From: Natrinema marinum
GTDB taxonomy: Archaea; Halobacteriota; Halobacteria; Halobacteriales; Natrialbaceae
Length of the DNA stretch: 64,000 nt
NCBI RefSeq assembly: GCF_024296685.1
Contig: NZ_CP100763.1
Location: 3,534,001 to 3,598,000 of the forward strand
Direction of reading: 5' to 3'
This document shows, one piece after another, positions 1 to 64,000 of the stretch (its first letter is position 1; the number at the start of each line of letters is the position of its first letter). Made by a program: the position numbers and the translations under genes. The notes beneath the pieces were generated by a model. The model saw nothing but the letters and a program-made list of their open reading frames with translations. It did no database searches and was not told where the DNA came from.

Positions 1-492
1 CCGACTGTCGTCCTCGCCGGCCTCGAGATCCTGTCGCGCGTACGCTCGCGCCCGTCCGACCGGTTCCTCGTCGTAGCCGAACTCCTCGGCGAGGACGACC
101 GCCGCGATCGCGGTCGGCTCGAATCCGATGTCCGCGAGCGTTGGCGTCGTCCCCTCGTGTTCGATTTCCTCCGCTTGCCGCCGCTCGACGACTTCGGGAT
201 CGGCCGCGAGCCGGGCGAGAAACGAGCGGATCGGCTCGAGTCGAAGGTCGCGATAGTCGGCGGGCAGTCCCGCAAGGTACTCGCCGGCGCTCTCGGCGAG
301 CCCGACGGCCCCCTCCCAGTTGCGCTCGCGGGCGTGGTAGACCGCGGCGCTGTACTGGATGAGGCCGTGGAGCAGCAACTCGTCGTCGCTGTCGGCCGCG
401 AGCTCGAGCCAGCGGTCCTCCCAAGCGTCGTGGGCGGCGTGGTAATGGCCGTCGTTGAAGACGGCCGCACCCGCCCGGAGCCGATCGCGCAT
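1..492 (-). CDS. DUF309 family protein (3' end outside window)
   Basis: The frame opens at an ATG (complement of 490-492) and runs without a stop to base 1, giving 164 codons with the C-terminus missing. Residues 11-28 carry an FNDGHYHAAHDAWEDRW motif, matching the DUF309 signature (an F-N-x-G start, then a histidine/glutamate pair near a W). A second conserved helix follows (HGLIQYSAAVYHARERNW). DUF309 proteins are small, helical and presumably metal-binding, with no settled function. I infer only a cytosolic conserved protein. Codon use and GC match the core genome. The gene lies downstream of the aminopeptidase on the same strand, with about 340 bp between them. Confidence 0.8.
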   Translation of the reverse strand, partial: MRDRLRAGAAVFNDGHYHAAHDAWEDRWLELAADSDDELLLHGLIQYSAAVYHARERNWEGAVGLAESAGEYLAGLPADYRDLRLEPIRSFLARLAADPEVVERRQAEEIEHEGTTPTLADIGFEPTAIAAVVLAEEFGYDEEPVGRARAYARQDLEAGEDDSR

Positions 493-834
493 AGCCGTCG
501 TTGGGGCTCGAGACTCGAGAGCGTGACGAAAACGGTGACCGCCGGATACTCCGCCGGGCGCGGCGACGGGGTCGCTCCGGGAGTAAGCGACGCCGTCCCG
601 GACGCCCGACGACGGAGAGACCGCCTCCGGCGAGGCGGGGCAGACAACTATGGATGGGCCGTTCGGGGACACGAAACCCCGATACCGGTTATTGGCCGCC
701 ACCGGTGAGGCGGTACTCGACGTGAGGCGACGCGTACGTATTAGTATGGAGTAATTTCCGCGTTCTGGGCGCGGGCGTCCGCGGCCGTAATCGGTGCCTA
801 CGGATCGGTCGCTCCCACTGATGTGGCGGCTGGA
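493..834. other. Intergenic, no convincing gene
   Basis: This 342-bp gap separates two minus-strand genes and should contain the promoter of the DUF309 gene. A 34-codon open frame on the plus strand from about 651 has no family features and I do not call it. An AT-rich patch near 735-755 (ttagtatggagtaattt) stands out, but it is too far from either start to be a clear promoter. Confidence 0.5.
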
Positions 835-1932
835 CTATCCGCCGAAGCCGTCTTCGAACCAGAACGTGCCGTCGCGCTGGACGACTTCGCCGTCGACCTC
901 GAGGCGAGAGTCTTCGCTCACGTCGGTGATGAGGTCGACGTGGACGGCCGACTCGTTGCCCGTCTCGCCGTCGGGCAGACAGGCGTCGTAGGCCCGGCCG
1001 AGCGCGAGGTGGACGGTGTCGCCCATCTTCTCGTCGAAGAGGATGTTATCCGTGTAGCGATCGATGCCGCGGTTCATCCCGATCCCGAGTTCGCCCAGTC
1101 GGCGCGCGCCGTCGTCGGTTTCGAGTACGTCCTCGAGCACGTCTGCGCCCTGGTCGGCGTCGAAATCGACGACCTCACCGCCCTCGAACTCGAGGCGGAC
1201 GTTGCGGATGGACTCTCCCCGGATCGTCATCGGCACGTCGAAGGTCACCTCACCCTCGGTCGCGTACGGCGCGGTGAAGACCTCGCCGCTAGGCAGGTTG
1301 TGCGAATCGTAGGCGACCGAGGCGGCGCTGTTGACCGCCGTGCGGCCGTCGATCTGCATCGTAAGGTCGGTCCCTTCCGAGACGAGTCGAACCTCGTCGC
1401 CGTCGTCGAGCAGATCCTTCACTTGAGCCATCTCCTCGGCCAGCGACTCCCAGTCCCGCAGGATCGCCTCGTAGGCGAAGTCCTGATACTCCTCGTAGGC
1501 CATGTTCGCCTGCTGGGCGAGCGACCGCGTCGGGTGGACCGTCGAGACCCAGCACGTTCCCAGCCGCAGTTCCCGGAGTTCGCTCCTGGCAGTATTGTAC
1601 GCTCGTCGCTGCTCGCCGGGCACGTCGGCCGTCGCGCTCGTGTTCCGACCACCGCCCAGCGAGAGGTAGACGTCTGCGTTCTCGAGCAGCGCGCGCTCGT
1701 GGGCCGGGTCGTCGTCGAAGTCGCCGTCGTGAGCCCGGAGATACGCCCGCGTGATCTCGCCCGAACTGTAGGTCGCGAGCAGGTTCGCGCCTCGCTCGCC
1801 GAGTTTCTCTGCGACTGCAACCGCCAGCTCGTGGGCGTCCGGCCCGACCGAGACGACGACGTCGTCGCCCGCGTCGACGCGAGCGCTCCAGTCGACCAGT
1901 ACGTCGGCGTGTTCGCGTACGCGTTCGTCCAT
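835..1932 (-). CDS. M29-family aminopeptidase
   Basis: The product is 365 aa from the ATG at 1932 (MDERVREHADVLVDWSARV). The open frame extends further upstream, but that extension is arginine-rich and unlike the acidic protein, so the later start is chosen. The sequence follows the thermophilic (M29) metallo-aminopeptidase family: an N-terminal Rossmann-like half (DDVVVSVGPDAHELAVAVAEKLG), then the metal-site half with EGTDLTMQIDGR, YATEGEVTFDVP and ELGIGMN, and a late LALGRAYDACLP...VHVDLITDV segment with likely metal ligands. Family members remove N-terminal residues from peptides using Co/Zn/Mn ions. I infer a cytosolic role in peptide turnover. It appears to be monocistronic. Confidence 0.88.
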   Translation of the reverse strand: MDERVREHADVLVDWSARVDAGDDVVVSVGPDAHELAVAVAEKLGERGANLLATYSSGEITRAYLRAHDGDFDDDPAHERALLENADVYLSLGGGRNTSATADVPGEQRRAYNTARSELRELRLGTCWVSTVHPTRSLAQQANMAYEEYQDFAYEAILRDWESLAEEMAQVKDLLDDGDEVRLVSEGTDLTMQIDGRTAVNSAASVAYDSHNLPSGEVFTAPYATEGEVTFDVPMTIRGESIRNVRLEFEGGEVVDFDADQGADVLEDVLETDDGARRLGELGIGMNRGIDRYTDNILFDEKMGDTVHLALGRAYDACLPDGETGNESAVHVDLITDVSEDSRLEVDGEVVQRDGTFWFEDGFGG

Positions 1933-2428
1933 ACGCGTTCCTCTCGAGCGGGCCACTAAACGCTCCCCGTTTCCCGGGCGGCAACCGCTCGCGGCCGCTG
2001 TCGACCGCGATCGAACCGAAATCTGGCCGCGTGAGCGAACGAGCGCGACGACGAACGCGACCGCGACGAAGAAGCCGACCAGGGTCACTGTGCGACCGTC
2101 GGCACCGAGACGGGACCGCTGGCTCGGGCGATTCTGGACGGACGGTCGGTTCGACTCGAGACGAGGGCAACGACACCGGACCGCCCTCGCCCATTTCTAT
2201 TCACGAGACCGAACTGCACTCGAGACCGGAACGGCCCTGATGCCCTCGCGACGGGGGTAATAAGGGGTATCTCTCCCGACGGACATCTCCGAGAAGTAGA
2301 ACGTCCGACATGGTCGAACAAACCCTATTCACCCGTTGATTGTCGGATTTCGCCCGTGACTTATTTTGTTTCGACATACGAGCTATAACAGAACTGTTAT
2401 ACGTGTCGGCGGTCTCGTCTGAATTGCA
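1933..2428. other. Intergenic between aminopeptidase and cspA
   Basis: About 500 bp with no convincing protein gene. The left part is GC-rich. From about 2270 the composition turns AT-rich, marking entry into the accessory stretch. The right edge holds an AT-rich promoter-like patch (ttattttg at 2361-2368) and an inverted repeat just ahead of cspA. Confidence 0.5.
2385..2400 (+). promoter_or_regulatory. Inverted repeat in the cspA leader
   Basis: ATAACAG-AA-CTGTTAT is a perfect 7-bp inverted repeat with a 2-nt centre, ending 28 bp before the cspA ATG. An AT-rich TATA-like patch lies about 20 bp further upstream, so the repeat would sit at the start site or in a short 5' leader. It could be an operator or, with so short a loop, a DNA palindrome rather than an RNA hairpin. 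Which protein binds is unknown. Confidence 0.4.
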
Positions 2429-2623
2429 ATGGCGAAAGGAAACGTTGATTTCTTCAACGACACTGGCGGCTACGGTTTCATTTCGACGGACGACGCGGAC
2501 GATGACGTATTCTTCCACATGGAAGACGTTGGCGGTCCGGACCTCGAAGAAGGCACAGACATCGAATTCGATATCGAACAGGCCCCCAAGGGCCCCCGCG
2601 CCACCAACGTCACCCGCCTGTAA
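2429..2623 (+). CDS. cspA: Cold-shock domain protein (CspA family)
   Basis: This 64-aa single cold-shock domain has the RNP1-like motif GGYGFIST (residues 13-20) and the RNP2-like motif DDVFFHME (25-32). The length is normal for the family. CspA proteins bind single-stranded RNA and DNA and act as RNA chaperones in the cytosol. It starts with ATG directly after an inverted repeat and shows no strong Shine-Dalgarno. A T-run follows the stop (2631-2635). It is highly acidic, as expected for a haloarchaeal copy. Haloarchaea usually carry several such genes. Confidence 0.95.
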   Translation: MAKGNVDFFNDTGGYGFISTDDADDDVFFHMEDVGGPDLEEGTDIEFDIEQAPKGPRATNVTRL

Positions 2624-2686
2624 GACGGCTTTTTACGTTCGGTAACGGGTTTCACATTCGATTATCATTCTTCGGACGCTACGTCA

Positions 2687-2710
2687 CGAGCGACGGCCAG
2701 CCGTCGCTCG
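2687..2710. terminator. Perfect hairpin downstream of cspA
   Basis: CGAGCGACGG-CCAG-CCGTCGCTCG is a perfect 10-bp stem with a 4-nt centre that is itself partly self-complementary. It lies about 60 bp after the cspA stop and 240 bp before the PadR gene. It may be a transcript-end structure or a protein-bound palindrome. Haloarchaeal termination relies mainly on T-runs, so the terminator label is tentative. Confidence 0.35.
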
Positions 2711-2948
2711 AACCCGAAGGGCGGGCCGTCCTCTGAGCAGATTCGTATCATCAATGCAATAGCTACCGACTTGTCACGAAAATCCGGGTCAATAGGGGCT
2801 GAGGCGGCGGATGTAATCTCTGCTTACTACATGAAACCGGAGACAGCGGCGTTGATGGCTCAGTTAGTACGACTGAACGTACGAGAAACGGTTGATACGA
2901 AATCGATAACAAATAGTCGTGTTCCCGTTCGTCCGCCTGAATACAACA
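2711..2948. other. Upstream region of the PadR gene
   Basis: AT-richer DNA between the hairpin and the PadR start. A plus-strand frame runs through 2771-3106 but overlaps the PadR gene out of frame and shows no family features. A short inverted repeat, GTACG-ACTGAA-CGTAC (2867-2882), lies about 67 bp ahead of the PadR start and could be its operator. Confidence 0.35.
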
Positions 2949-3224
2949 ATGGACGATCTGACAGGGTTTCAACGAGACCTTCTGTACGTGATCGCAGGGG
3001 CCGATCAGCCGTCCGGCCAGGACGTCAAAGACGAGGTCGAGACGTATTACGACAGCGAGATCAATCACGGCCGATTGTACCCCAATCTCGACACCCTCGT
3101 CAATAAGGAACTCGTCGAAAAAGGGGAACTCGATCGCCGAACCAACTATTACGAGATCAGCGACAGCGGCCGACAGGCCATCGACGAACGACGGCAGTGG
3201 GAACAACAGTACATCGACGAGTAA
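2949..3224 (+). CDS. PadR-family transcriptional regulator
   Basis: A 91-aa winged-helix protein from the ATG at 2949 (MDDLTGFQRDLLYVIAG); an in-frame start 30 bp upstream adds residues outside the fold. The sequence contains the PadR core: helix 1 FQRDLLYVIAG, the SGQDVKDEVE segment, recognition helix GRLYPNLDTLVNKELVEK and wing RRTNYYEISDSGRQAI. PadR proteins are dimeric repressors, and many haloarchaeal ones lack a long effector domain, as here. Its target is unknown; autoregulation is typical. It stands alone in the accessory stretch. Confidence 0.9.
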   Translation: MDDLTGFQRDLLYVIAGADQPSGQDVKDEVETYYDSEINHGRLYPNLDTLVNKELVEKGELDRRTNYYEISDSGRQAIDERRQWEQQYIDE

Positions 3225-3942
3225 CGCATCGGCCCCTGTACCTGTCCGTCGGCGTCCCCTGCCAGCCCCTGCGAACGGCCGACCGAGGCAGTCCCGTCTC
3301 CGGGCGAAACGCCGGCCCTCCCAGAGACGCAACCGTCGACCATCCCACTCTCGTCGAACCGATACCGACACGTGGCCCGTTTCTCGAGACGCGTCAGCCC
3401 CTCCGGCCGCTCGAGCGATCTCCCACTACTCCGATGGCACGGTGGCGGTGATCACCGCGGGACGGAGCAGGCGACGATCTCGTTCGATAAGATCTTTTGA
3501 CAGAATGGTGGTGGGTGGTCTCCGGATGGGGAAGGGGAATGCCGGAGGCAACATGTTATTATTAGATATATCCATTAGTTGTTTCGGGTAATGTTTGTTG
3601 GGCAACAAGGTTATTTCAGCACCGTCCAAAGAGAGTGATGGCGGGGCGTAGATTCGACTCGATAGAATCCTTCCGACCCGAGACATACGGAACCCCGCCA
3701 CCCTGGGATCGTTCCAACGAGAAGCCAATCGCCATATTGTCACCCGATCCCAGAACCCATTGACACATCACTAATGGGGGCTCAACGCTGGCCTCTGGCC
3801 GGCGTTTCTCGAAATTAGCATTCAAGAGAAAAGTCGGATCTGAACCCCCCTAATTTCTCGACTTCGTAATACTAAGTACAGGGCGTTCACTTTGAAAATG
3901 TTCATCCGAAATACATATCTGAGATAGGTTATTAGTCAGTTT
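3225..3942. other. Gene-poor region with a decayed repeat copy
   Basis: About 720 bp without a supported gene. The first 200 bp are GC-rich and unremarkable. From 3540 the DNA is AT-rich and contains copy 1 of a diverged ~300-bp duplication. The last 80 bp should carry the promoter of the lipoprotein gene at 3943. Confidence 0.6.
3549..3860 (-). repeat. Copy 1 of a diverged ~300-bp duplicated element
   Basis: Matches 5087-5447 in the same orientation over much of its length. Shared landmarks in order are ATTAGTT-TTTCGGG, CCGAGACATAC, GATCGTTCCAACG, CCAATCGCCATATTGTCA (AATAGCCATATTGTCA in copy 2), CCATTGACACATCACT, CCGGCGTTT-CTCGAAA and ATTTCTCG. Read on the minus strand it resembles a decayed small gene: the frame encoding a conserved W-N-D segment is broken relative to copy 2. 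I see no terminal inverted repeats or transposase, so I call it a degenerate duplicated gene rather than an insertion sequence. Confidence 0.6.
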
Positions 3943-4398
3943 ATGAAGCGACGTTCAGTCCTTGCTGCCTTCTCTGGTTGTGCTCTCCTGTCGTTGTCTG
4001 GTTGTATTGCTGAACCTGGTACGAATGGTGGGTTGTTAGAAATTCTTGAAACACAGAAGCCTTCCGGGGCAACAGTTACGCCAGCAAGCGATGAGCGGAT
4101 CCACTCTGTAGAATCAATCCAAACCGCACTTGACCGGGCAACTGCGAACGGAACTGCCGATCTACGGTTGAGTCAATCTGAGTTTGATACTACCGCGACT
4201 GCTCTCACCCCGTTGCCATGGTATGAACGGGAAGAGGACTCCCCCTCTGGCATATATATTCGTCACGAAGAGGAAATCTTCGTCGTATCACTATGGCCCT
4301 ACTGTACCGACTCCATCCTTGGAAGTGCGGAAAGCGAGCGTGGTGTCTATGGTCGTGGTGGTTGTCTGGACCCAGAGGACCGTCCAGGAAATCCTTGA
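3943..4398 (+). CDS. Hypothetical lipoprotein
   Basis: A 151-aa protein beginning MKRRSVLAAFSGCALLSLSGC, with a twin-arginine-like start and a lipobox (LSGC, Cys21), so a lipid-anchored exported protein is likely. The mature part is polar with no recognised domain. A short hydrophobic stretch (EEIFVVSLWPY) and two late cysteines (YCTDS, GGCLD) are visible. Codon use is less GC-biased than in the core genome, consistent with an accessory gene. The start is preceded by AT-rich DNA. Function is unknown. Confidence 0.65.
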   Translation: MKRRSVLAAFSGCALLSLSGCIAEPGTNGGLLEILETQKPSGATVTPASDERIHSVESIQTALDRATANGTADLRLSQSEFDTTATALTPLPWYEREEDSPSGIYIRHEEEIFVVSLWPYCTDSILGSAESERGVYGRGGCLDPEDRPGNP

Positions 4399-4487
4399 TC
4401 AATACGCAGAGCTACCAAATGGCCATTTCACTCACAAGAATGTAAAAGAAACGCTATAGTCAATCAGTAGTGATATCGATCTCGTCA

Positions 4488-4820
4488 TCAACATCGAACG
4501 TCACTGCTCGAGTCGAGAGCGTCTCGGCGATCACCCGAGTCTTGGGCGAGTCCGTGGAGTACCTCTGTTTTCGAAGAGCCGGACATACAGTTCCAGTACG
4601 CCCGTCGCACCCCGAACGATTCCTCTCGAAGCTTCCGGACGACGTACTTCGCCAGGGTCGTTTTCCCTGACCCTGATGGGCCAAAGATCAGACTGTGTTC
4701 TCCCCCGACTCCCTGCGTCAGCGGTTCTAGCGCTGTGGCGAGTTGGCTGATTTGCCCATCTCTGTGCTCGAGGTCCTGGGGGACATAGGTGGTCTCAAGG
4801 GCCCGAGCGTTAGTTATCAT
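4488..4820 (-). pseudogene. Truncated Orc1/Cdc6 replication initiator
   Basis: The first ~95 codons match the N-terminus of haloarchaeal Orc1/Cdc6: YVPQDLEHRD, then the Walker A motif GPSGSGKTTLAKYVV, then AYWNCMSGSSKTEVLHGLAQ. A normal protein is about 400 aa. Here the frame changes character after AQDSG and stops at 110 aa, so Walker B, sensor 1, the lid and the winged helix are missing. After the breakpoint another frame (RVIAETLSTRAVTFDVDDE) looks more protein-like and stops at 4460, suggesting a deletion joining two unrelated ends. It cannot act as an initiator. It is probably left over from an integrated plasmid or secondary replicon. Confidence 0.8.
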
Positions 4821-5463
4821 ATTGTCATTTTTCTATTCATATCTCATAGATATATCTTCTTATATTGGAGTAGTGGCGGAAAGATAACAGAATCTTGCGG
4901 GTCGAACCTATGACAGATCCCGACAGTAGGTTCACTTCTACATCTGCGTGCCTCTCCACGGGACTTGAGTTGATAGCCTGTCTCTGCGGTTTCATCTCCT
5001 ATTACCTCTTGACAGTGATAGGCCTGAAGCGAAGGTGAAGGGGGACAAGAGGGGGGAAAGGATCTCGCCTCTGGATAGGGCAGAGAGGCAATCTATAATT
5101 ATCAGAAATAGCTATTAGTTCTTTCGGGGCACATAGTTGGCCATCACGCTTATTGAACCATCACGGAAACGGCTACTTGGCGAGGGGAAAGGATCTGGTC
5201 GGAGACCCACTACCTACTGATCCGCTCCGAGACATACCTCGCCGCTTTCGAGATCGTTCCAACGCAGGTCAATAGCCATATTGTCATACTCGATCTCGGT
5301 CCCACCCCAATTGACACACCACTTGAGGGATGGGAGGTGAACGCCGGCCCCTGTCGGCGTTTTCTCGAAAAAGTAGATCCGTTGAACGCCATCGAATACC
5401 CGATTTCAATCGATCCAGAGCTATCCGCTTGATTTCTCGTCCACGCTGAGTGGCCACTAACCG
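4821..5463. other. Intergenic region with the second repeat copy
   Basis: About 640 bp of AT-rich DNA between the truncated cdc6 and the first histidine kinase. It holds short G-runs (GGGGGACAAGAGGGGGGAAAGG near 5040-5061), which recall origin boxes, but I cannot recognise a complete origin recognition box. Copy 2 of the duplicated element fills 5087-5447. Confidence 0.5.
5087..5447 (-). repeat. Copy 2 of the diverged duplicated element
   Basis: This partner of 3549-3860 keeps a longer minus-strand frame, from about 5404 down to a TAG at 5214-5216. It reads ...RIYFFEKTPTGAGVHLP, then KWCVNWGGTEIEYDNMAIDL and RWNDLESGEV. The frame lacks a convincing start codon because an upstream TGA closes it, so it is most likely a pseudogene remnant. 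In copy 1 the same W-N-D stretch appears in a different frame, so the copies have accumulated different indels. Confidence 0.55.
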
Positions 5464-6456
5464 TTATACACTTCCTCGAAACTCGAAGCGAGCACCACCC
5501 TCAGCACTTTTTGCGAGAGAAACCTCGAGATCGTGTTCGGCAGCTATTCGGCTAATAATCGTCAAGCCGACACCGTTTCCACCATAGCCCGTCGTGAATC
5601 CATGCTCAAACACCCGATCTCGATCCTCCTGTGAGATCCCTTTCCCTGTATCTTCAACGTAGAAGCCGTCGTCTACAGAGCCGACTCTAACAGTCACGTC
5701 CTCTCCACCATGGCCAACGGCGTTTCTGGACAGATTCTCGAAGAGCGCCTGTAACTGACTCCGATCACCAACGATTGTGCAGTCCTGTGTTTCGAGGGAC
5801 GCGGATCGTGTATCGATCAACTCCCAAGCGTTCCGAGCGACTTCCGCCAGCGAGATTTGCTCGTGCTCGTGAGACGAAATACTGGGCCGGGCGAGTGTCG
5901 TAAGATCCATAATTAGGTCATCAACTCGCTCTAACGCATCCTCAACTCCATCGAGGCACGCCTTATCACCGGTTTCGCGATACTGTTCGAGCTCTCCAAG
6001 CGCGACCGAGAGCGGAGTTCGAAGATCGTGGGAGAGCATGCTTGCGAACTGATCTAAGCGTTTATTCTGACGTTCGAGTTCTTCCGAGGTCTGGCGAACC
6101 TCAGTCACCTCTTGGGTCACAAGTACCCCGTACGGATTCGCGTCAATTCGTGCTGGTCTCGTCTCAATATGGTGGACTCTACCGTCGTATTCGATATCGA
6201 ACGATCGAGACTCCCCATCGATTGTCGCGTTGAGTCTCGGCTCGAGCTCGATCGCAGTTTCTTCAGGAAAGAGCTCATAGAGTTGTTTGTCGACCATATC
6301 CCTCGCCTTTCGATCTGAAAACGGGAGAGACTCAGGACCAACGATACGATAGTAGAGGTCAGCGTCGAATAACACCAATACTCCATTCGGAAAATTATCG
6401 ATCAACACTTGGCGACCATCTGGTGGTGGGTGTGTGCTTTCCATATGTAGCGTCAA
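5464..6456 (-). CDS. PAS-domain sensor histidine kinase
   Basis: A 330-aa soluble kinase. An N-terminal PAS domain (about 15-120) is followed by a HisKA helix with the H-box SMLSHDLRTPLS (phosphoacceptor His143). The HATPase_c domain has N-box ENLSRNAVGHGG, G1 VEDTGKGIS and G2 GYGGNGVGLTI. No membrane segment is seen. It would autophosphorylate in response to a cytosolic ligand or redox cue. No receiver-domain partner is nearby. It is transcribed divergently from a second kinase 139 bp away, so the two probably share a control region. The start at 6456 is preferred, but Met5 (6444) is possible. Confidence 0.9.
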   Translation of the reverse strand: MTLHMESTHPPPDGRQVLIDNFPNGVLVLFDADLYYRIVGPESLPFSDRKARDMVDKQLYELFPEETAIELEPRLNATIDGESRSFDIEYDGRVHHIETRPARIDANPYGVLVTQEVTEVRQTSEELERQNKRLDQFASMLSHDLRTPLSVALGELEQYRETGDKACLDGVEDALERVDDLIMDLTTLARPSISSHEHEQISLAEVARNAWELIDTRSASLETQDCTIVGDRSQLQALFENLSRNAVGHGGEDVTVRVGSVDDGFYVEDTGKGISQEDRDRVFEHGFTTGYGGNGVGLTIISRIAAEHDLEVSLAKSAEGGARFEFRGSV

Positions 6457-6595
6457 TAGTCCTCAGGACGGTTTTTCGTCTGTTAAAGATGGTGGCTCGA
6501 GACATCGGAAAATCTCTCAAATGGCGGGTATTAACCAACAGGCAATTGCTTCCCCTGCTGCGTGATTTTTATAATTGTAATTTCTGGAAATTACT

Positions 6596-7627
6596 ATGGC
6601 CGATACGACTACCACGGGACTGCCACGTATTTTCGATGATCTAAATCTTGGTATCATTTTACACGACCCGAAGACAGGAGATATTCTCGACGTGAATACA
6701 CGTTTAGAAGAGCTATACGGCTATTCTCGTTCAGAACTACGCGAAATGGAAGTGGGGGATTTCACGGCGGCTTCCACTCGGTTCTCACAAGACGAGGCGC
6801 TTCATCGTATTCAGGCAGCGGCCGACGGAGAAGAGCAGGTATTCGAATGGCAGATCGAACGGGCAACTGGTGAACTAGTCTGGATTCGTGTTTGCCTTGA
6901 CCACACTACGATTAATGGGATATCATATATTCTCGCTGAAGTCAGAGATATTACGGAATACAAAGCACGAGAACGCCGTCTTCGCCTCTTGAGCCGAGTC
7001 GTCCGTCACAACCTTCGAAATGAGACTAACGTACTCCTCGGCTACGCTGAGCGCCTCAAAAACGCCATCGAAAGCGAAACGCTCGAGGAAGAGGTCGAGA
7101 CCATCTCGGAGATTGCCACAGAAATTGGAACGTTGAGTGACTCCATTCGGCAGGTCGAAGAGATTGCGGAACCCGACGCGACAGAGCGATCACCTACGGA
7201 TCTCGGAGATATAGTTACGGAAGCCGCCACGGAGATCCGATCCCAGCACCCAGAAGTTGAACTGACCATCGATGTCCGATCAAATACGTTAGTGAATGCC
7301 GATAAAGGTCTCCGCTACGCTGTGAAACACGCGCTCGATAACGCGATCGTCCACAACGACCATGAGACCCCCACCATCACGGCGGTGGTAAAAGAGACGA
7401 CTGATCGAGGAGAGATTCGAGTCATCGATACTGGACCAGCGATTCCGGCCGTTGAGACTGCCGTTCTCAAAGAAGACGTTACAACAAGTACGACATATCA
7501 CGGATCTGGCGTCGGTCTCTGGGTAATGCAGTGGTGTGTCGACGCTCTCGGTGGCGAACTTCTGTTCGAAGAAAACGATCCTCGGGGAAACATCGTCCGA
7601 TTCTTGCTCCCCCAAGTCGACCAGTAA
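6596..7627 (+). CDS. PAS-domain sensor histidine kinase (haloarchaeal type)
   Basis: A 343-aa protein with PAS domain (about 10-125: LGIILHDPKTGDILDVN, EYKARERR exit helix), H-box VVRHNLRNETNVLLGYAE (His138) and HATPase_c with N-box KHALDNAIVHND, VIDTGPAIPA and GSGVGLWVMQW. The RHNLRN-type H-box is typical of a haloarchaeal-expanded kinase group. It has no transmembrane segment and no receiver domain. It is divergent from the kinase at 5464-6456, and both lie in AT-richer DNA. The downstream partner is unknown. Confidence 0.9.
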   Translation: MADTTTTGLPRIFDDLNLGIILHDPKTGDILDVNTRLEELYGYSRSELREMEVGDFTAASTRFSQDEALHRIQAAADGEEQVFEWQIERATGELVWIRVCLDHTTINGISYILAEVRDITEYKARERRLRLLSRVVRHNLRNETNVLLGYAERLKNAIESETLEEEVETISEIATEIGTLSDSIRQVEEIAEPDATERSPTDLGDIVTEAATEIRSQHPEVELTIDVRSNTLVNADKGLRYAVKHALDNAIVHNDHETPTITAVVKETTDRGEIRVIDTGPAIPAVETAVLKEDVTTSTTYHGSGVGLWVMQWCVDALGGELLFEENDPRGNIVRFLLPQVDQ

Positions 7628-7913
7628 AGACGGTCTAAGTAGCAAATACTCTGTCCGACTATTGCTACTTATTCTCGATGGCAGTTCGATCTGTGTTGGC
7701 TTGACCCCACACCCGGGGGTTGCACGTCGACAGAATTCGATCTCCGATTTTGCACATCGAGCCCGAGTCGAGTTATGTAAAATGGACCTCGAGCTGGGCT
7801 GCCCGATGCGCTGATTGTGCTGGCAACAGGCTCCCGTTCGGTTGTTCTTTATATGGGCTCGAGATTGAGTCACCGCAAATCTCTAGGATTCCGAGGGGGT
7901 TGTGCAAATCACG
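7628..7913. other. Intergenic, nothing recognised
   Basis: A 286-bp gap between the kinase stop and the small DNA-binding-like protein. Frames across it are short and lack family features. A GA-rich patch (GAGGGGG, 7893-7899) ahead of 7914 may be the ribosome-binding site of the next gene. Confidence 0.4.
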
Positions 7914-8186
7914 ATGCGAATTCAGAAGACCGAAGCTCGAGAACGGAAGTGGAAGTACCTGAAAGAAGCAACGGGCGAGAATACGGTTTCAGGCGCGCTC
8001 GATGTGGCTGCAGACTACTACCTCAAGATGCGTGGGGACACGACTGCGCAGCCGAACGGGCGGGTGCCCGAACTGATCCGCCGCGCTGACCAGGAAGGAT
8101 CACTAACTGCAGCGGAAATCGCGAAGATTCTGGACAGCAATGAACTATCGATAGAGTACCAATCAACGTGGACCGTTGGTAATTGA
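7914..8186 (+). CDS. Small ribbon-helix-helix-like haloarchaeal protein
   Basis: A 90-aa protein starting MRIQKTEARERKWKYLKEAT. A GTG 12 bp upstream (7902) is also in frame but sits only 2-3 nt after the G-rich patch, so the ATG is preferred. The pattern of a basic N-terminal strand, a helix and GALDVAADYYLKMRG resembles a haloarchaeal family related to ribbon-helix-helix/CopG regulators (I recall it as DUF7386). The C-terminal part (LTAAEIAKIL) looks like a short helix-turn-helix. It is probably a DNA-binding protein or an antitoxin-like factor without a visible toxin partner. Confidence 0.6.
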   Translation: MRIQKTEARERKWKYLKEATGENTVSGALDVAADYYLKMRGDTTAQPNGRVPELIRRADQEGSLTAAEIAKILDSNELSIEYQSTWTVGN

Positions 8187-8206
8187 GAGTAGAAGGGATT
8201 CGCCTT

Positions 8207-9553
8207 TCAGTCGAAGATATAGGCTGATCCTGATTCCTTTCCGTTCGGATCCTCGTCGCTTGGTGCACTGATAATAGCAGTGCCATCAGTCGATATCGAC
8301 ACTGAATCGCCGAACATATCTTCAGAGTCGCGGTCCTCTGCCGCTAATTTAGCCTGTTGATTCCATGTATCACCACTCGCCTTGAAGAGGTATGCCGATC
8401 CCTCGCTATCACCGCTCGAACCCATATCTTCGAAGCGAGCACCGATAAGAGCGGTACCATCGCCAGTCATTGACACTGAGCTGCCGAATTCGTCGTGTTC
8501 TTGGCCGTCGTCAGCGGCGAGTTTGGCCTGTTGCCTCCATTCACCGCTATCCGATTCGAAGTAATAAGCAGAACCTTCCATGTTACCGTTCAGACCGTCA
8601 CTACCGGCCGCACCGACGAGCGCAGCCATGCCGTCAGCCGATATTGATACTGAACTTCCGAATTCATCATTGTCTTTTCCGTCGTCTGCGGCGAGCTTAG
8701 CCTGCTGGCTCCATGCATCGCCATTCTCCACGAAAATATAGGCTACCCCTGAGTAACTACCATTCGGTTCGTCGACACCGATCGCACCGACGAGTGCGGT
8801 TGTGCCATCAGCCGATATTGAGGTAGAAGTACCAAACTCGTCACGGAGACTACCGTCCTCAGCCGCGAGTTTGGTACGTTGGCTCCATGTATCCCCGTTC
8901 GACTCAAATATATATGCCGACCCCGCCTCCAAGCCGTTCGGATCCTCATCCGCAACTGCGCTAATGAGCGCCGTGGATCCATCAGCCGATATCGATACTT
9001 CCCACCCGAATCCGTCTCGCGGGTCGCCATCTGTAGGCGCCAGCTTTGCCTGTTGGCTCCATCCGTCGCCACTTGCTTCGAATACGTAGGCTGACCCCGC
9101 ACTCTCGCTACCACCATTCGGATCCTCGTCACCGACCGCACCGACAAGCGCGACGGTGCCATCAGCTGATATCGACACTGATGCGCCGAAATAGTCTCGC
9201 GAATCGCCATCATTAGGAGCGAGCTTAGCCTGTTGACTCCATTCGTCGCCACTTGCTTCGAAGACATAGGCTGAACCCGCTCCCTTCCCGTTCGGATCCT
9301 CGTCGTAAGTCGCGCCAACGAGCGCGGTAGACCCATCAGTTGAGAGCGACACAGATCCGCCGAAATCATCGTTTGAGTCACCGTCGCTGGCCGCTATTTT
9401 CGTTGTTTGTGTCCGGAGACCTTCCTCTCCGAGGTCCGTTTGTGGGGATCCTTCACCTGGACCGTCATCTCCGCCTGAGCTACTACAACCGGCCAGCACC
9501 GAGATACCAGTTACACCTAACGAAGCCAAGAACTCTCGCCGTTGCCCTCCCAT
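8207..9553 (-). CDS. FG-GAP repeat lipoprotein, seven-bladed propeller
   Basis: A 448-aa exported protein with a lipobox after a short signal (SVLAGC, Cys22) and a Ser/Gly/Asp linker. Seven consecutive repeats of about 57 aa follow. Each has a D-x-FG-x-S-V-S-x-DG core, then TALVGA and GSAYVFE, ending in W-x-QQAKLA. The pattern matches integrin-alpha/FG-GAP blades with a calcium-binding-like D-x-D-x-N/DG loop, and seven units make a complete beta-propeller. It is likely displayed on the cell surface for adhesion or binding. The repeats are similar enough at DNA level to recombine. The final blade ends exactly at the stop. Confidence 0.85.
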   Translation of the reverse strand: MGGQRREFLASLGVTGISVLAGCSSSGGDDGPGEGSPQTDLGEEGLRTQTTKIAASDGDSNDDFGGSVSLSTDGSTALVGATYDEDPNGKGAGSAYVFEASGDEWSQQAKLAPNDGDSRDYFGASVSISADGTVALVGAVGDEDPNGGSESAGSAYVFEASGDGWSQQAKLAPTDGDPRDGFGWEVSISADGSTALISAVADEDPNGLEAGSAYIFESNGDTWSQRTKLAAEDGSLRDEFGTSTSISADGTTALVGAIGVDEPNGSYSGVAYIFVENGDAWSQQAKLAADDGKDNDEFGSSVSISADGMAALVGAAGSDGLNGNMEGSAYYFESDSGEWRQQAKLAADDGQEHDEFGSSVSMTGDGTALIGARFEDMGSSGDSEGSAYLFKASGDTWNQQAKLAAEDRDSEDMFGDSVSISTDGTAIISAPSDEDPNGKESGSAYIFD

Positions 9554-9688
9554 ACCAGAGGTCTCTAATCAACTGCAAAGAACATATTGTTCAGAATCGA
9601 AATTTGGCCCCATAATACAGCTAGTCGGAATTCTGATCAATACAGATCAGGCTAACTCCCTTTTGAAAATTCGAACAAAGAGTACATT
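9554..9688. other. Left boundary zone of the provirus remnant
   Basis: AT-rich spacer between the FG-GAP lipoprotein start and the AbrB-like gene. No copy of the CAU tRNA 3' end is visible here, so a left attachment site could not be assigned. Confidence 0.4.
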
Positions 9689-9877
9689 TCATTCTGTATC
9701 GATTCCCTCGACGAGCTCGAGCGACCACTGGCCGTCGTCAACGTGGCGGATGTGGATGTGGTGTTCGCCGTCGATCTCGCCATCTTCGTCAAGCAGTCCC
9801 TCAATGCGAAGATCATCTTTCGGCAGGGTCACACCGGCCGAGTTCTGGTCTAGCTTCCGGAGTTTGTTCAGTGCCAT
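9689..9877 (-). CDS. SpoVT/AbrB-like small DNA-binding protein (proviral)
   Basis: A 62-aa protein beginning MALNKLRKLDQNSAGVTLPK. The VTLPKDDLRIEGLLDEDGEI segment matches the swapped-hairpin AbrB fold, in which the L-P-K-D/L step and following loop are conserved. The C-terminus is acidic (HHIHIRHVDDGQWSLEL). Such genes are common in haloarchaeal proviruses and plasmids, often divergent from structural genes, as here (the next gene starts 89 bp away on the other strand). It probably represses that divergent promoter. The upstream in-frame extension overlaps the divergent gene and is not used. Confidence 0.75.
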   Translation of the reverse strand: MALNKLRKLDQNSAGVTLPKDDLRIEGLLDEDGEIDGEHHIHIRHVDDGQWSLELVEGIDTE

Positions 9878-9908
9878 ACGACGAGGCGGGCAACCCGCCT
9901 TGGTATAA

Positions 9909-10400
<492 letters not shown>

Positions 10401-10416
10401 ACTGGAGGGATAGAAC

Positions 10417-10680
10417 ATGAGACCGCGTTTTTCGACGGTTCTGATGGCGTTGCTCCTGCTCGTGGCACTCATCGGCTTCACCGTGACTGGCACCGCGCAG
10501 ACGGTGGACTATGAGACCAACGAGACGGTCGCGCTCACGAACGACACCGAGCCGATCGCCGTTTCGGTCGACTGGAACGAATCGATCGCCGACCCGGCCA
10601 ACACCTCGGCGACGGTCACGTTTTACAACGCGACTGAGTATCAGAACGACTCGGCGAACGCAACCATCGCCCTCGAGGTC
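10417..10680 (+). pseudogene. Truncated secreted proviral protein
   Basis: Begins MRPRFSTVLMALLLLVALIG with a clear signal peptide to about residue 28. A threonine/asparagine-rich extracellular part follows, with several N-x-S/T sites (NET, NDT, NES, NTS). After NATIALE (about 10677) the reading frame continues only by chance to 10962, antisense to the neighbouring DUF7845-like gene. The protein therefore lost its C-terminus. The loss coincides with a CTCGAG sequence shared by both genes at the junction. It is likely a former virus surface or envelope protein. Confidence 0.7.
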
Positions 10681-11292
10681 GGAAAGATAGTGCGCGACCT
10701 TCTGGAGCACACCGGCCGACGAGAGCTTTTCAGCCCACTCACGGCGAATCCGAACGTAGCGCTCGTACGCCCACATTCGGCTCGCATCGTGCGGCTCGGC
10801 CCGGAAGTACTCCGGGTGAACACGCTCGCCCGCGTGCTCGAACACCGCGGCGAAGAACTCCGGCAGCAACTCGAGGCCGCGCTCAGGCTCGATGTTACTC
10901 GTGTGGAACTCGACGTCGACGCCGTCAATCTCACCGACCTGATTCTCCCACGGGAGCTGTAACCGCTCGCCGGTCTCCCAATGACGCATGTTCGGAAACC
11001 GGGGCGAGAGATTGAACGACGCCTTTCGCTCGCCGCGCCCACGGCCCACGATATCCCACTCGTAGAGCCGTTCAGCGTTGATTCCATCCGACAGTCGCGG
11101 CGCGAACCCCGACTTACTATAGCGCACCTCCAGGTGCCACGGCTCGCCGTCGACTTCGGTGTCGATCTCGAGATAGCCCTCAAAGGGCGGCCCGAGCATC
11201 ACCGACGACAGCGCATCGTAAGGCCCGCGGCCCCAGTCGGGCCACTTCCAGCGGCCCTCGATCTCGTGCGGTGTCGTCTCGACTTGGGACAC
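10671..11292 (-). pseudogene. 3'-truncated DUF7845-like proviral protein
   Basis: Starts MSQVETTPHEIEGRWKWPDW and runs about 205 codons of credible protein, including EGYLEIDTEVDGEPWHLEVR, LSPRFPNM and RMWAYERYVRI, to LQKVAHYLSDLEG. From there the frame enters the opposite-strand secreted gene and becomes arginine-rich noise to 10384. The family (DUF7845, by recall) occurs in haloarchaeal viruses and proviruses, with a probable DNA-related role. The C-terminal part is missing. The start overlaps the end of the zinc-ribbon gene upstream (stop at 11295), so it belongs to a four-gene minus-strand operon. Confidence 0.7.
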
Positions 11293-11294
11293 CG

Positions 11295-11591
11295 CTACTC
11301 ACCTCGGTCGCGCTCGCTCTCGAGCAAGCCGATGAGTACCGTTACGGGATTCCACCACGTCGCGCTCTGACAGCCGTAGCAGACGTGCTTGAACGACGTG
11401 CAATCACTCGCCTTGAGGGCGGTCGGATCGGCCCGAGGGTGTTGATCCATTTCCTCGAGGCTCGCGCGTTTGACGCGCGTCCGCCCACAGCCCACGCAGA
11501 CAGCGTCGACGGGAATACCGAACTTCCCGGCCGCCGGGTTCGCTAGCTCGGCCTCGAGGTCTCGGCCGTCCCGATCGGTGTCGACGCTCAC
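11295..11591 (-). CDS. Proviral zinc-ribbon protein
   Basis: A 98-aa protein starting at a GTG (complement of 11589-11591) that overlaps the TGA of the upstream gene in a GTGA, a classic coupled arrangement. Two CxxC pairs (CVGCG about residue 32 and CYGCQ about residue 76) should bind one zinc. A central basic/acidic segment (RTRVKRASLEEMDQHPR) lies between them. Small zinc-ribbon proteins of this kind are frequent in haloarchaeal viral operons. Nucleic-acid or protein binding is likely but unproven. Confidence 0.7.
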   Translation of the reverse strand: MSVDTDRDGRDLEAELANPAAGKFGIPVDAVCVGCGRTRVKRASLEEMDQHPRADPTALKASDCTSFKHVCYGCQSATWWNPVTVLIGLLESERDRGE

Positions 11592-12187
11592 CGCGAATCA
11601 CCCACAGTTACGACCGGATCGGCAGAAGCGACAGCCACCAACGCCACTGTGGGGGTAATCGTAGTACCTGCTGAAAGACCGAAACCGCGGGTAATCCAGC
11701 GGAACATCCCGCTCAAGCCGCTACTCTTGATCTCACCCGGGCCAGTACTCACGAAAGACCTATCTAACAACTTTCCTATGAGTAGGCCATGGTGAAACAC
11801 ACTGAGGGGGAGCCCGTGGACAATAGAAATGGGAGTTTGGCCAAGACTGCACTCGATACAGCCATGCGGGCTATCCAGTTCCTGCTGGTGGCGATAGCCG
11901 TGGGTATGCTCCTGATCGCTGGGATTAGCATCCACTTCCCCATTCAACTGGCGTTGAAAGTAGCGGGGGCCGGAGCGATTGGGGCCGTCCTTATCGAAGT
12001 CATCTATTTCGGCCAGCTCAGCCAGTAGAGCTGTATCGCTCAAGGGATGTCCGCCGTCGGCCCAAACCTCCCGGTCCTCGAGCGCACGCCGAACGTCCGC
12101 GTCGGTCGCTTGATGGGCCGGATGGGCGATAGGCGTCCGACTCTCGACATCGTACAGCCGACTCGCCGGAACGAACTCGTCACGCAT
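11588..12187 (-). CDS. Proviral protein of unknown function
   Basis: Starts MRDEFVPASRLYDVESRTPI at 12187, overlapping the preceding zinc-finger gene by 8 bp. The first ~63 residues (PAHQATDADVRRALEDREVW, LLAELAEIDDF) look like an authentic small haloviral protein. The remaining ~135 residues are antisense to a plausible membrane-protein gene (11789-12028) and have unusual composition. The true protein may thus have been about 65-75 aa, with its 3' end replaced. The frame nonetheless ends in a GTGA overlap with the next gene, which argues for continuity. Both readings remain open. Confidence 0.5.
   Translation of the reverse strand: MRDEFVPASRLYDVESRTPIAHPAHQATDADVRRALEDREVWADGGHPLSDTALLAELAEIDDFDKDGPNRSGPRYFQRQLNGEVDANPSDQEHTHGYRHQQELDSPHGCIECSLGQTPISIVHGLPLSVFHHGLLIGKLLDRSFVSTGPGEIKSSGLSGMFRWITRGFGLSAGTTITPTVALVAVASADPVVTVGDSR
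11789..12028 (+). CDS. Small two-helix membrane protein, antisense to proviral operon
   Basis: A 79-aa frame with a polar N-terminus and two hydrophobic segments, AIQFLLVAIAVGMLLIAGI (about 30-48) and LALKVAGAGAIGAVLIEVIY (about 54-73). It looks like a genuine short membrane protein. It lies opposite the C-terminal part of the 11588-12187 frame, so at most one of the two is fully coding here. It may be an inserted gene. Function is unknown. Confidence 0.5.
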   Translation: MVKHTEGEPVDNRNGSLAKTALDTAMRAIQFLLVAIAVGMLLIAGISIHFPIQLALKVAGAGAIGAVLIEVIYFGQLSQ

Positions 12188-12419
12188 CGGCCTCACCTCC
12201 GTGGCGGCCGAGCGACGTTTCCGGATCGGGGATCGATACGTCGACGCCAGCTGCAGAGCCACGGCTCAGTCGCGCGTAGGTATCGCAGTCGCCACAGCGG
12301 TGGGCGCGATTGTCGTCGTCACCGAAGACGCGACGGAACCGGTCCGTGACGTGGGCACCGCAGTGACAACACGTCGAGTTGTCGACCGAGGACCAAGGCG
12401 TGACCGTCACGCCGACCAT
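12180..12419 (-). CDS. DUF7563-like zinc-finger protein (proviral)
   Basis: A 79-aa protein with CCHCGAHVTDRFRRVFGD and HRCGDCDTYARL. The two CxxC pairs separated by about 20 residues match a small haloarchaeal zinc-finger family found in proviruses (recalled as DUF7563). It is the first gene of a minus-strand run (12419 to 10671) with overlapping starts and stops, consistent with one transcript. It probably binds nucleic acid. The region between it and the tRNA (12420-12587) has no gene. Confidence 0.7.
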   Translation of the reverse strand: MVGVTVTPWSSVDNSTCCHCGAHVTDRFRRVFGDDDNRAHRCGDCDTYARLSRGSAAGVDVSIPDPETSLGRHGGEADA

Positions 12420-12587
12420 CCCGTTTCGGCTACTAATTTCGCAAGACGGCGACGACCCGAAACCAGCGACTGGTTCGGTTCAGGTTCAGAGGGGTGTCGT
12501 GCGAAAACGGAAAAACCGATCGTCGTACTGTTCAGGGCCCGCTCAGCGGCCGAAGAGGATTCGGCCACAGTTCGGGTTTTTGCGGAT

Positions 12588-12661
12588 GGGCCCTGACGGA
12601 TTCGAACCATCGACCACTCGGTTATGAGCCGAGCGCTCTCACCAGACTGAGCTAAGGGCCC
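12588..12661 (-). tRNA. tRNA with CAU anticodon (Met elongator or Ile2)
   Basis: 74 nt forming a full cloverleaf. The acceptor GGGCCCT pairs AGGGCCC, the anticodon arm CTCGG-CTCATAA-CCGAG gives anticodon CAU, and the T arm is GATGG-TTCGAAT-CCGTC. No intron is present and no CCA is encoded. CAU may be elongator Met or, after agmatidine modification, Ile (AUA). Haloarchaeal elongator tRNA-Met genes often contain an intron, which mildly favours Ile2. A TATA-like GTTAATTAC (12687-12695 region) sits about 28 bp upstream. The 3' end faces the provirus remnant, the expected integration side. Confidence 0.93.
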
Positions 12662-12732
12662 GTCAATCGGGAGAAATCGTGCGCAGTAATTAACACTTGC
12701 TGTCCGTTCCGCTCACAAGAAAAAACGGGGTC

Positions 12733-12861
12733 CTACGCGGTCAGCGCCTCGAGCTCGTCGTCACTGAGCTCTGCCGCAAGCTCGTCCTCGCTGTGGGACT
12801 CGAGGATCTCTTCGCGCTCCTCGGCGTCGAGTTCGGTGACGGTTTCGAAGTGGTGGCACAT
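12733..12861 (-). CDS. Small conserved acidic protein
   Basis: A 42-aa frame beginning MCHHFETVTELDAEEREEIL and ending ELSDDELEALTA. The charge pattern and start are typical of short haloarchaeal proteins, and the MCHHF start suggests a conserved metal or thiol function, but no fold can be assigned. It lies between tRNA-CAU and the moaB-like gene. The upstream extension of the frame is arginine-rich and is not used. Confidence 0.6.
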   Translation of the reverse strand: MCHHFETVTELDAEEREEILESHSEDELAAELSDDELEALTA

Positions 12862-12950
12862 AGCACTCGAAGGCACGCGAGCGCTGTCAATAAAGGCTGG
12901 TTCAGGCGTACTGACCGCTCGCTCGAGGAACGATCGAGCGCCCTGCCGAC

Positions 12951-13535
12951 CTACTCTTCCTGATAATCCGCGAGCGTCTGGTCGTTCGCACCGGCGCGGT
13001 GGCGCGTCGCCAGACCGGCGAGGTGGGGCGTCTCGGGGACGATCAGTTCCTCGCAGGCGGTCTCGCAGGCGCTCTTGCTGCCGGGCAGGCAGAACACCGG
13101 CGTGTCGACGGCGATCCCCGCCGTCGCGCGCGAGGCCATCGCACGCGTTCCGACTTCGTCCCACGAGAGCGAGCGGAACAGTTCGCCGAAGCCGGGGAGT
13201 TCGCGCTCGAACAACGACGCGGTCGCCTCCGGGGAGACGTCGTCGGCGGTGACGCCCGTGCCGCCGGTGGTACAGACTACGTCGATGTCGCGCCGGGCGA
13301 CCAGCCCGCGGACGGCGGTCCGGATCGCCGAGTAGTCGTCGCGAACGAGCAGTCGCTCGAGTACCTCGTGGCCCTCGGCCTCGAACGCTTCCTGAATCGT
13401 GTTTCCGCCCGGATCGTCGGGATCTGCTTCGGCCGCACGTGAACTCGAGACGGTCACGATCCCGACGTGGAGTGGATCGATGATATCGTGGCCGTGATGG
13501 TCGGTACTCCGTCGGTCGTCGCCGTCGCTGGTCAT
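12951..13535 (-). CDS. moaB: MoaB/Mog-family molybdopterin protein
   Basis: A 194-aa protein of the MoCF-binding fold. It has an N-terminal strand HVGIVTVSSSR, the nucleotide/pterin motif VCTTGGTGVTADDVSPEA (about 105-122), a conserved LPGFGELFRSLSWDEVGTRAM helix and the loop CLPGSKSACETA. In this family MoaB/MogA adenylylate molybdopterin before metal insertion, in the cytosol. Archaeal members are usually called MoaB. The N-terminal histidine/aspartate tail is typical of haloarchaea. No other molybdenum cofactor genes are adjacent. Confidence 0.9.
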   Translation of the reverse strand: MTSDGDDRRSTDHHGHDIIDPLHVGIVTVSSSRAAEADPDDPGGNTIQEAFEAEGHEVLERLLVRDDYSAIRTAVRGLVARRDIDVVCTTGGTGVTADDVSPEATASLFERELPGFGELFRSLSWDEVGTRAMASRATAGIAVDTPVFCLPGSKSACETACEELIVPETPHLAGLATRHRAGANDQTLADYQEE

Positions 13536-13732
13536 ACGGCTATGTCACGGCCGGAAGACGTTAATCCCTGCCCAACGGGTGTGACTATCCCGCGATCCGT
13601 GTTCGACCACGATCGACCTCACTGCGTTCGGCCGCGTGCGACTCGCGTGTCCGAGTCGTGACTGGCTCGCTCTTGCGGAATCGGGGTTCGCTCGGAGCTA
13701 CCGCTTCTCGCGAAGTGACGTTCCCCAAAAGC

Positions 13733-13804
13733 GCCGAAGCCAGGACTCGAACCTGGGACAACCTCGTTAACAGCGAGGTGCTCTACCATCTGAGCTACTT
13801 CGGC
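13733..13804 (-). tRNA. tRNA-Asn (GUU)
   Basis: A 72-nt cloverleaf: acceptor GCCGAAG/CTTCGGC, D arm GCTC-AGATGGTAG-AGC, anticodon arm CCTCG-CTGTTAA-CGAGG with anticodon GUU, T arm CCAGG-TTCGAGT-CCTGG. There is no intron and no encoded CCA. An AT-rich CTATCAAA (complement of about 13827-13834) lies about 27 bp upstream, a plausible TATA box. The neighbouring cca gene encodes the enzyme that adds the missing CCA end. Confidence 0.96.
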
Positions 13805-13899
13805 TCATCCATTGGTAGCCGGGTCGATTTGATAGGGCTTTCGTTTTCGCTGCCGGCGGTTCGACACCCTTTCACGCGGGGCTCGAGTAATCCCACGCG

Positions 13900-15288
13900 A
13901 TGAGCGAGGAGGACGTTGACAGCGACGAGTCAGGGCGGCCGGACCTCGAGCGGGTCGTCGCCGAGATCCGCGCTGCGGTCACCCCCGACGAGGACGAACG
14001 CGCTCGACTCCGCGAGGTCGCCGATCGGCTCATCGACCGGGCCGAACGCGCCGCGACCGATCTGTGTGCCGACGCCGACGTGCTACAGGTGGGCTCGACG
14101 GCCCGCGACACGTGGATCAGCGGCGACCGAGACATCGACGTCTTCGTCCGCTTTCCGCCCGACCTCGACCGCGAAACGCTCGAGGCGTACGGCCTCGAGG
14201 TCGGCCACGAGACGCTGCCGGCGGGCCACGAGGAGTACGCCGAACACCCCTACGTGAAGGGAACGGTCGAGGGGTTCGACGTCGACGTCGTCCCCTGCTT
14301 TCGCCTCGAGTCGGCGACCGAGATCCGCTCGGCGGTCGATCGAACGCCGTTTCACACCCGCTATCTCCAGGCCAGACTCGACGACGACCTCGCTGGCGAT
14401 GTCCGCGTGACGAAGCAGTTCCTCACCGGAATCGGCGTCTATGGCAGCGACCTTCGAACGCAGGGCTTCAGCGGCTACCTCACCGAACTGCTCGTCTGCG
14501 AGTACGGCGGCTTCCGGCCGCTGCTCGAGGCCGCGGCCGACTGGCAGCCGCCGGTCGAACTCGATCCCGAGGACCACGGCCGCGCGAGTTTTGGCGATCC
14601 GCTGGTCGTTATCGATCCAACCGACCCCGAGCGCAACGTCGCGGCGGTCTGCTCGCCGGCCAACGTTGCTCGTCTCCAGCACTACGCCCGCGCGTTCCTC
14701 GACGACCCGCGCACCGACAGCTTCGAATCCGTCGAGTGCGACCCGCTGACGGAAGCGGACCTCCGCAATCACCTCGCGCGCCGAGCCACCACGCCCGTCG
14801 CCGTCCGGTTCGATGCGCCCGACCTCGTCGAGGATCAGCTCTACCCCCAGCTCCGAAAGTCGCTCGCGGGGATCACTCAGGGACTGGACGACCGCGGGTT
14901 CGACGTCTTCCGGGCGACGACGTTCGCCGACGAGACGGCCGCCGTCTTCGCGGAACTGGCGGTCAGCGAGCGTCCCGCCGTCGAACGCCACGAGGGGCCG
15001 CCGGTCTCCGTCCGCGACCACGCGACCGGGTTTTACAGCGCGTACGCCGACGATCCCGACGCCTACGGCCCCTTCATCGAGGGCGATCGCTACGTTACCG
15101 AGCGCGACCGCGAGTTCACCACCGCGCGCGCGTTCCTCGAGAGCGACCGGCTCTTCGATGTCGGCCTCGGCGCACACGTCGAGACGGCGCTCGAAGACGG
15201 CTACGAGGTACTGGTCGGCGAGGAGATCGCGGCGTTACTCGATGAGTTCGGGACGGAACTCGCGACCTACTTCGATCCGCGGCCCTGA
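13900..15288 (+). CDS. cca: CCA tRNA nucleotidyltransferase, class I archaeal
   Basis: A 462-aa enzyme that adds CCA to tRNA 3' ends from CTP and ATP. The nucleotidyltransferase signature is visible as GS at 65-66, the carboxylates in DRDIDVF (Asp78, Asp80) and a third acidic site in DVDVVPCF (about 127-129). The central and C-terminal parts follow the archaeal class I enzyme (KQFLTGIGVYGSDLRTQGFSG; FSGYLTELL). Length is normal. The start ATG lies shortly downstream of a divergent tRNA-Asn. None of the three tRNA genes in this window encodes CCA, so the enzyme is needed for their maturation. Confidence 0.97.
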   Translation: MSEEDVDSDESGRPDLERVVAEIRAAVTPDEDERARLREVADRLIDRAERAATDLCADADVLQVGSTARDTWISGDRDIDVFVRFPPDLDRETLEAYGLEVGHETLPAGHEEYAEHPYVKGTVEGFDVDVVPCFRLESATEIRSAVDRTPFHTRYLQARLDDDLAGDVRVTKQFLTGIGVYGSDLRTQGFSGYLTELLVCEYGGFRPLLEAAADWQPPVELDPEDHGRASFGDPLVVIDPTDPERNVAAVCSPANVARLQHYARAFLDDPRTDSFESVECDPLTEADLRNHLARRATTPVAVRFDAPDLVEDQLYPQLRKSLAGITQGLDDRGFDVFRATTFADETAAVFAELAVSERPAVERHEGPPVSVRDHATGFYSAYADDPDAYGPFIEGDRYVTERDREFTTARAFLESDRLFDVGLGAHVETALEDGYEVLVGEEIAALLDEFGTELATYFDPRP

Positions 15289-15306
15289 GCCCGCTCGCCG
15301 GTCGAT

Positions 15307-16338
15307 CTACGTATCGCCGAGATCCGCGTCGAGGTCGTGGGCCTCGAGTACGTCCTCGAGTGCCGATGCCGCCTTTTCGCCGGGTTCGTCGTCGGGTTCG
15401 ATCGGTTCCCGCCCGTCGAAGGTCTCGTGGACGATCGCCACGCTGTCGGCGAGGACGTCGAGCCCGTAGCCCCCCTCGAGAATGAACGCCAGCGCGGCGT
15501 CGGTGTCGTCGGCCAGCGTTCGCATCCGGTCAGTCATCAGCGCGTACGCCTCCGTCGAGAGGCGGATCCGCGAGATGGGGTCGTGGCGGTGGGCATCGAA
15601 GCCGGCGCTAATGAGCAAGAGATCGGGATCGTACTCGGTCAGCGCGGCGGTGATCGGTCCCTCGATGGCGGCCAGATACTCGTTGTCGTCGGTCCCGGCT
15701 GGCATCGGCACGTTCATCGTCGTCCCCTCGCCGTCTCCTTCACCGATTTCGTCGACCGCACCGGTGCCGGGATAGAGCCCCTTCTCGTGGAGCGAGACAA
15801 AGAAGACGTCGCCCCGGTCGTAGAAGATGTCCTGGGTCCCGTTGCCGTGGTGGACGTCCCAGTCGACGATCGCGACCCGGTCGACATCGTACTCGTCGTG
15901 ATCGAGGGCGTGCTGGGCGGCGACGGTCACGTTGTTGACGAAGCAAAACCCCATCGCGTCGTCGTAGACGGCGTGGTGGCCCGGCGGCCGACCGATCGAA
16001 AACGGCGTTTCACGTCCCGTCGCGCCCTCGAGCGCTTCCTCGGCTGCCCAACAGGCCAGTCCCGCACTTTGGGATGCGGCGTCCCACGTCGCCTCGACGG
16101 CGGTGGTGTCGGGGTCCCAGCTACCGCCGCCCTCCGCGCAGAACTCTCGGACGGACTCGAGGTACTCCCGGTCGTGGACGGCGGCCATCGCGTCCATGTC
16201 GCAGGGGTCGGCTTCGACGTACTCGACGCCGTGTTTTCGCTTCAGTCGCTCCCGAATCGCCCGTAGCCGGTCCGGCGACTCGGGGTGGCGCGAACCGGGA
16301 TCGTGTGCGAGACAGGTCTCGCTGTAGCCGAACTGCAT
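15307..16338 (-). CDS. Histone deacetylase-family (AcuC-like) amidohydrolase
   Basis: A 343-aa class I/II deacetylase-fold enzyme with all active-site elements: the HPE motif near 18-20, the charge-relay pair in RPPGHHA (His121-His122), zinc ligands in DWDVHHGNGTQ (Asp161, His163), a third ligand in GFDAH near 250 and the ILEGGY loop. It should remove acetyl groups from lysines or polyamines in the cytosol. Its stop-to-start spacing from the upstream doublet histone is 4 bp, so both are on one transcript. That makes histone deacetylation an attractive idea, but not proven. Confidence 0.93.
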   Translation of the reverse strand: MQFGYSETCLAHDPGSRHPESPDRLRAIRERLKRKHGVEYVEADPCDMDAMAAVHDREYLESVREFCAEGGGSWDPDTTAVEATWDAASQSAGLACWAAEEALEGATGRETPFSIGRPPGHHAVYDDAMGFCFVNNVTVAAQHALDHDEYDVDRVAIVDWDVHHGNGTQDIFYDRGDVFFVSLHEKGLYPGTGAVDEIGEGDGEGTTMNVPMPAGTDDNEYLAAIEGPITAALTEYDPDLLLISAGFDAHRHDPISRIRLSTEAYALMTDRMRTLADDTDAALAFILEGGYGLDVLADSVAIVHETFDGREPIEPDDEPGEKAASALEDVLEAHDLDADLGDT

Positions 16339-16342
16339 TTGC

Positions 16343-16774
16343 TCACTCGAACAGCGAGAAGTACGTCTCGATGTCGTCGTCGGTGATGGTGCGCCGGTCG
16401 GCGTGGTGTGCGAGGATCGTCGCCGCCCGGGCGACGTTGTCCGCGTAGTCCTCGAGGATGTCGGCCAGGGCGACGCGGGCGTCCATCGAGACGCGATAGC
16501 GGTTGTCGATCTCCAGTCTGGCGATCCGATCGACCGGCGCGACCGGCAACTCGAGGTCGTCCTTGTCGACGACGCGCTCGACGCCGAAATCCTGGGCCAT
16601 CAGCGTCTTGCGGCCGTCCGCCGTGGCCTCTTCAGCGGCGTCGATCGCGAGTTCGCTCCCGTGTTCCTGAATCCGCGTTGCGAGTTCCTTCGACGCGTCG
16701 GCACTCACCCGAAGATCGCCCGCGTTCCGCCGGATGATCGTGTCCACCGGGGCGAACGGGAGTTCGACGTTCAT
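16343..16774 (-). CDS. Doublet archaeal histone
   Basis: A 143-aa protein containing two fused histone folds. The first is about 1-68 (LPFAPVDTIIRRNAGDLRVS, KTLMAQDFGV) and the second about 74-143 (LPVAPVDRIARLEIDNRYRVS, RRTITDDDIETYF). Each repeat begins with a conserved L-P-x-A-P-V-D. Haloarchaeal histones are acidic fused dimers that bind DNA or regulate transcription. The gene is first in a two-gene operon with the deacetylase-like enzyme. The ATG at 16774 follows AT-rich DNA suited to a nearby TATA box. Confidence 0.95.
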   Translation of the reverse strand: MNVELPFAPVDTIIRRNAGDLRVSADASKELATRIQEHGSELAIDAAEEATADGRKTLMAQDFGVERVVDKDDLELPVAPVDRIARLEIDNRYRVSMDARVALADILEDYADNVARAATILAHHADRRTITDDDIETYFSLFE

Positions 16775-16840
16775 ATAATCATAGGCGAAGCTAACTCCCT
16801 TAACGCTTTTCCTAGGCGGTCAATGAGGTTGCTCGCGCCG

Positions 16841-18304
16841 TCAGAACACGTCGTTCGCCTCGAGGCGGCCGTCGCGGACGACCCCTCTGGCGGTTACCTC
16901 TTCGCCGAGGCCGACATCGACGTCGGTCGCGACGCTCATCGTCGTCTCGCCGTCGTCTAAGACGAGCGGATCGCCGGCCTGAACCACGACGCCGGTGAAC
17001 TCGAGTTCCTCGCCGTCGGACGGGTCGTCGGACCCGGCATCCGCGCTGGCGGCTCCGTCGTCGCCGCTCGAGTCGGCGGTCGCCCCTGCCGTCTCGTCGT
17101 CCTCGCCCCCGTCGTCAGCGCCGTCGCCGGCAAAGGCCGATAGCCCGGCGTTCTCGTCGCTCGAGCCGTCGTCGCCGCCGGCAGCGCTCGTGTCGGCCGA
17201 ATCAGATTCGAGAACGGTGATCGTCGACTGCCAGCCCGCCGACGCCTCGAGGTCGTCCTGCCAGCCGTCTTGGATCTCGACGTCGCCCAGCGCGACCTCG
17301 TCGCCCGGTCCCACGTCGATGTCGGCTTTCTCGCCCCACAGCGCGACGCGGATGTCGTCGGTCGCGTCCTGAACGCGGATGTTGCGAACCTGACCCTCAG
17401 ACCCATCGTCGCGGTCGAACGTGCGTTTGGGATCGGCCGAGCGGACGACGCCCGCGAGGTCGACCGTCTGGCCGATCTCGACGTTCTCGATGGGCGTGCT
17501 CTCGGGGACGTACTCGACCTCCGCGTCGACTTCCTCGACCGCGCCGCGGTTGCCGACGTGGAGCTCGAGACTGCCGTCGCGTTCCTTGACGTAGCCGTCG
17601 ACGACCTCGACGGTTGCGCCCGGATCGAACGCCGTCGCGAGGTCCGCCTGTTCGTCCCACAGCGTCACGCGCACGCGGCCGGTCGAATCGCCGAGCACGA
17701 GGTTCGAGACCTTCCCCTCGGAACCGTCGTCACGGTCGAAGGTTCGTACGCTGTCGGTATCCAGAATCAGCCCGACGAGATTGACGTTCGAGAGGCCAAG
17801 CGAGAGGTCCTCGACGGTGTAGACGTCGGAGATCTGTACGTCGACCTCGGTGTCGTCGTCGGGTTCGACATCGTCGACGCTGACCTCGACGCCGGAAAAG
17901 CCCTCCTTCGGTCGGCCCTTGATCCGCAGCACCTGTCCCTCCTCGAGTTCCTCGATGGCAGCCTCGGCGTGGTCGTCCCAGAAGGCCGCCCGCACGGAGC
18001 CGGTCTCGTCCGCGACTTCGACGTTGACGACCTGACCGTCCTCGTCGTCGCCGTCGCGCTCGAAGGTCCGTTTCTCGCCGATCGAGACCACCTTGGCGAC
18101 GAACTTCGCCTCCTCCATGCCCGGTTCGATATCGGCGATCCCGCCGACCTCGCTCTCGCCGACCTCGTGAGCGACGAGCATCGCCGCCGTCTCCTCGTCC
18201 GCGAGCCCCCCCATCTGCTCGACCTTCGCCTCGACGGCCTCGCGAAACTCCTCGAGGGAGACGTCGGCCTCGAGGTCCTCGTATACGCCCTCGATGTCGC
18301 TCAT
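16841..18304 (-). CDS. rpa: Replication protein A, multi-OB single-stranded DNA-binding protein
   Basis: A 487-aa protein starting MSDIEGVYEDLEADVSLEEF (ATG at 18304). Three clearly related OB folds are visible by their repeated core, R-T-F-x-R-D-D-G-S/D-E-G-x-V-x-N...R-V-x-L-W: about 70-155, 170-260 and 285-365. A long acidic Ser/Gly/Asp linker leads to a C-terminal OB-like domain (EELEFTGVVVQAGDPLVLDDG). The near-identical core in OB2 and OB3 suggests internal duplication. RPA coats single-stranded DNA in replication and repair. It lies upstream of, but about 65 bp apart from, the histone gene on the same strand. Confidence 0.93.
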   Translation of the reverse strand: MSDIEGVYEDLEADVSLEEFREAVEAKVEQMGGLADEETAAMLVAHEVGESEVGGIADIEPGMEEAKFVAKVVSIGEKRTFERDGDDEDGQVVNVEVADETGSVRAAFWDDHAEAAIEELEEGQVLRIKGRPKEGFSGVEVSVDDVEPDDDTEVDVQISDVYTVEDLSLGLSNVNLVGLILDTDSVRTFDRDDGSEGKVSNLVLGDSTGRVRVTLWDEQADLATAFDPGATVEVVDGYVKERDGSLELHVGNRGAVEEVDAEVEYVPESTPIENVEIGQTVDLAGVVRSADPKRTFDRDDGSEGQVRNIRVQDATDDIRVALWGEKADIDVGPGDEVALGDVEIQDGWQDDLEASAGWQSTITVLESDSADTSAAGGDDGSSDENAGLSAFAGDGADDGGEDDETAGATADSSGDDGAASADAGSDDPSDGEELEFTGVVVQAGDPLVLDDGETTMSVATDVDVGLGEEVTARGVVRDGRLEANDVF

Positions 18305-18619
18305 TCTATGCTCAGGCATGGGCAGGTCGCGCATAAGCGTTATCCATTCGGCGTCTCACCGATCGGTCGCGTTCGACGGAGCCGGCCGCGACGGCCGGCG
18401 GCTCGGTCGATCTCGCTGCCGCGAACTTGTCGGGCTGGTGCCACGCGATGGCCGGGCTCGTGCAGGAACTCATACCACCGTCTGGCCGCCCGTTCGCATA
18501 TAAACGTCAGTACGTGAGCCCCTCGAGTCTGAACCGTGTTGACGGCCGACAGGAATCGCCGGGCGGCAGCCGGTTCCTTTCGAAAGGGCTTTAATGGCGA
18601 CGCGGGTATGAAGAGATGA
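18305..18619. other. Divergent control region of rpa and tRNA-Arg
   Basis: A 315-bp GC-rich spacer. On the right, CTTTAAT (18589-18595) lies 27 bp before tRNA-Arg and is its probable TATA box. No protein gene is credible here. Confidence 0.6.
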
Positions 18620-18691
18620 GTCCTGATAGGGTAGTGGACTATCCTCTTGGCTTGCGGAGCCAGGGACCGGAGTTCAAATCTCCGTCAGGAC
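18620..18691 (+). tRNA. tRNA-Arg (GCG)
   Basis: A 72-nt cloverleaf: acceptor GTCCTGA/TCAGGAC, D arm GGGT/ATCC, anticodon arm TTGGC-TTGCGGA-GCCAG with anticodon GCG, variable loop GGAC, and T arm CGGAG-TTCAAAT-CTCCG. It has no intron and no CCA. A TATA-like CTTTAAT lies 27 bp upstream. The last 12 nt of the gene plus GCTC are duplicated 102 bp downstream. Confidence 0.94.
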
Positions 18692-18702
18692 GCTCACTCC
18701 TT

Positions 18703-18731
18703 GCGAGTGCTTCGCGTTGCTCAGCACTCGC
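18703..18731 (+). terminator. Hairpin after tRNA-Arg
   Basis: GCGAGTGCT and AGCACTCGC form a perfect 9-bp stem around an 11-nt loop, starting 12 bp after tRNA-Arg. It could mark the 3' trailer processed by RNase Z or a transcript end. It is not followed by a T-run. Confidence 0.35.
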
Positions 18732-18742
18732 TTCGTCGTTCG

Positions 18743-18793
18743 GTCCTGACGTGCCTCACGCTCGCTACTGCTCGCGTGAGACTCCGTCAGGAC
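18743..18793 (+). pseudogene. Truncated tRNA-Arg-like element (acceptor stem retained)
   Basis: The 51-nt stretch begins with GTCCTGA and ends with CTCCGTCAGGAC, the exact 5' and 3' acceptor strands (plus T-stem half) of the tRNA-Arg 50 bp upstream. Between them is a single arm, CTCACGC...GCGTGAG, with no anticodon arm. It therefore folds as a 7-9-bp acceptor-type stem capped by one internal hairpin. It may be a decayed tandem copy or a processed tRNA-like RNA. No own promoter is seen; it would be co-transcribed with tRNA-Arg. Confidence 0.45.
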
Positions 18794-19047
18794 GCTCGAG
18801 TTCGTGGCGTAAGAGGCCACTTTCCGTTCGCGGTTCGCACGCGGTCCGGATTCGCTACGGGCGCTCGAGGTCGTCCGGCGACGCTTCGCTCGAGCGCAAC
18901 GGAATCGGCCGAGTAGCAAAAGAAGGTCCGCGTTCGCGAGCGCACGCGGGTTGTCGAACTGTTGCAGAAATAGAACGATGCCGATTCCCGATTTCGGAAC
19001 GCGTTAGCCGTGCGATAGTAATGGGAATCACATAACTCGAGAGAGTC

Positions 19048-20556
19048 ATGCGTCGGAATACGAGACGACGGTTCCTGAAAGGGTGCATGACGGCCGCCGT
19101 GGCCGGTGGGGTGCTCGCAGGGGCCACCGATGTGGGTGCGACGACCGAGCGTGAACGCGGATCGACCGGGACGCCCTCCCTGCCGCCCGAGGCGACTACC
19201 GACTGGTCGACCGCACGGGGTGGCCCCAGCCGAACGGGTGCCGTCGGTTTCGAGGACGGGTTCGGGGAAGAATTCGATTTCGACTCGCTCGAGACCGCCT
19301 GGACGGCCGACGCCGAGGCGTTGCCCGTCGTTGCCGACGGGACGGCTTACCTGTCGGTCGACGGGGCGGTACGCGCCCTTGACGCCGCCGACGGCACGCT
19401 CGAGTGGCGATGCGAGGGGCTCGGTGCCGGCGGCCAGCCGACGGTCGCGTACGGGACCGTCTACGTCGGCTGTAACGGGACCGTGACCGCTCTCGACGCC
19501 GCGACCGGGGCCGTCCGGTGGGAGACCGCGGTTGCCGACACCACCCTCGAGTCGCCCACGGTCGCCTTCGGGATGGTCTACGTCTTCGCCGGGGGGAGCC
19601 TGACCGCGATCGACTGCGAGACGGGCGCGATCGAGTGGACCCGCAACGCCGTCGAGGTGTCCACCGGCGATCCCTGGGAGGAACCGCGAACGGTCGAGCG
19701 AGCGCTCGAGCGCGACGTGGTCGCAGCTGACGACTGCGTCTTCGCGATTGCCGAGGACGGTACGATCGTCGGCCTCGCACCGCTCTCCGGCGAGCCGGAG
19801 CTCACGATCGGGACGAACTACTACTACTTGTACGATCTCGTCGCGACCGGCGGCCGGGTCGCCGTCAGAACGGAGTCCGAAGTCGTCGCTGCCTACGATT
19901 CGGCGACCGGCGAGCGAACGGGAACCTGGCACGGCGGAGTCCGCAAGCTCGCCGTGCGCGGCGACACGCTCGTGTTCGTCACGCGCTACGAACTCGTCGC
20001 GGTCGATATGGCACGTGGCGAGAAACGGTGGACCGTCGGGAACTACTCCCACGCCATCGGCGATCCGGTGATCGCCTGTGATACGGTTTTCGTCGGCCTG
20101 GGCCTGCAGGGTGGCCGATACGAGAACTGCCTCGTCGCGTTCGACATCGACGACGGCAGCGAGCGTTGGGTTCGATCGCGGACGGACAGCGCCCACGTCG
20201 GGGACCGATGCGTCGTCGCCGATCAGACGATCTACATCGACGACGGCGGGCTGACCGCGATCCGCGCGGGCTCCGGAGTTGACGACGAGGATGTCGATGA
20301 CACCGTCGACGACGAGGACGCTGACGACGGCGTCAGGGACGAGGACGCAGATGACGAGAGTGGCGATGATGGGGCTGGTGACGGGGACGACCGGCAAGGC
20401 GACGGCCGTCCGCGACAGCGACACGACGATCAGTTCTCCCACGGTCGGGCGTGGAACCGCCCAGCGGAGGGGACTCGAGCGAACGCTGGCTCGCGTCCCG
20501 GACGGGGACGACGACGCGTCTCGAGCTGGCTGAAGCTCCTGTATCGGTGGCGGTGA
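19048..20556 (+). CDS. Secreted PQQ-type beta-propeller protein
   Basis: A 502-aa protein with a Tat-type signal (RRNTRRRFLKG, then TAAVAGGVLAGATDVGA). Repeats of the PQQ/outer-membrane-assembly propeller type follow, recognisable by ALDAADGTLEWR, ALDAATGAVRWE, AIDCETGAIEWT, AYDSATGERTG and AFDIDDGSERW. No lipobox is present. The C-terminus is a long Asp-rich then Arg-rich low-complexity tail (residues about 410-502), which may contact the cell envelope. Such propellers act as binding scaffolds, and quinone binding is not implied. The 3' end lies 60 bp from the 3' end of the RNase P RNA gene on the other strand. Confidence 0.85.
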   Translation: MRRNTRRRFLKGCMTAAVAGGVLAGATDVGATTERERGSTGTPSLPPEATTDWSTARGGPSRTGAVGFEDGFGEEFDFDSLETAWTADAEALPVVADGTAYLSVDGAVRALDAADGTLEWRCEGLGAGGQPTVAYGTVYVGCNGTVTALDAATGAVRWETAVADTTLESPTVAFGMVYVFAGGSLTAIDCETGAIEWTRNAVEVSTGDPWEEPRTVERALERDVVAADDCVFAIAEDGTIVGLAPLSGEPELTIGTNYYYLYDLVATGGRVAVRTESEVVAAYDSATGERTGTWHGGVRKLAVRGDTLVFVTRYELVAVDMARGEKRWTVGNYSHAIGDPVIACDTVFVGLGLQGGRYENCLVAFDIDDGSERWVRSRTDSAHVGDRCVVADQTIYIDDGGLTAIRAGSGVDDEDVDDTVDDEDADDGVRDEDADDESGDDGAGDGDDRQGDGRPRQRHDDQFSHGRAWNRPAEGTRANAGSRPGRGRRRVSSWLKLLYRWR

Positions 20557-20744
20557 CGGCCGGCTGCGTTCCGGTCGCTCTCGCTGGTATTGGTGCCGTC
20601 GCTCTCGCGGAGGAAATGGGTGAGAGGAGTAAGCCCCCTTCTGTTCGGCCCGGCATTCGGCTGAGCGTCCGCGCCGTCCGCGGCGGTGCCGCGGGGCGTT
20701 CGGGCTACCACGGCGCGGACTTGCACCGGTGAGGGTTCGCCGTT

Positions 20745-21010
20745 CCATCGATCCTCGGCCGTCTGCGCGCGGTCGATCGTGACGGGACGTTCGACGGCTC
20801 GCACCGTCTCACAGTTCGCGGTTCTCGCACCGGTGGCGCTCCGAACCGCGCTCACGATCCGCGGTTTCGAACCACGTTTTGACGACCGCACGCGATTCGC
20901 GGCGTCCGCCGCTCATCTGTCGGCAACTCTCGCGCCAGCGGCGCTTCGAGTCGCCCGTTCGGCGGTTCGCACCGCCTCACGAATCGTGGCCGCCAAGCGG
21001 CCACGCAGTC
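20745..21010 (-). repeat. Duplicated branched modules in the RNase P P12 region
   Basis: Two related modules lie in the RNA between the conserved core parts. Module 1 is enclosed by GAUUCG/CGAAUC. It contains GGCGGU-GCGA-ACCGCC and the stem GGCGACUC/GAGUUGCC holding GCGCC-GCU-GGCGC. Module 2 is enclosed by GAUCGUGA/UCACGAUC. It contains CGCGGUUC/GAACCGCG holding GCGCC-ACC-GGUGC, plus GACGGU-GCGA-GCCGUC. Matching hairpins keep the GCGA loop while both stem strands change together, which supports real RNA helices derived by duplication. Confidence 0.7.
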
Positions 21011-21164
21011 CCTCTGCGGGTCAACTCCCCTTCCTCTCGGTCGGGTTCGCGCGCATCATCGGTCGGGCCGAGACGTGTCGTTTCTGTTCCAGAGCCAGCG
21101 GTCTCCCGCTCCGGACTTGCGTCCGGTCACCCGCCCGAACGGGTGGGGGGACTTTCCTCGCGAG

Positions 21165-21300
21165 CGTGGCGCATCTCGGAGAGATGGGCCACGTTATGAG
21201 CGTGATGCATCCCGAAGGGATGGATCACGTTACGAGCGTTGGGCAACCCGGAGGGTTGGCCAACGGTAGAGCGTTGCGCATCCCGAAGGGACGGGCAACG
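21165..21300 (-). repeat. Four tandem 29-nt hairpins in RNase P RNA
   Basis: Hairpins at 21272-21300, 21237-21265, 21201-21229 and 21165-21193, period 35-36 bp, separated by 6-7-nt linkers. Each has a 13-position stem with a C-C mismatch at position 7 and a UUC or UCC loop. Stems differ but stay paired (lower arms GUUGC/GCAAC, GUUGG/CCAAC, GUGAU/AUCAC, GUGGC/GCCAC). The only other irregular pair is G-U on the RNA strand but would be A-C on the other strand, which fixes the functional strand as minus. They occupy the P2-P3 position of the RNA. Confidence 0.85.
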
Positions 21301-21382
21301 CGAGGGAGGTGGTCGCGCCGTTGCCGACGCGACCATCGCGGCAGCCGGGCTCTCTCTCCCATCACTCCTAGGCGCGTCGGGC

Positions 21383-21390
21383 GAATAAGT
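21383..21390 (-). promoter_or_regulatory. TATA-like box of rnpB
   Basis: ACTTATTC on the minus strand, centred about 25 bp upstream of the 5' end predicted from P1 pairing, which is the usual archaeal TATA spacing. Confidence 0.5.
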
Positions 21391-21465
21391 CCCCCGATCG
21401 GAGTACAAAAAGCGCCCCGCAGCGAATGGAAGCGTTTTAGGACGACTACTCCCTTGTGTTTCTGT

Positions 21466-22065
21466 ATGTCCCAGGGACAGGGCGTCGACCTTTCCTACGA
21501 GGACGGTGCGCGCGCGGTCGAACTCGCGCGTGAATCCGTCGAATCCTACGTACAACACGGGCAGCGAGAACAACCGGGCAGCATGCGCGAAGCCTTCTAC
21601 GAGCGGACCGGCGCGTTCGTCCGCCTCGAGTCGACCCGCGGGCGGGGGAGCCTGCGGGGCTGTGCGGGCGGCTACCGCTCGGGCGACCAGCTCGGACACG
21701 TCATCGTCGACGCGGCGATCGAAGCCGCCAGCGAGGACTCCTGTGGCTCGGAAGTGAGCCCCTCGGAACTGCCGAACCTCACGGTCTCCGTCTGCACCGT
21801 CCGAAACGTACTCCTGACCGACGATCCGCTGGCCGATCTCGAGGTCGGTACCCACGGCGTCGCCATCGACGGCGGCGAGGGCGGTTGGCTCTATCCCACG
21901 GTACCGGTCGAAAACGGCTGGAGCGCCCGCGAGTACCTCGATCGCACCTGCCGGAAGGCCAAACTCGCGCCGGAGGCCTGGCAGGACGACGACGTGATCG
22001 TCACGCTGTTCGAGGGACAGGTTTTCCGCGAGCGCGAGGCCGACGGCAGCATCGAGCAGGTCTAA
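21466..22065 (+). CDS. AMMECR1-domain protein
   Basis: A 199-aa protein from the ATG at 21466 (MSQGQGVDLSYEDGARAVEL). The same frame is open far upstream, but that part is antisense RNase P RNA. AMMECR1 hallmarks are visible: the LRGCAGGY motif (about 64-71, with the invariant RGC), then SVCTVRNVLLTDDPLADLEVGTHGVAI and YLDRTCRKAKLAPEAWQDDD. The family is found in archaea and eukaryotes; its function is unsettled, though archaeal members are sometimes linked to a MEMO-like partner. The start is about 75 bp from the divergent RNase P RNA promoter. Confidence 0.92.
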   Translation: MSQGQGVDLSYEDGARAVELARESVESYVQHGQREQPGSMREAFYERTGAFVRLESTRGRGSLRGCAGGYRSGDQLGHVIVDAAIEAASEDSCGSEVSPSELPNLTVSVCTVRNVLLTDDPLADLEVGTHGVAIDGGEGGWLYPTVPVENGWSAREYLDRTCRKAKLAPEAWQDDDVIVTLFEGQVFREREADGSIEQV

Positions 22066-22206
22066 CGGTCGATTCCGCTTCTCCAACCGATTCGCTACCG
22101 ACTCGAGAGCCTGTCCTGTCCACCGGTTCACTGACGCGGCCGCCCTTACTCCGAGCGCGCCCGCCGGCCGAGGGCCGCGAGCTTCACCTTGAGCAGGTTC
22201 TCCGAC

Positions 22207-23376
22207 TCAGTCAACCCGCTCTCGAGTCTCGCCGAACCCGACCGCTTCGGCGTCCGCGAGACACCGTTCTGTCGCCGCCTCGAGGTCGAACTCGCGGACG
22301 ATCTCGCCGTCGCGGAGCAGCGGCTCGAGCAGGGGCTCGCAGCCCTCGGGGCTCTCGCGGTCGGCGAGCGCGACGTGGTGACCGCCGTCGGCGGTCCGGT
22401 AGACTTGTTTGACGCCGGAGAGCTTGCCCCGCTTGGAGATCGGTTCGTCCGCTATTTCTACGATGTCGAGGCTGAAGTCCACCGAGTCCGCGCCGGTGAT
22501 GTGACTGCCGACGCCGAAGCCGTCGGCGACCTCGCGCAGGGGACGGATCGTCTCGGGCGTGAGCCCGCCGCTACAGAAGATGTCGACGTCCTCGCGGCCG
22601 CGGGCGTCGAGTTCCCAGCGGACCTCGCGGATGATGTGCTCGAAATCGCCGCGTCGGGAGCCCGTGGTGTCGATCCGGACACCGTCCAGATCGTCGCCAA
22701 GCGTCTCGGCGGCCAGCAGGCTCTCGCTTTTCTCGTCCCAGAAGGTGTCGACCAGCGCGATTCGGGGCACGTCCGCGCCGACGGCCTCGTCGAACGCCGT
22801 CCACGCGTCGGCTTGATTGCCCTCGCCGAAGCAGAACATGAGCGCGTGGGGCATCGTCCCGCCCGCCTCCCGTCCCAGAATATCGCCCGCTGCCACGTGG
22901 GAAAAGCCGTCGAGGCCGGCGAGCAACGCGGCCCGCTCGACGGTCGCCGCGATCGAGGGGTGGACGTGACGCGCGCCGAAAGAGAGCACCAGCGAGTCCG
23001 GGGCCGCCAGCCGCGCCTCGAGCGCCGCCGTCGCGAAGCCGCTGGGCTGGGAGAGAAAGCCCAGCAGCGAGGTCTCGAGTTCGGCGAACTCGAGGTATGG
23101 GCCTTCGATCCGGCAGACGGGGCCGCCGTCGAACAGCGTCCCGTCGGGGAGGGCGTCGACGTCGACGTCGCGGCCCTCGAACAGCGTCGCGATGTCTTTC
23201 ACACCGGTGAAGACATCGAACTCGCCGGTCGGGAACTGATCGGCGGTCACTTCGGCGACGACGCGGGGGTTCTTCCCCGCGTGCTCGAGCGTGGCCCGGG
23301 TGCGCTCGAAGTAGGCGTCAGTCGCGTCCCCCGCGAGAATCGCCTCAGGGGGAACGGTTCCGAACGGATTTGACAT
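22207..23376 (-). CDS. pncB: Nicotinate phosphoribosyltransferase
   Basis: A 389-aa enzyme that joins nicotinate and PRPP to form nicotinate mononucleotide, the entry step of NAD salvage from nicotinate. Type II phosphoribosyltransferase features are visible: an N-terminal GDATDAYFERT, SFGARHVHPSIAATV near the substrate site, VDTFWDEKSESLLAAE, VRIDTTGSRRGDF, DIFCSGGLTPETI and FGVGSHITGA (phosphate loop). It is the short archaeal form. The nicotinamidase that would feed it lies at 29300-29872. The start at 23376 follows 70 bp of spacer from the next gene upstream. Confidence 0.93.
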   Translation of the reverse strand: MSNPFGTVPPEAILAGDATDAYFERTRATLEHAGKNPRVVAEVTADQFPTGEFDVFTGVKDIATLFEGRDVDVDALPDGTLFDGGPVCRIEGPYLEFAELETSLLGFLSQPSGFATAALEARLAAPDSLVLSFGARHVHPSIAATVERAALLAGLDGFSHVAAGDILGREAGGTMPHALMFCFGEGNQADAWTAFDEAVGADVPRIALVDTFWDEKSESLLAAETLGDDLDGVRIDTTGSRRGDFEHIIREVRWELDARGREDVDIFCSGGLTPETIRPLREVADGFGVGSHITGADSVDFSLDIVEIADEPISKRGKLSGVKQVYRTADGGHHVALADRESPEGCEPLLEPLLRDGEIVREFDLEAATERCLADAEAVGFGETRERVD

Positions 23377-23450
23377 ATCGCCGGTTGCCCGCGGGAAGGG
23401 AAAAAGCTACTCGTCTGCCACCGGCCCGGTATCCGAATCGGTGCGGCCGA

Positions 23451-24926
23451 TTAGCCCCCAGTCGACGGCGCTGCGGGGGTTCCAGCCCGCACCGTCGTCG
23501 CGGATGCGGGCCCGGACTCGAGCGCCGCCGGAGCCATCGCGTTCGACTCGCCGCCCGCGGCGTGGATCGCGTCGAGTCCGTCGACGGTCGGCGCGCCGAC
23601 GATCTCGACGGTGTCGCCGCCGACCGAGACGCGGTACGCGCCGGCGAAGGGCTCGCCGTCGGAAATCCGGTAGACGTCCGTCTCGTCGGCGCTCGCGGAC
23701 GCGACCCGTTCGGCCCCGCGGTTCGCGAGGAGGTCGCGGTAGGCGTCGGCGAACTCCCGGGCGTCGGCCGGGTCCACCCAGGCGAGCCGCCAGACGTGCC
23801 CGAGCCGATCCGCGTCCGACGCGCTCCGGTAGACCCGGAAGCTGTCGCCGGCCCACCCCGCCGTCGCGGGGTGTGAGTAGTTGTACGGCCCGAGGGCGGT
23901 GCCGCCCTCGGTGAGCGGCCGGTCGATCACGGCGTTGGCCCACAACGTCGCGAACAGGGTCGCCTCGCCGACCGTCTCGGTGCGGGGCTCGCCGGACCCG
24001 TTCGGGCCGCTCCCGATCGGCTGCCAGGCGTCACTCGAGCGATCCCGGATCGCCACCGCGACCGGCTCGCTCTCGGGGTAGCGGTCGGGATGGATCAGTT
24101 GGGCGGTGCTCGCCGGCGGGTCGTCGTGGGCGCGATCGACGGCCGCCCAGCCGTCCCGCTCGTAGCGGTCCGCGACGAACGGCGCCCCTTCGGCGTACGG
24201 GACGTAGATCGAGAGGAAGAGGCCGACGTTGAACGGCCGGTCGGCGAGCGCCTCGCCCGAGGCCGTCCCGGTTTCGAGATCCGGCAGACACTGCCATTCG
24301 TCGCCACAGCGGCGATCGTAGCGCTCCGGGACGTAGTTGGCCTCCCCCTCGAGCAGGCCGTTCTCGGCACGCAGGCCGTCGATGGTCTCGCTCTCCCGGC
24401 CGATACCGAACTGCTGGTCCTGCAGGGCGTGGGTCAGTTCGTGGACTAGCGTCCAGCGGTCGATCCGGATCTCGTCGGTGTCGTTCGTGATGATCACGAT
24501 CCGGTCGTTGACGTAGTAGCCCTGAATCGAGTCGCCGTAGAGATCGTCGAACGCCCGACTCACGTCCGTCTGGCCGTCGACGACGAACGCGCCCCGCCAG
24601 AGCTCGTTCCGGAACGCGGCGGCGTTCCCGGTTCTGGCCGCTCGCTGGGCGCGATACTCGGCGCGGCTCACGACCTCGAGATCCACGTCGCGGCTGAACT
24701 TCAGCCCGCGGACGACCTCGATCCGGGCCATCGCGCGATACTTGACGGCCTCGAGTTGCTCGCGGGTGAGGCCGTCGCTCGCGTCGAACGCGAAGCTGTC
24801 GTCGTGGGCGTAGTCGCCGACGCGCCCGAGTTCGCGGTCGGTGTCGAACCCGGTCGCGTCGCCGGGGAGCGTACACCCCGAGAGGACGACCAGCGCGACG
24901 ACCGCGAACAGTCTGGCCCGCGTCAT
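23451..24926 (-). CDS. Hvo_1808-family surface lipoprotein with HExxH motif
   Basis: A 491-aa exported protein beginning MTRARLFAVVALVVLSGC (lipobox Cys18). It belongs to a haloarchaeal surface family (recalled as Hvo_1808 family). It contains HELTHALQDQQFG (HExxH at 162-166) within a peptidase-like context (DRIVIITNDTDEIRIDRWTLVHE), then a repeated layout with WAAVDRAHDDPPASTAQLIHP and a C-terminal domain WAGDSFRVYR. A zinc protease role is possible, but no third ligand is assigned. The neighbouring gene is a paralogue with a different anchor. The start was chosen at the signal peptide, ignoring a longer upstream frame. Confidence 0.8.
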   Translation of the reverse strand: MTRARLFAVVALVVLSGCTLPGDATGFDTDRELGRVGDYAHDDSFAFDASDGLTREQLEAVKYRAMARIEVVRGLKFSRDVDLEVVSRAEYRAQRAARTGNAAAFRNELWRGAFVVDGQTDVSRAFDDLYGDSIQGYYVNDRIVIITNDTDEIRIDRWTLVHELTHALQDQQFGIGRESETIDGLRAENGLLEGEANYVPERYDRRCGDEWQCLPDLETGTASGEALADRPFNVGLFLSIYVPYAEGAPFVADRYERDGWAAVDRAHDDPPASTAQLIHPDRYPESEPVAVAIRDRSSDAWQPIGSGPNGSGEPRTETVGEATLFATLWANAVIDRPLTEGGTALGPYNYSHPATAGWAGDSFRVYRSASDADRLGHVWRLAWVDPADAREFADAYRDLLANRGAERVASASADETDVYRISDGEPFAGAYRVSVGGDTVEIVGAPTVDGLDAIHAAGGESNAMAPAALESGPASATTVRAGTPAAPSTGG

Positions 24927-25010
24927 TGCTCTACTGTTCGGCGAGAGCGTGAAAGGCGTCTCGGTCGCTCGACTCGGTGGACAGTTTCGCTTTGGCGGAG
25001 TCACCGTCGG

Positions 25011-26699
25011 TCAGGATTGCCGACGATCGACGGCGATCCGCGCCCCCGTGCCGAGCAGCGCGATCGCGAGCACGCCGACCGCGACGAGCGGGCCGAAGCC
25101 GGGGACCTCGTCGGGCTCGTTGCTCCCCGCAAACTCGAGCGTATCTTCGCCCTCGGGCGCGGCCCCGGCCTCGACGTTCGACAGCTCGTCGACCGACGGC
25201 GCGCGGACGATCGTCGCCGTCGTTCCGTTGCGCTCGATGGCGTACGCGCCGGCGTAGCCGCCGTCGTCGATTCGGAAGGCGTTCTGCCGTCCGTCGACCG
25301 GCTCGGCCCGGTGGCTCTCGAGCAACTGGAGGTAGCCGTCGACGAACTGCTCGGCGTCGGCCGCCGACTGCCACCGCGTGCGCCAGACGTAGCCGGCCTC
25401 GCCGGCCGCGGCCGGCGTACTTGCCTCGACCGCGCCGTCCTGCGCGTAGACGACCAGTTCGTCGCCGGCCCAGCCGTTCGTGACCGAGTGGTTGTACTGG
25501 TAGCCCTGATCGTCGGCGAGGAACGCGCGTTGGTCGATCACCGGTTCGCGGCTCGAGCCGAACGCGTCGGCGGTGAACATCGCGACCATGCCGGCCTCGC
25601 CGACGGTGTCGCTCGCGGGCTCGCCGTCGACGGTGAACTGTCGCCAGCCGTCGCTCGAGCGGTCCGGCACCGAGACGTTCGCCGGCTCGCGCTCCGAACC
25701 GGGGTGGATCACCGCCGAGGTGGTCGTCGGCGGATCGTCGTAGGCTGCGTTGACGGCCGACCAGCCCGGCCCCTGATAGCGGAGGTGGTTCACGTAGTCG
25801 GGGCCGTCGCTGTAGGGCTGATAGATGGTGAAGTAGATGCCCCAGTTGATGTCCGACGACAGCCCGCGGCGCTCGCTGCTCGGCTCGAGGCAGTCCCACT
25901 GGTAGCCACACCGGCTCTCGTACTCGAGTTCGACCCGCTTGGCGTCGCCCTCGACCAGCCCGTTCTTCGCGAGTTCGCGGTCCTGGGTCGTCCCCTCGAG
26001 CGCCGAGAGGTTGTAGTGTTGATCCTGCAGTGCGTGGACGAGTTCGTGGCCGAGCGTGCGTTCGTCCAGCTCGGGCGTCTCCGGGTTTTCGGAGACGATA
26101 ACGATCTCGTCAGTCTCGGGGTCGTAGTAGCCGTCGACCGCGCCACCGTACAGCGACTCGGTCGCGTCGGCCGCCGCGGTCTCGCGGTCGACCATGAACA
26201 GCGCCTCGTAGGCGACGTTCTGCTCCAAGCGCTCGGCGGCGGTGAAGTTCCCGAAGCGGCCGTCGTTGTTCTGCCGGTACTCCTGGCGCGAGACGACATC
26301 GACGGTGACCTCCTCGTCGAAGGTCATGTTGCGGATCAGTTCGACGCGAGCCATCGATCGGTAGACGACGGGCGCGAGTTCGTCCTCCTCGACGACCGCG
26401 TTCGACTGGTCGTCGACCGCCAGCGAGTCGTCGTACCAGTAGCCCGAGACGTAGCCGACGGTTCCCTCCGTCGTAGGGTTGTCGGGGCGTTCGGTCTGGG
26501 CCTGAACGGCCGCCGGGGTCGTCGCTGCGGCCGAATCAGCAGTCAGGACTGTCGAATCAGCGGACGCGGTCGCCGATCCGTCCGGACTCGCGGCTGCCGT
26601 CGCCGTCAGTGCCGGGCCGGCGACCCCGCCGGTCAGTACCACCGCGACGAGCAACACCGAGAAGAGGGCGACCGCCGAGCGGGGGTGCGTCGGTTCCAT
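25011..26699 (-). CDS. Hvo_1808-family surface protein with PGF-CTERM anchor
   Basis: A 562-aa paralogue of the preceding lipoprotein. It has a classical signal (VALFSVLLVAVVLTGGVAGPALTA), an Ala/Thr/Ser-rich spacer, HELVHALQDQHYN (HExxH at 218-222), the shared ...WSAVNAAYDDPPTTTSAVIHP and WAGDELVVYAQDG segments, and a C-terminal PGFGPLVAVGVLAIALLG segment with basic end. This matches the PGF-CTERM signal cut by archaeosortase A and linked to the S-layer or membrane lipid. The upstream gene ends at 26809 on the same strand. The two paralogues are separated by 84 bp and may be co-transcribed. Confidence 0.85.
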   Translation of the reverse strand: MEPTHPRSAVALFSVLLVAVVLTGGVAGPALTATAAASPDGSATASADSTVLTADSAAATTPAAVQAQTERPDNPTTEGTVGYVSGYWYDDSLAVDDQSNAVVEEDELAPVVYRSMARVELIRNMTFDEEVTVDVVSRQEYRQNNDGRFGNFTAAERLEQNVAYEALFMVDRETAAADATESLYGGAVDGYYDPETDEIVIVSENPETPELDERTLGHELVHALQDQHYNLSALEGTTQDRELAKNGLVEGDAKRVELEYESRCGYQWDCLEPSSERRGLSSDINWGIYFTIYQPYSDGPDYVNHLRYQGPGWSAVNAAYDDPPTTTSAVIHPGSEREPANVSVPDRSSDGWRQFTVDGEPASDTVGEAGMVAMFTADAFGSSREPVIDQRAFLADDQGYQYNHSVTNGWAGDELVVYAQDGAVEASTPAAAGEAGYVWRTRWQSAADAEQFVDGYLQLLESHRAEPVDGRQNAFRIDDGGYAGAYAIERNGTTATIVRAPSVDELSNVEAGAAPEGEDTLEFAGSNEPDEVPGFGPLVAVGVLAIALLGTGARIAVDRRQS

Positions 26700-26808
26700 C
26701 TGAAGCGGATAGCTATCCGTTGGAATGGGAGTGTAAAAAGCACGATGGTTGCACCGCTCGAGAACGGACCCATCGTCCGTGAGACTGTCGGCGACCCGCG
26801 GTGAGCGC

Positions 26809-29139
26809 TTACCGGTCGCGCGCGAGAACTGCGGACAGCGTAAACGAGAACGTCGCTCCCTCGCCGGATCTACCGTCGACCCAGATCTCCCCGCCGTGGC
26901 GTTGGACGATCCGCTGGCAGAGCGCCAGTCCGATTCCCGTCCCGGCGTATTCCTCGTGGCTGTGAAGGCGCTGGAACACCTCGAAGACGCGGTTCTGATC
27001 GGCGGGATCGATGCCGATCCCCTCGTCACGAACGGAGAGCCGCCACATCTCACCCCGTCGATCGGCGTCGACGTGGATCTGTGGCGGCTCGTCGCCGCTG
27101 TACGTGATCGCGTTCGAGAGGAGGTTCTGCAAGACCTGTCGGAGCTGGCTGTCGTCGCCGTTCACGCGGGGCAACCGTCCAATCGTGATCTCGGCCTCGC
27201 TCTCTTCGATCTGCACTCGGAGATCCGCCAGTACCTCCTCTAAGAGCGCCTCCAGGTCGACCGGCTCGAACGGATCGCCCTGCGTATCGACGCGCGAGTA
27301 CTCGAGGAGACCGTCGATCATCTCGCGCATCCGTTCGGCGCCGTCGATCGCGTACGCTAGGAACTCCTCGCCGTCCTCGTCGAAGGCGTCGGCGTATCGG
27401 TCCTCGAGCAACTGGAGGTAGCTCGTGACCATCCGCAGCGGCTCTTGGAGGTCGTGGGAGGCCGCGTAGGCGAACTGCTCTAACCGCTCGTTCGACGCCT
27501 TGAGCTCGTTCTCCAGGCGCTTGCGCTCGGTGATGTCGGAGATGATCCCCTCGAGGATCTCGCCGTCCCCGTTGCCGTCCGAGAGGACGCGGCCGTAGGA
27601 ACGGACCCACCGCCGTTCGCCGTCGGCGGTCTCGATGCGGTAGGTCACCGAGAACGAATCCCGCTCGTCGGTCGTCCGCTGGACCGCTTCACAGACCTTC
27701 TCGCGGTCCTCGTCGACCATGACGTCCGCGCCGTAGTTGATACGCCCGTCTTCCAGTGCCGCCGGCTCGTATCCGGTGATCTCCCGGCAGGCGTCGCTGA
27801 CGAACTCCATCGGCCACCCCCGCTCGTTGCGGCAGCGATAGACCATCCCGGGGACGTTCTCCATCAGCGTCGACAGCCGGCGTTCCCGCTTCCGGCGCTC
27901 GGTCACGTCGCGGGCGACGGCGAGCATGTACTCTCGATCCAGTTCGACGTACGTGACGTTGATTTCGGCCGGATAGGTGGTCCCGTCTTTTCGTTCGTGG
28001 ACGCCTTCGACAGTCACCGCGCTCTCCGTCTTCGCGTCCGCGGCGTGGGATCGCCAGTCCTCTGTCTCGTCAAACTTCCGTTCGACGTCGAGAACCGACA
28101 GCGTGAGTAGTTCGTCTCGATCGTAACCGAGGCGACGGCAGGCCGTCTCGTTCGCGTCGAGGAACTGTCCCGTGTCGGGATCGATTACCAGGACGAGTTC
28201 CGTGCTGTGATCGAGTAACGTCCGGAATAGTTCGAGTTCCCGCTCGCGTTCTTTCCGTTCGGTCACGTCGCGATCGGAGACGATGATCGACACGACCTCG
28301 CCGTCGTCGTCCGTGACGGGTCTGAAATAGCCGCTGATCGTATAGTGGGCCCCGCGGGGCCGAACGAGGTCGGCCTCGAAATCCACGTACTCGCCGGCCG
28401 CCGCGCGTTCGGTCCACTCCTCGACGTCCGACTGGACCGCGTCGCCTTCTCCCCACCACGGCGTCTCCCAGAACGGTTCGCCGGTCACGTCGGCTAACTC
28501 CGCGTCGATGTACTCCATCGCCGTCCCGTTGATGTCGACGACCGTCCCGTCGGGCTCGAGCAGGCCGACCAGGATGTTCGGGTCCTCGAACACCGCCTCG
28601 AACCGTCGCTGCGTCCGCCTGTTTTCGATCGCCGACGCGAGAACCGTGGCGACGTTCTGGACGAAGGCAGCGTCGCGGTCGGTGAAATCACGGCACTCGG
28701 TCGTGTCGGTTTCCAAGACGCCCCACGGCTCTGTCGTCGGACCGATGACGACGCTGATCCCGCTGACGATATCGTGGCGGCTCACCAGTTCCGGTTCGGA
28801 AAACCGCTCCTCGGTACGGAAATCGTCGACCACCACCGGATCCTCGGACCGCAACGCGTGCCCAGCTCGGGATTCCGGATCCACCGGCACCGTCGTCTCG
28901 TCCACGTGGTCATCGCTCCACCCGACGCCCTGTCGAAGCAGAGCCTCGTCGCCGCCGGCGCACAACTCGAGCACCGAGACGTACTCGGCGTCGAGCGTCT
29001 CGGCGATCGCGGCCGAGGCGTCGGACAACAACCGATCGAGATCGTCGGTCTCGAGTGCCTGCTGTCCGAGGTCGGCGACGGCCTCCTGCTGACGCATCTG
29101 CGTCTGGAATTCGGCATCTCCCTCGGGAGACGAATCCAT
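26809..29139 (-). CDS. Multi-PAS/GAF sensor histidine kinase
   Basis: A 776-aa soluble kinase. A GAF domain (about 15-165: DLDRLLSDASAAIAETL, WGVLETDTTECRDF) is followed by three PAS domains (about 168-290, 292-415, 417-545), each closed by a DVTER/DITER exit motif. Then come HisKA with FAYAASHDLQEPLRM (phosphoacceptor His near 562) and HATPase_c (QNLLSNAITYSGD, DEGIGID, GTGIGLALCQRIVQRHGG). The SHDLQEPL type is common in haloarchaea and cyanobacteria-like kinases. There is no membrane segment or receiver. The start at 29139 is chosen before a coiled-coil-like leader. Confidence 0.92.
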   Translation of the reverse strand: MDSSPEGDAEFQTQMRQQEAVADLGQQALETDDLDRLLSDASAAIAETLDAEYVSVLELCAGGDEALLRQGVGWSDDHVDETTVPVDPESRAGHALRSEDPVVVDDFRTEERFSEPELVSRHDIVSGISVVIGPTTEPWGVLETDTTECRDFTDRDAAFVQNVATVLASAIENRRTQRRFEAVFEDPNILVGLLEPDGTVVDINGTAMEYIDAELADVTGEPFWETPWWGEGDAVQSDVEEWTERAAAGEYVDFEADLVRPRGAHYTISGYFRPVTDDDGEVVSIIVSDRDVTERKERERELELFRTLLDHSTELVLVIDPDTGQFLDANETACRRLGYDRDELLTLSVLDVERKFDETEDWRSHAADAKTESAVTVEGVHERKDGTTYPAEINVTYVELDREYMLAVARDVTERRKRERRLSTLMENVPGMVYRCRNERGWPMEFVSDACREITGYEPAALEDGRINYGADVMVDEDREKVCEAVQRTTDERDSFSVTYRIETADGERRWVRSYGRVLSDGNGDGEILEGIISDITERKRLENELKASNERLEQFAYAASHDLQEPLRMVTSYLQLLEDRYADAFDEDGEEFLAYAIDGAERMREMIDGLLEYSRVDTQGDPFEPVDLEALLEEVLADLRVQIEESEAEITIGRLPRVNGDDSQLRQVLQNLLSNAITYSGDEPPQIHVDADRRGEMWRLSVRDEGIGIDPADQNRVFEVFQRLHSHEEYAGTGIGLALCQRIVQRHGGEIWVDGRSGEGATFSFTLSAVLARDR

Positions 29140-29299
29140 TATCGCTCGTAAACGAGACCGCCGTATAAACGTATTGCACGCTCTGGTCGGCGGTCGTCTG
29201 GCCCGCCACGCACCGCGATCGCTGTCGACCGAGCGCCAGCGACCGCGCTCGAGCGCCCCGCGAACGTTTTTACGATCCCGTCCGTACGCCCGACCAGAC

Positions 29300-29872
29300 A
29301 TGCGCCTCGAGCCAGATCGCACGGCGGTGGTGGTCGTCGACATGCAAAACGGCTTCTGTCACCCGGACGGCTCGCTGTACGCGCCGGGCAGCGAGGACGT
29401 GATCGGACCGATCGCCGACCTCCTCGAGCGAGCCCGCGCGGCCGGGACGCAGGTGATCTTCACCCGCGACGTTCACCCGCCGGAACAGTTCGACGACGCC
29501 CACTACTACGACGAGTTCGAGCAGTGGGGCGAACACGTCCTCGAGGGGTCCTGGGAGGCCGAGATCGTCGACGAACTCCCCGTCGAGGCGGACGATCACG
29601 TCGTCGAGAAACACACCTACGACGCGTTCTACGACACCGAACTCGAGGGCTGGCTGAACGCCCGCGGGATCGAAGACCTCGTGCTCTGTGGCACCCTCGC
29701 GAACGTCTGTGTGCTCCACACCGCCGGCAGCGCCGGGCTGCGGGATTTCCGCCCGATCCTGGTCGAGGACTGCATCGGCGCGATCGAGGACGACCACCAC
29801 GAGTACGCCCTCGAACACGCCGCGTGGCTGTTCGGCGAGGTCGAACCGAGCGCGGGGATCGAGTTCGCGTGA
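29300..29872 (+). CDS. pncA: Nicotinamidase / isochorismatase-family hydrolase
   Basis: A 190-aa isochorismatase-fold hydrolase with the nicotinamidase triad: Asp14 in AVVVVDMQNGF, Lys104 in VVEKHTYDAF and Cys137 in GTLANVCVLHT. Asp57 and the nearby His59 (TRDVHPP) with other residues are positioned like the family's metal site. The likely reaction is nicotinamide to nicotinate plus ammonia, supplying PncB (22207-23376). Related amidases for other substrates share the fold, so the exact substrate is inferred from context. The start ATG lies 160 bp from the divergent kinase start. Confidence 0.87.
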   Translation: MRLEPDRTAVVVVDMQNGFCHPDGSLYAPGSEDVIGPIADLLERARAAGTQVIFTRDVHPPEQFDDAHYYDEFEQWGEHVLEGSWEAEIVDELPVEADDHVVEKHTYDAFYDTELEGWLNARGIEDLVLCGTLANVCVLHTAGSAGLRDFRPILVEDCIGAIEDDHHEYALEHAAWLFGEVEPSAGIEFA

Positions 29873-29927
29873 TCGACCGCGGCTCCACGGACTCGCGCCT
29901 CGAGTCCCTCACGGACGGTGACCGAGA

Positions 29928-30092
29928 ATGAACCGACGACGCCTGCGACCGCTGTACCTGATCGGGATCGCGCTCAACGTCGTCGCGTTCGGCTACGCCG
30001 TGACGAACGGAACCTGGCTCTACGCCGGCGCGTTTGCCGTCGTGGCGGTCTACCTCGTCGTTCGGCTCCGGATGCTGTCCGCCGATACCTAG
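29928..30092 (+). CDS. Small membrane protein A (two helices)
   Basis: A 54-aa frame, MNRRRLRPLYLIGIALNVVA... ending VVRLRMLSADT. Two hydrophobic segments (about 9-27 and 30-46) with a basic N-terminus predict a hairpin in the membrane. The ending R-L-R-M-L-S-A-D matches R-L-R-L-L-T-A-D of the next small gene, so the two are tandem paralogues. It begins 56 bp after pncA. Function is unknown. Confidence 0.65.
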   Translation: MNRRRLRPLYLIGIALNVVAFGYAVTNGTWLYAGAFAVVAVYLVVRLRMLSADT

Positions 30093-30276
30093 GGCGGCGG
30101 GCGACCACTTTCGAGGCCGTGGGTTCGATCCACCGTACGAGCGGCCGAGCGCGGACCCCGCGCCGGCCGGTCAGTGGACAGCTTTTACTGTCGTCTTTCC
30201 GACGAGCGGATATGGAGCGCACTCGATCTCGTTTCGCGGGGCCGATCGCCGGACCGAACCGAGCGGGGACCGCCGA

Positions 30277-30444
30277 ATGAACGAAGACCGGTTGCGAGCG
30301 GTGTACGTGGTCGGTCTCATGGCCAGCGCGTACGTGTTCTGGTACGTCTTCACCTCGTTCGATTCGATCCTGTACGCCGTCCCGTTCGCGCTCGCGACGG
30401 TGTTCTTCGTGGCTCGTCTCCGACTGCTGACCGCCGATTCTTGA
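30277..30444 (+). CDS. Small membrane protein B (paralogue of A)
   Basis: A 55-aa frame, MNEDRLRAVYVVGLMASAYV... ending FVARLRLLTADS. It shares the layout of its neighbour: short charged start, helix about 10-28, helix about 32-48, then A/V-R-L-R-x-L-x-A-D. They are separated by 184 bp, which contains no other gene. The pair may form a hetero-oligomer, but this is only inference. Confidence 0.65.
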   Translation: MNEDRLRAVYVVGLMASAYVFWYVFTSFDSILYAVPFALATVFFVARLRLLTADS

Positions 30445-30499
30445 CGGTCGGACCGGTGTCTCCACGGGGGCGGTAACTGCGACCAACGGCCTGACGGCC

Positions 30500-30988
30500 C
30501 TACTCGGGGCGGAAGACGCGGTAGGCTCCCTGCCCGGTGGCCACCGCCTTCGTCTCACCGTCGGGGGTCGTGCTCTCGACGGTGATCTCGCTGACGCCGA
30601 CGCTCCCCCCGAGGCGGACGACGTTCGCCGTCGCCTCGAGGTCGCCGGTCGCCGGCCGGAGGTAGTTGATGTTCAGATTGATCGTCGCCATGCTGACCTC
30701 GAAGGGATCCTCGTCCTCGAGGGCCGTCTGAAGCGCGAAGCCGCCGACGGTGTCGATGAGGGTCGCGGCGACGCCGCCGTGGAGGTCCGCGCGTCGGTCG
30801 GTCACGTCCGGCCGCGTATTCGTCAGTTTCTCGTCGTACGGAATCGCGAGCGTCATCGTCCCGCGGTCGACGTTCTCGACCGTCGTCCCGAGCCACGACA
30901 GGAACTCCTGATTCTCGTCGATGAGGTGCTGAATCCCGCTCTCGATGTCGTCGAACGCCTCGAAAAACGCCTGTCTATCGTCGGTCAT
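30500..30988 (-). CDS. PaaI-family hotdog thioesterase
   Basis: A 162-aa hotdog-fold protein. The core motif is RRADLHGGVAATLIDTVGGFAL (about 67-88), where the HGG-x6-D arrangement is the PaaI/4-hydroxybenzoyl-CoA thioesterase catalytic signature. A strand INLNINYLRPATGDLEATA and a closing SEITVES follow. It should hydrolyse acyl- or aryl-CoA esters in the cytosol. The N-terminal helix (AFFEAFDDIESGIQHLIDE) is a usual family extension. Convergent with the small membrane genes; 55 bp separate their stops. Confidence 0.88.
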   Translation of the reverse strand: MTDDRQAFFEAFDDIESGIQHLIDENQEFLSWLGTTVENVDRGTMTLAIPYDEKLTNTRPDVTDRRADLHGGVAATLIDTVGGFALQTALEDEDPFEVSMATINLNINYLRPATGDLEATANVVRLGGSVGVSEITVESTTPDGETKAVATGQGAYRVFRPE

Positions 30989-31138
30989 GTACTTCCGTCT
31001 CCCACCGATGTTCTTTACCGCTACGTTTCCGGGCGTTCCCGTTCTCGAGGGTTCATCCGTCTCCGGCCCGTTCGGTGGTTATGGTCCGCGCGTTCGACGG
31101 CGGCCCCCTCGTGATCGACCGTATCGGTGGTGAGTCCG

Positions 31139-31576
31139 ATGAGTGACGACGGTCCCGAGTACGATGTCGATTTCCGCGAGCACCCGGAACGGTACGAGAT
31201 CGGTCGCGGCGAAGCGGGCGTCTTCAAAGTCGAACCGTACAAGAGCGAACTCCTCCCGCTGTGGTCGTACGCCGACGAGGACGCGGCTCGCGAGTCCGCA
31301 GCGGCGATCTACGAGCGATACGAACGCTACCGTGAGGACGACGAGTTCCCCGGCATGGACATGGCTCGCAAGTACCTCCAGATGGGGTACACCCGCGCGA
31401 TGCGCTACGCGAAGTATCCCGGCGGTCAGAAGTACGACGACGGTGACGAGCGTGAACCCCAGCGCTGGGCCGACCCGGACAAACGAGCCGCGGCGCTCGT
31501 CTTCGAGGCGTACTGGGAGCGCGTCCGCGAGGACGAGGCCTATCAGCGGGCGAAAGCGGCCCATCGCGGCGAGTAG
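31139..31576 (+). CDS. DUF4385-family protein
   Basis: A 145-aa acidic protein from MSDDGPEYDVDFREHPERYE. An alternative GTG 12 bp upstream is less likely. The sequence is rich in conserved aromatic and charged residues: YEIGRGEAGVFKVEPYKSE, LLPLWSYADEDAA, DDEFPGMDMARKYLQMGYTR and PGGQKYD. This matches DUF4385, a family of unknown function in bacteria and archaea. It is probably cytosolic. No operon partner is evident. Confidence 0.8.
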   Translation: MSDDGPEYDVDFREHPERYEIGRGEAGVFKVEPYKSELLPLWSYADEDAARESAAAIYERYERYREDDEFPGMDMARKYLQMGYTRAMRYAKYPGGQKYDDGDEREPQRWADPDKRAAALVFEAYWERVREDEAYQRAKAAHRGE

Positions 31577-31654
31577 CACCACCTCGAGCAGGAGGCTCAA
31601 AGCGGCGTTTCAGTCTACAGAAAGCACTTTTTACTCCCCCATGTCCGCTTGCCT

Positions 31655-33073
31655 ATGCCAACTGATAGGCGAACCGTTCTCGCCCTCACCGGTGCCCTCC
31701 TCGCTGGCGCGGCCGGCTGTGCTGGAATCGGTGGCGACTCGCCCGCCACCGACGGCCGATCGGACGATCCCGCTTCCATCCATCTGGTCCGCGATGAGGT
31801 GCCCGGCGAGTACGTCGTTCCCGACTTCCCGAGGATCGACCTCGCCACCGACCCCGAAATCGAGTCGACGCTGCTCGCCGCGCAGGTCCGGGGAAACGTG
31901 GCGTTCTCGCTCGACCTCCTCGCAGAGCTTCGATCCCAGCGGCCCGGCGAGAACCTGTTTTACTCGCCGTACAGCGTCTCGGTCGCGCTGGCGATGACCT
32001 ACGCCGGTGCCCGCGGCGAGACGGCCACCGAGATGGCCGACGCCCTGCGGTACGAACTCGAGGGCGACGACCTCCACGCCGCCTTCCGCGCGCTCGAGGC
32101 GGAGTTTCGGCGGCGCAACGAGGACGGCGACGCCGTCGACGATCCCGCGGGCGAAACGTCGACGGACTCGTCGGACGACGGTCCCGCCTTCCGGCTCGCG
32201 AGCGCCAACTCGGCCTGGCTCGAGCAGCGCTATCCGTTCGACGGGGACTACCTCGAGTTGCTCGCGGCCTACTACGAGGCTGGCGAGCGGCTGGTCGACT
32301 TCGACGGAAATCCCGAGGAGGCGCGCCGGGAGATCAACGCCTGGGTCGCGGACCGGACGAACGATCGTATCGAGGACCTCCTCCCCGAGGGCTCGATCGA
32401 CAGCGCGACCCGGCTCGTCCTGACGAACGCGATCTCCTTCCGCGCGGCCTGGAAGCGAGAGTTCGACCCGTCCGACACCGAACCAGCGCCGTTTACTGGC
32501 CTCGATGGGAGCGAGACCGAGGTCGAACTGATGCACCAGACCGGCCGGTTTCCCTACGCCGAGGTCGACGGCCACCAACTCGTCGAACTCCCCTACGCGA
32601 ACGACGACACCAGCATGGTCGTTCTCCTTCCTGCCGAGGGCGAGTTCGAGGCGTTCGAGGCCGCGCTCACCGTCGACCGACTCGCGACGATGCTCGAGGC
32701 GGCGGGCGAGACGCGGGTCGACCTCGCGCTCCCGAAGTTCGGCATCGAGTCGAAGTTCAGCCTCGTCGAGACGATGCAGGGACTGGGAATGGAGCGAGCG
32801 TTCACCGGGGCCGCGGACTTCAGCGGCATGGTCGAGGGTGATCAGTCCAACCTCGCTGTCGACGACATCGTCCACCAGAGCTTCGTCGAGGTCGACGAGG
32901 AGGGAACGGAGGCCGCGGCCGCGACGGCGGTCATCGTGGTCGAGACCGCCGCGACGGACCCGGTCGAGGTGACCGTCGATCGCCCGTTCCTCTTCTACGT
33001 CCGCGACCGGCCCACCGAGACGCCGCTGTTCGTCGGCCGCGTGGTCGACGGCCCGTCGTTGCAAGACGGCTGA
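31655..33073 (+). CDS. Serpin-family lipoprotein
   Basis: A 472-aa serpin with an exported, lipid-anchored N-terminus (MPTDRRTVLALTGALLAGAAGC, lipobox AAGC), so it acts outside the cell. Serpin landmarks are NLFYSPYSVSVALAMTYAGARGETATEM, RLVLTNAISFRAAW, ELPYANDDTSMVVLLP, the hinge VDEEGTEAAAATA and the C-terminal RPFLFYVRD. The small-residue hinge (G then T-E-A-A-A-A-T) is typical of inhibitory serpins that trap serine or cysteine proteases. Counting from the hinge, the P1-P1' bond would be near Thr-Ala, suggesting an elastase- or subtilisin-like target. TTG 6 bp upstream is a less likely start. Confidence 0.93.
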   Translation: MPTDRRTVLALTGALLAGAAGCAGIGGDSPATDGRSDDPASIHLVRDEVPGEYVVPDFPRIDLATDPEIESTLLAAQVRGNVAFSLDLLAELRSQRPGENLFYSPYSVSVALAMTYAGARGETATEMADALRYELEGDDLHAAFRALEAEFRRRNEDGDAVDDPAGETSTDSSDDGPAFRLASANSAWLEQRYPFDGDYLELLAAYYEAGERLVDFDGNPEEARREINAWVADRTNDRIEDLLPEGSIDSATRLVLTNAISFRAAWKREFDPSDTEPAPFTGLDGSETEVELMHQTGRFPYAEVDGHQLVELPYANDDTSMVVLLPAEGEFEAFEAALTVDRLATMLEAAGETRVDLALPKFGIESKFSLVETMQGLGMERAFTGAADFSGMVEGDQSNLAVDDIVHQSFVEVDEEGTEAAAATAVIVVETAATDPVEVTVDRPFLFYVRDRPTETPLFVGRVVDGPSLQDG

Positions 33074-33080
33074 AGCCCGC

Positions 33081-33977
33081 TCAGACCTGCTCGCTCGAGC
33101 GAACGCGGACCTGAACTCGCTCTCCCCGCTCGAACGTTCGCTCGGGGCAGATCAGTTTCGCGCCGAAGTCGGCGTCGCGCGCACAGAACAGCGACAGCCC
33201 CGTGATCGGCTCGCCGTTCGCGGTGACGGTCACGTCGTCCCACGCGATCGTTCGGCCGTCGGCGACGCCGAGGCGGTCGCCGTTCAGCGAGACGACGGGT
33301 TCCGTGTCGGCCTCGAGCGATCCGCTGCCATCCCCGCGCTCGAGCAACCCACCGCCATCGTAGTGTGGTAGCCCGCCATCGAGGACGCCGCCGCCGTCGG
33401 CGGCCACGCCGACGAAGTCCGTGCCGGGCGCTGGATGGGCGGGCGAATCGAGGGCGGCGTAAGTCTCGCCGGTCGAGACGACTTGACCTGTGCCATCCCA
33501 CTCGAGCGGCCGGATCGGCACCTCGAGCTCGATCGGGAGCGATCCCGACGCCCGATACGGGTTCTGGTCCGACCGGCGGAAGCCGACGTGGAGGTGGTTG
33601 TCGACCCACGGTGCGAAAAACCCCGCTCGGACGAGTCGGCCGAGCGAGTCGCCCCGCTCGACTCGGTCGCCAGCCTCGACGGCGGGGTCGACGTGGAGGA
33701 TTCTGGCGGTCAGCCCCTCGAGCGGCGTGGGGCCGTCGCAGTCGACTAGGATCAAGTGGTCGTGCTCGGGCGCGTATGGTTTCGGCGGCGCGCGGACGGT
33801 CCGGGTCTCGCGGACGGTGCCGGCGACCGGGCTCGGCGCGGCCGTCGTTCGGCCGTCGATCAGCGTCCCGGGATAGAGGTCGATCGCGCAGCCGCCGTCG
33901 TGGGCAGGGTACGGCGAGTTGTACAGCGAGACGCGCGCGTACTTCGCCAGCGCGGCCTCGGTGAGCGTGACGGCCAT
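33081..33977 (-). CDS. M23-like (LytM-fold) metallopeptidase-related protein
   Basis: A 298-aa protein without signal peptide. The N-terminal half has the lysostaphin-type pattern: AHDGGCAIDLYPG (potential zinc His and Asp), SPVAGTVRETRTV, LHVDPAVEAGDRVERGDSLG and NHLHVGFRRSD (HxH). This is the beta-sheet fold of M23 peptidases and of duplicated-hybrid lipoyl-like modules. Archaea lack peptidoglycan, so any protease role is unclear. The C-terminal part (VAADGGGVLDGG, WDDVTVTANGEPITGLSLFC) is a beta-rich domain seen in haloarchaeal homologues. It is convergent with the serpin. Confidence 0.7.
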   Translation of the reverse strand: MAVTLTEAALAKYARVSLYNSPYPAHDGGCAIDLYPGTLIDGRTTAAPSPVAGTVRETRTVRAPPKPYAPEHDHLILVDCDGPTPLEGLTARILHVDPAVEAGDRVERGDSLGRLVRAGFFAPWVDNHLHVGFRRSDQNPYRASGSLPIELEVPIRPLEWDGTGQVVSTGETYAALDSPAHPAPGTDFVGVAADGGGVLDGGLPHYDGGGLLERGDGSGSLEADTEPVVSLNGDRLGVADGRTIAWDDVTVTANGEPITGLSLFCARDADFGAKLICPERTFERGERVQVRVRSSEQV

Positions 33978-34035
33978 CGAGTACCGGTACCTGGGCGGCG
34001 GGAGCGTTTAGGTGCGTCGGGTCCGACGATCGGCT

Positions 34036-34749
34036 ATGCGCGTGTTCCGCGGGCAGGCGGCGTCGATCGACGCCGATCGCGAGGCGAGCGAGCGGCTCCT
34101 TTCGGCGGCGGCAGACGGTGAGCCCGCCGTTCGCGTCTGGGCTCCGCACCGACAGGTCGCCTTCGGCCGCCGGGACGCCCGCCTCGAGGGGTACGACCGC
34201 GCCCGCGCGGTCGCCGACGAGCGCGGCTATCCGCCGATCGAACGCGACGTGGGCGGCCGCGCGGTGGCCTACGACGGCGAGACGACGCTGGCGTTCGCCC
34301 GCGCCGAGCCCATCGCGGACTTCCGGACCGGCACCGCCGAGCGCTACGAGCGTGCGACGGCCGACCTCGAGCGCGCGCTTCGGACGCTCGGACTCGAGCC
34401 GGTTCGCGGCGAGCCCGACGACTCGTTCTGTCCGGGGACGCACTCGCTGTCGGTAACGGACGCGGCCGACGCCGAGCGGCGGGACGGACGGCGACGGAAA
34501 CTCGTCGGCATCGCCCAGCGGGTTCGCCAGGACGCGGCGCTCGTCGCCGGTGTCGTTCTCGTCGCGAACCGCGACGCGCTCGCCGGCGTTCTCGAGCCGG
34601 TCTACGACGCGCTCGGCGTGCCGTTCGAGCCGCGAACGGTCGGCACCGTCGCGGACGCGGGCGGCCCAGCCGATCCGGACATCGTTCGGACGGCGCTCGA
34701 GGATACGCTGGTCGGCGACGCCCGGTCCTCGGTCACCGACGTGAGGTAA
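34036..34749 (+). CDS. Lipoate-protein-ligase A-like protein
   Basis: A 237-aa member of the biotin/lipoate protein ligase fold. Visible motifs are an N-terminal VRVWAPHRQVAFGRRDA (R-Q-x-x-FG), ERDVGGRAVAYDGETTLAFA (RR/GG-G-x-A-V-x-H-like loop) and KLVGIAQRVRQDAALVAGVVLV (the catalytic-lysine K-x-x-G-x-A-Q motif). It would attach lipoate or octanoate to E2 subunits. No lipoate-dependent complex is encoded nearby, so the substrate is inferred from the family. The start ATG is 58 bp from the divergent gene. Confidence 0.82.
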   Translation: MRVFRGQAASIDADREASERLLSAAADGEPAVRVWAPHRQVAFGRRDARLEGYDRARAVADERGYPPIERDVGGRAVAYDGETTLAFARAEPIADFRTGTAERYERATADLERALRTLGLEPVRGEPDDSFCPGTHSLSVTDAADAERRDGRRRKLVGIAQRVRQDAALVAGVVLVANRDALAGVLEPVYDALGVPFEPRTVGTVADAGGPADPDIVRTALEDTLVGDARSSVTDVR

Positions 34750-34814
34750 CGCTTTTTCGGCTCCGCGGTGTCCAAGTCGAATATGTTGTCGCGAACGAAC
34801 TCGGAGGCGAGTCG

Positions 34815-35333
34815 ATGACGACGGATCGATCCGAGGAGACGGACGAGTCGGCAGACTCGCTATGGGTCGATCTCCTCGAGGACGCGCGCGCCATCGCCGA
34901 GGAGTACCGCGAAGACGGCTGGGATGCCGTCGTCGTCGAGCCCGCGGCGGTCTCGCCGGTCGACTCCGACGATCGGTTCGGGCTCGACGTGTCGGTCTCC
35001 GCCCAGGAGTACGACGCCGTCGCGGGACTCATCGAGGAGGGAGCGGTCACGATCACCGCGGCCGACGTCTACTACCGCCCGCTGGCCGACGACGGGAGCG
35101 ACCGACGGGTCGCGCTCGCGGTCGAACGCGACGAGGACAGCGAGACGGCGATCTTCGTCCCGCTCTCCTACGACATCTCCGATGCGCGGTCCGTCTTCGA
35201 GACGGCGCTCGTCGAGGAAGAGTTGCTGATTCACGTGCTGGCCGATCCAGAGAGCGGCTGGGTCAGCTTCTCCCACGACGATCCGTCGCTCTTTCTCGAG
35301 GAGTCGGACGTCAGGGAGTGGAGCGCGGACTGA
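34815..35333 (+). CDS. Conserved haloarchaeal acidic protein
   Basis: A 172-aa very acidic protein. Regular alpha/beta segments (LLEDARAIAEEYREDGWDAV, YRPLADDGSDRRVALAVERD, IFVPLSYDISDARSVFETAL) suggest a compact cytosolic domain found widely in haloarchaea (recalled as DUF7529). Function is unknown. It starts 65 bp after the lipoate-ligase-like gene and may be co-transcribed with it. Confidence 0.7.
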   Translation: MTTDRSEETDESADSLWVDLLEDARAIAEEYREDGWDAVVVEPAAVSPVDSDDRFGLDVSVSAQEYDAVAGLIEEGAVTITAADVYYRPLADDGSDRRVALAVERDEDSETAIFVPLSYDISDARSVFETALVEEELLIHVLADPESGWVSFSHDDPSLFLEESDVREWSAD

Positions 35334-35341
35334 GAGGGGCG

Positions 35342-36157
35342 CTACTCGCCCGTTCGGAACGACAGGTCCAACGACGGCGCGGAGTGGGTTAGCGACCCCA
35401 TCGAGATCACGTCGACGCCCGTCGCGGCGTACGCCGGAACGTCCGCGAGCCCGATGCCACCGCTGGCCTCGGCCAGCACGCCCTCGTAGTCGGCGAGTTC
35501 GTCCACCGCCGCCCGCGTCTCCGCGGGCGTCATGTTGTCCAGCAGGACGATATCGGCCCCCGCCGCGGCGGCCCGCGGCGCGTCCGCGACCGACTCGACT
35601 TCCACATCGATCTTCGTCGCGAACGACGTTCGCTCTCGGAAGTGGGCGATCGCCTCCTCGAGCCCCAGTTCTTCGATGTGGTTGTCCTTCACCATCACCA
35701 TCTGTGAGAGGTCGAGCCGGTGGGTGTCGCCGCCGCCGGCGACGACGGCCCGTTTCTCGAGCCCGCGTAAACCGGGCGTCGTCTTCCTGGTCGCGGCGAT
35801 CGCGACGTCGTCGGACTCCGTCCGCGCTCGCTCGACCGCCTCGCCGGTCCGCGTCGCGATCCCCGAGGCGTGGCCCGCGAGGTTGACCGCGACGCGCTCG
35901 CCGCGCAACACCTCGCGGGCCGAGCCCGCGACCCGGAGCAGTTCGTCGCCCGACTCGAGTTCAGTCCCGTCCTCGAGCCGGTCGACCACGGACACGTCGA
36001 GGTAGTCGAAGACGGCCGCCGCAGCCTCGAGGCCGGCGGCGACGCCCGCTTCCTTGGCGACGAGTCGGCCGGTCGTCTCGCCGGGCACCTGATTGGTCAC
36101 GTCGTGGTGGCCGACGTCCTCGCGAAGCCAGCGCTCGATTTGTGCGTCGGTGATCAT
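35342..36157 (-). CDS. nadC: Nicotinate-nucleotide pyrophosphorylase (carboxylating)
   Basis: A 271-aa quinolinate phosphoribosyltransferase converting quinolinate and PRPP to nicotinate mononucleotide. Signature segments: ITDAQIERWLREDVGHHDVT, GERVAVNLAGHASGIATRT, ATRKTTPGLRGLEKRAVVAGGG (active-site R-K-T-x-P), HRLDLSQMVMVKDNHI and ADIVLLDNMTP. The start at 36157 (MITDAQ) is chosen over a longer, basic extension. nadB and nadA lie 1.4 kb away on the same strand, interrupted by the opposite-strand mscS gene, so nadC is probably transcribed separately. Confidence 0.95.
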   Translation of the reverse strand: MITDAQIERWLREDVGHHDVTNQVPGETTGRLVAKEAGVAAGLEAAAAVFDYLDVSVVDRLEDGTELESGDELLRVAGSAREVLRGERVAVNLAGHASGIATRTGEAVERARTESDDVAIAATRKTTPGLRGLEKRAVVAGGGDTHRLDLSQMVMVKDNHIEELGLEEAIAHFRERTSFATKIDVEVESVADAPRAAAAGADIVLLDNMTPAETRAAVDELADYEGVLAEASGGIGLADVPAYAATGVDVISMGSLTHSAPSLDLSFRTGE

Positions 36158-36351
36158 GCGGTCTTGGCCGCGGGTGCGGTCCCCGCGGAAATAAAGAATC
36201 CGTTTGAGCGGATCTCGACCGACTACTCGAGTGATCGACCGGTCGATCGCTCGCGCGAGCGATGGCTCCGACGACAGCACGGATGACGGTCGGGAAAAGT
36301 TGACAGTATCGTTTCAGAAACTGTTACCTTGCTGATCAGCCTGTCCCTCCT

Positions 36352-37494
36352 ATGAACGCGGCTCTCCTCGAGGTCCTTACGCGGCTGTTCGACGGCGTCC
36401 CCGGCTGGCAAGCGACCCTCCTGCTGGTCGGCCTCTCGCTCGGTATCGCGGTCGCGCTCGAGGTCGTCGTCCTCCGGACGTTGCTTCGATACACCAGTCG
36501 GACGAAGACGCAGTACGACTACATCCTCGTCGAGGAACTCCGGCTGCCGGTCGTCGTCATGGCCGCGCTGGCCGGTATCTATCTGCTCACGCAACTCCCC
36601 TCTGTCACCGAAACCGTCCTCGTGACGGCGGATCAGCTCGATACCTTCTTCGGCAAGCCCTCGCTGTCCGTCATCGTCGTCGCCTGGGCGTTCGCCTCGA
36701 ACCGGATCGTCAACCGGTTCGTCGAGGAGATGAACGACGAGGGCTCGCGCTTTGACTTCGCGCCCGTCTTCTCGAACGTCTGGACACTGATCGTCTTCGT
36801 CGGCACGATTGGAGTCCTGCTGACGCTGTGGGAGTACAGCATCTCGCCGCTGCTCGGAGCCGCCGGCGTCGCCGGTATCGCGGTCGGCTTCGCCGCTCGA
36901 GACACCGTCGCGAACTTCTTCGGCGGGATCGCGCTCTACTTCGACGACACTTACAAAATCGGCGACTACATCGAACTGGACTCCGGCGAGGCGGGTACCG
37001 TCGTCAAGGTTGGCATCCGATCGACGACGCTGATGATGCGTGACGAAGTCCTCATCACGGTGCCGAACGCGGCCCTGAACGCCGCGAAGGTGATCAACCA
37101 GTCGGCACCCCAACGTCGCAGGCGGCTCAAGGTCCCCATCGGCGTCGGCTACGGGACGGACATCGACGCCTTCGAGGAACTCGTCCTCGAGCTCGCCGAC
37201 GCGGAATCGCTCGTTCTCGACTCGCCGAAACCGCGGATGCGATTTCGTGCCTTCGGCGATTCGGCACTCGAGTACGAACTCCTCTGCTGGGTGGCCGCGC
37301 CGACTCGCGTCAACAGGGCCACGCACGAACTCAACCGGGCGATGTACAAGGCACTGACCGCAGCCGAGATCGACATTCCGTTTCCGCAGCGTGAGATCCA
37401 CGTCTCGAGGCCGGACGCGACCGACGGCGAGCCGGAGTCGTCCCTACAGATCCTCGGCGATGCGGACGACGCGTCAGCGGAACGGCGCGCGTAA
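36352..37494 (+). CDS. mscS: MscS-family mechanosensitive channel
   Basis: A 380-aa membrane protein. Helices lie near 20-40 (ATLLLVGLSLGIAVALEVVV), 62-82 (LPVVVMAALAGIYLL), 100-120 and 140-165, then a pore helix region LLGAAGVAGIAVGFAARDTVANFFGGIAL with the glycine/alanine pattern of MscS TM3. The beta domain (YKIGDYIELDSGEAGTVVKVGIRSTTL) and the alpha/beta vestibule (VPIGVGYGTDIDAFEELVLE) are cytosolic. It would open under membrane tension to release solutes during hypo-osmotic shock, an obvious risk for a halophile. It lies between nadC and nadB on the opposite strand. Confidence 0.94.
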   Translation: MNAALLEVLTRLFDGVPGWQATLLLVGLSLGIAVALEVVVLRTLLRYTSRTKTQYDYILVEELRLPVVVMAALAGIYLLTQLPSVTETVLVTADQLDTFFGKPSLSVIVVAWAFASNRIVNRFVEEMNDEGSRFDFAPVFSNVWTLIVFVGTIGVLLTLWEYSISPLLGAAGVAGIAVGFAARDTVANFFGGIALYFDDTYKIGDYIELDSGEAGTVVKVGIRSTTLMMRDEVLITVPNAALNAAKVINQSAPQRRRRLKVPIGVGYGTDIDAFEELVLELADAESLVLDSPKPRMRFRAFGDSALEYELLCWVAAPTRVNRATHELNRAMYKALTAAEIDIPFPQREIHVSRPDATDGEPESSLQILGDADDASAERRA

Positions 37495-37541
37495 GCGCCG
37501 TGAGTACGGGGTGGAAACTGAGAACGCACAGGCGACGACCG

Positions 37542-39056
37542 CTACGGGAGGGGTGCTTCGTCGACGACGTAGTGACAGCCCACCGATTCGGTGTTCTCGC
37601 CGGCGGCGCGGGCGATCAACAGCGCGGTGACGCTGGCGTTGCGCAGTTCGTAGAGCTCTCGGGCCGTCCGCGTGCGGATGTAGGCGTCGACCTCCCCTTT
37701 GAGCCGCCGGAGGACGGCGCTCGCGCGGGCGATCTCGTCGGGGTCGCGCTCGAGGCCCAGGTACTCGTCCATCGTCCGCTGGAGACGCGTGAACTTCTCG
37801 GCGGCGAAGCGCTCGGGCAGTGCGGGATCGCGGTTCAGCAGTTCGGGCGCTTCGACGACCTCGGGCTCGAACCCGGTGGCGTCCTCGCCTGCGCGCAGCC
37901 CCCAGACGAGCCCTTCGAGCAGGCTCGTGCTCGCCAGCCGGTTCGCGCCGTGGACGCCGGTCCGGGCGCACTCGCCGACGGCGTAGAGCCGGTCGAGCGA
38001 GGTCCGCCCGCGGTCGTCGACGTCGATCCCGCCACAGAGGAAGTGCTCGCAGGGCGCGACGGGAATCTCGTCGCCCTCGATCCCGCGGTCGCGGCACTTC
38101 TCGGCGATGCCCGGATACTCGGCCTCGAACTCGAGGGGGCTCACGTCCAGCACGACCTCGCCGGTCGCCTCGCGTTCCGTTTCGACCGCGCGGGCGACCA
38201 CGTCCCGCGGCGCTAGGTCGCCCTGCGGGTGGTAGTCGTCCATGAACCGCTCGCCGTCGCCGTTGCGGAGGACGGCCCCTTCGCCTCGAAGCGCCTCCGA
38301 GAGCAGGAACGGATCCTCACCTGCGTAGGCGGTCGGGTGAAACTGCACGAACTCGAGGTCGTTCACGTCGGCCCCCGCGAGCGCGGCCATGGCGATCCCG
38401 TCGCCGGTCGCGTCGTCGGGGTTGGTCGACCGACCGTAGAGCGCGCCGACGCCGCCGGTCGCCAGCACCGTCGCGCCGGCGTAGATCGGGTTGCCTTCGG
38501 GTTCTTCGTCACTCACGACGCCGTGAACGCGTCCCTCAGCGGTGATCAACTCGAGCGCTGCCGTGTCCTGTCGGACCGCGATCCGCTCGTGATCGTCGAT
38601 ATAGTTCAGGAACGGTCGGAGAATGTGCGTCCCCGTCGCGGCGTCGACGTGGAGGATGCGGTACTCGGAGTGGGCGGCCTCGCGCGTGTAATCGAGATCG
38701 CCGCCGTCGGTCTCGTCGAAGCCGACCTCGAGCGTGTCGATGAGCACGTCCTCGACGGCCTCGTCGGCGTGTTCGACGAGGGTGTCGACGGCGTCGAGAT
38801 CGGCGGTGCCGTCGCTGGCGTCGATGATGTCCTGCTTGAGCGAGGCGGGATTCCCGCGGGTCGTCGAGATGCCGCCCTGCGCCCAGTCGGTGCTGGCGTC
38901 GTCGGGTTTCGTCGCCTTCGTCAGGAGGACGACCTCCGCGCCCGCTCTGGCCGCGGCGAGCGCGGCCGCACAGCCCGCGATGCCGCTACCGACGACGAGC
39001 ACGTCGGTCGTCTCGCCCTCGGTCGTCGTCGCCGTGCCGGTGTCGGTTTCCGTCAT
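37542..39056 (-). CDS. nadB: L-aspartate oxidase
   Basis: A 504-aa flavoenzyme that oxidises L-aspartate to iminoaspartate, the first step of NAD synthesis. The FAD motif GSGIAGCAAALAAARAGAEV (about 22-41) is followed by STDWAQGGI, HILRPFLNYI, VLATGGVGALYG, FHPTAYAG, a SEALRGEGAVLRN active-site segment, and CGGIDVDDRGRTSLDRLYAVGECARTGVHGANRLASTSLLEGL in pieces. Its start lies 2 bp after the nadA stop (TAACCATG), so nadA-nadB form one operon with nadA first. The longer upstream frame is not used because it overlaps nadA. Confidence 0.96.
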   Translation of the reverse strand: MTETDTGTATTTEGETTDVLVVGSGIAGCAAALAAARAGAEVVLLTKATKPDDASTDWAQGGISTTRGNPASLKQDIIDASDGTADLDAVDTLVEHADEAVEDVLIDTLEVGFDETDGGDLDYTREAAHSEYRILHVDAATGTHILRPFLNYIDDHERIAVRQDTAALELITAEGRVHGVVSDEEPEGNPIYAGATVLATGGVGALYGRSTNPDDATGDGIAMAALAGADVNDLEFVQFHPTAYAGEDPFLLSEALRGEGAVLRNGDGERFMDDYHPQGDLAPRDVVARAVETEREATGEVVLDVSPLEFEAEYPGIAEKCRDRGIEGDEIPVAPCEHFLCGGIDVDDRGRTSLDRLYAVGECARTGVHGANRLASTSLLEGLVWGLRAGEDATGFEPEVVEAPELLNRDPALPERFAAEKFTRLQRTMDEYLGLERDPDEIARASAVLRRLKGEVDAYIRTRTARELYELRNASVTALLIARAAGENTESVGCHYVVDEAPLP

Positions 39057-39058
39057 GG

Positions 39059-40192
39059 TTAGATCTCGAGCATGCGATCGAGCGCGACGCCTGCGAGTTC
39101 CTTCTCCTCGGGCGCGACCTCGATCACGTTGTGTTCTCGGCCCTCGGCGAGTTCCTCTAACACCCAGGTGAGGTAGTTGGGGTCGATCTGGCGCATGGCG
39201 TTGCAGTCCATGCAGGCGTCGCCACAGAGGGGGACGACGTTCACCTCGGGGTGCCAGCGCTGGAGGTGGTTCGTGAGGTGGATCTCGGTGCCGATGGCCC
39301 ACGTCTCGCCGGGGTCGGCCTCGGCGACCGTCTGGCAAATGGTCGCCGTCGAGCCGGCCACGTCGGCCGCTTCGACGACCTCGCGTCGACACTCGGGGTG
39401 GACAATCACGTTCGCGTCGGGATTGTCCGCGCGGACCTGCTCGATGTGCTCCTCGCGGAAGCGCTCGTGGACCTGGCAGTAGCCGTCCCAGAGGATGATA
39501 TCTTTCTCCGCGACCTCCTCGGCGTCTTTGCCTTCGGGGTCCCAGGGGTCCCACTCGGCGATCTCGTCTTCCATGCCGAGCCGGTAGGCGGTGTTCTCCC
39601 CGAGGTGCTTATCAGGGAGGAACAACACCTTGTCACCCTTGTCGAATGCGTACTCGAAGGCCTTGTGTGCGTTCGAGGAGGTGCAGACGAGCCCACCCTG
39701 GCTCGCACAGAACGCCTTCAGATCCGCGTAGGAGTTCATGTAGGTGATCGGGATGATATCGGCGTCCGGCGCGGCCGCGGTGATCTCGGCCCACGCGCTG
39801 TCGACCTGCAAGGCCTCGGCCATCCCGGCCATCGGACACGAAGCCTCCATGCTCGGGAGGATCACGGACTGATCGTCGTCCGTGATGATGTCCGCGCTCT
39901 CGGCCATGAACGTCACGCCGCCGAAGATCACGTACTCGGCGTCCGCGTCGGCGGCCTCCTTCGAGAGCTGATAGGAGTCGCCGATGAAGTCTGCGTGCTC
40001 GACGATCTCGCGTCGCTGGTAGTTGTGTCCCAGGATGACGACATCGTCGCCGAGTTCCTCGAGCGCCGCCTCGATGCGTTCGGTCCGTTCGGCCTCCTCG
40101 AGGTCCCGATACCGGGGCGGCAGTTGCTCGAGGTTGTCGTATTTGAACAGACTCAGGTCGGTCTCCAGCTCCGCCGTTTCCATTTTGACCAT
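39059..40192 (-). CDS. nadA: Quinolinate synthase
   Basis: A 377-aa [4Fe-4S] enzyme condensing iminoaspartate with dihydroxyacetone phosphate into quinolinate. Visible: VVILGHNYQRREIVEHADFIGDS in pieces (substrate His), FGGVTFMAESADII, the cluster cysteines in ASCPMA, GGLVCTSSNA and CGDACMDCN, the VHPECRREVVEAAD motif and GSTATIC. It is the first gene of the nadAB pair. MVKMETAEL or METAEL (40183) could be the start. A palindrome lies 37 bp upstream. Confidence 0.96.
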   Translation of the reverse strand: MVKMETAELETDLSLFKYDNLEQLPPRYRDLEEAERTERIEAALEELGDDVVILGHNYQRREIVEHADFIGDSYQLSKEAADADAEYVIFGGVTFMAESADIITDDDQSVILPSMEASCPMAGMAEALQVDSAWAEITAAAPDADIIPITYMNSYADLKAFCASQGGLVCTSSNAHKAFEYAFDKGDKVLFLPDKHLGENTAYRLGMEDEIAEWDPWDPEGKDAEEVAEKDIILWDGYCQVHERFREEHIEQVRADNPDANVIVHPECRREVVEAADVAGSTATICQTVAEADPGETWAIGTEIHLTNHLQRWHPEVNVVPLCGDACMDCNAMRQIDPNYLTWVLEELAEGREHNVIEVAPEEKELAGVALDRMLEI

Positions 40193-40228
40193 CTCACGTC
40201 ACCTGTGGTTGATCACATATCGGTGCTG

Positions 40229-40241
40229 GTTATTGAATAAC
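40229..40241 (-). promoter_or_regulatory. Perfect palindrome upstream of nadA
   Basis: GTTATTGAATAAC is a perfect 13-bp palindrome (centre 40235), 37-49 bp ahead of the nadA start. Its AT-rich half also resembles a haloarchaeal TATA element on the minus strand, so a bound regulator could block TBP. The divergent sugar-dehydrogenase gene starts 157 bp away. Confidence 0.45.
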
Positions 40242-40397
40242 TTTTTCCTTCGATACCTACTTCTGGGGGAATACCATCGACTGGTTGAACGATCGAAAAC
40301 GGATCGGTCGTTTGTCACTGGTGCTAACTGGTTTCGATCGACGAACGTCCCGATGTCGGGCAATAGAGTCCTTTTCGCCGCAGGACCTACCGTGGCT

Positions 40398-41468
40398 ATG
40401 GCACTCGAAGACGCCTTCTCACACTTCACGCGGCGCGACTGGGAACGCGAATCGGTCGAGGGAACCGTTCGAATCGCCGTCGTCGGCGTCGGCGGCTTCG
40501 CCCGCCAGCGCGCGCTGCCCGCTATCGCGGACGGCGACTACTGCGAGACGACGATGCTGGTCACGAGTTCGCCCGACGGCGTGGCCGACATCGCCGAGGA
40601 GCACAGCGTCGAAACCGTCGTCGGCTACGACGCCTTCCTCGCGGGCGACTCCCGCGGCGCCTACGACGCGGTGTATATCGCGACGCCGAACGCCTTCCAC
40701 GGCCGGTACGCGACGGCGGCGGCCGAGTTCGGGAAACACGTCGTCTGCGAGAAACCGCTCGAGACCACCGTCGAGCGCGCCCGCGCGGTCGTCGACGCCT
40801 GCGCCGACGCCGGCGTGACGCTGATGACGGCCTACCGGCTCCAGACGGAGCCGACGGTTCGCCGCACGCGGGAACTCGTCCGCGACGGCGTCATCGGCGA
40901 CGTCGTCCAGATCCACGGCGGCTTCTCGCACCCGCTGCTCGCACACGCCGACCCCGACACGTGGCGGCTCGACCCCGACCTCGCCGGCGGCGGCGCGCTG
41001 GTCGACCTCGGCGTCTACCCGCTCAACACGATCCGTTTTATCCTCGAGTGCGAGCCGACGGACGTCTACGCGACGACCCACTCGAGCGGCGGCCCCTTCG
41101 CGAACGTCGACGAACACGTCGCATTCCAACTCGAGTACGAGACCGACGCGACGGCCTCGTGTACGGCCAGTTTCGACGCCCACTCCCGCAGCATCCTCGA
41201 ACTGGTCGGCACCGAGGGGATGATCGACATCGAATCGCCGTTCGGCGGCGTCGTCCCACAGGAGATCACGGTCGAGAGCGGCGACATGCGCATGGAGTAC
41301 ACCGGTCCGCGGATCGACGAGGTCTGCGAGGAGTTCGACTACTTCGGCTACTGCGTGCTGACCGGGACCGATCCCGAACCGGACGGCGAAGACGGGCTGG
41401 CCGATCTGCGCGCGATCGAGGCCGCCTACGAGTCGGCCGAGACGGGTCGGCGGGTCGACCTCGAGTGA
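40398..41468 (+). CDS. Gfo/Idh/MocA oxidoreductase, D-xylose dehydrogenase-like
   Basis: A 356-aa NAD(P)-dependent sugar dehydrogenase. The Rossmann start is VRIAVVGVGGFARQRALPAI (about 24-43), followed by the family motif HVVCEKPLETT (EKP at about 120) and the substrate-side GGALVDLGVYPLNTIRFIL (conserved D-x-G-x-x). Closest by recall are haloarchaeal D-xylose 1-dehydrogenases (Gfo6/XacA), which start oxidative pentose breakdown. No other pentose genes are nearby, so the sugar is uncertain. The ATG at 40398 is preferred because the upstream frame is non-conserved. Confidence 0.85.
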   Translation: MALEDAFSHFTRRDWERESVEGTVRIAVVGVGGFARQRALPAIADGDYCETTMLVTSSPDGVADIAEEHSVETVVGYDAFLAGDSRGAYDAVYIATPNAFHGRYATAAAEFGKHVVCEKPLETTVERARAVVDACADAGVTLMTAYRLQTEPTVRRTRELVRDGVIGDVVQIHGGFSHPLLAHADPDTWRLDPDLAGGGALVDLGVYPLNTIRFILECEPTDVYATTHSSGGPFANVDEHVAFQLEYETDATASCTASFDAHSRSILELVGTEGMIDIESPFGGVVPQEITVESGDMRMEYTGPRIDEVCEEFDYFGYCVLTGTDPEPDGEDGLADLRAIEAAYESAETGRRVDLE

Positions 41469-41494
41469 GAACCGGCCCAACGCGTCCCTACCCG

Positions 41495-42478
41495 CTACAG
41501 GGCCTCGGGCGCGAGCGCCTCGATCGTCGTCTCGGCCATCTCGCTCGAGGCCGGTTCCGGGATGACGACGATCGGGTGGTCGATCCCCGTCTCGGCGACG
41601 AGCGTCCGAAGCTGCTCGCGGGCCTCGTCGGGCGTTCCCGCCACCCCGAGGTCGGCGAGCATCTCGTCGGTCACCGCGTTCGCCGCCGCCCGTTTCTCGC
41701 CGTCGCGCCACGCCTCGGCGACCTCGTCCGCCGCATCCGGGAACGCCGTCGCGACCGCCCGGCGGTAGCCCTCGCCGCTGCCGACGTAGTAGGCGACGTG
41801 CCGACGGAGCGTGTCGCGCGCCTCGTCGCGGTCGTCGCTGACCGCCGACGGGACGTACGGCGCGATCTCGATCGCTCCGGGATCGCGGTTGCGTTCCCGT
41901 GCGGCCGCCGCGACCTCCTCGAACGCCTCGTCGAGCCGCGAGAACGGGATGTTGTGCGGGATCCAGCCGTCGGCGAGCCGGCCGACGACGCGACGGTTGG
42001 CCGGCCCGAGCCCGGCGTGGTAGATCGGCACCGACACCTCGAGCGAGGGGAACGACGACGCCTCGAGTAACTCGCCCTCGTAGTCGACGGGCTCGCCGTC
42101 GCCGGCGGTAAACGCGCGGATCAGCTCGATCGTCTCGTGTGCCCGGCGCACCGGCCGGTCGAACGACGCGCCGTGGAGGCCTTCGATCGCCGTCGCCGTG
42201 CTCGTCCCGAGACCGAGCGTGAACCGGCCGTCAGAGACGTTCTCGAGCGAGGCCGCCGTCATCGCGAGGACGGCCGGCGAGCGCGAGTAGACGTTCAGGA
42301 TCGCGGTACCGATGTCGATCTCCTCGGTGCGACAGGCCACCTCGGTCGCCTGGACGACGCCGCTGGCTCCCCAGAGCTCCCCGATCCAGACGGCGTCGTA
42401 TCCTCGATCTTCCGCGCGGACGGCCGTCTCCGCGAGGTCTCCGTTACCGAAGCCCGCTACCATGAGTCCAACGTCCAT
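41495..42478 (-). CDS. LLM-class (F420-dependent) oxidoreductase
   Basis: A 327-aa TIM-barrel luciferase-like enzyme. Features: MDVGLMVAGFGNGDLAETAV start, GYDAVWIGELWG, IDIGTAILNVYSRSPAVLAM, SDGRFTLGLGTSTATAIEGLHG and VPIYHAGLGPANRRVVGRLADGW in pieces. The non-prolyl cis-peptide segment and the G-L-G-T-S motif indicate F420 or FMN binding, and F420 is usual in haloarchaea. The substrate is unknown. Its stop lies 26 bp from the convergent sugar-dehydrogenase stop. Confidence 0.88.
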   Translation of the reverse strand: MDVGLMVAGFGNGDLAETAVRAEDRGYDAVWIGELWGASGVVQATEVACRTEEIDIGTAILNVYSRSPAVLAMTAASLENVSDGRFTLGLGTSTATAIEGLHGASFDRPVRRAHETIELIRAFTAGDGEPVDYEGELLEASSFPSLEVSVPIYHAGLGPANRRVVGRLADGWIPHNIPFSRLDEAFEEVAAAARERNRDPGAIEIAPYVPSAVSDDRDEARDTLRRHVAYYVGSGEGYRRAVATAFPDAADEVAEAWRDGEKRAAANAVTDEMLADLGVAGTPDEAREQLRTLVAETGIDHPIVVIPEPASSEMAETTIEALAPEAL

Positions 42479-42556
42479 GCCCACGCAGTATCCGCCCAGC
42501 GGCAAAAATCGCTCTCCTCGTCCCATCGCGTTCGGTCCCGCTGCGCCCGGCGGGGA

Positions 42557-42874
42557 CTACGCGAGCTCGAGGTCGAAATCGTCGTCGTCCTCGGAATCGA
42601 AGACGATGACGCGTCCGTCGCCGGTGACGATCAGATCCCACTCGTCGACGCGGAACTCGAGAGCGATCCCGGCGCCCGCGGTTCCGGCGTGACCGATGAG
42701 TCGGTCGAGCGCCTCGAGTTCGATCGTCTCGCACAGCGGTTCCATCTCAAGGGGCGACGTGTCCGCGACGGCGGCGAGCGCGTCGATGACGGCGCTCGAG
42801 GCTCGCTGCGTACCGCTCTGATCGAACTGCGTTTGACAGACGGGTGATCCGTGGCGCGCGATGAGGTTACTCAT
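42557..42874 (-). CDS. HalOD1 output-domain protein
   Basis: A 105-aa protein whose core (VIDALAAVADTSPLEMEPL, ELEALDRLIG..., ALEFRVDEWDLIVTGDGRVIV) matches the HalOD1 domain. HalOD1 is a haloarchaeal module found alone or fused to receiver domains, and thought to be a signalling output. It is a stand-alone copy here. Separated by about 80 bp from the LLM oxidoreductase start. Confidence 0.82.
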   Translation of the reverse strand: MSNLIARHGSPVCQTQFDQSGTQRASSAVIDALAAVADTSPLEMEPLCETIELEALDRLIGHAGTAGAGIALEFRVDEWDLIVTGDGRVIVFDSEDDDDFDLELA

Positions 42875-42964
42875 TGTACTCCGTACGGGGTTCGTCCGAT
42901 TGAATGCGGAGACGGCATATTCCCGGTTTTATGTACCCGCAACCGCCTCTCACGGCCGCGCCGA

Positions 42965-43618
42965 TCAACGCGCGACGGTGCTCCCGACCAGAGCTTCCAT
43001 CCCGCGCCGGAGCCGACCGCTGACCGCCGACGAGGAGACCCCGAGCACCTCGGCCAGGTCCTCGATGGACGCCCCCCGCGGGTCGCTGAAGTACCCGCGC
43101 TCGTAGGCCACCTGCAGCGTCTCCCGCTGGACCGGCGTCAGTCCGTACGCCGACCCCAGTTTGTCCTCGCCGGGGTGATAGAGCCGATCGACGGCGAACG
43201 CGACGTCCTTCGCGAGACAGTGGGCGCGAAACGCCCGCAGCGCCGCCACATCCGGTATCTCGAGCGTCGCTATCCAGCCGCCGCGGCCGCTCGTGGCGTG
43301 GAGGACGCGCATCCCGAGTTCGGCAGCCTTCGGCAGGACGAGCCGCTCGGTGGAGGTCAACCGCATTCGGTAGACCCGGAACTCGCCGCCGTCGATGATG
43401 ACCGTCGGCTCGGACACCGTCGGGTCGGTCGCCAGCGCGTTCTCGAAGCGATCGAACTGGCCCCCCGTGACCTTGAAAAAGAGATAGTACTCGCCCGGGC
43501 CGGCGATCGTCTGGTACTCGAGTTCGCTCTCCATCTCGGGGACGGCCTCGATCGTCGGCGTGAGCACCAGCTCGGGGTGGACGAGCGTGATCTCCGCGAT
43601 AGCTCTCGAGCCGCTCAT
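42965..43618 (-). CDS. Bacterio-opsin-activator-type HTH regulator
   Basis: A 217-aa protein from MSGSRAIAEITLVHPELVL. The N-terminal ~150 residues form the beta-rich sensor common to haloarchaeal Bat-like regulators (ELEYQTIAGPGEYYLFFKVT, RMRLTSTERLVLP). The C-terminus is an HTH_10 domain: LTPVQRETLQVAYERGYFSDPRG, ASIEDLAEVLGVSSSAVSGRLRRGMEAL. It is a DNA-binding transcription factor with unknown target. It is divergent from the membrane protein at 43719, 100 bp away. Confidence 0.9.
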   Translation of the reverse strand: MSGSRAIAEITLVHPELVLTPTIEAVPEMESELEYQTIAGPGEYYLFFKVTGGQFDRFENALATDPTVSEPTVIIDGGEFRVYRMRLTSTERLVLPKAAELGMRVLHATSGRGGWIATLEIPDVAALRAFRAHCLAKDVAFAVDRLYHPGEDKLGSAYGLTPVQRETLQVAYERGYFSDPRGASIEDLAEVLGVSSSAVSGRLRRGMEALVGSTVAR

Positions 43619-43718
43619 ACTCGATCTCCTATCCCGTCGGCAATGAAGGTTGAACCCGCTCGGGTCGCGTACTGCGAGCGAGCGCAAGCTTGACTTACCT
43701 GCCCGTTGGCCGATCCGT

Positions 43719-44105
43719 ATGCTCGATCGCGAGGGACGCGTCGTCTTCGGATCGTTTCTGCTGTTCGTCCTCGCCCGGACCGGCTCGGTCGTCCTCGAGG
43801 CCCAGCTCGGGATCGCGCTGCGCGATCGACCGATCCCCTCGCTGGTCTTGGTCGCCGGCGTCGCCGTCGCGCTGCCGCAGCTCTATCTCGCGGTCACCGA
43901 CGTGGAGCCGACCTCACACAGCAGGCTCCGTGTGGCCGCGATCGCGACGGCGGCGTTCGCGGCAACCTTCGCCCCCGAAACCGACGGGGCGCGCTCGCTG
44001 TTGATCGGCGCGATCGGCGTCGGCGCAATCTTGAGCCTGCTCTGTTACGAGGCGCTCTCGGGGTATCACGCCTCGCCCAGAGAGCTCGCGACCCGACTTC
44101 GGTGA
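43719..44105 (+). CDS. Hypothetical four-helix membrane protein
   Basis: A 128-aa protein. Hydrophobic segments at about 8-28 (VVFGSFLLFVLARTGSVVL), 40-60 (PSLVLVAGVAVALPQLYLAV), 70-85 (RVAAIATAAFAATFA) and 93-113 (LLIGAIGVGAILSLLCYEAL) predict four helices. No family is recognised. It ends 70 bp before hmgA on the same strand and may share its transcript. Confidence 0.65.
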   Translation: MLDREGRVVFGSFLLFVLARTGSVVLEAQLGIALRDRPIPSLVLVAGVAVALPQLYLAVTDVEPTSHSRLRVAAIATAAFAATFAPETDGARSLLIGAIGVGAILSLLCYEALSGYHASPRELATRLR

Positions 44106-44175
44106 ACGTCGGCCCCCTTCGTGGACCGAACGCGAATCAGCAACTGTTAGGACGCCCCACCGTCTCGACCCACGC

Positions 44176-45423
44176 ATGACAGATCCCGAGGACCTCGCCG
44201 AGCGGGTGCGCGAGGGCGAGCTTCGCATTCACGAACTCGAGGCACACGCCGACTACGACACCGCGGCCGAAGCCCGGCGGCTGCTCGTCGAGCGCGAGAC
44301 GGGCACGGAACTCGAGGCGATCGGTGACTACACCTTCCCCGCCGAGCGGGCGGACCCGAACATCGAGAACATGATCGGCGCGGCGCAGGTGCCGATGGGC
44401 GTCGTCGGCCCCGTTCCGGTCAACGGAGCGGCGACCGACTCGGACGGCGGCGCGGCAGACGGCGAGTACTACCTGCCGCTGGCGACGACCGAGGGCGCGC
44501 TGTTGGCGTCGGTCAACCGCGGGCTGGGCGTGCTTCGGTCGGCCGGCGGGGCCGAGGCTCGCGTCACGAAAAACGGGATGACCCGCGCCCCGGTGTTTCG
44601 GGTCGAGGGCGTCGCCGAGGCCGCCGAGACCGTCGAGTGGGTCGAAGCGAACCTCGAGACGCTTCGCGAGGCCGCCGAGTCGACGACGAGCCACGGCGAA
44701 CTGCTCGATATCGAGCCATACGTCGTCGGCGACTCCGTCTTCCTGCGCTTTGCCTTCGACACCAAGGACGCGATGGGGATGAACATGGCCACGATCGCGA
44801 CCGGCGAGGCCTGCGAGGTCGTCGAGGCCGAAACCCCGGCATCGCTCGTCGCGCTCTCGGGGAACATGTGCTCGGACAAGAAACCCGCCGCGATCAACGC
44901 CGTCGAGGGACGGGGCCGGTCGGTGACCGCCGACGCCGTGATCCCCGGCGAACTCGTCGAGGACCGACTCCACACGACCGCCGACGCAATCGCCGAGGCC
45001 AACACGCGCAAGAACCTGATCGGCAGCGCCAAAGCCGGCAGTTTGGGGTTCAACGCGCACGCCGCCAACGTCGTCGGTGCGGCCTTCCTCGCGACCGGTC
45101 AGGACGAGGCCCAGGTCGTCGAGGCCGCGAACACGATTACGACCATGGACGCGCGCGAGCGCGAGGACGGTACCACCGACCTCTACGCCAGCGTCTCGCT
45201 GGCCTCGCTCGAGGTCGGCACCGTCGGCGGCGGGACGAAACTCCCCACGCAGTCCGAAGCGCTCGACGTGCTCGGACTGCGTGGCGGGGGCGACCCGCCG
45301 GGCTCGAACGCCGACGCGCTCGCCGAGATCATCGCCGTCGGCGCGCTGGCGGGCGAACTCTCCTTACTCGGCGCGCTGTCCTCGCGACATCTCGCCAGCG
45401 CCCACGAGGATCTAGGTCGATAG
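44176..45423 (+). CDS. hmgA: HMG-CoA reductase (class I)
   Basis: A 415-aa NADPH-dependent enzyme making mevalonate for archaeal isoprenoid lipids. Class I motifs: ENMIGAAQVPMGVVGPVPVNG in pieces, the catalytic Glu in LATTEGALLAS, FDTKDAMGMNMAT (dimer/cofactor), the catalytic Lys in SGNMCSDKKPAAIN, the Asp in GQDEAQVVEAANTI and the C-terminal His in SRHLASAHEDL. The whole catalytic set is present and the length is typical of soluble archaeal forms. It is the target of statins in haloarchaea. Confidence 0.97.
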   Translation: MTDPEDLAERVREGELRIHELEAHADYDTAAEARRLLVERETGTELEAIGDYTFPAERADPNIENMIGAAQVPMGVVGPVPVNGAATDSDGGAADGEYYLPLATTEGALLASVNRGLGVLRSAGGAEARVTKNGMTRAPVFRVEGVAEAAETVEWVEANLETLREAAESTTSHGELLDIEPYVVGDSVFLRFAFDTKDAMGMNMATIATGEACEVVEAETPASLVALSGNMCSDKKPAAINAVEGRGRSVTADAVIPGELVEDRLHTTADAIAEANTRKNLIGSAKAGSLGFNAHAANVVGAAFLATGQDEAQVVEAANTITTMDAREREDGTTDLYASVSLASLEVGTVGGGTKLPTQSEALDVLGLRGGGDPPGSNADALAEIIAVGALAGELSLLGALSSRHLASAHEDLGR

Positions 45424-45464
45424 GGGTACTGTTCTGAAACGTGAGGTCGAATACCAACATCCCA

Positions 45465-45473
45465 TTTTATATA
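45465..45473 (+). promoter_or_regulatory. TATA-like box of the PQQ lipoprotein gene
   Basis: TTTTATATA lies about 28 bp before the ATG at 45497, the normal distance from TATA to start site, which implies a leaderless transcript. Confidence 0.55.
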
Positions 45474-45496
45474 GATAATCTTCTACACAACGAACG

Positions 45497-46813
45497 ATGG
45501 GAAAACGTTCACCCGGGGCACCGGGAGAGGGAGGGCAGCGGGGATGGCGCCGCCGTCGCGTGTTGGCGACCGCCGGTGCGACCACGATGGGCGCGCTCGC
45601 GGGCTGTCAGTCAGGCAGCGACGACACTGGGATGAGTGACCGATCGGACGAACACGAATCGGCGGGGACCGATAGTGGTTCTGCAGAGGGGGCGGCCACC
45701 GGCAGCCGGATGTACCGCGTCGACGCGGCCAACTCCGGACACCTGAGCGAGGCGCGCGGGCCACAGGAACAGCCGGTCGAGAAGTGGTACGAAGCCAGAA
45801 CGACGATAAGCTTCATTACGCCAGCAGTCGCCGACGGAACGGTCCACGTCGGCCCGGAACTGGCCGCCTCGGATGGGACCGTCAACTGGGATGGCGACTT
45901 CTACGAGCGCTCGCCGGCGATTGTCGATGGACGGCGATACTCGGTAACGTTCACCGAACTGAATACGGTTAGCCTCGACGACACGCTCAACGAGTGGAAC
46001 TACTACTTCACCACCAATCCGTCGGCGCCGACGGTCGTCGACGGGGTCGCGTACCTCGGCTACGAACGCGGGCAGCTCTACGCGCTGACGACGCCCGGCG
46101 AGGACGAGGAGGGATTCCAGGCGGACGGCGAAGAGGTGTGGTCGTTCCAGCAGCCCGACGACCCCGAGAGCGGCCTCGAAACGGGGACGTTCTACGCGCC
46201 GGCCGTCGCCGGCGATACCGTCTACGCGAGTTCGCCGACCCATCTGTACGCACTTACGGCCTCCGACGGCAGCCAGAAGTGGGTTCAGACTGACGTGACC
46301 GGAGGCGTCCCAACCGTCGTCGACGGGACGATCTACCTCCCCGCGGGCGAGAAAATCGTTGCTCGCTCGACCACCGACGGGTCGAAAGAGTGGGAGTCCC
46401 GCGTCGGCAGTCCCAACCCGGTGGCGGTGGCAGACGGCGTTGTCTACGCGAACCACAACAAACTGCACGCCATCGATACCACCGACGGCAGCGTTCTGTG
46501 GCAGACGGAACTCCCTGGTGCGGCGTCGACGCCGGGCGAATTCCCCACGCAGGGAGACTCCTCTCCGGACCTGACTTCTTTCGGTCCGTCACCCCCGCCC
46601 GTCGTAGCGGACGGGACCGTCTATGCCTGCAGCGGGGGAACGATCTCGGCACTTGATGCAGCCAGTGGCGGGATACAGTGGTCCTACGATACGAACGGGA
46701 CGGCCGCCTGGACGCCGGCCGTCGCCGACGGCGAACTCTACGTCGTCGTCTCCGACGCCTCGCCTATGGACACGGACATCTACGGCCGTGTCGTCGCGCT
46801 CACCGAGCCCTGA
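45497..46813 (+). CDS. PQQ-type beta-propeller lipoprotein
   Basis: A 438-aa exported protein. A twin-arginine signal (RGWRRRRVLATAGATTMGALAGC) ends in a lipobox (Cys37), followed by an acidic Ser/Gly linker. The mature part carries the repeated W/Y-x-x-V-DGTVYV and ALDAASGGIQWSYDT pattern of quinoprotein-like propellers (VADGTVHVGPELAASDGTV, ALTASDGSQKW, ARSTTDGSKEWESR, AIDTTDGSVLWQTE). It is a probable cell-surface binding protein, paralogous in fold to the secreted one at 19048. A truncated signal-peptide remnant of a similar gene follows at 46900. Confidence 0.85.
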   Translation: MGKRSPGAPGEGGQRGWRRRRVLATAGATTMGALAGCQSGSDDTGMSDRSDEHESAGTDSGSAEGAATGSRMYRVDAANSGHLSEARGPQEQPVEKWYEARTTISFITPAVADGTVHVGPELAASDGTVNWDGDFYERSPAIVDGRRYSVTFTELNTVSLDDTLNEWNYYFTTNPSAPTVVDGVAYLGYERGQLYALTTPGEDEEGFQADGEEVWSFQQPDDPESGLETGTFYAPAVAGDTVYASSPTHLYALTASDGSQKWVQTDVTGGVPTVVDGTIYLPAGEKIVARSTTDGSKEWESRVGSPNPVAVADGVVYANHNKLHAIDTTDGSVLWQTELPGAASTPGEFPTQGDSSPDLTSFGPSPPPVVADGTVYACSGGTISALDAASGGIQWSYDTNGTAAWTPAVADGELYVVVSDASPMDTDIYGRVVALTEP

Positions 46814-46899
46814 CACGAGAGACGTCACGTCCGACTTTTCGTACTCCAGCCGGTTTGTGGCCGCTACTGGATCGCGATGGTGAAGACCGGAAGCGATCG

Positions 46900-46968
46900 A
46901 CTCGAACACTGAACCGACGGAATCTGCTCGCCGCAGGCGCGACTGTCGGCGTGACCGGCTCTGTATAG
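46900..46968 (+). pseudogene. Remnant Tat signal peptide
   Basis: The stretch encodes LNRRNLLAAGATVGVTGSV and then a TAG. The NRR-N-LLAAGA pattern is a twin-arginine signal of the kind used by the preceding lipoprotein, but no mature protein follows. It is likely the surviving 5' end of a duplicated or deleted exported gene, cut at the edge of the AT-richer hydrolase gene. Confidence 0.6.
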
Positions 46969-46975
46969 CGTGTCG

Positions 46976-47845
46976 TCATGTCTTGTCCAGAAACTCACTG
47001 ACAACTTCGGTCACCTCATCTGCTGCCTCGTCCGGAACGAAATGTCCAACGTTCGGAAGTCGATGAACGGTCGCATTAGAAAGAGTGTCCTCCCACCGTT
47101 TGAGATACGAGTCGTCGAAAGCAGGATCTTGGAGTCCCCACATGACGAGAGTCGGTTTTTGTGTTATCTGAGAGCGTTGTTGCCATAGCGATTCGTACCA
47201 CTCGGTAGAACCGATGAGCTCCTGTGCGAGCACCAAGGGAGCGGTGCGATCAGCAGCAGTCGGAAACGGATTCGTATAGTGACGATGCACCTCGTCTGTC
47301 AGTGGGGTTTCGTCTCCCCACGCTGCTTTCAGTAGAAACCGCGCAGAACCGTTGTATCTGCAATAGAAAAGTCTAGCAAGTCGTCCACGCATCACGAGAT
47401 TTGTCAATCTAACTGTCGTATCGTTCTTGAGCGACCACAGCCACGTGTTGAACAGAACGAGACGACTCACGGTTTCCGGCCGTCGAATTGCGAGGGGGAG
47501 ACCGATCGGCCCGCCAAAATCGTGTACGACGAGCGTGAACTCATCTACCCCCAAATAGTCGATGAGATTTGTGAGTCTTGTAGCGTGATCCTCCGGTGTA
47601 TACCCCGCACCTTGCGGTTTATCAGATAACCCGAATCCGAGATGATCCACGGCGATCACTCGATGATCACGTGAGAGATGCGTAATGAGATCCCGGTAGA
47701 GAAACGACCACGTCGGCGTTCCGTGGACGAGAAGTATCGGGTCACCGGTCCCGCTCTCGACGTAGTGTATCCGTCCGTCATCTGCATCGAAATAGTTCGA
47801 TTCGAACGGATAGAGCGAGTTATTGAGCCACCTTCGTTGCTCCAT
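46976..47845 (-). CDS. Alpha/beta hydrolase, haloalkane-dehalogenase-like
   Basis: A 289-aa alpha/beta hydrolase. Motifs: ILLVHGTPTWSFLYRDLI (oxyanion loop), VVHDFGGPIGLP with an Asp nucleophile (Asp109), acid Asp240 in MWGLQDPAFDD and His268 in NVGHFVPDE. An aspartate nucleophile is the haloalkane dehalogenase/epoxide hydrolase trait. But Phe110 replaces the halide-binding Trp that follows the nucleophile in dehalogenases, and Thr43 replaces Asn or Glu after HG. The substrate is therefore open. Its codons are markedly less GC-rich than flanking genes, suggesting recent acquisition. Confidence 0.85.
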   Translation of the reverse strand: MEQRRWLNNSLYPFESNYFDADDGRIHYVESGTGDPILLVHGTPTWSFLYRDLITHLSRDHRVIAVDHLGFGLSDKPQGAGYTPEDHATRLTNLIDYLGVDEFTLVVHDFGGPIGLPLAIRRPETVSRLVLFNTWLWSLKNDTTVRLTNLVMRGRLARLFYCRYNGSARFLLKAAWGDETPLTDEVHRHYTNPFPTAADRTAPLVLAQELIGSTEWYESLWQQRSQITQKPTLVMWGLQDPAFDDSYLKRWEDTLSNATVHRLPNVGHFVPDEAADEVTEVVSEFLDKT

Positions 47846-48108
47846 CTCTAGCCGAATATGCGGTGACGAGTATTAATGATCTACTCCGTGTGGAGACAAC
47901 GACCACGGCCACGCCGAGGAGTCGCTGCTACCGGACTGCCCACGCTGGGACACGCCAGTCGGGTTTTTATCGCCGTCTACCGTGACCGCCTTGGTCACAC
48001 CGTGCTGTACGATTCTGCCGACCCTCGTCCAGCGCGAGGACTGACTCGAGGCTCGGCCTCGAGCGAGTTGGTCCGTGATCTGTTCTCCTCGGACGCTCGT
48101 CATCTCGG
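47846..48108. other. Intergenic, nothing recognised
   Basis: 263 bp between two minus-strand genes. It should carry the promoter of the hydrolase (AT-rich GTATTAATGATC near 47867-47880). No gene is supported. Confidence 0.4.
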
Positions 48109-48633
48109 TCACAACAACCGATACCGGCCGCGGCTCTCGCTGACGACCCCGCGTCGCGTCAGCTTCTCGAGCGCGTCACGCACGTACTCGGCCGACACGC
48201 CGCGCTCGCCCGTGTAGTCGACGATCTCGTCTTCGGTCGGCTCGTCGAGCGCCTCGAGCGCTCCCTTCACGATCTCTTTCTTGCTGCCGCTCCGACTCGG
48301 TCCGCGCGGATCGCGGTCGCCGGCCGCGTCGACTTCCTCCACGTCGAGTCCCGATTCCGCGAGGTACTCCGCATCGTCGACGACGCCGTCGGCTACGTCG
48401 TCCTCGAGAGCCGCGAAGGAGTCGAGTTTCGCGAAGGCCTCGCCCTCGCCCTGGCGGTTCGCGAGCATCGACGCCCGAACGTCGCGGGCGTGGGCGGCGT
48501 CGTCGGTCTCGACGAACTTCTTGCGCTTCTCGTAGGCCTTGCGCGCGCCACAGCGGGGACACTGGGTCGTCTCGGATTGCCCCTCGATGATCCAGAGGTT
48601 CGAACAGTCGCTACAGCCGACGACGGCGTACAT
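48109..48633 (-). CDS. DUF5817-like zinc-ribbon/winged-helix protein
   Basis: A 174-aa protein from MYAVVGCSDCSNLWIIEG. The N-terminal zinc ribbon has CSDC and CPRCGARK pairs (about 7-40), followed by a basic helix (RKAYEKRKKFVETDDAAHAR) and a long acidic linker. The C-terminal winged helix is KKEIVKGALEALDEPTEDEIV...EKLTRRGVVSESRGRYRLL. The combination suggests a nucleic-acid-binding factor related to rubredoxin-like ribbons, conserved in haloarchaea. It is likely chromosomal core by codon use. Confidence 0.75.
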   Translation of the reverse strand: MYAVVGCSDCSNLWIIEGQSETTQCPRCGARKAYEKRKKFVETDDAAHARDVRASMLANRQGEGEAFAKLDSFAALEDDVADGVVDDAEYLAESGLDVEEVDAAGDRDPRGPSRSGSKKEIVKGALEALDEPTEDEIVDYTGERGVSAEYVRDALEKLTRRGVVSESRGRYRLL

Positions 48634-48740
48634 GGCTCGCAGTCGGGCGTCCCGCCAGTTCAACCTTCGGCAAGCGCGGCGGAAGTGAACGGCCGCCCGG
48701 ACGGCGGAGCTATTTGACGGTTCGTCCCCTCTCGAGGCGT

Positions 48741-49082
48741 ATGGAACGCGTCTCCATCGACGACCGCGAACCGTCCGAAGCCGCCGACGGCGTCCACCTC
48801 GCCCTGTTGGCCGGCACCGACTCGATGAACGTCCAGCACTTCGAGATCGAACCCGGTGCGACCGTTGACGAGCACAGCCACCCCCACGAGCAGACCGGCT
48901 TCATCGCCGCGGGCGAACTGACCTTCCTCGTCGAGGGCGACGAAATCGTCTGCGGGCCGGGCGACTCCTACGCGATCCCCGGTGGCGAGCCCCACGCGGC
49001 CGAGAACCGCGCCGACGAACCGGTTCGGGGCGTCGATATCTTCAGCCCGCCGCGCGAAGATCCGACCTGGCAGACCGAGTAG
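48741..49082 (+). CDS. Cupin-domain protein
   Basis: A 113-aa single cupin. Motif 1 is GATVDEHSHPHEQTGFIAAGE (metal ligands His/His/Glu within H-S-H-x4-T) and motif 2 is GPGDSYAIPGGEPHAAEN. It is a metal-binding beta-barrel with an unknown substrate. The start ATG is 107 bp from the divergent DUF5817 gene. It could be an enzyme or a binding regulator. Confidence 0.85.
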   Translation: MERVSIDDREPSEAADGVHLALLAGTDSMNVQHFEIEPGATVDEHSHPHEQTGFIAAGELTFLVEGDEIVCGPGDSYAIPGGEPHAAENRADEPVRGVDIFSPPREDPTWQTE

Positions 49083-49152
49083 GACGACTCCCCGACCCGC
49101 CTGCACCGACGAATACCACGCAGTTATATAGTTCAGTTCGAAAGAGTGGCCG

Positions 49153-50520
49153 ATGGCAACCGAACGCCAATCGGTGGGAGTCGGACGGATCGGAACGGCG
49201 CTCGAGCGACTGGGGCCAGCGTGGCTGGCCGGCGCGATCGCGGCGGGGCCGGCGACGATGGGCAGCCTGCTGGTCGCGGGCGCGAGCTTCGAGTACGCCC
49301 TGCTGTGGGTCGTCGTCCTGTCGGCGGTGCTTGGCACCGTCGGCCAGTACCTCGCGATGCGACTGGGGCTACTCACCGAGGCGGGGATCGTCTCGGTCGT
49401 GGAACGGCACCTCGGCTCGTTCTGGGCGTGGGTGCTGGTGGTCGACGCCGTGTTGGCCGCTGGGCTCGCCCAACTGATCATCATGAAGACGCTCGCGTCG
49501 GTGAGCGCGACGATGGTCGCCGAGGCGGGCGTCGGGAGCGCCGCGCTGACCGACCCGCGCCTCTGGGGGATCACGTGGGCCGTGATCCTCGCGCTGGGGC
49601 TGGCCGGCGGGGGTTACCGGGTCGCGGAACTCGGGGCCAAACTGCTGGTCTCGATCGTCGTCGCCGCGTTCGTCGCGAGCGCGTTCGTCGTTCCGATCGA
49701 TCCCGCCGCGGCAGCGCGCGGACTGGTGCCTGCGATTCCAGCCGGCGTCGACGGCGCGCTCGTCGCTGCGGGTATCCTCGGTGGCGCAGTCCACATCACA
49801 CTGTTGACGATGCAGAGCTACACGATGCGCGCCCGCGGCTGGACTGCCCGCGACGCGGACGTCGCGGCGGTCGATGTCGTGAGTTCGATGCTCGTCGCGT
49901 TCGGCGTCTTCAGTCTCGGCGTCTTCCTCGTTGCGGCGAGCGTCCTCCCCGCGGCCGGCGTCGATCCCGCGACGATCGACGGCGTCGGCGCCGCCCAGAC
50001 GCTCGGTCCGGTCGCCGGCGGGTACGCGACCTGGATCTTCCTCGCCGGTCTCCTCGGTGCGGCCGTCTCCACACTCGGTGGGAACACGATCGTCCCGCCG
50101 TACCTGCTGGCCGACAAACTCGGCTGGGACCGCTCCACCGACGACGGCCGCTACCGGGCCGCCGTGGCCGCCGTCGCGCTCGTCTCCGCGGCTGGCGCGT
50201 TCCTCGGCGGGTCGTTCTTCCAGTTGCTCGTGCTCACGCTGGCGTTCGGCCTCGTCGGGACTCCCTTCGCGATCGCCGTGATCCTCGTTCTGCTGAACGA
50301 TCCCGGCGTCGTCCCCGAGACGAATTCCCTGCCGGCGAACGTCGGCGGGCTCGCACTGTTCGCCGTGACCGTCGTCCTCGCCGGCGAGTTCGTCCGCGGC
50401 GAACTCGAGACCGTCACCGACCCCGTCTCGGCGTTCGTCGTCCTCTTCGCGGCGGCGATGGCGCTGGCGCTCGTCGGTCTGGCCGGGAAATACGTGCGCG
50501 ATCGGGTCGGCGCGAACTGA
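49153..50520 (+). CDS. NRAMP-family transporter, divergent
   Basis: A 455-aa protein with about 11 hydrophobic helices (e.g. WLAGAIAAGPATMGSLLVAG, LWVVVLSAVLGTVGQYLAM, AWVLVVDAVLAAGLAQLIIM, FLAGLLGAAVSTLGG). Its organisation matches NRAMP/MntH. However, TM1 reads GPAT (32-35) instead of the metal-binding DPGN, and TM6 reads VHITLLTMQS (213-222) instead of the usual MPH motif. Classical Mn/Fe transport is therefore doubtful. It may move another ion, as NRAMP-related Mg/Al carriers do. No metal regulator lies beside it. Confidence 0.8.
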   Translation: MATERQSVGVGRIGTALERLGPAWLAGAIAAGPATMGSLLVAGASFEYALLWVVVLSAVLGTVGQYLAMRLGLLTEAGIVSVVERHLGSFWAWVLVVDAVLAAGLAQLIIMKTLASVSATMVAEAGVGSAALTDPRLWGITWAVILALGLAGGGYRVAELGAKLLVSIVVAAFVASAFVVPIDPAAAARGLVPAIPAGVDGALVAAGILGGAVHITLLTMQSYTMRARGWTARDADVAAVDVVSSMLVAFGVFSLGVFLVAASVLPAAGVDPATIDGVGAAQTLGPVAGGYATWIFLAGLLGAAVSTLGGNTIVPPYLLADKLGWDRSTDDGRYRAAVAAVALVSAAGAFLGGSFFQLLVLTLAFGLVGTPFAIAVILVLLNDPGVVPETNSLPANVGGLALFAVTVVLAGEFVRGELETVTDPVSAFVVLFAAAMALALVGLAGKYVRDRVGAN

Positions 50521-50538
50521 AGCGTCGGGACGGAGAAC

Positions 50539-50697
50539 TCACAGAACGACGGCAGTGACGACTGCGAAGAAACCGAGTAAGCCGCCGCCGGTGACGGCGG
50601 CCGCGATCGCGAGCGGGACGAACAACCGACCGAGTTCCCGTACCGTCGCTGCCGTAGACGTGATTGCGCTGACGGGAGCGTGAATCTCTTGTGCCAT
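50539..50697 (-). CDS. Small single-helix membrane protein
   Basis: A 52-aa frame beginning MAQEIHAPVSAITSTAATVR and containing a hydrophobic stretch (FVPLAIAAAVTGGGLLGFFAVVTAVVL, about 26-52). It is probably one or two membrane segments with the N-terminus outside. It stops 18 bp from the NRAMP-like gene on the opposite strand. There is no family assignment, but the consistent hydrophobic pattern supports coding. Confidence 0.55.
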   Translation of the reverse strand: MAQEIHAPVSAITSTAATVRELGRLFVPLAIAAAVTGGGLLGFFAVVTAVVL

Positions 50698-50794
50698 ACT
50701 ACCGACGCCAACGGTGCGACCCTTGAAACTCAGTCAGACGCTCGACAGACGCCTCCGGTGACCTGGCCGTTCGATCGTCAGTGGCGACCCCGAG

Positions 50795-51178
50795 TCACTC
50801 GCCGTACTCCTCGAGCGCGTCCCACTCGCGGCGCATCAGGTCGCGGACGCCGTGCTCGAGAATCCCCTCGCCCAGGGAGGTCGACCGGTAGTAGGAGTAG
50901 AGCCCGTCGCTGTCCGGCTCCTTGCGTTTCCGATTTTCCACGAGGCCGACGTCGACGAGCTCGTCGAGGTGGTAGTGGAGCACGTTCGACTCGAGCCCGA
51001 GTCCGTCGCGCAGTTCGCTGGCGCTCTGTGCATCGTCCTCGACGAGCGCGTTCAGAACGCGAAAGCGCGTCTCGTTGCCGATCGAGCGTTGCATCGCGAG
51101 GGACTCCTCGAGCGAGAGAATGCTGTGCTCGGGCAGCACGGAGTCGGACCGTTGCGACGGAGGACCGTGGTTCACCAT
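50795..51178 (-). CDS. ArsR-like winged-helix regulator
   Basis: A 127-aa protein from MVNHGPPSQRSDSVLPEHSI (51178). The longer frame starts at 51229 with MRSRRKILTDYPFE but sits in AT-poor spacer. The winged-helix core is AMQRSIGNETRFRVLNALVEDDAQS, then ASELRDGLGLESNVLHYHLDEL (recognition helix) and VDVGLVENRKRK-DSDGLYSYYRS (wing). It is typical of haloarchaeal ArsR/GntR-like transcription factors. It is next to a GNAT acetyltransferase, 52 bp apart on the same strand, so they may be an operon. Confidence 0.85.
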   Translation of the reverse strand: MVNHGPPSQRSDSVLPEHSILSLEESLAMQRSIGNETRFRVLNALVEDDAQSASELRDGLGLESNVLHYHLDELVDVGLVENRKRKEPDSDGLYSYYRSTSLGEGILEHGVRDLMRREWDALEEYGE

Positions 51179-51229
51179 TGGTGTCAGTTCGAACGGATAA
51201 TCCGTAAGTATTTTCCGCCGAGATCTCAC

Positions 51230-51667
51230 TCAGTCCACCGATTTCCGCATCTCGACGTGAGGAATGCCCGCCTCCTCGAACTCCTCGCCGCGCCGTTCGT
51301 AGCCGAGATCGCGATAGAAGCCGGCGGCCCGCGTCTGTGAGTGGAGTTTCAACGCCGAAAACCCGAGCGCGGCGGCGCGTTCCTCGAGCGTCTTCATCAG
51401 CGCGCGTCCGACGCCCTCCTCCCGGCGGGACTCGAGGACCGCGACGCGTTCGACTTTCCCGATGCCGTCCTCGTACTCGCGCAGTCGCGCCGCGCCGATC
51501 GGTTCCTCGCCGTCGTACGCGACGACGTGGACGGCTGCGTCGTCGCGCCCGTCGTACTCCAGGTCCTCGTCGACGCCCTGTTCCTCGACGAACACCGCGT
51601 GGCGGACCGCGAAGGCGTCCTCGCGTTCGGGGTCGGTTTCGGCGACGTGAACCTCGAGATCGGCCAT
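51230..51667 (-). CDS. GNAT-family N-acetyltransferase
   Basis: A 145-aa acetyltransferase. Motif A is IGKVERVAVLESRREEGVGRALMKTLEERA (acetyl-CoA binding R-x-x-G-x-G/A), the N-terminal segment is REDAFAVRHAVFVEEQGVD and the C-terminal is RAAGFYRDLGYERRGEEFEE. It resembles the ElaA-like small-molecule or protein N-acetyltransferases. The substrate is unknown. It lies upstream of the wHTH regulator. Confidence 0.9.
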   Translation of the reverse strand: MADLEVHVAETDPEREDAFAVRHAVFVEEQGVDEDLEYDGRDDAAVHVVAYDGEEPIGAARLREYEDGIGKVERVAVLESRREEGVGRALMKTLEERAAALGFSALKLHSQTRAAGFYRDLGYERRGEEFEEAGIPHVEMRKSVD

Positions 51668-51817
51668 CGGATGGCGGTACGCTCGCCGGAAGTGAGAACG
51701 TTACGGCGCGGTCGACCCGGTGGCGGCTTCGAAATACGAGCGAGATAGAAGTGCGGCGCCCGTAGACGGCTCCTCGAAAGCGTCAGAACCTGCGGTTCTG
51801 ACCGTCCGAACAGCGCT

Positions 51818-53080
51818 CTACGAGAGCTTTTCGATGTTGTTGACGACTTCTTCGGCGAACTCGCTGGTGGCGAGCTTCTCGGCGTCCTCGAGCTGGCGTT
51901 CGAGGTCGTAGGTGACCTTGCCCGAGGAGATGGTCTCCTCGACGGCGTCGCGGACGAGGTCGGCGGCGTCGTCCCAGCCGATGTAATCGAGCATCATGCG
52001 ACCCGAGAGGATCATGGCGGTCGGGTTGACCTTGTCCTGCCCCTCGTACTTGGGCGCGGAGCCGTGGACGGGTTCGGCCAGCAGGAGGCCGTCGCCGAAG
52101 TTGGACCCGGGAGCGATGCCGAGGCCGCCGATCTGTGCGCCGGCGGCGTCGGACATGTAGTCCCCGTTCAGGTTCATCGTCGCGATGACGTCGTAGTTGT
52201 CGGTGCGGGTCAGCAGCTGCTGGAGCATGTTGTCCGCGATGCGGTCGTTGACGACGAGCACGTCGTCGTCGGCCTCGCCGTCTTGCTCCTCCCAGAGGGT
52301 GTCCTCGGTGATGACCTCGTCGCCGTACTCCTCTTCTGCGACCTCGTAGCCCCAGTCGCGGAACTGGCCCTCGGTGAACTTCATGATGTTACCCTTGTGG
52401 ACCAGCGTGACCGAGTCGCGGTCGTGCTCGAGGGCGTAGTCGATGGCGCGGCGGACGAGTCGCTTCGTGCCGAACTCCGTGATCGGCTTGACGCCGATGC
52501 CGACGGGGCCGTCGTGGATGGTGTTGTCGAAGCCCATTTCGTCCTCGACGAACTCCTTGACCTGCTCGACTTCGTCGGTGCCTTCCTCCCACTCGATGCC
52601 GGCGTAGACGTCTTCCGTGTTCTCACGGAAGGTGACCATGTCCATCTGCTCGGGCTCGGAGACGGGGGACGGGACGCCGTCTAAGTGGTAGGTCGGGCGG
52701 ACGTTCGCGTAGAGGTCGAGCTTCTTGCGCAGCGCGACGTTCAGCGAGCGGAAGCCGGCGCCGACGGGCGTCGTCAGCGGACCCTTGATCGCGACGCGGT
52801 GTTCCTTGATGGCCTCGACGGTCTCGGCGGGCAGGTTCTCGTCGTACTTCTCGCGAGCGGATTCGCCGGCGTAGACGCGCATCCAGTTGATCTCGCGGCC
52901 GGTCGCGTCCGCGGCGGCCTCGAGGACCTTCTGTGCGGCGGGGCCGACGTCGCTTCCCACACCGTCACCGTAAATAATCGGAATAATCGGGTTGTCAGGT
53001 ACCTCGAGTTCGCCCTCGGTACCCTCTTTCAGCGTGATCTGCTCCCCTTCGTCGGGGACCTCGATCTTGTCGTAACTCAT
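51818..53080 (-). CDS. icd: Isocitrate dehydrogenase (NADP)
   Basis: A 420-aa TCA-cycle enzyme converting isocitrate to 2-oxoglutarate and CO2. Family signatures: IYGDGVGSDVGPAAQKVL, the substrate-binding SLNVALRKKLDLYANVRP, FRENTEDVYAGIEW, the LVHKGNIMKFTEGQF lysine loop, MNLNGDYMSDAAGAQIGGLGIAPG in pieces and the NADP-preference region EPVHGSAPKYEGQDKVNPTA. The start MSYDKIEV (53080) is preferred over upstream in-frame Mets in the preceding basic stretch. It is core-genome in codon use and lacks an operon partner. Confidence 0.96.
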   Translation of the reverse strand: MSYDKIEVPDEGEQITLKEGTEGELEVPDNPIIPIIYGDGVGSDVGPAAQKVLEAAADATGREINWMRVYAGESAREKYDENLPAETVEAIKEHRVAIKGPLTTPVGAGFRSLNVALRKKLDLYANVRPTYHLDGVPSPVSEPEQMDMVTFRENTEDVYAGIEWEEGTDEVEQVKEFVEDEMGFDNTIHDGPVGIGVKPITEFGTKRLVRRAIDYALEHDRDSVTLVHKGNIMKFTEGQFRDWGYEVAEEEYGDEVITEDTLWEEQDGEADDDVLVVNDRIADNMLQQLLTRTDNYDVIATMNLNGDYMSDAAGAQIGGLGIAPGSNFGDGLLLAEPVHGSAPKYEGQDKVNPTAMILSGRMMLDYIGWDDAADLVRDAVEETISSGKVTYDLERQLEDAEKLATSEFAEEVVNNIEKLS

Positions 53081-53728
53081 CTCGTCTACACGGTTCTTCG
53101 ACGGGGGTAAAAGGTCTACCATTTCCATCGCGGTCCGGCAAAAGTTGAACGATACGCAGTCGACGCGGGCGCGACAATACCGTTGCAATCGCCCGACCAC
53201 ACGGCCGAGACCGCTATTTTATCGCATCAACACCGATACAAAGTCCGTTAAATGAAGGGGGAGATCGCCGCAAAATCGGCACTTCGCGACGGAGAGCGAG
53301 GAGCCGTCCGTCCACTCACCGCCCATCGGATCGCTCGGTGGCGGAAAATCGCGGCCGACCGCCCCTCGAGGCCGGTGGATCCACCCGCCGGGTGTTCGTT
53401 CGTGCCGTCGGCCTCGCGGGCAGCGGTCGCCTTCGAGCCGGCGTCAGCGTGCCAGTGACGCCCCGCTCGGTTCGCTGGCGTCTCTCACGCCGATCGATTC
53501 GAAGTGCCGGCGGGGTATAACCCGTGGCGACCGTTTCACGGCTGGCGACGCCGATACGGACGATTTCTCTCGCAAACGGTCGGGTCTGGAACCTGTTCGA
53601 CTCGCTCGAGATCGGCGAGACGCCGACTCGAGGCCGGGCCGCGCCCCCATACTGCCGTCGCGGTGGCCAGGCGCATCGGTCCGCGGAGAGACGGAACCTC
53701 TTTTTATCGATCGGTGTAACCCGGATGC
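53081..53728. other. Intergenic between icd and map
   Basis: About 650 bp, GC-rich after the AT-rich icd promoter zone (near 53210-53250). Frames here are arginine-rich and short. A plus-strand stretch near 53376-53440 reads STRRVFVRAVGLAGSG, reminiscent of a Tat signal, but no mature protein follows, so a decayed fragment is possible. The last 60 bp contain the map promoter region. Confidence 0.5.
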
Positions 53729-54625
53729 ATGGCCGAATCCGAGGTGGACCTCGAGTCCGAGCAGTACGAAAAACACCGCGAAGCCGGGGAGATACTCGCG
53801 CAGGTGCGCGAGGAGACCGCCGAGCGCGTCGAGGTCGGCGTGAGCCACCTTGAGGTCGCCGAGTGGGCCGAAGATCGCATTCGGGAACTCGGCGGTCAGC
53901 CCGCGTTCCCGGTCAATATCTCCGTCGACGAGGAGGCGGCCCACGCGACGCCATCGATCGACGACGAGACGACCTTCGGCGAGGAGATGATCAACTTGGA
54001 CATCGGCGTCCACGTCGATGGCTGGCTGGCCGACACCGCCGTCACCGTCGACCTCTCGGGCAACCCCGAACTGGCCGAGGCCTCCGAGCAGGCCCTCGAA
54101 GCCGCCCTCGAGATCGTCGAACCGGGCGTCGACACCGGCGAGATCGGTACCGAGATCGAGGACATCATTGACGGCTACGGCTACAACCCGGTCGTCAACC
54201 TCACCGGCCACGGGCTTGGTCACTGGGAGCAACACACCAGTCCGAACATCCCCAACCGCGCCGTCTCGCAGGGCGCGACGCTCGAGGTCGGCGACGTGGT
54301 CGCGATCGAACCGTTCGCGACCGACGGCGGTGGCAAGGTCACCGAGGGCGCGACCGAGGAGATCTTCTCGCTCGAGCGCGAGGGGACCGTCCGCAACCGG
54401 CAGGCTCGTGAGGCCTTGAACCAGATCACCGAGGAGTTCCGCACGCTGCCCTTCGCGACGCGGTGGCTCGAGACCGACCGTCCGGAGATGGCGCTGCGCC
54501 GACTCAAGCGCAACGACATCGTCCACAGCTACCCGGTGCTCAAGGAAGATGACGGGTTCCTCGTCAGTCAGAAAGAGCACACGATCATCGTCACCGAAGA
54601 CGGCTGCGAAGTGACGACCGAGTGA
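53729..54625 (+). CDS. map: Methionine aminopeptidase, type II
   Basis: A 298-aa dinuclear metal enzyme removing N-terminal methionine from new proteins. Pita-bread fold with the metal ligands in INLDIGVHVDGWLADTAVT (Asp/Asp), GHGLGHWEQH (His), AIEPFAT (Glu) and QKEHTIIV (Glu), plus the conserved HGL..GH loop. The type II insertion between metal ligands is present. The start (MAESEVDLES) lies about 10 bp after TTTTTATCG, which could be a TATA-like element for a short leader. Confidence 0.96.
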   Translation: MAESEVDLESEQYEKHREAGEILAQVREETAERVEVGVSHLEVAEWAEDRIRELGGQPAFPVNISVDEEAAHATPSIDDETTFGEEMINLDIGVHVDGWLADTAVTVDLSGNPELAEASEQALEAALEIVEPGVDTGEIGTEIEDIIDGYGYNPVVNLTGHGLGHWEQHTSPNIPNRAVSQGATLEVGDVVAIEPFATDGGGKVTEGATEEIFSLEREGTVRNRQAREALNQITEEFRTLPFATRWLETDRPEMALRRLKRNDIVHSYPVLKEDDGFLVSQKEHTIIVTEDGCEVTTE

Positions 54626-54745
54626 GTGTCCGTCGGCAGTTCGAATCGGTAATATCGAGGCCGACCGGGACGCGCTCGGCAGATACTGAATTCGGGAGAC
54701 CGGGCAACGAGGGCGGTTACAGCGACGACTGTACTCGAATCGTCT

Positions 54746-54946
54746 TCAGGCGTTGTTCATCCGCTGGCTCGTCCGGTTCCCACACCGCTGGCACTCGGCC
54801 ACGCGGTACGGTTCGCGGGAGAACTGCGCGTTTTCTTTCTTGAGGCTCTCGGTCCGGATCTGCACGGAGACCTCGTGGAGGGTATCTAAATCGCATTCCT
54901 CGCAGTGCTCGGTCATCCCGTTGAATGAGTTGTCGGTCGTTGCCAT
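54746..54946 (-). CDS. DUF7835-like putative zinc-ribbon protein
   Basis: A 66-aa protein from MATTDNSFNGMTEHCEEC. Two CxxC pairs (CEEC, CQRC) about 40 residues apart frame a beta-rich middle (LHEVSVQIRTES) and a Phe/Tyr segment, giving a small zinc beta-ribbon. It is common and often co-conserved in haloarchaea; the exact role is unknown. A slightly upstream in-frame Met (54970) is less likely. Confidence 0.7.
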   Translation of the reverse strand: MATTDNSFNGMTEHCEECDLDTLHEVSVQIRTESLKKENAQFSREPYRVAECQRCGNRTSQRMNNA

Positions 54947-55201
54947 TACTGGATTACTTGCAGTAGCCACCTCTTAAACCCATCCTTCATTTTGAAACGT
55001 GAGTTGCAAAAACCGCAAGAGGGCATTAACATCGGCATAATGCGGCGTCGAGAGGCCCTTAGACCGTTTAGAACGCGCTCTCGTCTATTCAAGCCGACCT
55101 TGTGCGCTACCGTCGCGCGAATTCGACCGGCGAACACGGACCTGATCGCCGTGCGTGGCGGGGACTGAAACCCTTTTGGCGCGCCTCGAGTGGTACCCGA
55201 T
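54947..55201. other. Divergent promoter region of the zinc-ribbon and HIT genes
   Basis: 255 bp with AT-rich patches near 54955-54995 and 55020-55040. No gene is credible. The HIT start is preceded by a GC-rich stretch without a clear TATA. Confidence 0.4.
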
Positions 55202-55744
55202 ATGGACCAGGTGTTCGCACCGTGGCGGATCGAGTGGATCAGACGCGAGGAGAAGAACCCGGACATCGAGGAGTGCGTCTTCTGTGAACTGCCCGAACGG
55301 GACGCCGACCGCGACAACCGGATCGTCGCGCGCAGCGAGCACGCGTTCGTCATGCTGAACAACTATCCGTACAACCCGGGCCACGCGATGGTCATCCCTC
55401 ACACACATACGGGCGAGTACACCGCACTCACCGACGAGACGCTGCTCGATCACGCCCGCTTGAAACAGCGAACGTTCGACGCCCTCGAGGCTGCCTTCGA
55501 TCCCGACGGCTTCAATGCCGGCTTGAACCTCGGTGACGGGGCCGGCGGCTCGATCGACGACCACCTGCACACCCACGTCGTCCCGCGGTGGCAGGGCGAT
55601 ACGAACTTCATGCCCGTCATCGGCGACACGACGGTAATCGTCGAAGCGCTCGAGGCGACCTACGACCACCTTCACGACGCCTTCGCCGCCCAGGACGGCG
55701 CGACCGTCTCCGACGAGGCCGACGCGGTCGCGTTCGATCGCTGA
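55202..55744 (+). CDS. HIT-family hydrolase
   Basis: A 180-aa protein of the branch-1 HIT (Hint-like/Fhit-like) type. A zinc-like pair (CVFCEL near 26-31) precedes the nucleotide-binding helices (NYPYNPGHAMVIPHTHTGE) and the catalytic HxHxH-like motif DDHLHTHVVPRW (about 124-135). It would hydrolyse nucleotide phosphoramidates or dinucleoside polyphosphates. The start MDQVFAPW is preferred to a GTG 12 bp upstream. It is core-genome in style. Confidence 0.9.
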   Translation: MDQVFAPWRIEWIRREEKNPDIEECVFCELPERDADRDNRIVARSEHAFVMLNNYPYNPGHAMVIPHTHTGEYTALTDETLLDHARLKQRTFDALEAAFDPDGFNAGLNLGDGAGGSIDDHLHTHVVPRWQGDTNFMPVIGDTTVIVEALEATYDHLHDAFAAQDGATVSDEADAVAFDR

Positions 55745-55859
55745 GTCGGACAGTCGGTCGTCGCTTTGTGGGACGGCGACGCGACAGCGTCGCCACTGCC
55801 AGCAATCCGGGCCGGGCATCCGGACACTTTTCCCACTCATTATCGTGTGTCACGATAGC

Positions 55860-56273
55860 ATGGAGTACGAAGTGGTCCACACTGACGACGTACCGCTCAC
55901 CGACCTCTCAGACGTCGACGAGATCCCGCCCGACCTACACATCCGGGCGATCGACGAGGTCTTCGACACCGATTCGCTCAACGTGAAACTCTGGTACTTC
56001 GAACCCGGCGAGGAGATCGGGTATCACGCGCACAACGAACAGGAGGAACTGTACTACGTCCTCGAGGGCGAGTTCTCGCTGAAACTCGGTCGTTCCGGCG
56101 AGGAAGAGTACGTCGACGCCGGCCCCGGAACGTTCTGGATCGCGAAACCCGAGGTCGGCCACGGCCATCGCAACGTCGGCGACGAAGAAGGCGTGATTCT
56201 GGCGGTCGGCGCGCCCGCAGTCGAAGATCCAGGCGTCGATCCTCACGGGCTCGACGAGAGCGACGACGCGTAG
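55860..56273 (+). CDS. Cupin-domain protein
   Basis: A 137-aa cupin. Motif 1 is GEEIGYHAHNEQEELYYVLEGE (His/His/Glu ligands) and motif 2 is GPGTFWIAKPEVGHGHRNVG. It resembles small cupin dioxygenase- or isomerase-like proteins, but no substrate can be assigned. The ATG at 55860 is preferred over a GTG 15 bp upstream. It is distinct in sequence from the cupin at 48741. Confidence 0.85.
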   Translation: MEYEVVHTDDVPLTDLSDVDEIPPDLHIRAIDEVFDTDSLNVKLWYFEPGEEIGYHAHNEQEELYYVLEGEFSLKLGRSGEEEYVDAGPGTFWIAKPEVGHGHRNVGDEEGVILAVGAPAVEDPGVDPHGLDESDDA

Positions 56274-56310
56274 CGGTCGGTACCCGTTCGCCACCCCCAG
56301 GCGTACACCC

Positions 56311-56547
56311 TCAGGCGTAGGTCGTCTCGAGGTAGTCGAGGATACGCTCCGATTCGGCCATCGTCACGCCGCGGTCGTCGTCGACGACGATCGGCACCTG
56401 TCGCTGGCCCGAGACGCGCTTGACCTCGTTGCGTTTCGAGTGCAGTCCCTCGACCCAGACGCTCTCGTAGTCGATGTCGAGTTCCTCGAGCCGGTCGACG
56501 ACGTGCTCGCAGAACGGACAGCCCTCCAGTCGGTAGAGCGTGAGCAT
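56311..56547 (-). CDS. Glutaredoxin-like protein
   Basis: A 78-aa thioredoxin-fold protein beginning MLTLYRLEGCPFCEHVVDRL. The CPFC active site (Cys10, Cys13) and the cis-proline segment QVPIVVDDDRG identify a glutaredoxin/NrdH-like protein. It likely acts as a thiol-disulfide exchange factor; haloarchaea use gamma-glutamylcysteine and coenzyme thiols rather than glutathione. It ends 37 bp from the convergent cupin stop. Confidence 0.92.
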   Translation of the reverse strand: MLTLYRLEGCPFCEHVVDRLEELDIDYESVWVEGLHSKRNEVKRVSGQRQVPIVVDDDRGVTMAESERILDYLETTYA

Positions 56548-56674
56548 GTCCGACGGTACGGCACAGTTCCTCAAAAGGGTACGCCTCAAGCGCCGCCGGC
56601 CAACGGTGCCGGCGCTGGATGGGCCAACGAGTGTTGCCACAATAGCTAAGATTCGCCGTCCTAAGTCGATACCG

Positions 56675-58627
56675 ATGGACGCGAGCTCGTATCGTGAAGC
56701 GCTTTATGAGGTGTTCGTCGGGACGGACCACGATGTCGAGACGCAGATTGCTCACGCTCTCGAGATCGGCACGGAGTATTTCGATCTTCCGATCGGATTT
56801 CTCACCCGCATCGAGGATGGGACACAGACGATCGTACACGCGACGGGCTCGCACGACCTGCTCCAGCCGGGGGAGTCCTGCCCGCTCGAGGAGGCCTACT
56901 GTCGGCGAACCGTCGAGATGGACGCACCGCTGGCCGTCCAGCACGCCTCGGCGTCGCCAGTGATTTCGGAGACCGCGGTCGAGACGTTCGATCTCGGGAC
57001 GTACATCGGCAGCAAGGTCGTGGTTGACGACGACCTCTACGGCACCGTCTGTTTCGCTGCCGAAGACGAACGCGGCGCTCCCTTTTCGGAGGCCAAAGAG
57101 ACCTTTCTCGAACTACTGACGAAACTGATCGAGCAGGCGATCGAGCGACGCGCCCACGAGCGCGAACTCCGGGAGCGGACCGAGCGACTCGAGCGGGAGA
57201 AACGGCGCTTCGAGGGGATCGCCGAGACCAGCTTCGATATCCTGTTCCGGATCGGGCTCGAGACGGAGTTTACCTACGTTTCCTCGGCGGTCGAACGCGT
57301 TCTGGGCTACGAGCCCGAGGCGCTGATCGGGCGACCGATCACCGAGTTCATCGCCGAGTCCTCGGCCGAGGCGGCGATAACGGGCTACTCGCAGGTGATC
57401 GACGGCACGCCGGTCGAGAACGTCAAACTCGAGTTCGTCGACGTGGACGGCGACCGCGTCGTGATCGAAGTCAACGGGACGCCGATCACCGACGACGGCG
57501 ACGTTCGTGGGGTGCAGGGCGTCGGCCGGGACGTGACGGCGCGGAGAGAACGCGAACGGGAACTCCGGATCAAGACGCGGGCGATGGACGAGGCGCGGAT
57601 CGGCATCTCGATTTCGGACGCCCGACAACCTGACGAGCCGCTCGTCTACGTCAACGACGGATTCGAGCGGGTGACGGGTTACGATGCGGCCGACGCGCTC
57701 GGGCGAAACTGTCGATTCCTGCAGGGCGAAGCGACGGATCCGGAGACAGTTGCTACGCTCCGCGAACGTATCGACGCCGACGAGCCGGTCTCGGTCGAGA
57801 TCCTCAACTATCGGGCCGACGGGACTCCGTTCTGGAATCAGGTCCGGGTCAGTCCGGTCGGGAACGACGACGGCAGTGTGACCCACTATCTGGGCTTTCA
57901 GACCGACATCACCGAGCGCAAGCGGACCGAACAGCTCGTCCGACTGCTCAACCGGGTGCTTCGCCACAACCTGCGCAACGACATGAACGTCCTCTTCGGG
58001 CTGGGCGACCGGCTCGAGACCGGCGCGGCCGACGACGCCGCGGCCCTGGGCGAGCAGCTCTCGGAGACCGCCGCGACACTGATCGAACTGAGCGAACAGG
58101 CCCGCGATCTGGAGCGCTATACCAGACGCGAGCGCGATCCACAGCGTCTCGCGCCCGACTCGCTGCTCGCTGCCGTTGCGGACGACTACCGAGAGCGGTT
58201 CCCGTCGGCGACCGTCGACGTGACCGCCCGCACCGACCGCGAGTTCTGTGCCGGCCCCGAACTCGAGCGGGCAGTGGCCGAACTCGTCGAGAACGCGCTG
58301 AAACACAACCCCGAACCCGAGCCGTGGGTGAGCCTGTCGGTCGACGACGACGATGGCCGACTCGTCCTGACCGTCGCGGACGACGGTCCCGGCATCGCCG
58401 AGATGGAGACCGCGGTCATCGCCAAGGGGGAGGAAGAGGCTCTCGAGCACGGCTCCGGACTGGGCCTCTGGCTGGTCAACTGGATCGTCACCCGCTACGG
58501 GGGCTCCTTCCAGATTCGAGCGGCGGACGACGGCGATGGCACCGTCGCGACCGTCCGCCTGCCCGGAGTCGGCCCTGACGACTCGCTCGAGGCGGTCGCA
58601 CAGCGGCCGACGGTCCTGTTCCGGTGA
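56675..58627 (+). CDS. LOV-domain sensor histidine kinase
   Basis: A 650-aa cytosolic kinase. A GAF-like domain (about 10-165: HALEIGTEYFDLPIGFLTRI) is followed by a PAS (about 190-295) and then a LOV domain (about 300-415) with GRNCRFLQG. The flavin-adduct cysteine is Cys346. VEILNYRADGTPFWNQVRV and GFQTDITER retain the flavin-contact Asn and Gln residues. HisKA has VLRHNLRNDMNVLFGL and HATPase_c has ENALKHNPEP, DDGPGIAEME and GSGLGLWLVNWIV. It should sense blue light via FMN. No receiver partner is adjacent. The ATG at 56675 is preferred to an upstream basic leader. Confidence 0.9.
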   Translation: MDASSYREALYEVFVGTDHDVETQIAHALEIGTEYFDLPIGFLTRIEDGTQTIVHATGSHDLLQPGESCPLEEAYCRRTVEMDAPLAVQHASASPVISETAVETFDLGTYIGSKVVVDDDLYGTVCFAAEDERGAPFSEAKETFLELLTKLIEQAIERRAHERELRERTERLEREKRRFEGIAETSFDILFRIGLETEFTYVSSAVERVLGYEPEALIGRPITEFIAESSAEAAITGYSQVIDGTPVENVKLEFVDVDGDRVVIEVNGTPITDDGDVRGVQGVGRDVTARRERERELRIKTRAMDEARIGISISDARQPDEPLVYVNDGFERVTGYDAADALGRNCRFLQGEATDPETVATLRERIDADEPVSVEILNYRADGTPFWNQVRVSPVGNDDGSVTHYLGFQTDITERKRTEQLVRLLNRVLRHNLRNDMNVLFGLGDRLETGAADDAAALGEQLSETAATLIELSEQARDLERYTRRERDPQRLAPDSLLAAVADDYRERFPSATVDVTARTDREFCAGPELERAVAELVENALKHNPEPEPWVSLSVDDDDGRLVLTVADDGPGIAEMETAVIAKGEEEALEHGSGLGLWLVNWIVTRYGGSFQIRAADDGDGTVATVRLPGVGPDDSLEAVAQRPTVLFR

Positions 58628-58700
58628 GACCACTTCTGGTCCGGTGTGACGAGACGGCCGCGACGCCGAGATTTTAGTGCTCGCGCGAGCATCCTCGCGT

Positions 58701-59180
58701 ATGCCACCGACCGAGGGCGAGACCGTCGCGGATTTCGAGGCGGTGCTTTGTGACGGCGAGACGTTTCGATCGACGGCGCTTTCGGACGCGCTCGGCGCCC
58801 GCGGGGGCGTCGTCGTCTCGACGGGCTTCGCGTTCAGCGCGATCGCACAGAACTGGTGGAAGCGATTCGTCCGCGCCGGCTGGGCCGAGTTCGACGACGT
58901 GTCGGTCCTCGGCGTGAGCCGGGACGGCCCGTACGCGCAAAACGAGTTCCTCCGCTGGCTGGACCGACCGGGCTTTCGCTTTTTCGCGGACGTCGACGGC
59001 ACAGTGAGCGAGTCGTTCGAGTTGCTAGCCGATCGCGAGCACATGGCCGGCGTCTCGACGCCGTGGCGCTCCGCGTTCGTTCTCGAGCCCGACCGCGAGG
59101 TGCGGTACGCCTTCGTCGCGGACGACTGGATCTCGCCGCTTCCCCGCGAGGAGATCGAAGCCGCCGTGGCGGAGCTCTGA
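58701..59180 (+). CDS. Redoxin-fold protein lacking the peroxidatic cysteine
   Basis: A 159-aa AhpC/TSA-like thioredoxin fold (VADFEAVLCDGETFRSTALSDA, FDDVSVLGVSRDGPYAQNEFL, TPWRSAFVLEPDREVRYAFVAD). The loop that normally carries the peroxidatic cysteine reads STGFAFSAIAQNWWKRF, with Ser46 in place of Cys, so peroxidase chemistry is unlikely. The only cysteine is Cys17. It may be a binding or structural relative. It ends 32 bp from a convergent HTH gene. Confidence 0.8.
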   Translation: MPPTEGETVADFEAVLCDGETFRSTALSDALGARGGVVVSTGFAFSAIAQNWWKRFVRAGWAEFDDVSVLGVSRDGPYAQNEFLRWLDRPGFRFFADVDGTVSESFELLADREHMAGVSTPWRSAFVLEPDREVRYAFVADDWISPLPREEIEAAVAEL

Positions 59181-59211
59181 GGTGCCGTCGGTCAGTGCGG
59201 CCCACGCCGCC

Positions 59212-59577
59212 TTAGGGCTCGCAGTAGAGCGTCTTGCCGTGGTGGGCACACTCGATCCGCAGCGGCTCGTCGTAGGTCACCGTGACGTGCTCGATCGCCT
59301 GGACGTAGTGGGCCGGCAGTCCGCCCTGGGAGCGCTCGTTGAGCTGTCGGATCAGACCGGCCTCCCGGAGGTTCTCGACCTTTCGGTAGGCCGTCGACTG
59401 GGGGAGTTCGAGCGCCTCGGCGATCTCGGGAACCGTCGTCGGCTCTTCGACGGACAGATACACCGCTCGCGCGTCCTCGTCCGAGAGTAGCTCGATGATG
59501 AGCGCCGGTACACACCCGAGTTCTCCGTCCCGTTCGGCGCGCGGACAGCGGGTCGGCTCCTCGATTGCGTTGCTCAT
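59212..59577 (-). CDS. Winged-helix transcriptional regulator
   Basis: A 121-aa protein from MSNAIEEPTRCPRAERDGEL. The winged helix spans about 28-95 (ALIIELLSDEDARAVYLSVEEP, TTVPEIAEALELPQSTAYRKVENL, REAGLIRQLNERS). It resembles TrmB/ArsR-like haloarchaeal regulators. Cys11 with Cys22 and the C-terminal CAHHGKTLYCEP could form a metal or redox site. The target is unknown; it neighbours the redoxin-like gene. The longer upstream frame is ignored. Confidence 0.82.
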   Translation of the reverse strand: MSNAIEEPTRCPRAERDGELGCVPALIIELLSDEDARAVYLSVEEPTTVPEIAEALELPQSTAYRKVENLREAGLIRQLNERSQGGLPAHYVQAIEHVTVTYDEPLRIECAHHGKTLYCEP

Positions 59578-59703
59578 ATCCCACGGTTCTTCCCGAACGG
59601 GGGTAGAGTCGTGCGCCGATTCCCGAACACTGGTACCCACCACGTGTTTCAAGCCCCTCGAGAACAGCCGTGGCGATCGAGCGACGACGGCGGTCCGCGA
59701 CCC

Positions 59704-60957
59704 CTACACCGGCGTCCCGAACGCGTACATCGTCTCGTGGGCCGTCACCTCGAGATCGACGAAATCGCCGGGCTCTATGCCGTAGTCGTCGGCGTTCTGG
59801 ACGATGATCTGACGGTAGGCGGAGTCGCGACACTTCACGGAGTCGGCGGTGCCCTCCTCGACGACGAGACAGTCCTCACGACGCTCGCCGACCATCCCCG
59901 CGTAGGCGTCGGCGACGATCTCGCGCTTGGCCGCGCTCATCTCCGTCGAGCGCTCCTTCTTGACCGTGCCGCCCAGCCCCTTCATGTCGGCGGCGTCGGT
60001 ACCCGGCCGCTTCGAGAACCGGGTGACGTTGATCTTCTCCGGGCGAGTCTCGCGCAGCAGGGCCATCGACTGCTCGTGGTCGTGGTCCGTTTCCGTCGGG
60101 AAGCCGACGATGAAGTCCGTCGAGAGCGTCCAGTAGTCCAGCGTCTCGTCGAAGGTCTCGACGACCTCGAGGTACTCCTCGACCTGGTGTTGGCGGCGCA
60201 TGTCGCCGAGCACGTCGTTCGAGCCCGACTGAACGGGTGCGTGCAGGAAGTCGTAGAGTTCGTCGCGTTCGGCGAAGACGTCGGCGAGTTTCTCGCGGAT
60301 GCCGTGGACGCCCTTCGGGTTGGCCATCCCCACGCGCACCCGGAAGTCACCCTCTATCTCGCAGATGCGCTCGAGCAGCCGGTGGAGCGTGCGCTCGCCG
60401 TCGTCCCAGCCGTAGACGCCGGTGTCCTGACCCGTGATGCGGATCTCTTTCGCGCCAGCGTGGATCAGCGCGCGGGCCTTCTCGACGTTTTCTTCGATCG
60501 GCGGCGAGTCGATCTTGCCCGTGGCCTGCTTCGTGATACAGTACGAACAGTCGGACATACAGCCACGCGCGATCGGCAGGATGCCGACGACGCCGTCGAG
60601 GATCGGCTCGGCGTCGGGGGTCGTCGTCGGACACTCGCCGTTGGTGACCGCTTCGGGGACCTCGTCCCAGTGAAGAACCTGTCCGTCGACGCCGGCCTGC
60701 CCGAACTCCTCGCCCTGAGCCAGAGCCATACAGCCGGTGATGAAGAGATCCGCCGTCTCGTCGGCGAGTTCCTCGGCCCGCCGGAGCATGTTGCGCTCGG
60801 TCTTCTCGACGACGGTGCAAGTGTTCAGGATGGCCACGTCGGCCTCCGCCGGCCCGTCGACCTGGTAGTGGCCCGCGTCGCGGAGCCGCCGCTCGATCTC
60901 GCGGCTCTCCCCGCGGTTGGACGTACAGCCGTACGTCTCGATGTGGTACCGGGCCAT
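59704..60957 (-). CDS. tRNA threonylcarbamoyladenosine methylthiotransferase (e-MtaB)
   Basis: A 417-aa radical SAM enzyme that adds a methylthio group to t6A37 of ANN-decoding tRNAs. N-terminal UPF0004 domain: MARYHIETYGCTSNRGESRE, TCTVVEKTERNMLRR and ITGCMALAQG supply the auxiliary cluster cysteines. The SAM cluster motif is IARGCMSDCSYCITKQATG (CxxxCxxC), followed by RITGQDTGVYGWD and the TRAM-like C-terminus. The archaeal/eukaryotic (CDKAL1-like) type is indicated by the MARYHIET start. The start at 60957 is chosen over 33 upstream bases. Confidence 0.93.
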   Translation of the reverse strand: MARYHIETYGCTSNRGESREIERRLRDAGHYQVDGPAEADVAILNTCTVVEKTERNMLRRAEELADETADLFITGCMALAQGEEFGQAGVDGQVLHWDEVPEAVTNGECPTTTPDAEPILDGVVGILPIARGCMSDCSYCITKQATGKIDSPPIEENVEKARALIHAGAKEIRITGQDTGVYGWDDGERTLHRLLERICEIEGDFRVRVGMANPKGVHGIREKLADVFAERDELYDFLHAPVQSGSNDVLGDMRRQHQVEEYLEVVETFDETLDYWTLSTDFIVGFPTETDHDHEQSMALLRETRPEKINVTRFSKRPGTDAADMKGLGGTVKKERSTEMSAAKREIVADAYAGMVGERREDCLVVEEGTADSVKCRDSAYRQIIVQNADDYGIEPGDFVDLEVTAHETMYAFGTPV

Positions 60958-61162
60958 TCGTCGTGTCCCACCTCGGGCGCGGGAGGCCAAAAGCCCGACG
61001 GATCCCGGTCGCGACCGGCCCAGCGTCGAGCGTCGGACTCGAGCGCTGCGGACGGCGCCGGTCGACGGTTCGCCGGCCGGTCGTCGCCAACGTGAATACT
61101 GACTGTCAGGTCATCCGAAAATTTTTGCATCCCTGGCGGAGAACGTGTGTCAACGCCCTCCC

Positions 61163-62260
61163 ATGAACCTTCGCCTCCGAATGTGTGCGGTCCTGGCGGT
61201 GTTCGTCGCGGTCAACGCCGCCTTCGTCCTCGCGGTGTGCTGGGCCTACGGCGTCCTCCTGCCGGGCGTCGTCGGCGGGACGCTCGTCTTCCTCCAGCAC
61301 GGCTCCGTCGCCTTTGATTTCGTGCGATTGCCGATTTCGTGGCCGGTGGCCCTGCTGCTGATCGCCGGCTTCCTCGCGGCGCAACTCTACTACGGCTATC
61401 GGTACCTCCTCTCGGAGACGCACAGCGCCGCCGGCGACGCCGATCACGCCGTCGCCCGGATCGTCCGTCGACTGGCGATGACCGCCGACGTTCCGGAACC
61501 CGCCGTCCGCGTCGTCGACGACGAGACGCCGAGCTGTTACACCGTCGGCCGACTCACCGACGCGACGATCGTCGTCACGACGGGACTGGTCGCGACCCTC
61601 GACGCCGACGAGCTCGAGGCGGTGCTGGCCCACGAGATCGCCCACGTCGCCAACCGGGACGTGACGCTGATGACGATCGCGACGCTGTTTCTCGAGATCG
61701 CCGACCGGGCCTATCGCGCGGCGGGACTGGCCCGGCGCGCGCTGGCCGATCCCGACGGGCTCTCCGCCGGCGGTCGCGTGGCGCTGTACTGGTTCCTCCC
61801 GCTGGTCGCGCTGACCTACGTTTTCGTCGCGCCGATCCTGTGGGCGTTCCCCGCGATCGCCGACTGGGCGACGCGCACGCTCTCCCAGACCCGCGAGTTC
61901 GCCGCCGACGCCGCGGCCGCCGAGATCACGGGCTCGCCGCTGGCGCTCGCGACCGCGTTGCTGACGGTCGCCGAGGCGACGCCCGCGCCGGCGACGGATC
62001 TCCGGACGGGCAAGATCCGCGCGCTGTGTATCGTCTCCTCGGAGCCGATCGCCGGCGACGAGACCGCGTCGCTGCCCCGGATCCGGCGACCGGCGGACGA
62101 CGCCACCCGTCGCGAACGCGTGCGGACCTGGCTCGAGGGGACGACGCCGTCGGCGCCCCTCGATGCCACCGACCCGTCGGGCACGCATCCCCCCGTCGAG
62201 GCCCGCGTCGGGCGGCTCAGCGACATCGCGGTCGAACTCGAGACGGAGGGTGGGTCGTGA
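61163..62260 (+). CDS. M48-family membrane metalloprotease
   Basis: A 365-aa integral membrane peptidase (HtpX-like). Two N-terminal helices (about 5-27, 52-75) are followed by the catalytic domain with HEIAHVANRDV (HExxH at about 160-164), a hydrophobic patch (LYWFLPLVALTYVFVAPILWAF) and the third ligand in REFAADAAAAE. The C-terminal part is polar with a PPVEARV.. tail. It would degrade damaged membrane proteins. The GTG of the next gene overlaps its stop (GTGA), so translation is coupled. Confidence 0.9.
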   Translation: MNLRLRMCAVLAVFVAVNAAFVLAVCWAYGVLLPGVVGGTLVFLQHGSVAFDFVRLPISWPVALLLIAGFLAAQLYYGYRYLLSETHSAAGDADHAVARIVRRLAMTADVPEPAVRVVDDETPSCYTVGRLTDATIVVTTGLVATLDADELEAVLAHEIAHVANRDVTLMTIATLFLEIADRAYRAAGLARRALADPDGLSAGGRVALYWFLPLVALTYVFVAPILWAFPAIADWATRTLSQTREFAADAAAAEITGSPLALATALLTVAEATPAPATDLRTGKIRALCIVSSEPIAGDETASLPRIRRPADDATRRERVRTWLEGTTPSAPLDATDPSGTHPPVEARVGRLSDIAVELETEGGS

Positions 62261-63936
62261 CGGAGATCCGCCGCGCCCTCGTGCTCGCGGGCTGTCTGTG
62301 CTGCCTGCTCGCGGTCGCGAGCGCGCTGCCCGCGGCCGATCCGCGGATCGACAGGCCGGGCGACCGCGGGGGAGAACCGATCGCCGGCGACTGGGAGACG
62401 ATGGAGGGGACGCCCGACTTCACACCGCCCGCGGCCAACGACACCGACGACGATCGAGACGACGCGGACGAACCGGACGACGACACGGACGAACCGGACG
62501 ACGACACGCTCGAGATCGAAGGCGAGATCGCACCGGGCAATGAGGTGACGGTCGCGACCGGTCACGCCGGCTGGTACGACACCAAAACGGTCCAAGTCAA
62601 CGGCGCGAACGTGACCGAAACCGACGAGCTCGGCCGCGCCAACGTCACCGTCCCCTACGACGAGACGATGACCGTCGCGATTCCGGCGCTCAACCGCTCG
62701 CGGACCGTTGATGTGCCGACGGTGGCGACGATCGAGACCTTTGGCGGTGCGGCGCCGGCCCGCAGACTCGAGATCCGGGCGACCGTCGAATCGACTCCGG
62801 TGACTGACGCGACGGTCTCCCTCGACGGGCAGGCCGTCGAGACGACCGACGAGCACGGCGAGGCGCAGGTGCAACTCCCACCGACGGCCGGTCCGGTAGA
62901 CCTGCGCGTCGAACGCAGCCCGGTTACAGGCAACCGGACCGTCGAGGTCGCCGAACCGACCGTCAGGTTCGTCACACCGCTGTTGTTCCCCGGCGGACCG
63001 GCCCCCGTCCAGGTGTCGGCCGACGGCCGCGGCGTGTCGGACGCGAATGTCTCCCTCGAGCGCGGCGGGTCGGACCGGACCAGCGTCGACGGGCGCACAC
63101 GAATCTGGCTCCCGGTCAGCGACGAGGCGACCGTGACCGCCGAGGTGGGCAACGAGACCGCGACGGCGACCGTCGGGAACCTCTACCTGCGGTTAACGGC
63201 CGTCGCGGTGTTCCTCCCCGGCTTCTGTATCGGTGGCGTCCTGACCTACTTCCGGTTGGTCGCCGCCGGCGAGCGCCGTCGCTGGAACGCGGACGGCGGC
63301 GTCGGCTGGTTCCTCGCGCTCGCGGACCTCGTCGCCGTGCTCGGCGACTCCGTCGCGGCGCTGTTGCGCGGCGGCCGCAACTCGCTGTCGCTCTCGGTCC
63401 CGCGGTTCTCGTTCACGTGGCCGTCGCTGCCCCGCCTCGATCTCGGGCGCGTCGAGCGCGGCCTCCCGTCGCTCGGGGGGTCGCTCCCCTCGTTCGGCCG
63501 CGCGTTCGGAACCCTGCCGTCGCTGGGCTCGCTCGTTCGATCGTCCGACCGCGAGCGCGGGCCGTCGTTCGGCGACTGGTTCGGGACGGACGACGACGCG
63601 GCCGAGGAATCGGACGAGCCCCCCGACGATGAGCACACTCCCGATCTGGAAGCCGAACCGCTCGCCCCTCGCGGGCCGCGTGCGGACGTCCGAGAGGCGT
63701 GGCATGCGTTCGTCGACCGACTCGAGCTCGACGACCGGGAGACGGCGACGCCGGGCGAGGTGGCGCGTCGAGCGCTCGCCGTTGGCTTCCCGGCCGATCG
63801 GGTCGACCGCCTCGTCGCGCACGTCCGCGATATCGAGTACGGCGGCCACAGCCCCTCCCCGGAGCGGGTCGCCGCCGTCTGGGAGACGGTGAACGAACTC
63901 CTCGAGACGGAGCCCGACGAGGAGGGATCGTCGTGA
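62257..63936 (+). CDS. DUF4129-like membrane protein
   Basis: A 559-aa protein starting at a GTG overlapping the M48 stop. Signal-like N-terminus (ALVLAGCLCCLLAVASALPA), a tandem Asp-rich linker (DEPDDDTDEPDDDT), two or three Ig-like beta domains (NEVTVATGHAGWYD; VTDATVSLDGQAVETTDEHG; VQVSADGRGVSDANVSLERG), a membrane helix near 312-332, then a basic/serine segment. It ends in a DUF4129 domain (TPGEVARRALAVGFPADRVD, VRDIEYGG). DUF4129 proteins accompany transglutaminase and MoxR-type genes; here they go with an M48 protease. Confidence 0.8.
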   Translation: MTEIRRALVLAGCLCCLLAVASALPAADPRIDRPGDRGGEPIAGDWETMEGTPDFTPPAANDTDDDRDDADEPDDDTDEPDDDTLEIEGEIAPGNEVTVATGHAGWYDTKTVQVNGANVTETDELGRANVTVPYDETMTVAIPALNRSRTVDVPTVATIETFGGAAPARRLEIRATVESTPVTDATVSLDGQAVETTDEHGEAQVQLPPTAGPVDLRVERSPVTGNRTVEVAEPTVRFVTPLLFPGGPAPVQVSADGRGVSDANVSLERGGSDRTSVDGRTRIWLPVSDEATVTAEVGNETATATVGNLYLRLTAVAVFLPGFCIGGVLTYFRLVAAGERRRWNADGGVGWFLALADLVAVLGDSVAALLRGGRNSLSLSVPRFSFTWPSLPRLDLGRVERGLPSLGGSLPSFGRAFGTLPSLGSLVRSSDRERGPSFGDWFGTDDDAAEESDEPPDDEHTPDLEAEPLAPRGPRADVREAWHAFVDRLELDDRETATPGEVARRALAVGFPADRVDRLVAHVRDIEYGGHSPSPERVAAVWETVNELLETEPDEEGSS

Positions 63937-64000
63937 GCCGCCGCTCGCCCCCGGAGCCCGGCCGGAGACTCGCGACTCGACTCCGGTCGATCGATCCGGA
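63933..64000 (+). CDS. Next operon gene, start only
   Basis: A GTG overlapping the DUF4129 stop (GTGA) starts a frame reading MSRRSPPEPGRRLATRLRSI, open to the window edge. The arginine-rich start and coupled start codon suggest a membrane protein continuing the M48-DUF4129 operon; identity cannot be seen. Confidence 0.5.
   Translation, partial: MSRRSPPEPGRRLATRLRSIDP

What the first reader, a model, noticed from the sequence alone, without database searches (positions are those of the whole stretch)
20745..21010. Duplicated, covarying branched modules in the P12 region of RNase P RNA
Two modules share layout and loops (GCGA tetraloops in GGCGGU-GCGA-ACCGCC and GACGGU-GCGA-GCCGUC; GCGCC-GCU-GGCGC and GCGCC-ACC-GGUGC) while both strands of each stem differ in a paired way. 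The outer stems GAUUCG/CGAAUC and GAUCGUGA/UCACGAUC close each module. With the hairpin array this brings the RNA to about 747 nt. It looks like growth of a catalytic RNA by internal duplication.
Basis: partly seen in the sequence, partly recalled or inferred. Interest (0 to 1): 0.68.

Follow-up and report, generated by a model that had tools for sequence, protein, structure and literature searches.

The report
Hairpin-built expansion of RNase P RNA

Summary
(1) They are not in P12: P12 is an ordinary 41 nt here. The 246-nt expansion (20764-21009) lies 3' of P12, in the 3' strand of P11 just after J12/11. (2) They are not two copies of one branched module made recently. 'Module 1' is a row of four hairpins; its proposed closing stem has pair probability 0.002. 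'Module 2' caps a separate helix, with the hairpin types in the opposite order, and each window HX hairpin is closer to same-site copies in other genomes (up to 88% and 91%) than to its partner (68%). In the family (Natrialbaceae, inferred) the expansion has a conserved, covarying core: a three-way junction with a hairpin whose loop has tRNA T-loop sequence (97 of 120 genomes; 0 of 62 outside the family). Two sites on that core gain and lose related hairpins; the window's segment is the longest of the 187 loci measured. Growth of haloarchaeal RNase P RNA is published (as P12.1/P12.2); I found no account of the T-loop core or the shared hairpins. Function is inferred, not shown.

The parts
20618..21360 (-). 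rnpB, RNase P RNA (ends approximate)
   Evidence: RF00373 over model 1-288 at 20622-21177, 74.4 bits, E 1.6e-20, below the gathering score of 84; the 5' part that the model misses was set from P1 sequence
21015..21055 (-). P12, 41 nt, unexpanded (UGCG/CGCA)
20764..21009 (-). expansion segment in the 3' strand of P11, just after J12/11 (246 nt)
   Evidence: comparison with plain relatives; coordinates
20985..21007 (-). site A, hairpin 1 (HP0), CGUGGCCGC-UUG-GCGGCCACG
   Evidence: MFE
20954..20983 (-). site A, hairpin 2 (TGA): GA/GA internal loop, GCGA cap
20922..20955 (-). site A, hairpin 3 (HX): 8 bp, GAA/GA loop, 5 bp, 3-nt cap
20894..20917 (-). site A, hairpin 4 (GA type): GAU-GA-GCGGC-GGAC-GCCGC-GA-AUC
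20884..20893 (-). helix Pi, 5' strand GCGUGCGGUC
   Evidence: covariation in relatives; coordinates
20860..20876 (-). T-loop hairpin CGUGG-UUCGAAA-CCGCG
20852..20859 (-). helix Bi, 5' strand GAUCGUGA
20817..20850 (-). site B, HX hairpin: 8 bp, GGA/GA loop, 5 bp, 3-nt cap
20788..20813 (-). site B, TGA hairpin: GA/GA internal loop, GCGA cap
20775..20782 (-). helix Bi, 3' strand UCACGAUC
20765..20774 (-). helix Pi, 3' strand GACCGCGCGC

Best explanation
A lineage-specific expansion segment of the specificity domain of an archaeal RNase P RNA. Shown by comparison: it is inserted in the 3' strand of P11, just after J12/11 and 3' of an unchanged P12. In the family it has a conserved core: an outer helix (Pi), a hairpin capped by a loop of tRNA T-loop sequence, and a second helix (Bi). 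Two places on that core, the strand before Pi (site A) and the tip of Bi (site B), are filled in some genomes and empty in others, partly with related hairpins that carry GA-mismatch loops. Inferred: the core is a peripheral brace beside the surface that grips the tRNA elbow, with the T-loop making a kept contact with RNA or protein. The site A and B hairpins are loosely constrained additions with fast turnover, related between the sites through old or repeated copying, which stabilise or merely decorate the domain.
For: Location: Rfam alignment of plain relatives; P12 stem in many compensated forms; P12 is 41 nt in the window, in 24 of 25 plain and 117 of 124 expanded segments measured. Core: full core in 95 of 120; 92 two-sided changed cells against 28.5 in shuffles, 98.0% of 492 cells paired, on 26 sequences; T-loop hairpin in 97 of 120 against 0.95 in 20 shuffle rounds, on 24 different 5' stems; 0 of 62 genomes outside the family. 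Sites: site A filled in 43 of 95, site B in 34, both in 15, neither in 33; HX and GA/GA hairpins above shuffles at both; HX covaries. Same-site likeness of HX.
Against: No probing or structure. Core rows were selected for pairing, and HX rows partly picked by eye. 25 of 120 family genomes lack the full core. The GA/GA hairpin is not special to the family: 5 of 28 expanded loci of other families have one. Site separation is incomplete for TGA. The turnover count rests on a weak rnpB tree, and HX and site B TGA changes (5, 12, 5) are no fewer than about the shuffled means (5.8, 12.3, 4.9). In the window itself the loop could extend by two U-A pairs in the MFE.
Confidence: 0.6

Rival explanations
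1. Recent internal duplication: module 2 is a copy of module 1 (or the reverse) made in this lineage.
For: TGA copies are 0.875 identical with a compensated pair and are the only two in the genome.
Against: HX copies are only 0.68 identical while same-site copies elsewhere reach 0.88 and 0.91; hairpin order is reversed and module 1 has no closing stem; the site A order recurs in L146, of another genus.
Confidence: 0.07
2. Capture of dispersed hairpin repeats: the modules are copies of intergenic GA-mismatch hairpins that landed in rnpB.
For: One HX-like hairpin (34.7 bits, rough E 9.8e-7) lies in the spacer between genes that read by eye as dnaK and dnaJ, with other GA-mismatch hairpins. GAGCGAACGNAGTGAGCGAG has 20 genome matches at up to 2 mismatches against 6 for the reversed control. 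GA/GA hairpins also occur in rnpB of other families.
Against: Apart from rnpB only that one HX match exceeds 23 bits in 3.77 Mb, and two weak ones (22.3, 21.0) lie in a protein-coding frame; no TGA match outside rnpB within 3 mismatches; no match of the simple motif in the window at up to 3 mismatches.
Confidence: 0.12
3. A platform for extra L7Ae: the GA-mismatch hairpins are kink-turns that bind more copies of this RNase P protein.
For: L7Ae binds kink-turns in the P12 and P16 regions of other archaeal RNase P RNAs (PMC4245976, passages; PMC6565675, passages); the hairpins have tandem GA.
Against: The kink-turn's 3-nt bulge before the GA pairs is missing: loops are 2x2 (TGA) and 3x2 (HX).
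Confidence: 0.1
4. Neutral growth throughout: the whole segment, core included, is tolerated baggage with no function.
For: Sites A and B vary from empty to 125 nt among near relatives; 25 of 120 family genomes lack the full core.
Against: The core loop keeps its sequence while the stems change in a paired way.
Confidence: 0.2

Closest known systems
Haloarchaeal growth of P12.1/P12.2 (PMC12974513, PNAS 2026; passages and section 13 read)
   Same: Enhanced growth of the specificity domain of RNase P RNA in the class Halobacteria.
   Different: They place it in P12.1/P12.2 and say such segments are often inserted at the tip of P12; here P12 is unchanged and the growth is in the P11 3' strand. 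Their SI Fig. S11 was not seen, so it may be the same growth under another name.
P12 kink-turn extension bound by L7Ae (PMC4245976, PMC6565675; passages)
   Same: A structured addition in the specificity domain with GA pairs.
   Different: No 3-nt kink-turn bulge in these hairpins, and another insertion point.
tRNA T-arm
   Same: Stem closed by G-C and a 7-nt loop UUCRANN (consensus recalled).
   Different: It lies in RNase P RNA, and no tRNA match was found in the region.
P10.1 of type B/C bacterial RNase P RNA (named in PMC2858038, passages; position recalled)
   Same: An extra helix near P10/P11.
   Different: As I recall it leaves from the 5' side, not the 3' strand; not compared here.

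Membership tests
Archaeal RNase P RNA (RF00373) | Match to the covariance model over its length | tested here: met
   Model 1-288, 74.4 bits, E 1.6e-20, but below the curated cut-off of 84 because of the inserts; single match in the genome; orthologues in 29 of 29 genus genomes
Archaeal RNase P RNA (RF00373) | Pre-tRNA 5' cleavage | not testable with these tools
   needs a bench assay
P12 (P12.1/P12.2) extension | Insertion at the tip of P12 | tested here: not met
   P12 is 41 nt as in plain relatives; the insert lies 3' of it
L7Ae kink-turn | 3-nt bulge followed by tandem sheared GA pairs | tested here: not met
   TGA loop is 2x2 and HX loop 3x2; definition
L7Ae kink-turn | Binding of L7Ae | not testable with these tools
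   none
tRNA-type T-loop | Loop UUCRANN closed by G-C | tested here: met
   Window UUCGAAA; 88 of the 97 T-loop hairpins found are UUCRANN; closing pair G-C in 91 and A-U in 4 of 95 cores. Consensus recalled.
tRNA-type T-loop | U54-A58 reverse-Hoogsteen fold and a docking partner | not testable with these tools
   needs probing or a structure

The most novel reading that the evidence does not exclude
RNase P RNA of this family carries its own copy of the substrate feature it recognises: a tRNA T-arm look-alike inserted next to the J11/12-J12/11 surface that grips the tRNA elbow. It may dock there or be modified by the enzymes that modify tRNA T-loops, and so tune substrate binding or couple RNase P to tRNA modification. 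Around it the ribozyme grows from a small set of hairpins placed at two sites and even nested in one another (L151).
Probability: 0.15. Interest if true: 0.82.

Novelty: new variant of a known kind. Interest (0 to 1): 0.5.

Why it matters
It gives a many-genome record of how an essential ribozyme grows: one insertion point, a conserved core, and hairpins gained and lost at two sites of that core. If the T-loop hairpin makes a real contact, it raises a direct question: why does the enzyme that recognises tRNA by its elbow carry a T-arm look-alike next to that recognition site?

Tried and rejected
Kink-turn reading of the GA hairpins: my first idea, dropped when the loops proved 2x2 and 3x2. Insertion at the tip of P12: dropped. 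Inserted tRNA: no tRNA match in 20500-21500. Dispersed repeat: mostly dropped.

Core model R2 over 146 genomes of the order: 29 have a match at E 0.001 or less. All 8 hits of 52 bits or more are in the window's family and at rnpB; all others are at most 38.4 bits. Of 20 family genomes listed, 11 have a hit at rnpB, 2 have only a hit elsewhere (G055, G117) and 7 have none; the model is insensitive to long tips (the window scores 28.7 bits, misaligned after the T-loop hairpin). Of the 16 non-family genomes with hits, 10 could be compared with rnpB places and none is at rnpB; 6 (G066, G097, G111, G115, G118, G138) were not checked.

Correction made on review: the first set of 36 loci called 'other' held one locus of the family (L004, same as L060) and one duplicate (L158, same as L002), so 34 distinct genomes, and 30 of the loci were the best-scoring, hence mostly short. 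I therefore fetched 30 more, nearly all low-scoring; 28 could be delimited (not L250, L253). Result: T-loop hairpin 0 of 28, HX 0 of 28, but GA/GA hairpins in 5 of 28, which weakens any claim that the GA/GA hairpin is special to the family.

Literature: (search listings; 8 of 10 searches) gave no account of a T-loop hairpin or shared hairpins in haloarchaeal RNase P RNA. The library holds open-licence papers only; older comparative papers on archaeal RNase P RNA and the 2017 double kink-turn paper (not held) were not seen.

Rows dropped or doubtful: one search had no anchor for 3 of 123 (L065, L066, L115). One search found no full core in 25 of 120; its rows L083 and L084, and probably L094, L096, L130, L136 and L151, are in doubtful register but stay in the 95. 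One search missed 2 of 159 loci, and 10 of 157 rows pair poorly, several through a wrong anchor. One search missed 15 of 159 loci for P11 and 9 of 159 for P12 length. One search found no 5' end for 7 of 159. A2 holds 26 of the 35 distinct short-tip cores (9 near-duplicates left out). One of 7 site A HX hits (L142) has an odd loop and is probably chance. The 'TGA' counts take in every GA/GA 2x2 hairpin, the fourth site A hairpin included.

Full report
What it is. Window 20622-21177 (minus strand) matches archaeal RNase P RNA over the whole model at 74.4 bits, E 1.6e-20, below the curated cut-off of 84; it is the only match in the 3.77-Mb genome. The model misses the 5' part, where another insertion lies; the RNA is about 741-747 nt.

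Where the hairpins lie. I took rnpB from 159 loci (157 distinct genomes: 29 of the genus with the window, 94 of the rest of the family, 34 of other families) and cut out the segment from ACAGAAACGA to GAUGRAACG. It is 163-347 nt in the genus (median 229) and 101-325 in the rest of the family (201). The 34 others were mostly the best-scoring and give 103-168 (103); 28 further loci of other families, chosen among low-scoring ones, give 102-245 (164.5). The window's 347 is the longest of these 187 loci. In total length the window (741) is second to L151 (822) among the 152 of 159 with a recognisable 5' end. Rfam aligns a plain relative (L024) with P12 = GCG..GC followed by AGAGGGCCGACGG. The 4-bp P12 stem takes many compensated forms (UGCG/CGCA 67, GGCG/CGCC 13, GGUG/CACC 9, AGUG/CACU 4, GACC/GGUC 1, GGCU/AGCC 1 and others among 157 rows), and P12 is 41 nt in the window, in 24 of 25 plain and in 117 of 124 other expanded segments measured. 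The inner two P11 pairs also vary together (CC/GG 118, UC/GA 9, GC/GC 3, GU/AC 2 of 144; the other 12 do not pair fully). So the 246 nt at 20764-21009 lie after the inner P11 3' strand and 3' of P12. In other families I see by eye insertions in P12 itself (for example L226, L236, L239) or before it (L235, L240-L242), so the insertion point differs between lineages.

Anatomy, in transcript order: four hairpins at site A (HP0, TGA, HX, GA type); helix Pi; the T-loop hairpin; helix Bi, whose tip (site B) holds an HX and a TGA hairpin; then back through Bi and Pi. The same helices are in the unconstrained MFE of the whole RNA (z -8.17 against 20 shuffles).

The core. Pi, T-loop hairpin and Bi were found together in 95 of 120 family genomes that had an anchor (rows were chosen for pairing, so only the variety of pair types counts). 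On 26 sequences 98.0% of 492 cells pair, 15 of 19 pairs show a two-sided change and 92 cells do (shuffles 28.5; slid partners at most 13); covariation score 0.581 (shuffles 0.297). A hairpin with loop UUNRANN and at least 4 bp is in 97 of 120 (88 of the 97 are UUCRANN), with 24 different 5' stems; 20 shuffle rounds give 0.95 genomes on average and 4 at most. None of 62 genomes of other families has it (34 and 28). This is the sequence of a tRNA T-loop with its closing G-C pair (consensus recalled). The last loop letter is often A, C or U, so the loop is not simply more stem, though in the window two extra U-A pairs are possible.

The two sites. Site A holds 20 nt or more in 43 of 95, site B in 34, both in 15, neither in 33. 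HX (8 bp, GRN/GA loop, 5 bp, 3-nt cap in the typical case) is found at A in 7 of 43 and at B in 13 of 34 (shuffled means 0.77, 0.47); GA/GA hairpins at A in 20 of 43 and at B in 5 of 34 (0.27, 0.00). HX covaries over 20 sequences, partly picked by eye: 30 two-sided cells against 10.2 in shuffles. HX was found in 0 of 28 expanded loci of other families, GA/GA hairpins in 5 of 28. In L151 one HX lies inside another, and L146 has the window's site A order. On an rnpB-core tree site A and site B occupancy change 21 times each (shuffled means 31.5, 27.9), the core 12 (23.0), GA/GA at A 14 (18.2); HX at A 5 (5.8), HX at B 12 (12.3) and GA/GA at B 5 (4.9) are no better than shuffled. The tree is weak, so this suggests fast turnover and no more.

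Duplication? The window's HX copies are 0.68 identical; its A copy is up to 0.88 like A copies elsewhere, its B copy up to 0.91 like B copies and up to 0.82 like A copies. Mean identity is 0.783 within A, 0.808 within B and 0.696 between; 0 of 5000 label permutations reach the difference, but rows are related and partly hand-picked. TGA copies are 0.875 alike, and the B copy is as close (0.96) to A copies of L146 and L148 as to B copies. TGA occurs only in rnpB (up to 3 mismatches); HX has one good relative, in a spacer between genes that read by eye as dnaK and dnaJ. This fits old or repeated sharing between the sites rather than a recent duplication.

How it may work (inferred). J11/12 and J12/11 form T-loop motifs and the surface that holds the tRNA elbow (established for RNase P; T-loops and S domain in PMC6565675, passages). 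The expansion leaves next to that surface. A loop kept in sequence on changing stems argues for a kept contact; the changing A and B hairpins argue for loosely constrained additions. The known role of P12 extensions, binding L7Ae through kink-turns, is not met by motif.

In print. PMC12974513 (passages and section 13) reports growth in P12.1/P12.2 in Halobacteria; its SI figure was not seen. My searches gave no account of the T-loop core or the shared hairpins, within an open-licence library. So the growth is known; the placement, the T-loop and the two-site pattern look new.

Noticed in passing
   Followed up: partly
L160 about 850-1000 (G000:C1:1064050-1064200): Spacer between genes that read by eye as dnaK and dnaJ holds an HX-like hairpin (34.7 bits) and other GA-mismatch hairpins; no Rfam match at E 0.01.
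   Followed up: partly
G000 genome-wide: GAGCGAACGNAGTGAGCGAG: 20 matches at up to 2 mismatches (reversed control 6), 6 of them exact; none in the window. A small dispersed motif.
   Followed up: partly
   Followed up: partly
L225-L252, other families: Expanded RNase P RNAs of other haloarchaeal families carry inserts at other points, in P12 or before it, and some have GA/GA hairpins too.
   Followed up: partly
L081, L091, L092, L097: Some members of the family have an extra hairpin insertion on the 5' side of P12 (GGCGCGAGCGGUGACGCGAGUCACCGCUCGG type).
   Followed up: no
window 21466-22065, plus strand: Conserved gene next to rnpB; 62 related loci in named genomes, most of them Natrialbaceae.
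   Followed up: no

Follow-up and report, generated by a model that had tools for sequence, protein, structure and literature searches.

The window analyzed here, a stretch of 64,000 nt from Natrinema marinum, contains on its minus strand what its sequence indicates to be an archaeal RNase P RNA gene, with putative cleavage of the 5' ends of pre-tRNA as its function (Table 1). The covariance model RF00373 matches positions 20622-21177 over its whole length (model positions 1-288 of 288) with 74.4 bits (E 1.6e-20). The curated gathering cut-off of 84 is higher than this score, and the inserts in the RNA are the most likely reason for the shortfall. The marks of an archaeal RNase P RNA are present, namely the invariant 5' strand of P4, the 3' strand of P4, and the pairing of P1 and P2. 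The genome is a single contig of 3.77 Mb, and the RF00373 search found one RNase P RNA locus in it. RNase P proteins of the Rpp30 and Rpp21 families are encoded as well. The span from P1 to P1 is about 743 nt, the longest among 68 relatives compared. A candidate TATA box, which is also present upstream of P1 in most relatives, may be the promoter of the gene.

Table 1. Features of the RNase P RNA locus, in window coordinates
Feature	Position	Strand	Basis or remark
Candidate TATA box ACTTATTC	21383..21390	minus	about 20-30 nt upstream of P1
RNase P RNA gene	20616..21365	minus	RF00373 match; P1 and P2 strands by sequence
P1 5' strand GUGAUGGGAGAGAG	21352..21365	minus	complementary to 20616-20629
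P2 5' strand GCCCGGC	21344..21350	minus	pairs with GCCGGGC, 20648-20654
P3 basal stem 5' strand CGCG	21337..21340	minus	local fold of P3 domain
P3a hairpin, 11 bp, GCAA loop	21310..21335	minus	fold and covariation; precedes array
Array unit 1	21272..21300	minus	closest unit elsewhere 1 nt away
Array unit 2	21237..21265	minus	identical units known in other species
Array unit 3	21201..21229	minus	identical units known in other species
Array unit 4	21165..21193	minus	identical units in Natronococcus and a Natrialbaceae MAG
P4 5' strand, invariant GAGGAAAGUCC	21149..21159	minus	RF00373 match and sequence
P12 expansion, about 310 nt, multi-hairpin	20740..21060	minus	length comparison and repeat search
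P4 3' strand ACAGAAGGGGGCUUA	20630..20644	minus	RF00373 match and sequence

A PIN_5-family protein is encoded in the genome too (L164, G000:C1:1271611-1272246); the protein-only HARP RNase P belongs to this family. Haloferax volcanii likewise encodes a PIN_5-family protein, and lowered levels of RNase P RNA still impair tRNA processing in that organism (PMC4946936).

Structure of the P3 arm

Folding of the P3 domain places a tandem array of four hairpins at the tip of P3, behind P3a and between P2 and P4. Each unit of 29 nt is made up of 6 bp, a C.C mismatch at position 7, and another 6 bp, closed by a UUC or UCC triloop. The unit starts are 36, 36, and 35 nt apart, with linkers of 6-7 nt, and TRF reports a period of 36 bp with 3.9 copies and 75% matches. 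The coordinates, TRF, and RF00373 agree with the preliminary description, made from the sequence, of four tandem 29-nt hairpins at a spacing of 35-36 inside the RNase P RNA. The architecture it gave for the unit (a 13-position stem with C-C at position 7, a UUC/UCC loop, and a 6-7-nt linker) is found in all four. It had also proposed that the array replaces an ordinary P2-P3 arm. This is not the case, as P2, the basal stem of P3, and P3a are all present, P3a having been overlooked.

The minus strand of the array folds at -74.9 kcal/mol (z -8.6), and none of 200 shuffled sequences equals this value. In isolation the P3 domain folds into a basal stem that encloses P3a and then the four units. 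When the whole RNA is folded, the minimum-energy structure has other pairings at the P3 junction, so the basal stem is assigned from the local fold and from comparison with relatives. The basal CGCG pairs with a second CGCG (21159-21162), whose last base is the first of GAGG and which overlaps the beginning of GAGGAAAGUCC. Relatives with a simple P3 have CGUG/CAUG as the basal stem, and in the family alignment of single-unit P3 domains the stem is invariant except for one G-U. A kink-turn for L7Ae was considered and rejected, since the sole irregularity in the unit stems is a 1x1 C.C mismatch and not a 3-nt bulge with tandem G.A.

Copy number among relatives

The branched P3 is found across the family, and the number of hairpins varies. 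An order-wide search of 293 genomes with a model of the branched P3 matched 57 of the 63 family members listed, the family being Natrialbaceae by its named members. The model also matched five genomes from a single genus of another family (f7/g15) and gave three weak matches elsewhere. The outgroup loci that were read have a short and simple P3, with the exception of f7/g15. The 71 distinct P3 domains have no unit after P3a in one case, one unit in 27, two in 25, three in 12, and four in six; in this tally the count for L092 is a manual correction, and L093 was entered as one, its two units being mispaired in the fold. The array is thus not peculiar to the window genome, as had first been supposed, but is a family-wide feature with one to four units. 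Nor is it an artefact of assembly, since the four units are 6-9 nt (of 29) apart from each other and arrays of two to four units also occur in independent genomes of the family.

Copy number differs between RNAs with nearly identical cores. The core in the window (four units) is 98.7% identical to that of L041 (one unit), and the core of L095 (two units) is 99.6% identical to that of L038 or L049 (four units each). Mapped on a tree of AMMECR1, a neighbouring protein, copy number must have changed at least 26 times, a rough figure because the tree is weakly resolved. A supported Natrialba group on this tree contains sister species with one, three, and four units. Position in the array matters also. 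Among 43 multi-unit arrays the unit nearest the 3' end has the consensus form in 39, and the first unit has it in 20. Such frequent change in copy number, together with degenerate first units, favors mere tolerance of the array.

Covariation in P3a and the units

Compensatory changes maintain the stems of the units, as the preliminary description had claimed. Among 66 distinct units there are 155 two-sided changes, compared to 53 in shuffled sets, and these occur at eight of the twelve pairs. The proportion of paired cells is 97.3%, which is inflated because the units were gathered in part by their pairing (at least 10-11 pairs in alignment A1 and the unit lists). When the 3'-most units were taken in a fixed register with no pairing filter, nine or more Watson-Crick pairs were present in 50 of 62. 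Three helices are supported by an alignment of eleven single-unit P3 domains, in which 15 of 27 pairs have changed on both sides, and across the family P3a covaries at eight of its 11 pairs.

The strand on which pairing is selected can be read clearly for P3a but not for the units. A G-U pair, which would be A-C on the opposite strand, had been taken as proof that the array is selected as minus-strand RNA; such a pair occurs in one of the four window units only. In near-paired units across the family, G-U and A-C are found 40 and 33 times (p 0.48), and with the loop-adjacent positions removed the counts are 26 and 17; the bias in the family-wide units was not significant under several exclusions. 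In P3a the counts are 62 and 9 (p 7e-11), and the contrast between P3a and the fixed-register units is significant (Fisher p 0.003), all of these tallies being counts of sequences and not of independent events. The strand argument therefore fails for the units, while P3a is clearly constrained as minus-strand RNA.

The lack of a G-U excess in the units, next to a P3a that has one, is what would be expected if the paired changes came from correction of DNA quasipalindromes by template switching and not from selection on RNA. The array would then be freight that mutation bias keeps paired. Switching from arm to arm could also produce paired changes in the units. As a full explanation this is unlikely, because such correction would erase the central C.C, yet the mismatch persists in most units, and because only some of the unit pairs change.

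P3a also bears on whether the segment is an intervening sequence that is removed or fragmented after transcription, leaving a mature RNA that is ordinary or split. Large variable inserts in an almost invariant core are the expected appearance of a removed segment. However, the array is framed by the basal P3 stem and by a P3a under constraint as RNA (62:9), no bulge-helix-bulge or other site of processing came to notice in an unsystematic reading, and removal is considered quite improbable.

The units show signs of constraint beyond pairing. Change is uneven among the twelve pairs (chi-square 188), with pairs 1, 2, 8, 11, and 13 nearly fixed and pairs 4, 5, 6, 9, 10, and 12 variable, and the C.C at position 7 is retained in 55 of 97 units. 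The nearly fixed pairs and the persistent mismatch favor a specific contact and suggest something beyond neutral tolerance. One possible explanation, though not the favored one, is that the units are repeated binding sites for an RNase P protein or another partner, with copy number setting occupancy or tuning oligomerization or salt tolerance. Recognition would be read from the C.C mismatch and the fixed pairs G2-C28, C8-G22, and C11-G19, and the heterogeneity of the pairs and the retention of the mismatch do point to recognition of sequence. The location is suitable as well. In the dimeric holoenzyme of M. jannaschii, Pop5 is seated where P2 meets P3 and Rpp30 contacts P2-P3 in each of the two RNAs, so that P2-P3 is at the Pop5/Rpp30 contact and the dimer interface (PMC6565675). 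According to a 2026 study, a helix at the P3 tip, ES3.1, adds protein sites in archaeal and eukaryotic RNase P (PMC12974513). Against binding sites, copy number often shifts between close species, first units are often degenerate, and some species have a pair in place of the C.C.

Origin of the units

The units in the window resemble units of other species more than they resemble each other. For each of them, some other species or genus has a unit differing by 0-1 nt, often at a different place in the array; the siblings within the window array differ by 6-9 nt of 29. Unit 2 has exact matches in the last units of Natrinema salsiterrestre (third of three) and Natrialba hulunbeirensis (fourth of four). 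Unit 3 is identical to the last of four units in Natrinema versiforme and to the third of four in the Natrinema genome G018, and unit 4 to the last of three in both Natronococcus pandeyae and a Natrialbaceae MAG. These distances suggest old cassettes that have been exchanged, and a recent tandem duplication in the window genome was rejected on the same grounds. The simplest reading is that old unit types have been lost, gained, and swapped by recombination among RNase P RNA genes, an exchange that is deduced from identities as short as 29 nt. Diversifying selection against like neighbours was also considered and rejected, since the excess of differences within arrays over shuffled arrays is slight and not significant (p 0.13; close pairs p 0.05).

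The units appear to be confined to the RNase P RNA gene. A pattern search of the whole genome found no copy elsewhere with up to three mismatches, and a covariance-model search of the genome recovered the four units alone, the next match having 24 bits (E 0.25). Searches of viral contigs (with the exact pattern), plasmids (with the array), and phages (with the gene) gave no match. With no copies elsewhere in the genome, the array is not a dispersed element. Palindromic units with sequence types common to several genera might suggest insertions of a small mobile element in the RNase P RNA gene. This is very improbable, and is largely refuted by the genome, viral, plasmid, and phage searches; in addition, the units always occur at one site and in one orientation.

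Six off-locus matches to the model were read, five in relatives and one in the window genome, and they look unrelated except for one in G018. This is a 56-bp fragment (L130, G018:C1:1584206-1585034, at about 392-447) that is 89% identical to a unit plus the 5' strand of P4, and it is perhaps the remnant of an integration. Halosimplex salinum has a 5' fragment with P1, P2, and P3 (GGGAGAGAGAGCCCGGCCGCCGCGAC; L111, at about 2695-2721) followed by sequence that lacks the remainder of the RNase P RNA.

Interpretation and relation to known RNAs

Overall the array appears, with a probability of roughly 0.6, to be an expansion segment that is specific to this lineage and located at the P3 tip, peripheral and nearly neutral in copy number, with one constrained unit. 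In the Natrialbaceae the P3 tip would have become a branched junction carrying P3a and one 29-nt hairpin, which is now present in one to four copies. Homologous recombination between related haloarchaeal RNase P RNA genes, using the conserved linkers (CUCRUAA) and the flanks, would add, remove, and swap units. In the mature RNA the array would be retained as short rods that point off the core. Given the peripheral location of the P3 tip, copy number would be near neutral as long as each unit folds on itself. The 3'-most unit, which lies beside P4 and is under the strictest constraint, may make a contact near Pop5-Rpp30. A more tentative reading sees an array of exchangeable cassettes, in which foldable units bearing a recognition signature are shuffled and the number of arms for protein binding or dimer tuning differs between sister species. 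If this were true, a structural RNA gene would be evolving part of itself as an exchangeable array.

The expansion segment favored here would belong to a known type of RNA with a new elaboration. The window RNA is like the archaeal RNase P RNAs of RF00373, which have P3 and P12 extensions, in its single-copy gene, its P1/P2/P4 core, and its extended P12. It differs in its branched P3 tip with a tandem array and in its sub-gathering score. The text of the 2026 study describes the ES3.1 helix at the P3 tip and, for Halobacteria, P12 arms that are enlarged, with growth of P12.1/P12.2 (PMC12974513). The two insertion sites are the same, and in both cases there is an additional helix at the end of P3; here too the basal P3 stem is retained. 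ES3.1 as described there is one extra helix with an internal loop, while the family studied here has one to four related hairpins. The array can be accommodated as a more elaborate form of P3 expansion segment.

No description of a tandem P3 hairpin array of variable copy number was found in the accessible literature, outside of which lie subscription papers and the RNase P database papers of the 1990s. The literature search also found no RNase P paper on Natrinema and nothing on point about P3 in haloarchaea. A loose analogue exists in bacteria. As Vioque reportedly described in 1997, heterocystous cyanobacteria have STRR repeats in their RNase P RNA gene. STRRs, which are heptanucleotides, occur at dispersed sites in the genomes of these organisms as well. 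In both cases the gene for RNase P RNA contains tandem repeats, but the Natrinema unit is a 36-bp hairpin module and is absent elsewhere in the genome.

Natural variants of the P3 arm may be useful for studying expansion segments. RNase P RNA is an essential, conserved ribozyme, and its helices are usually seen as having expanded over deep time. In this family the copy number of one arm varies between species with cores about 99% identical, which provides many natural replicates. The natural versions with one, two, three, and four units bear on the question of whether expansion segments have a function or are freight that is tolerated, and transfer of P3 arms into a tractable haloarchaeon such as Haloferax volcanii would make this question directly testable.

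The P12 arm is a second hypervariable expansion with multiple hairpins, and its modules differ between the close relatives L038 and L049. In the window it is the longest among 41 measured, the other 40 ranging from 101 to 254 nt, and it contains a diverged 34-nt repeat (79%).
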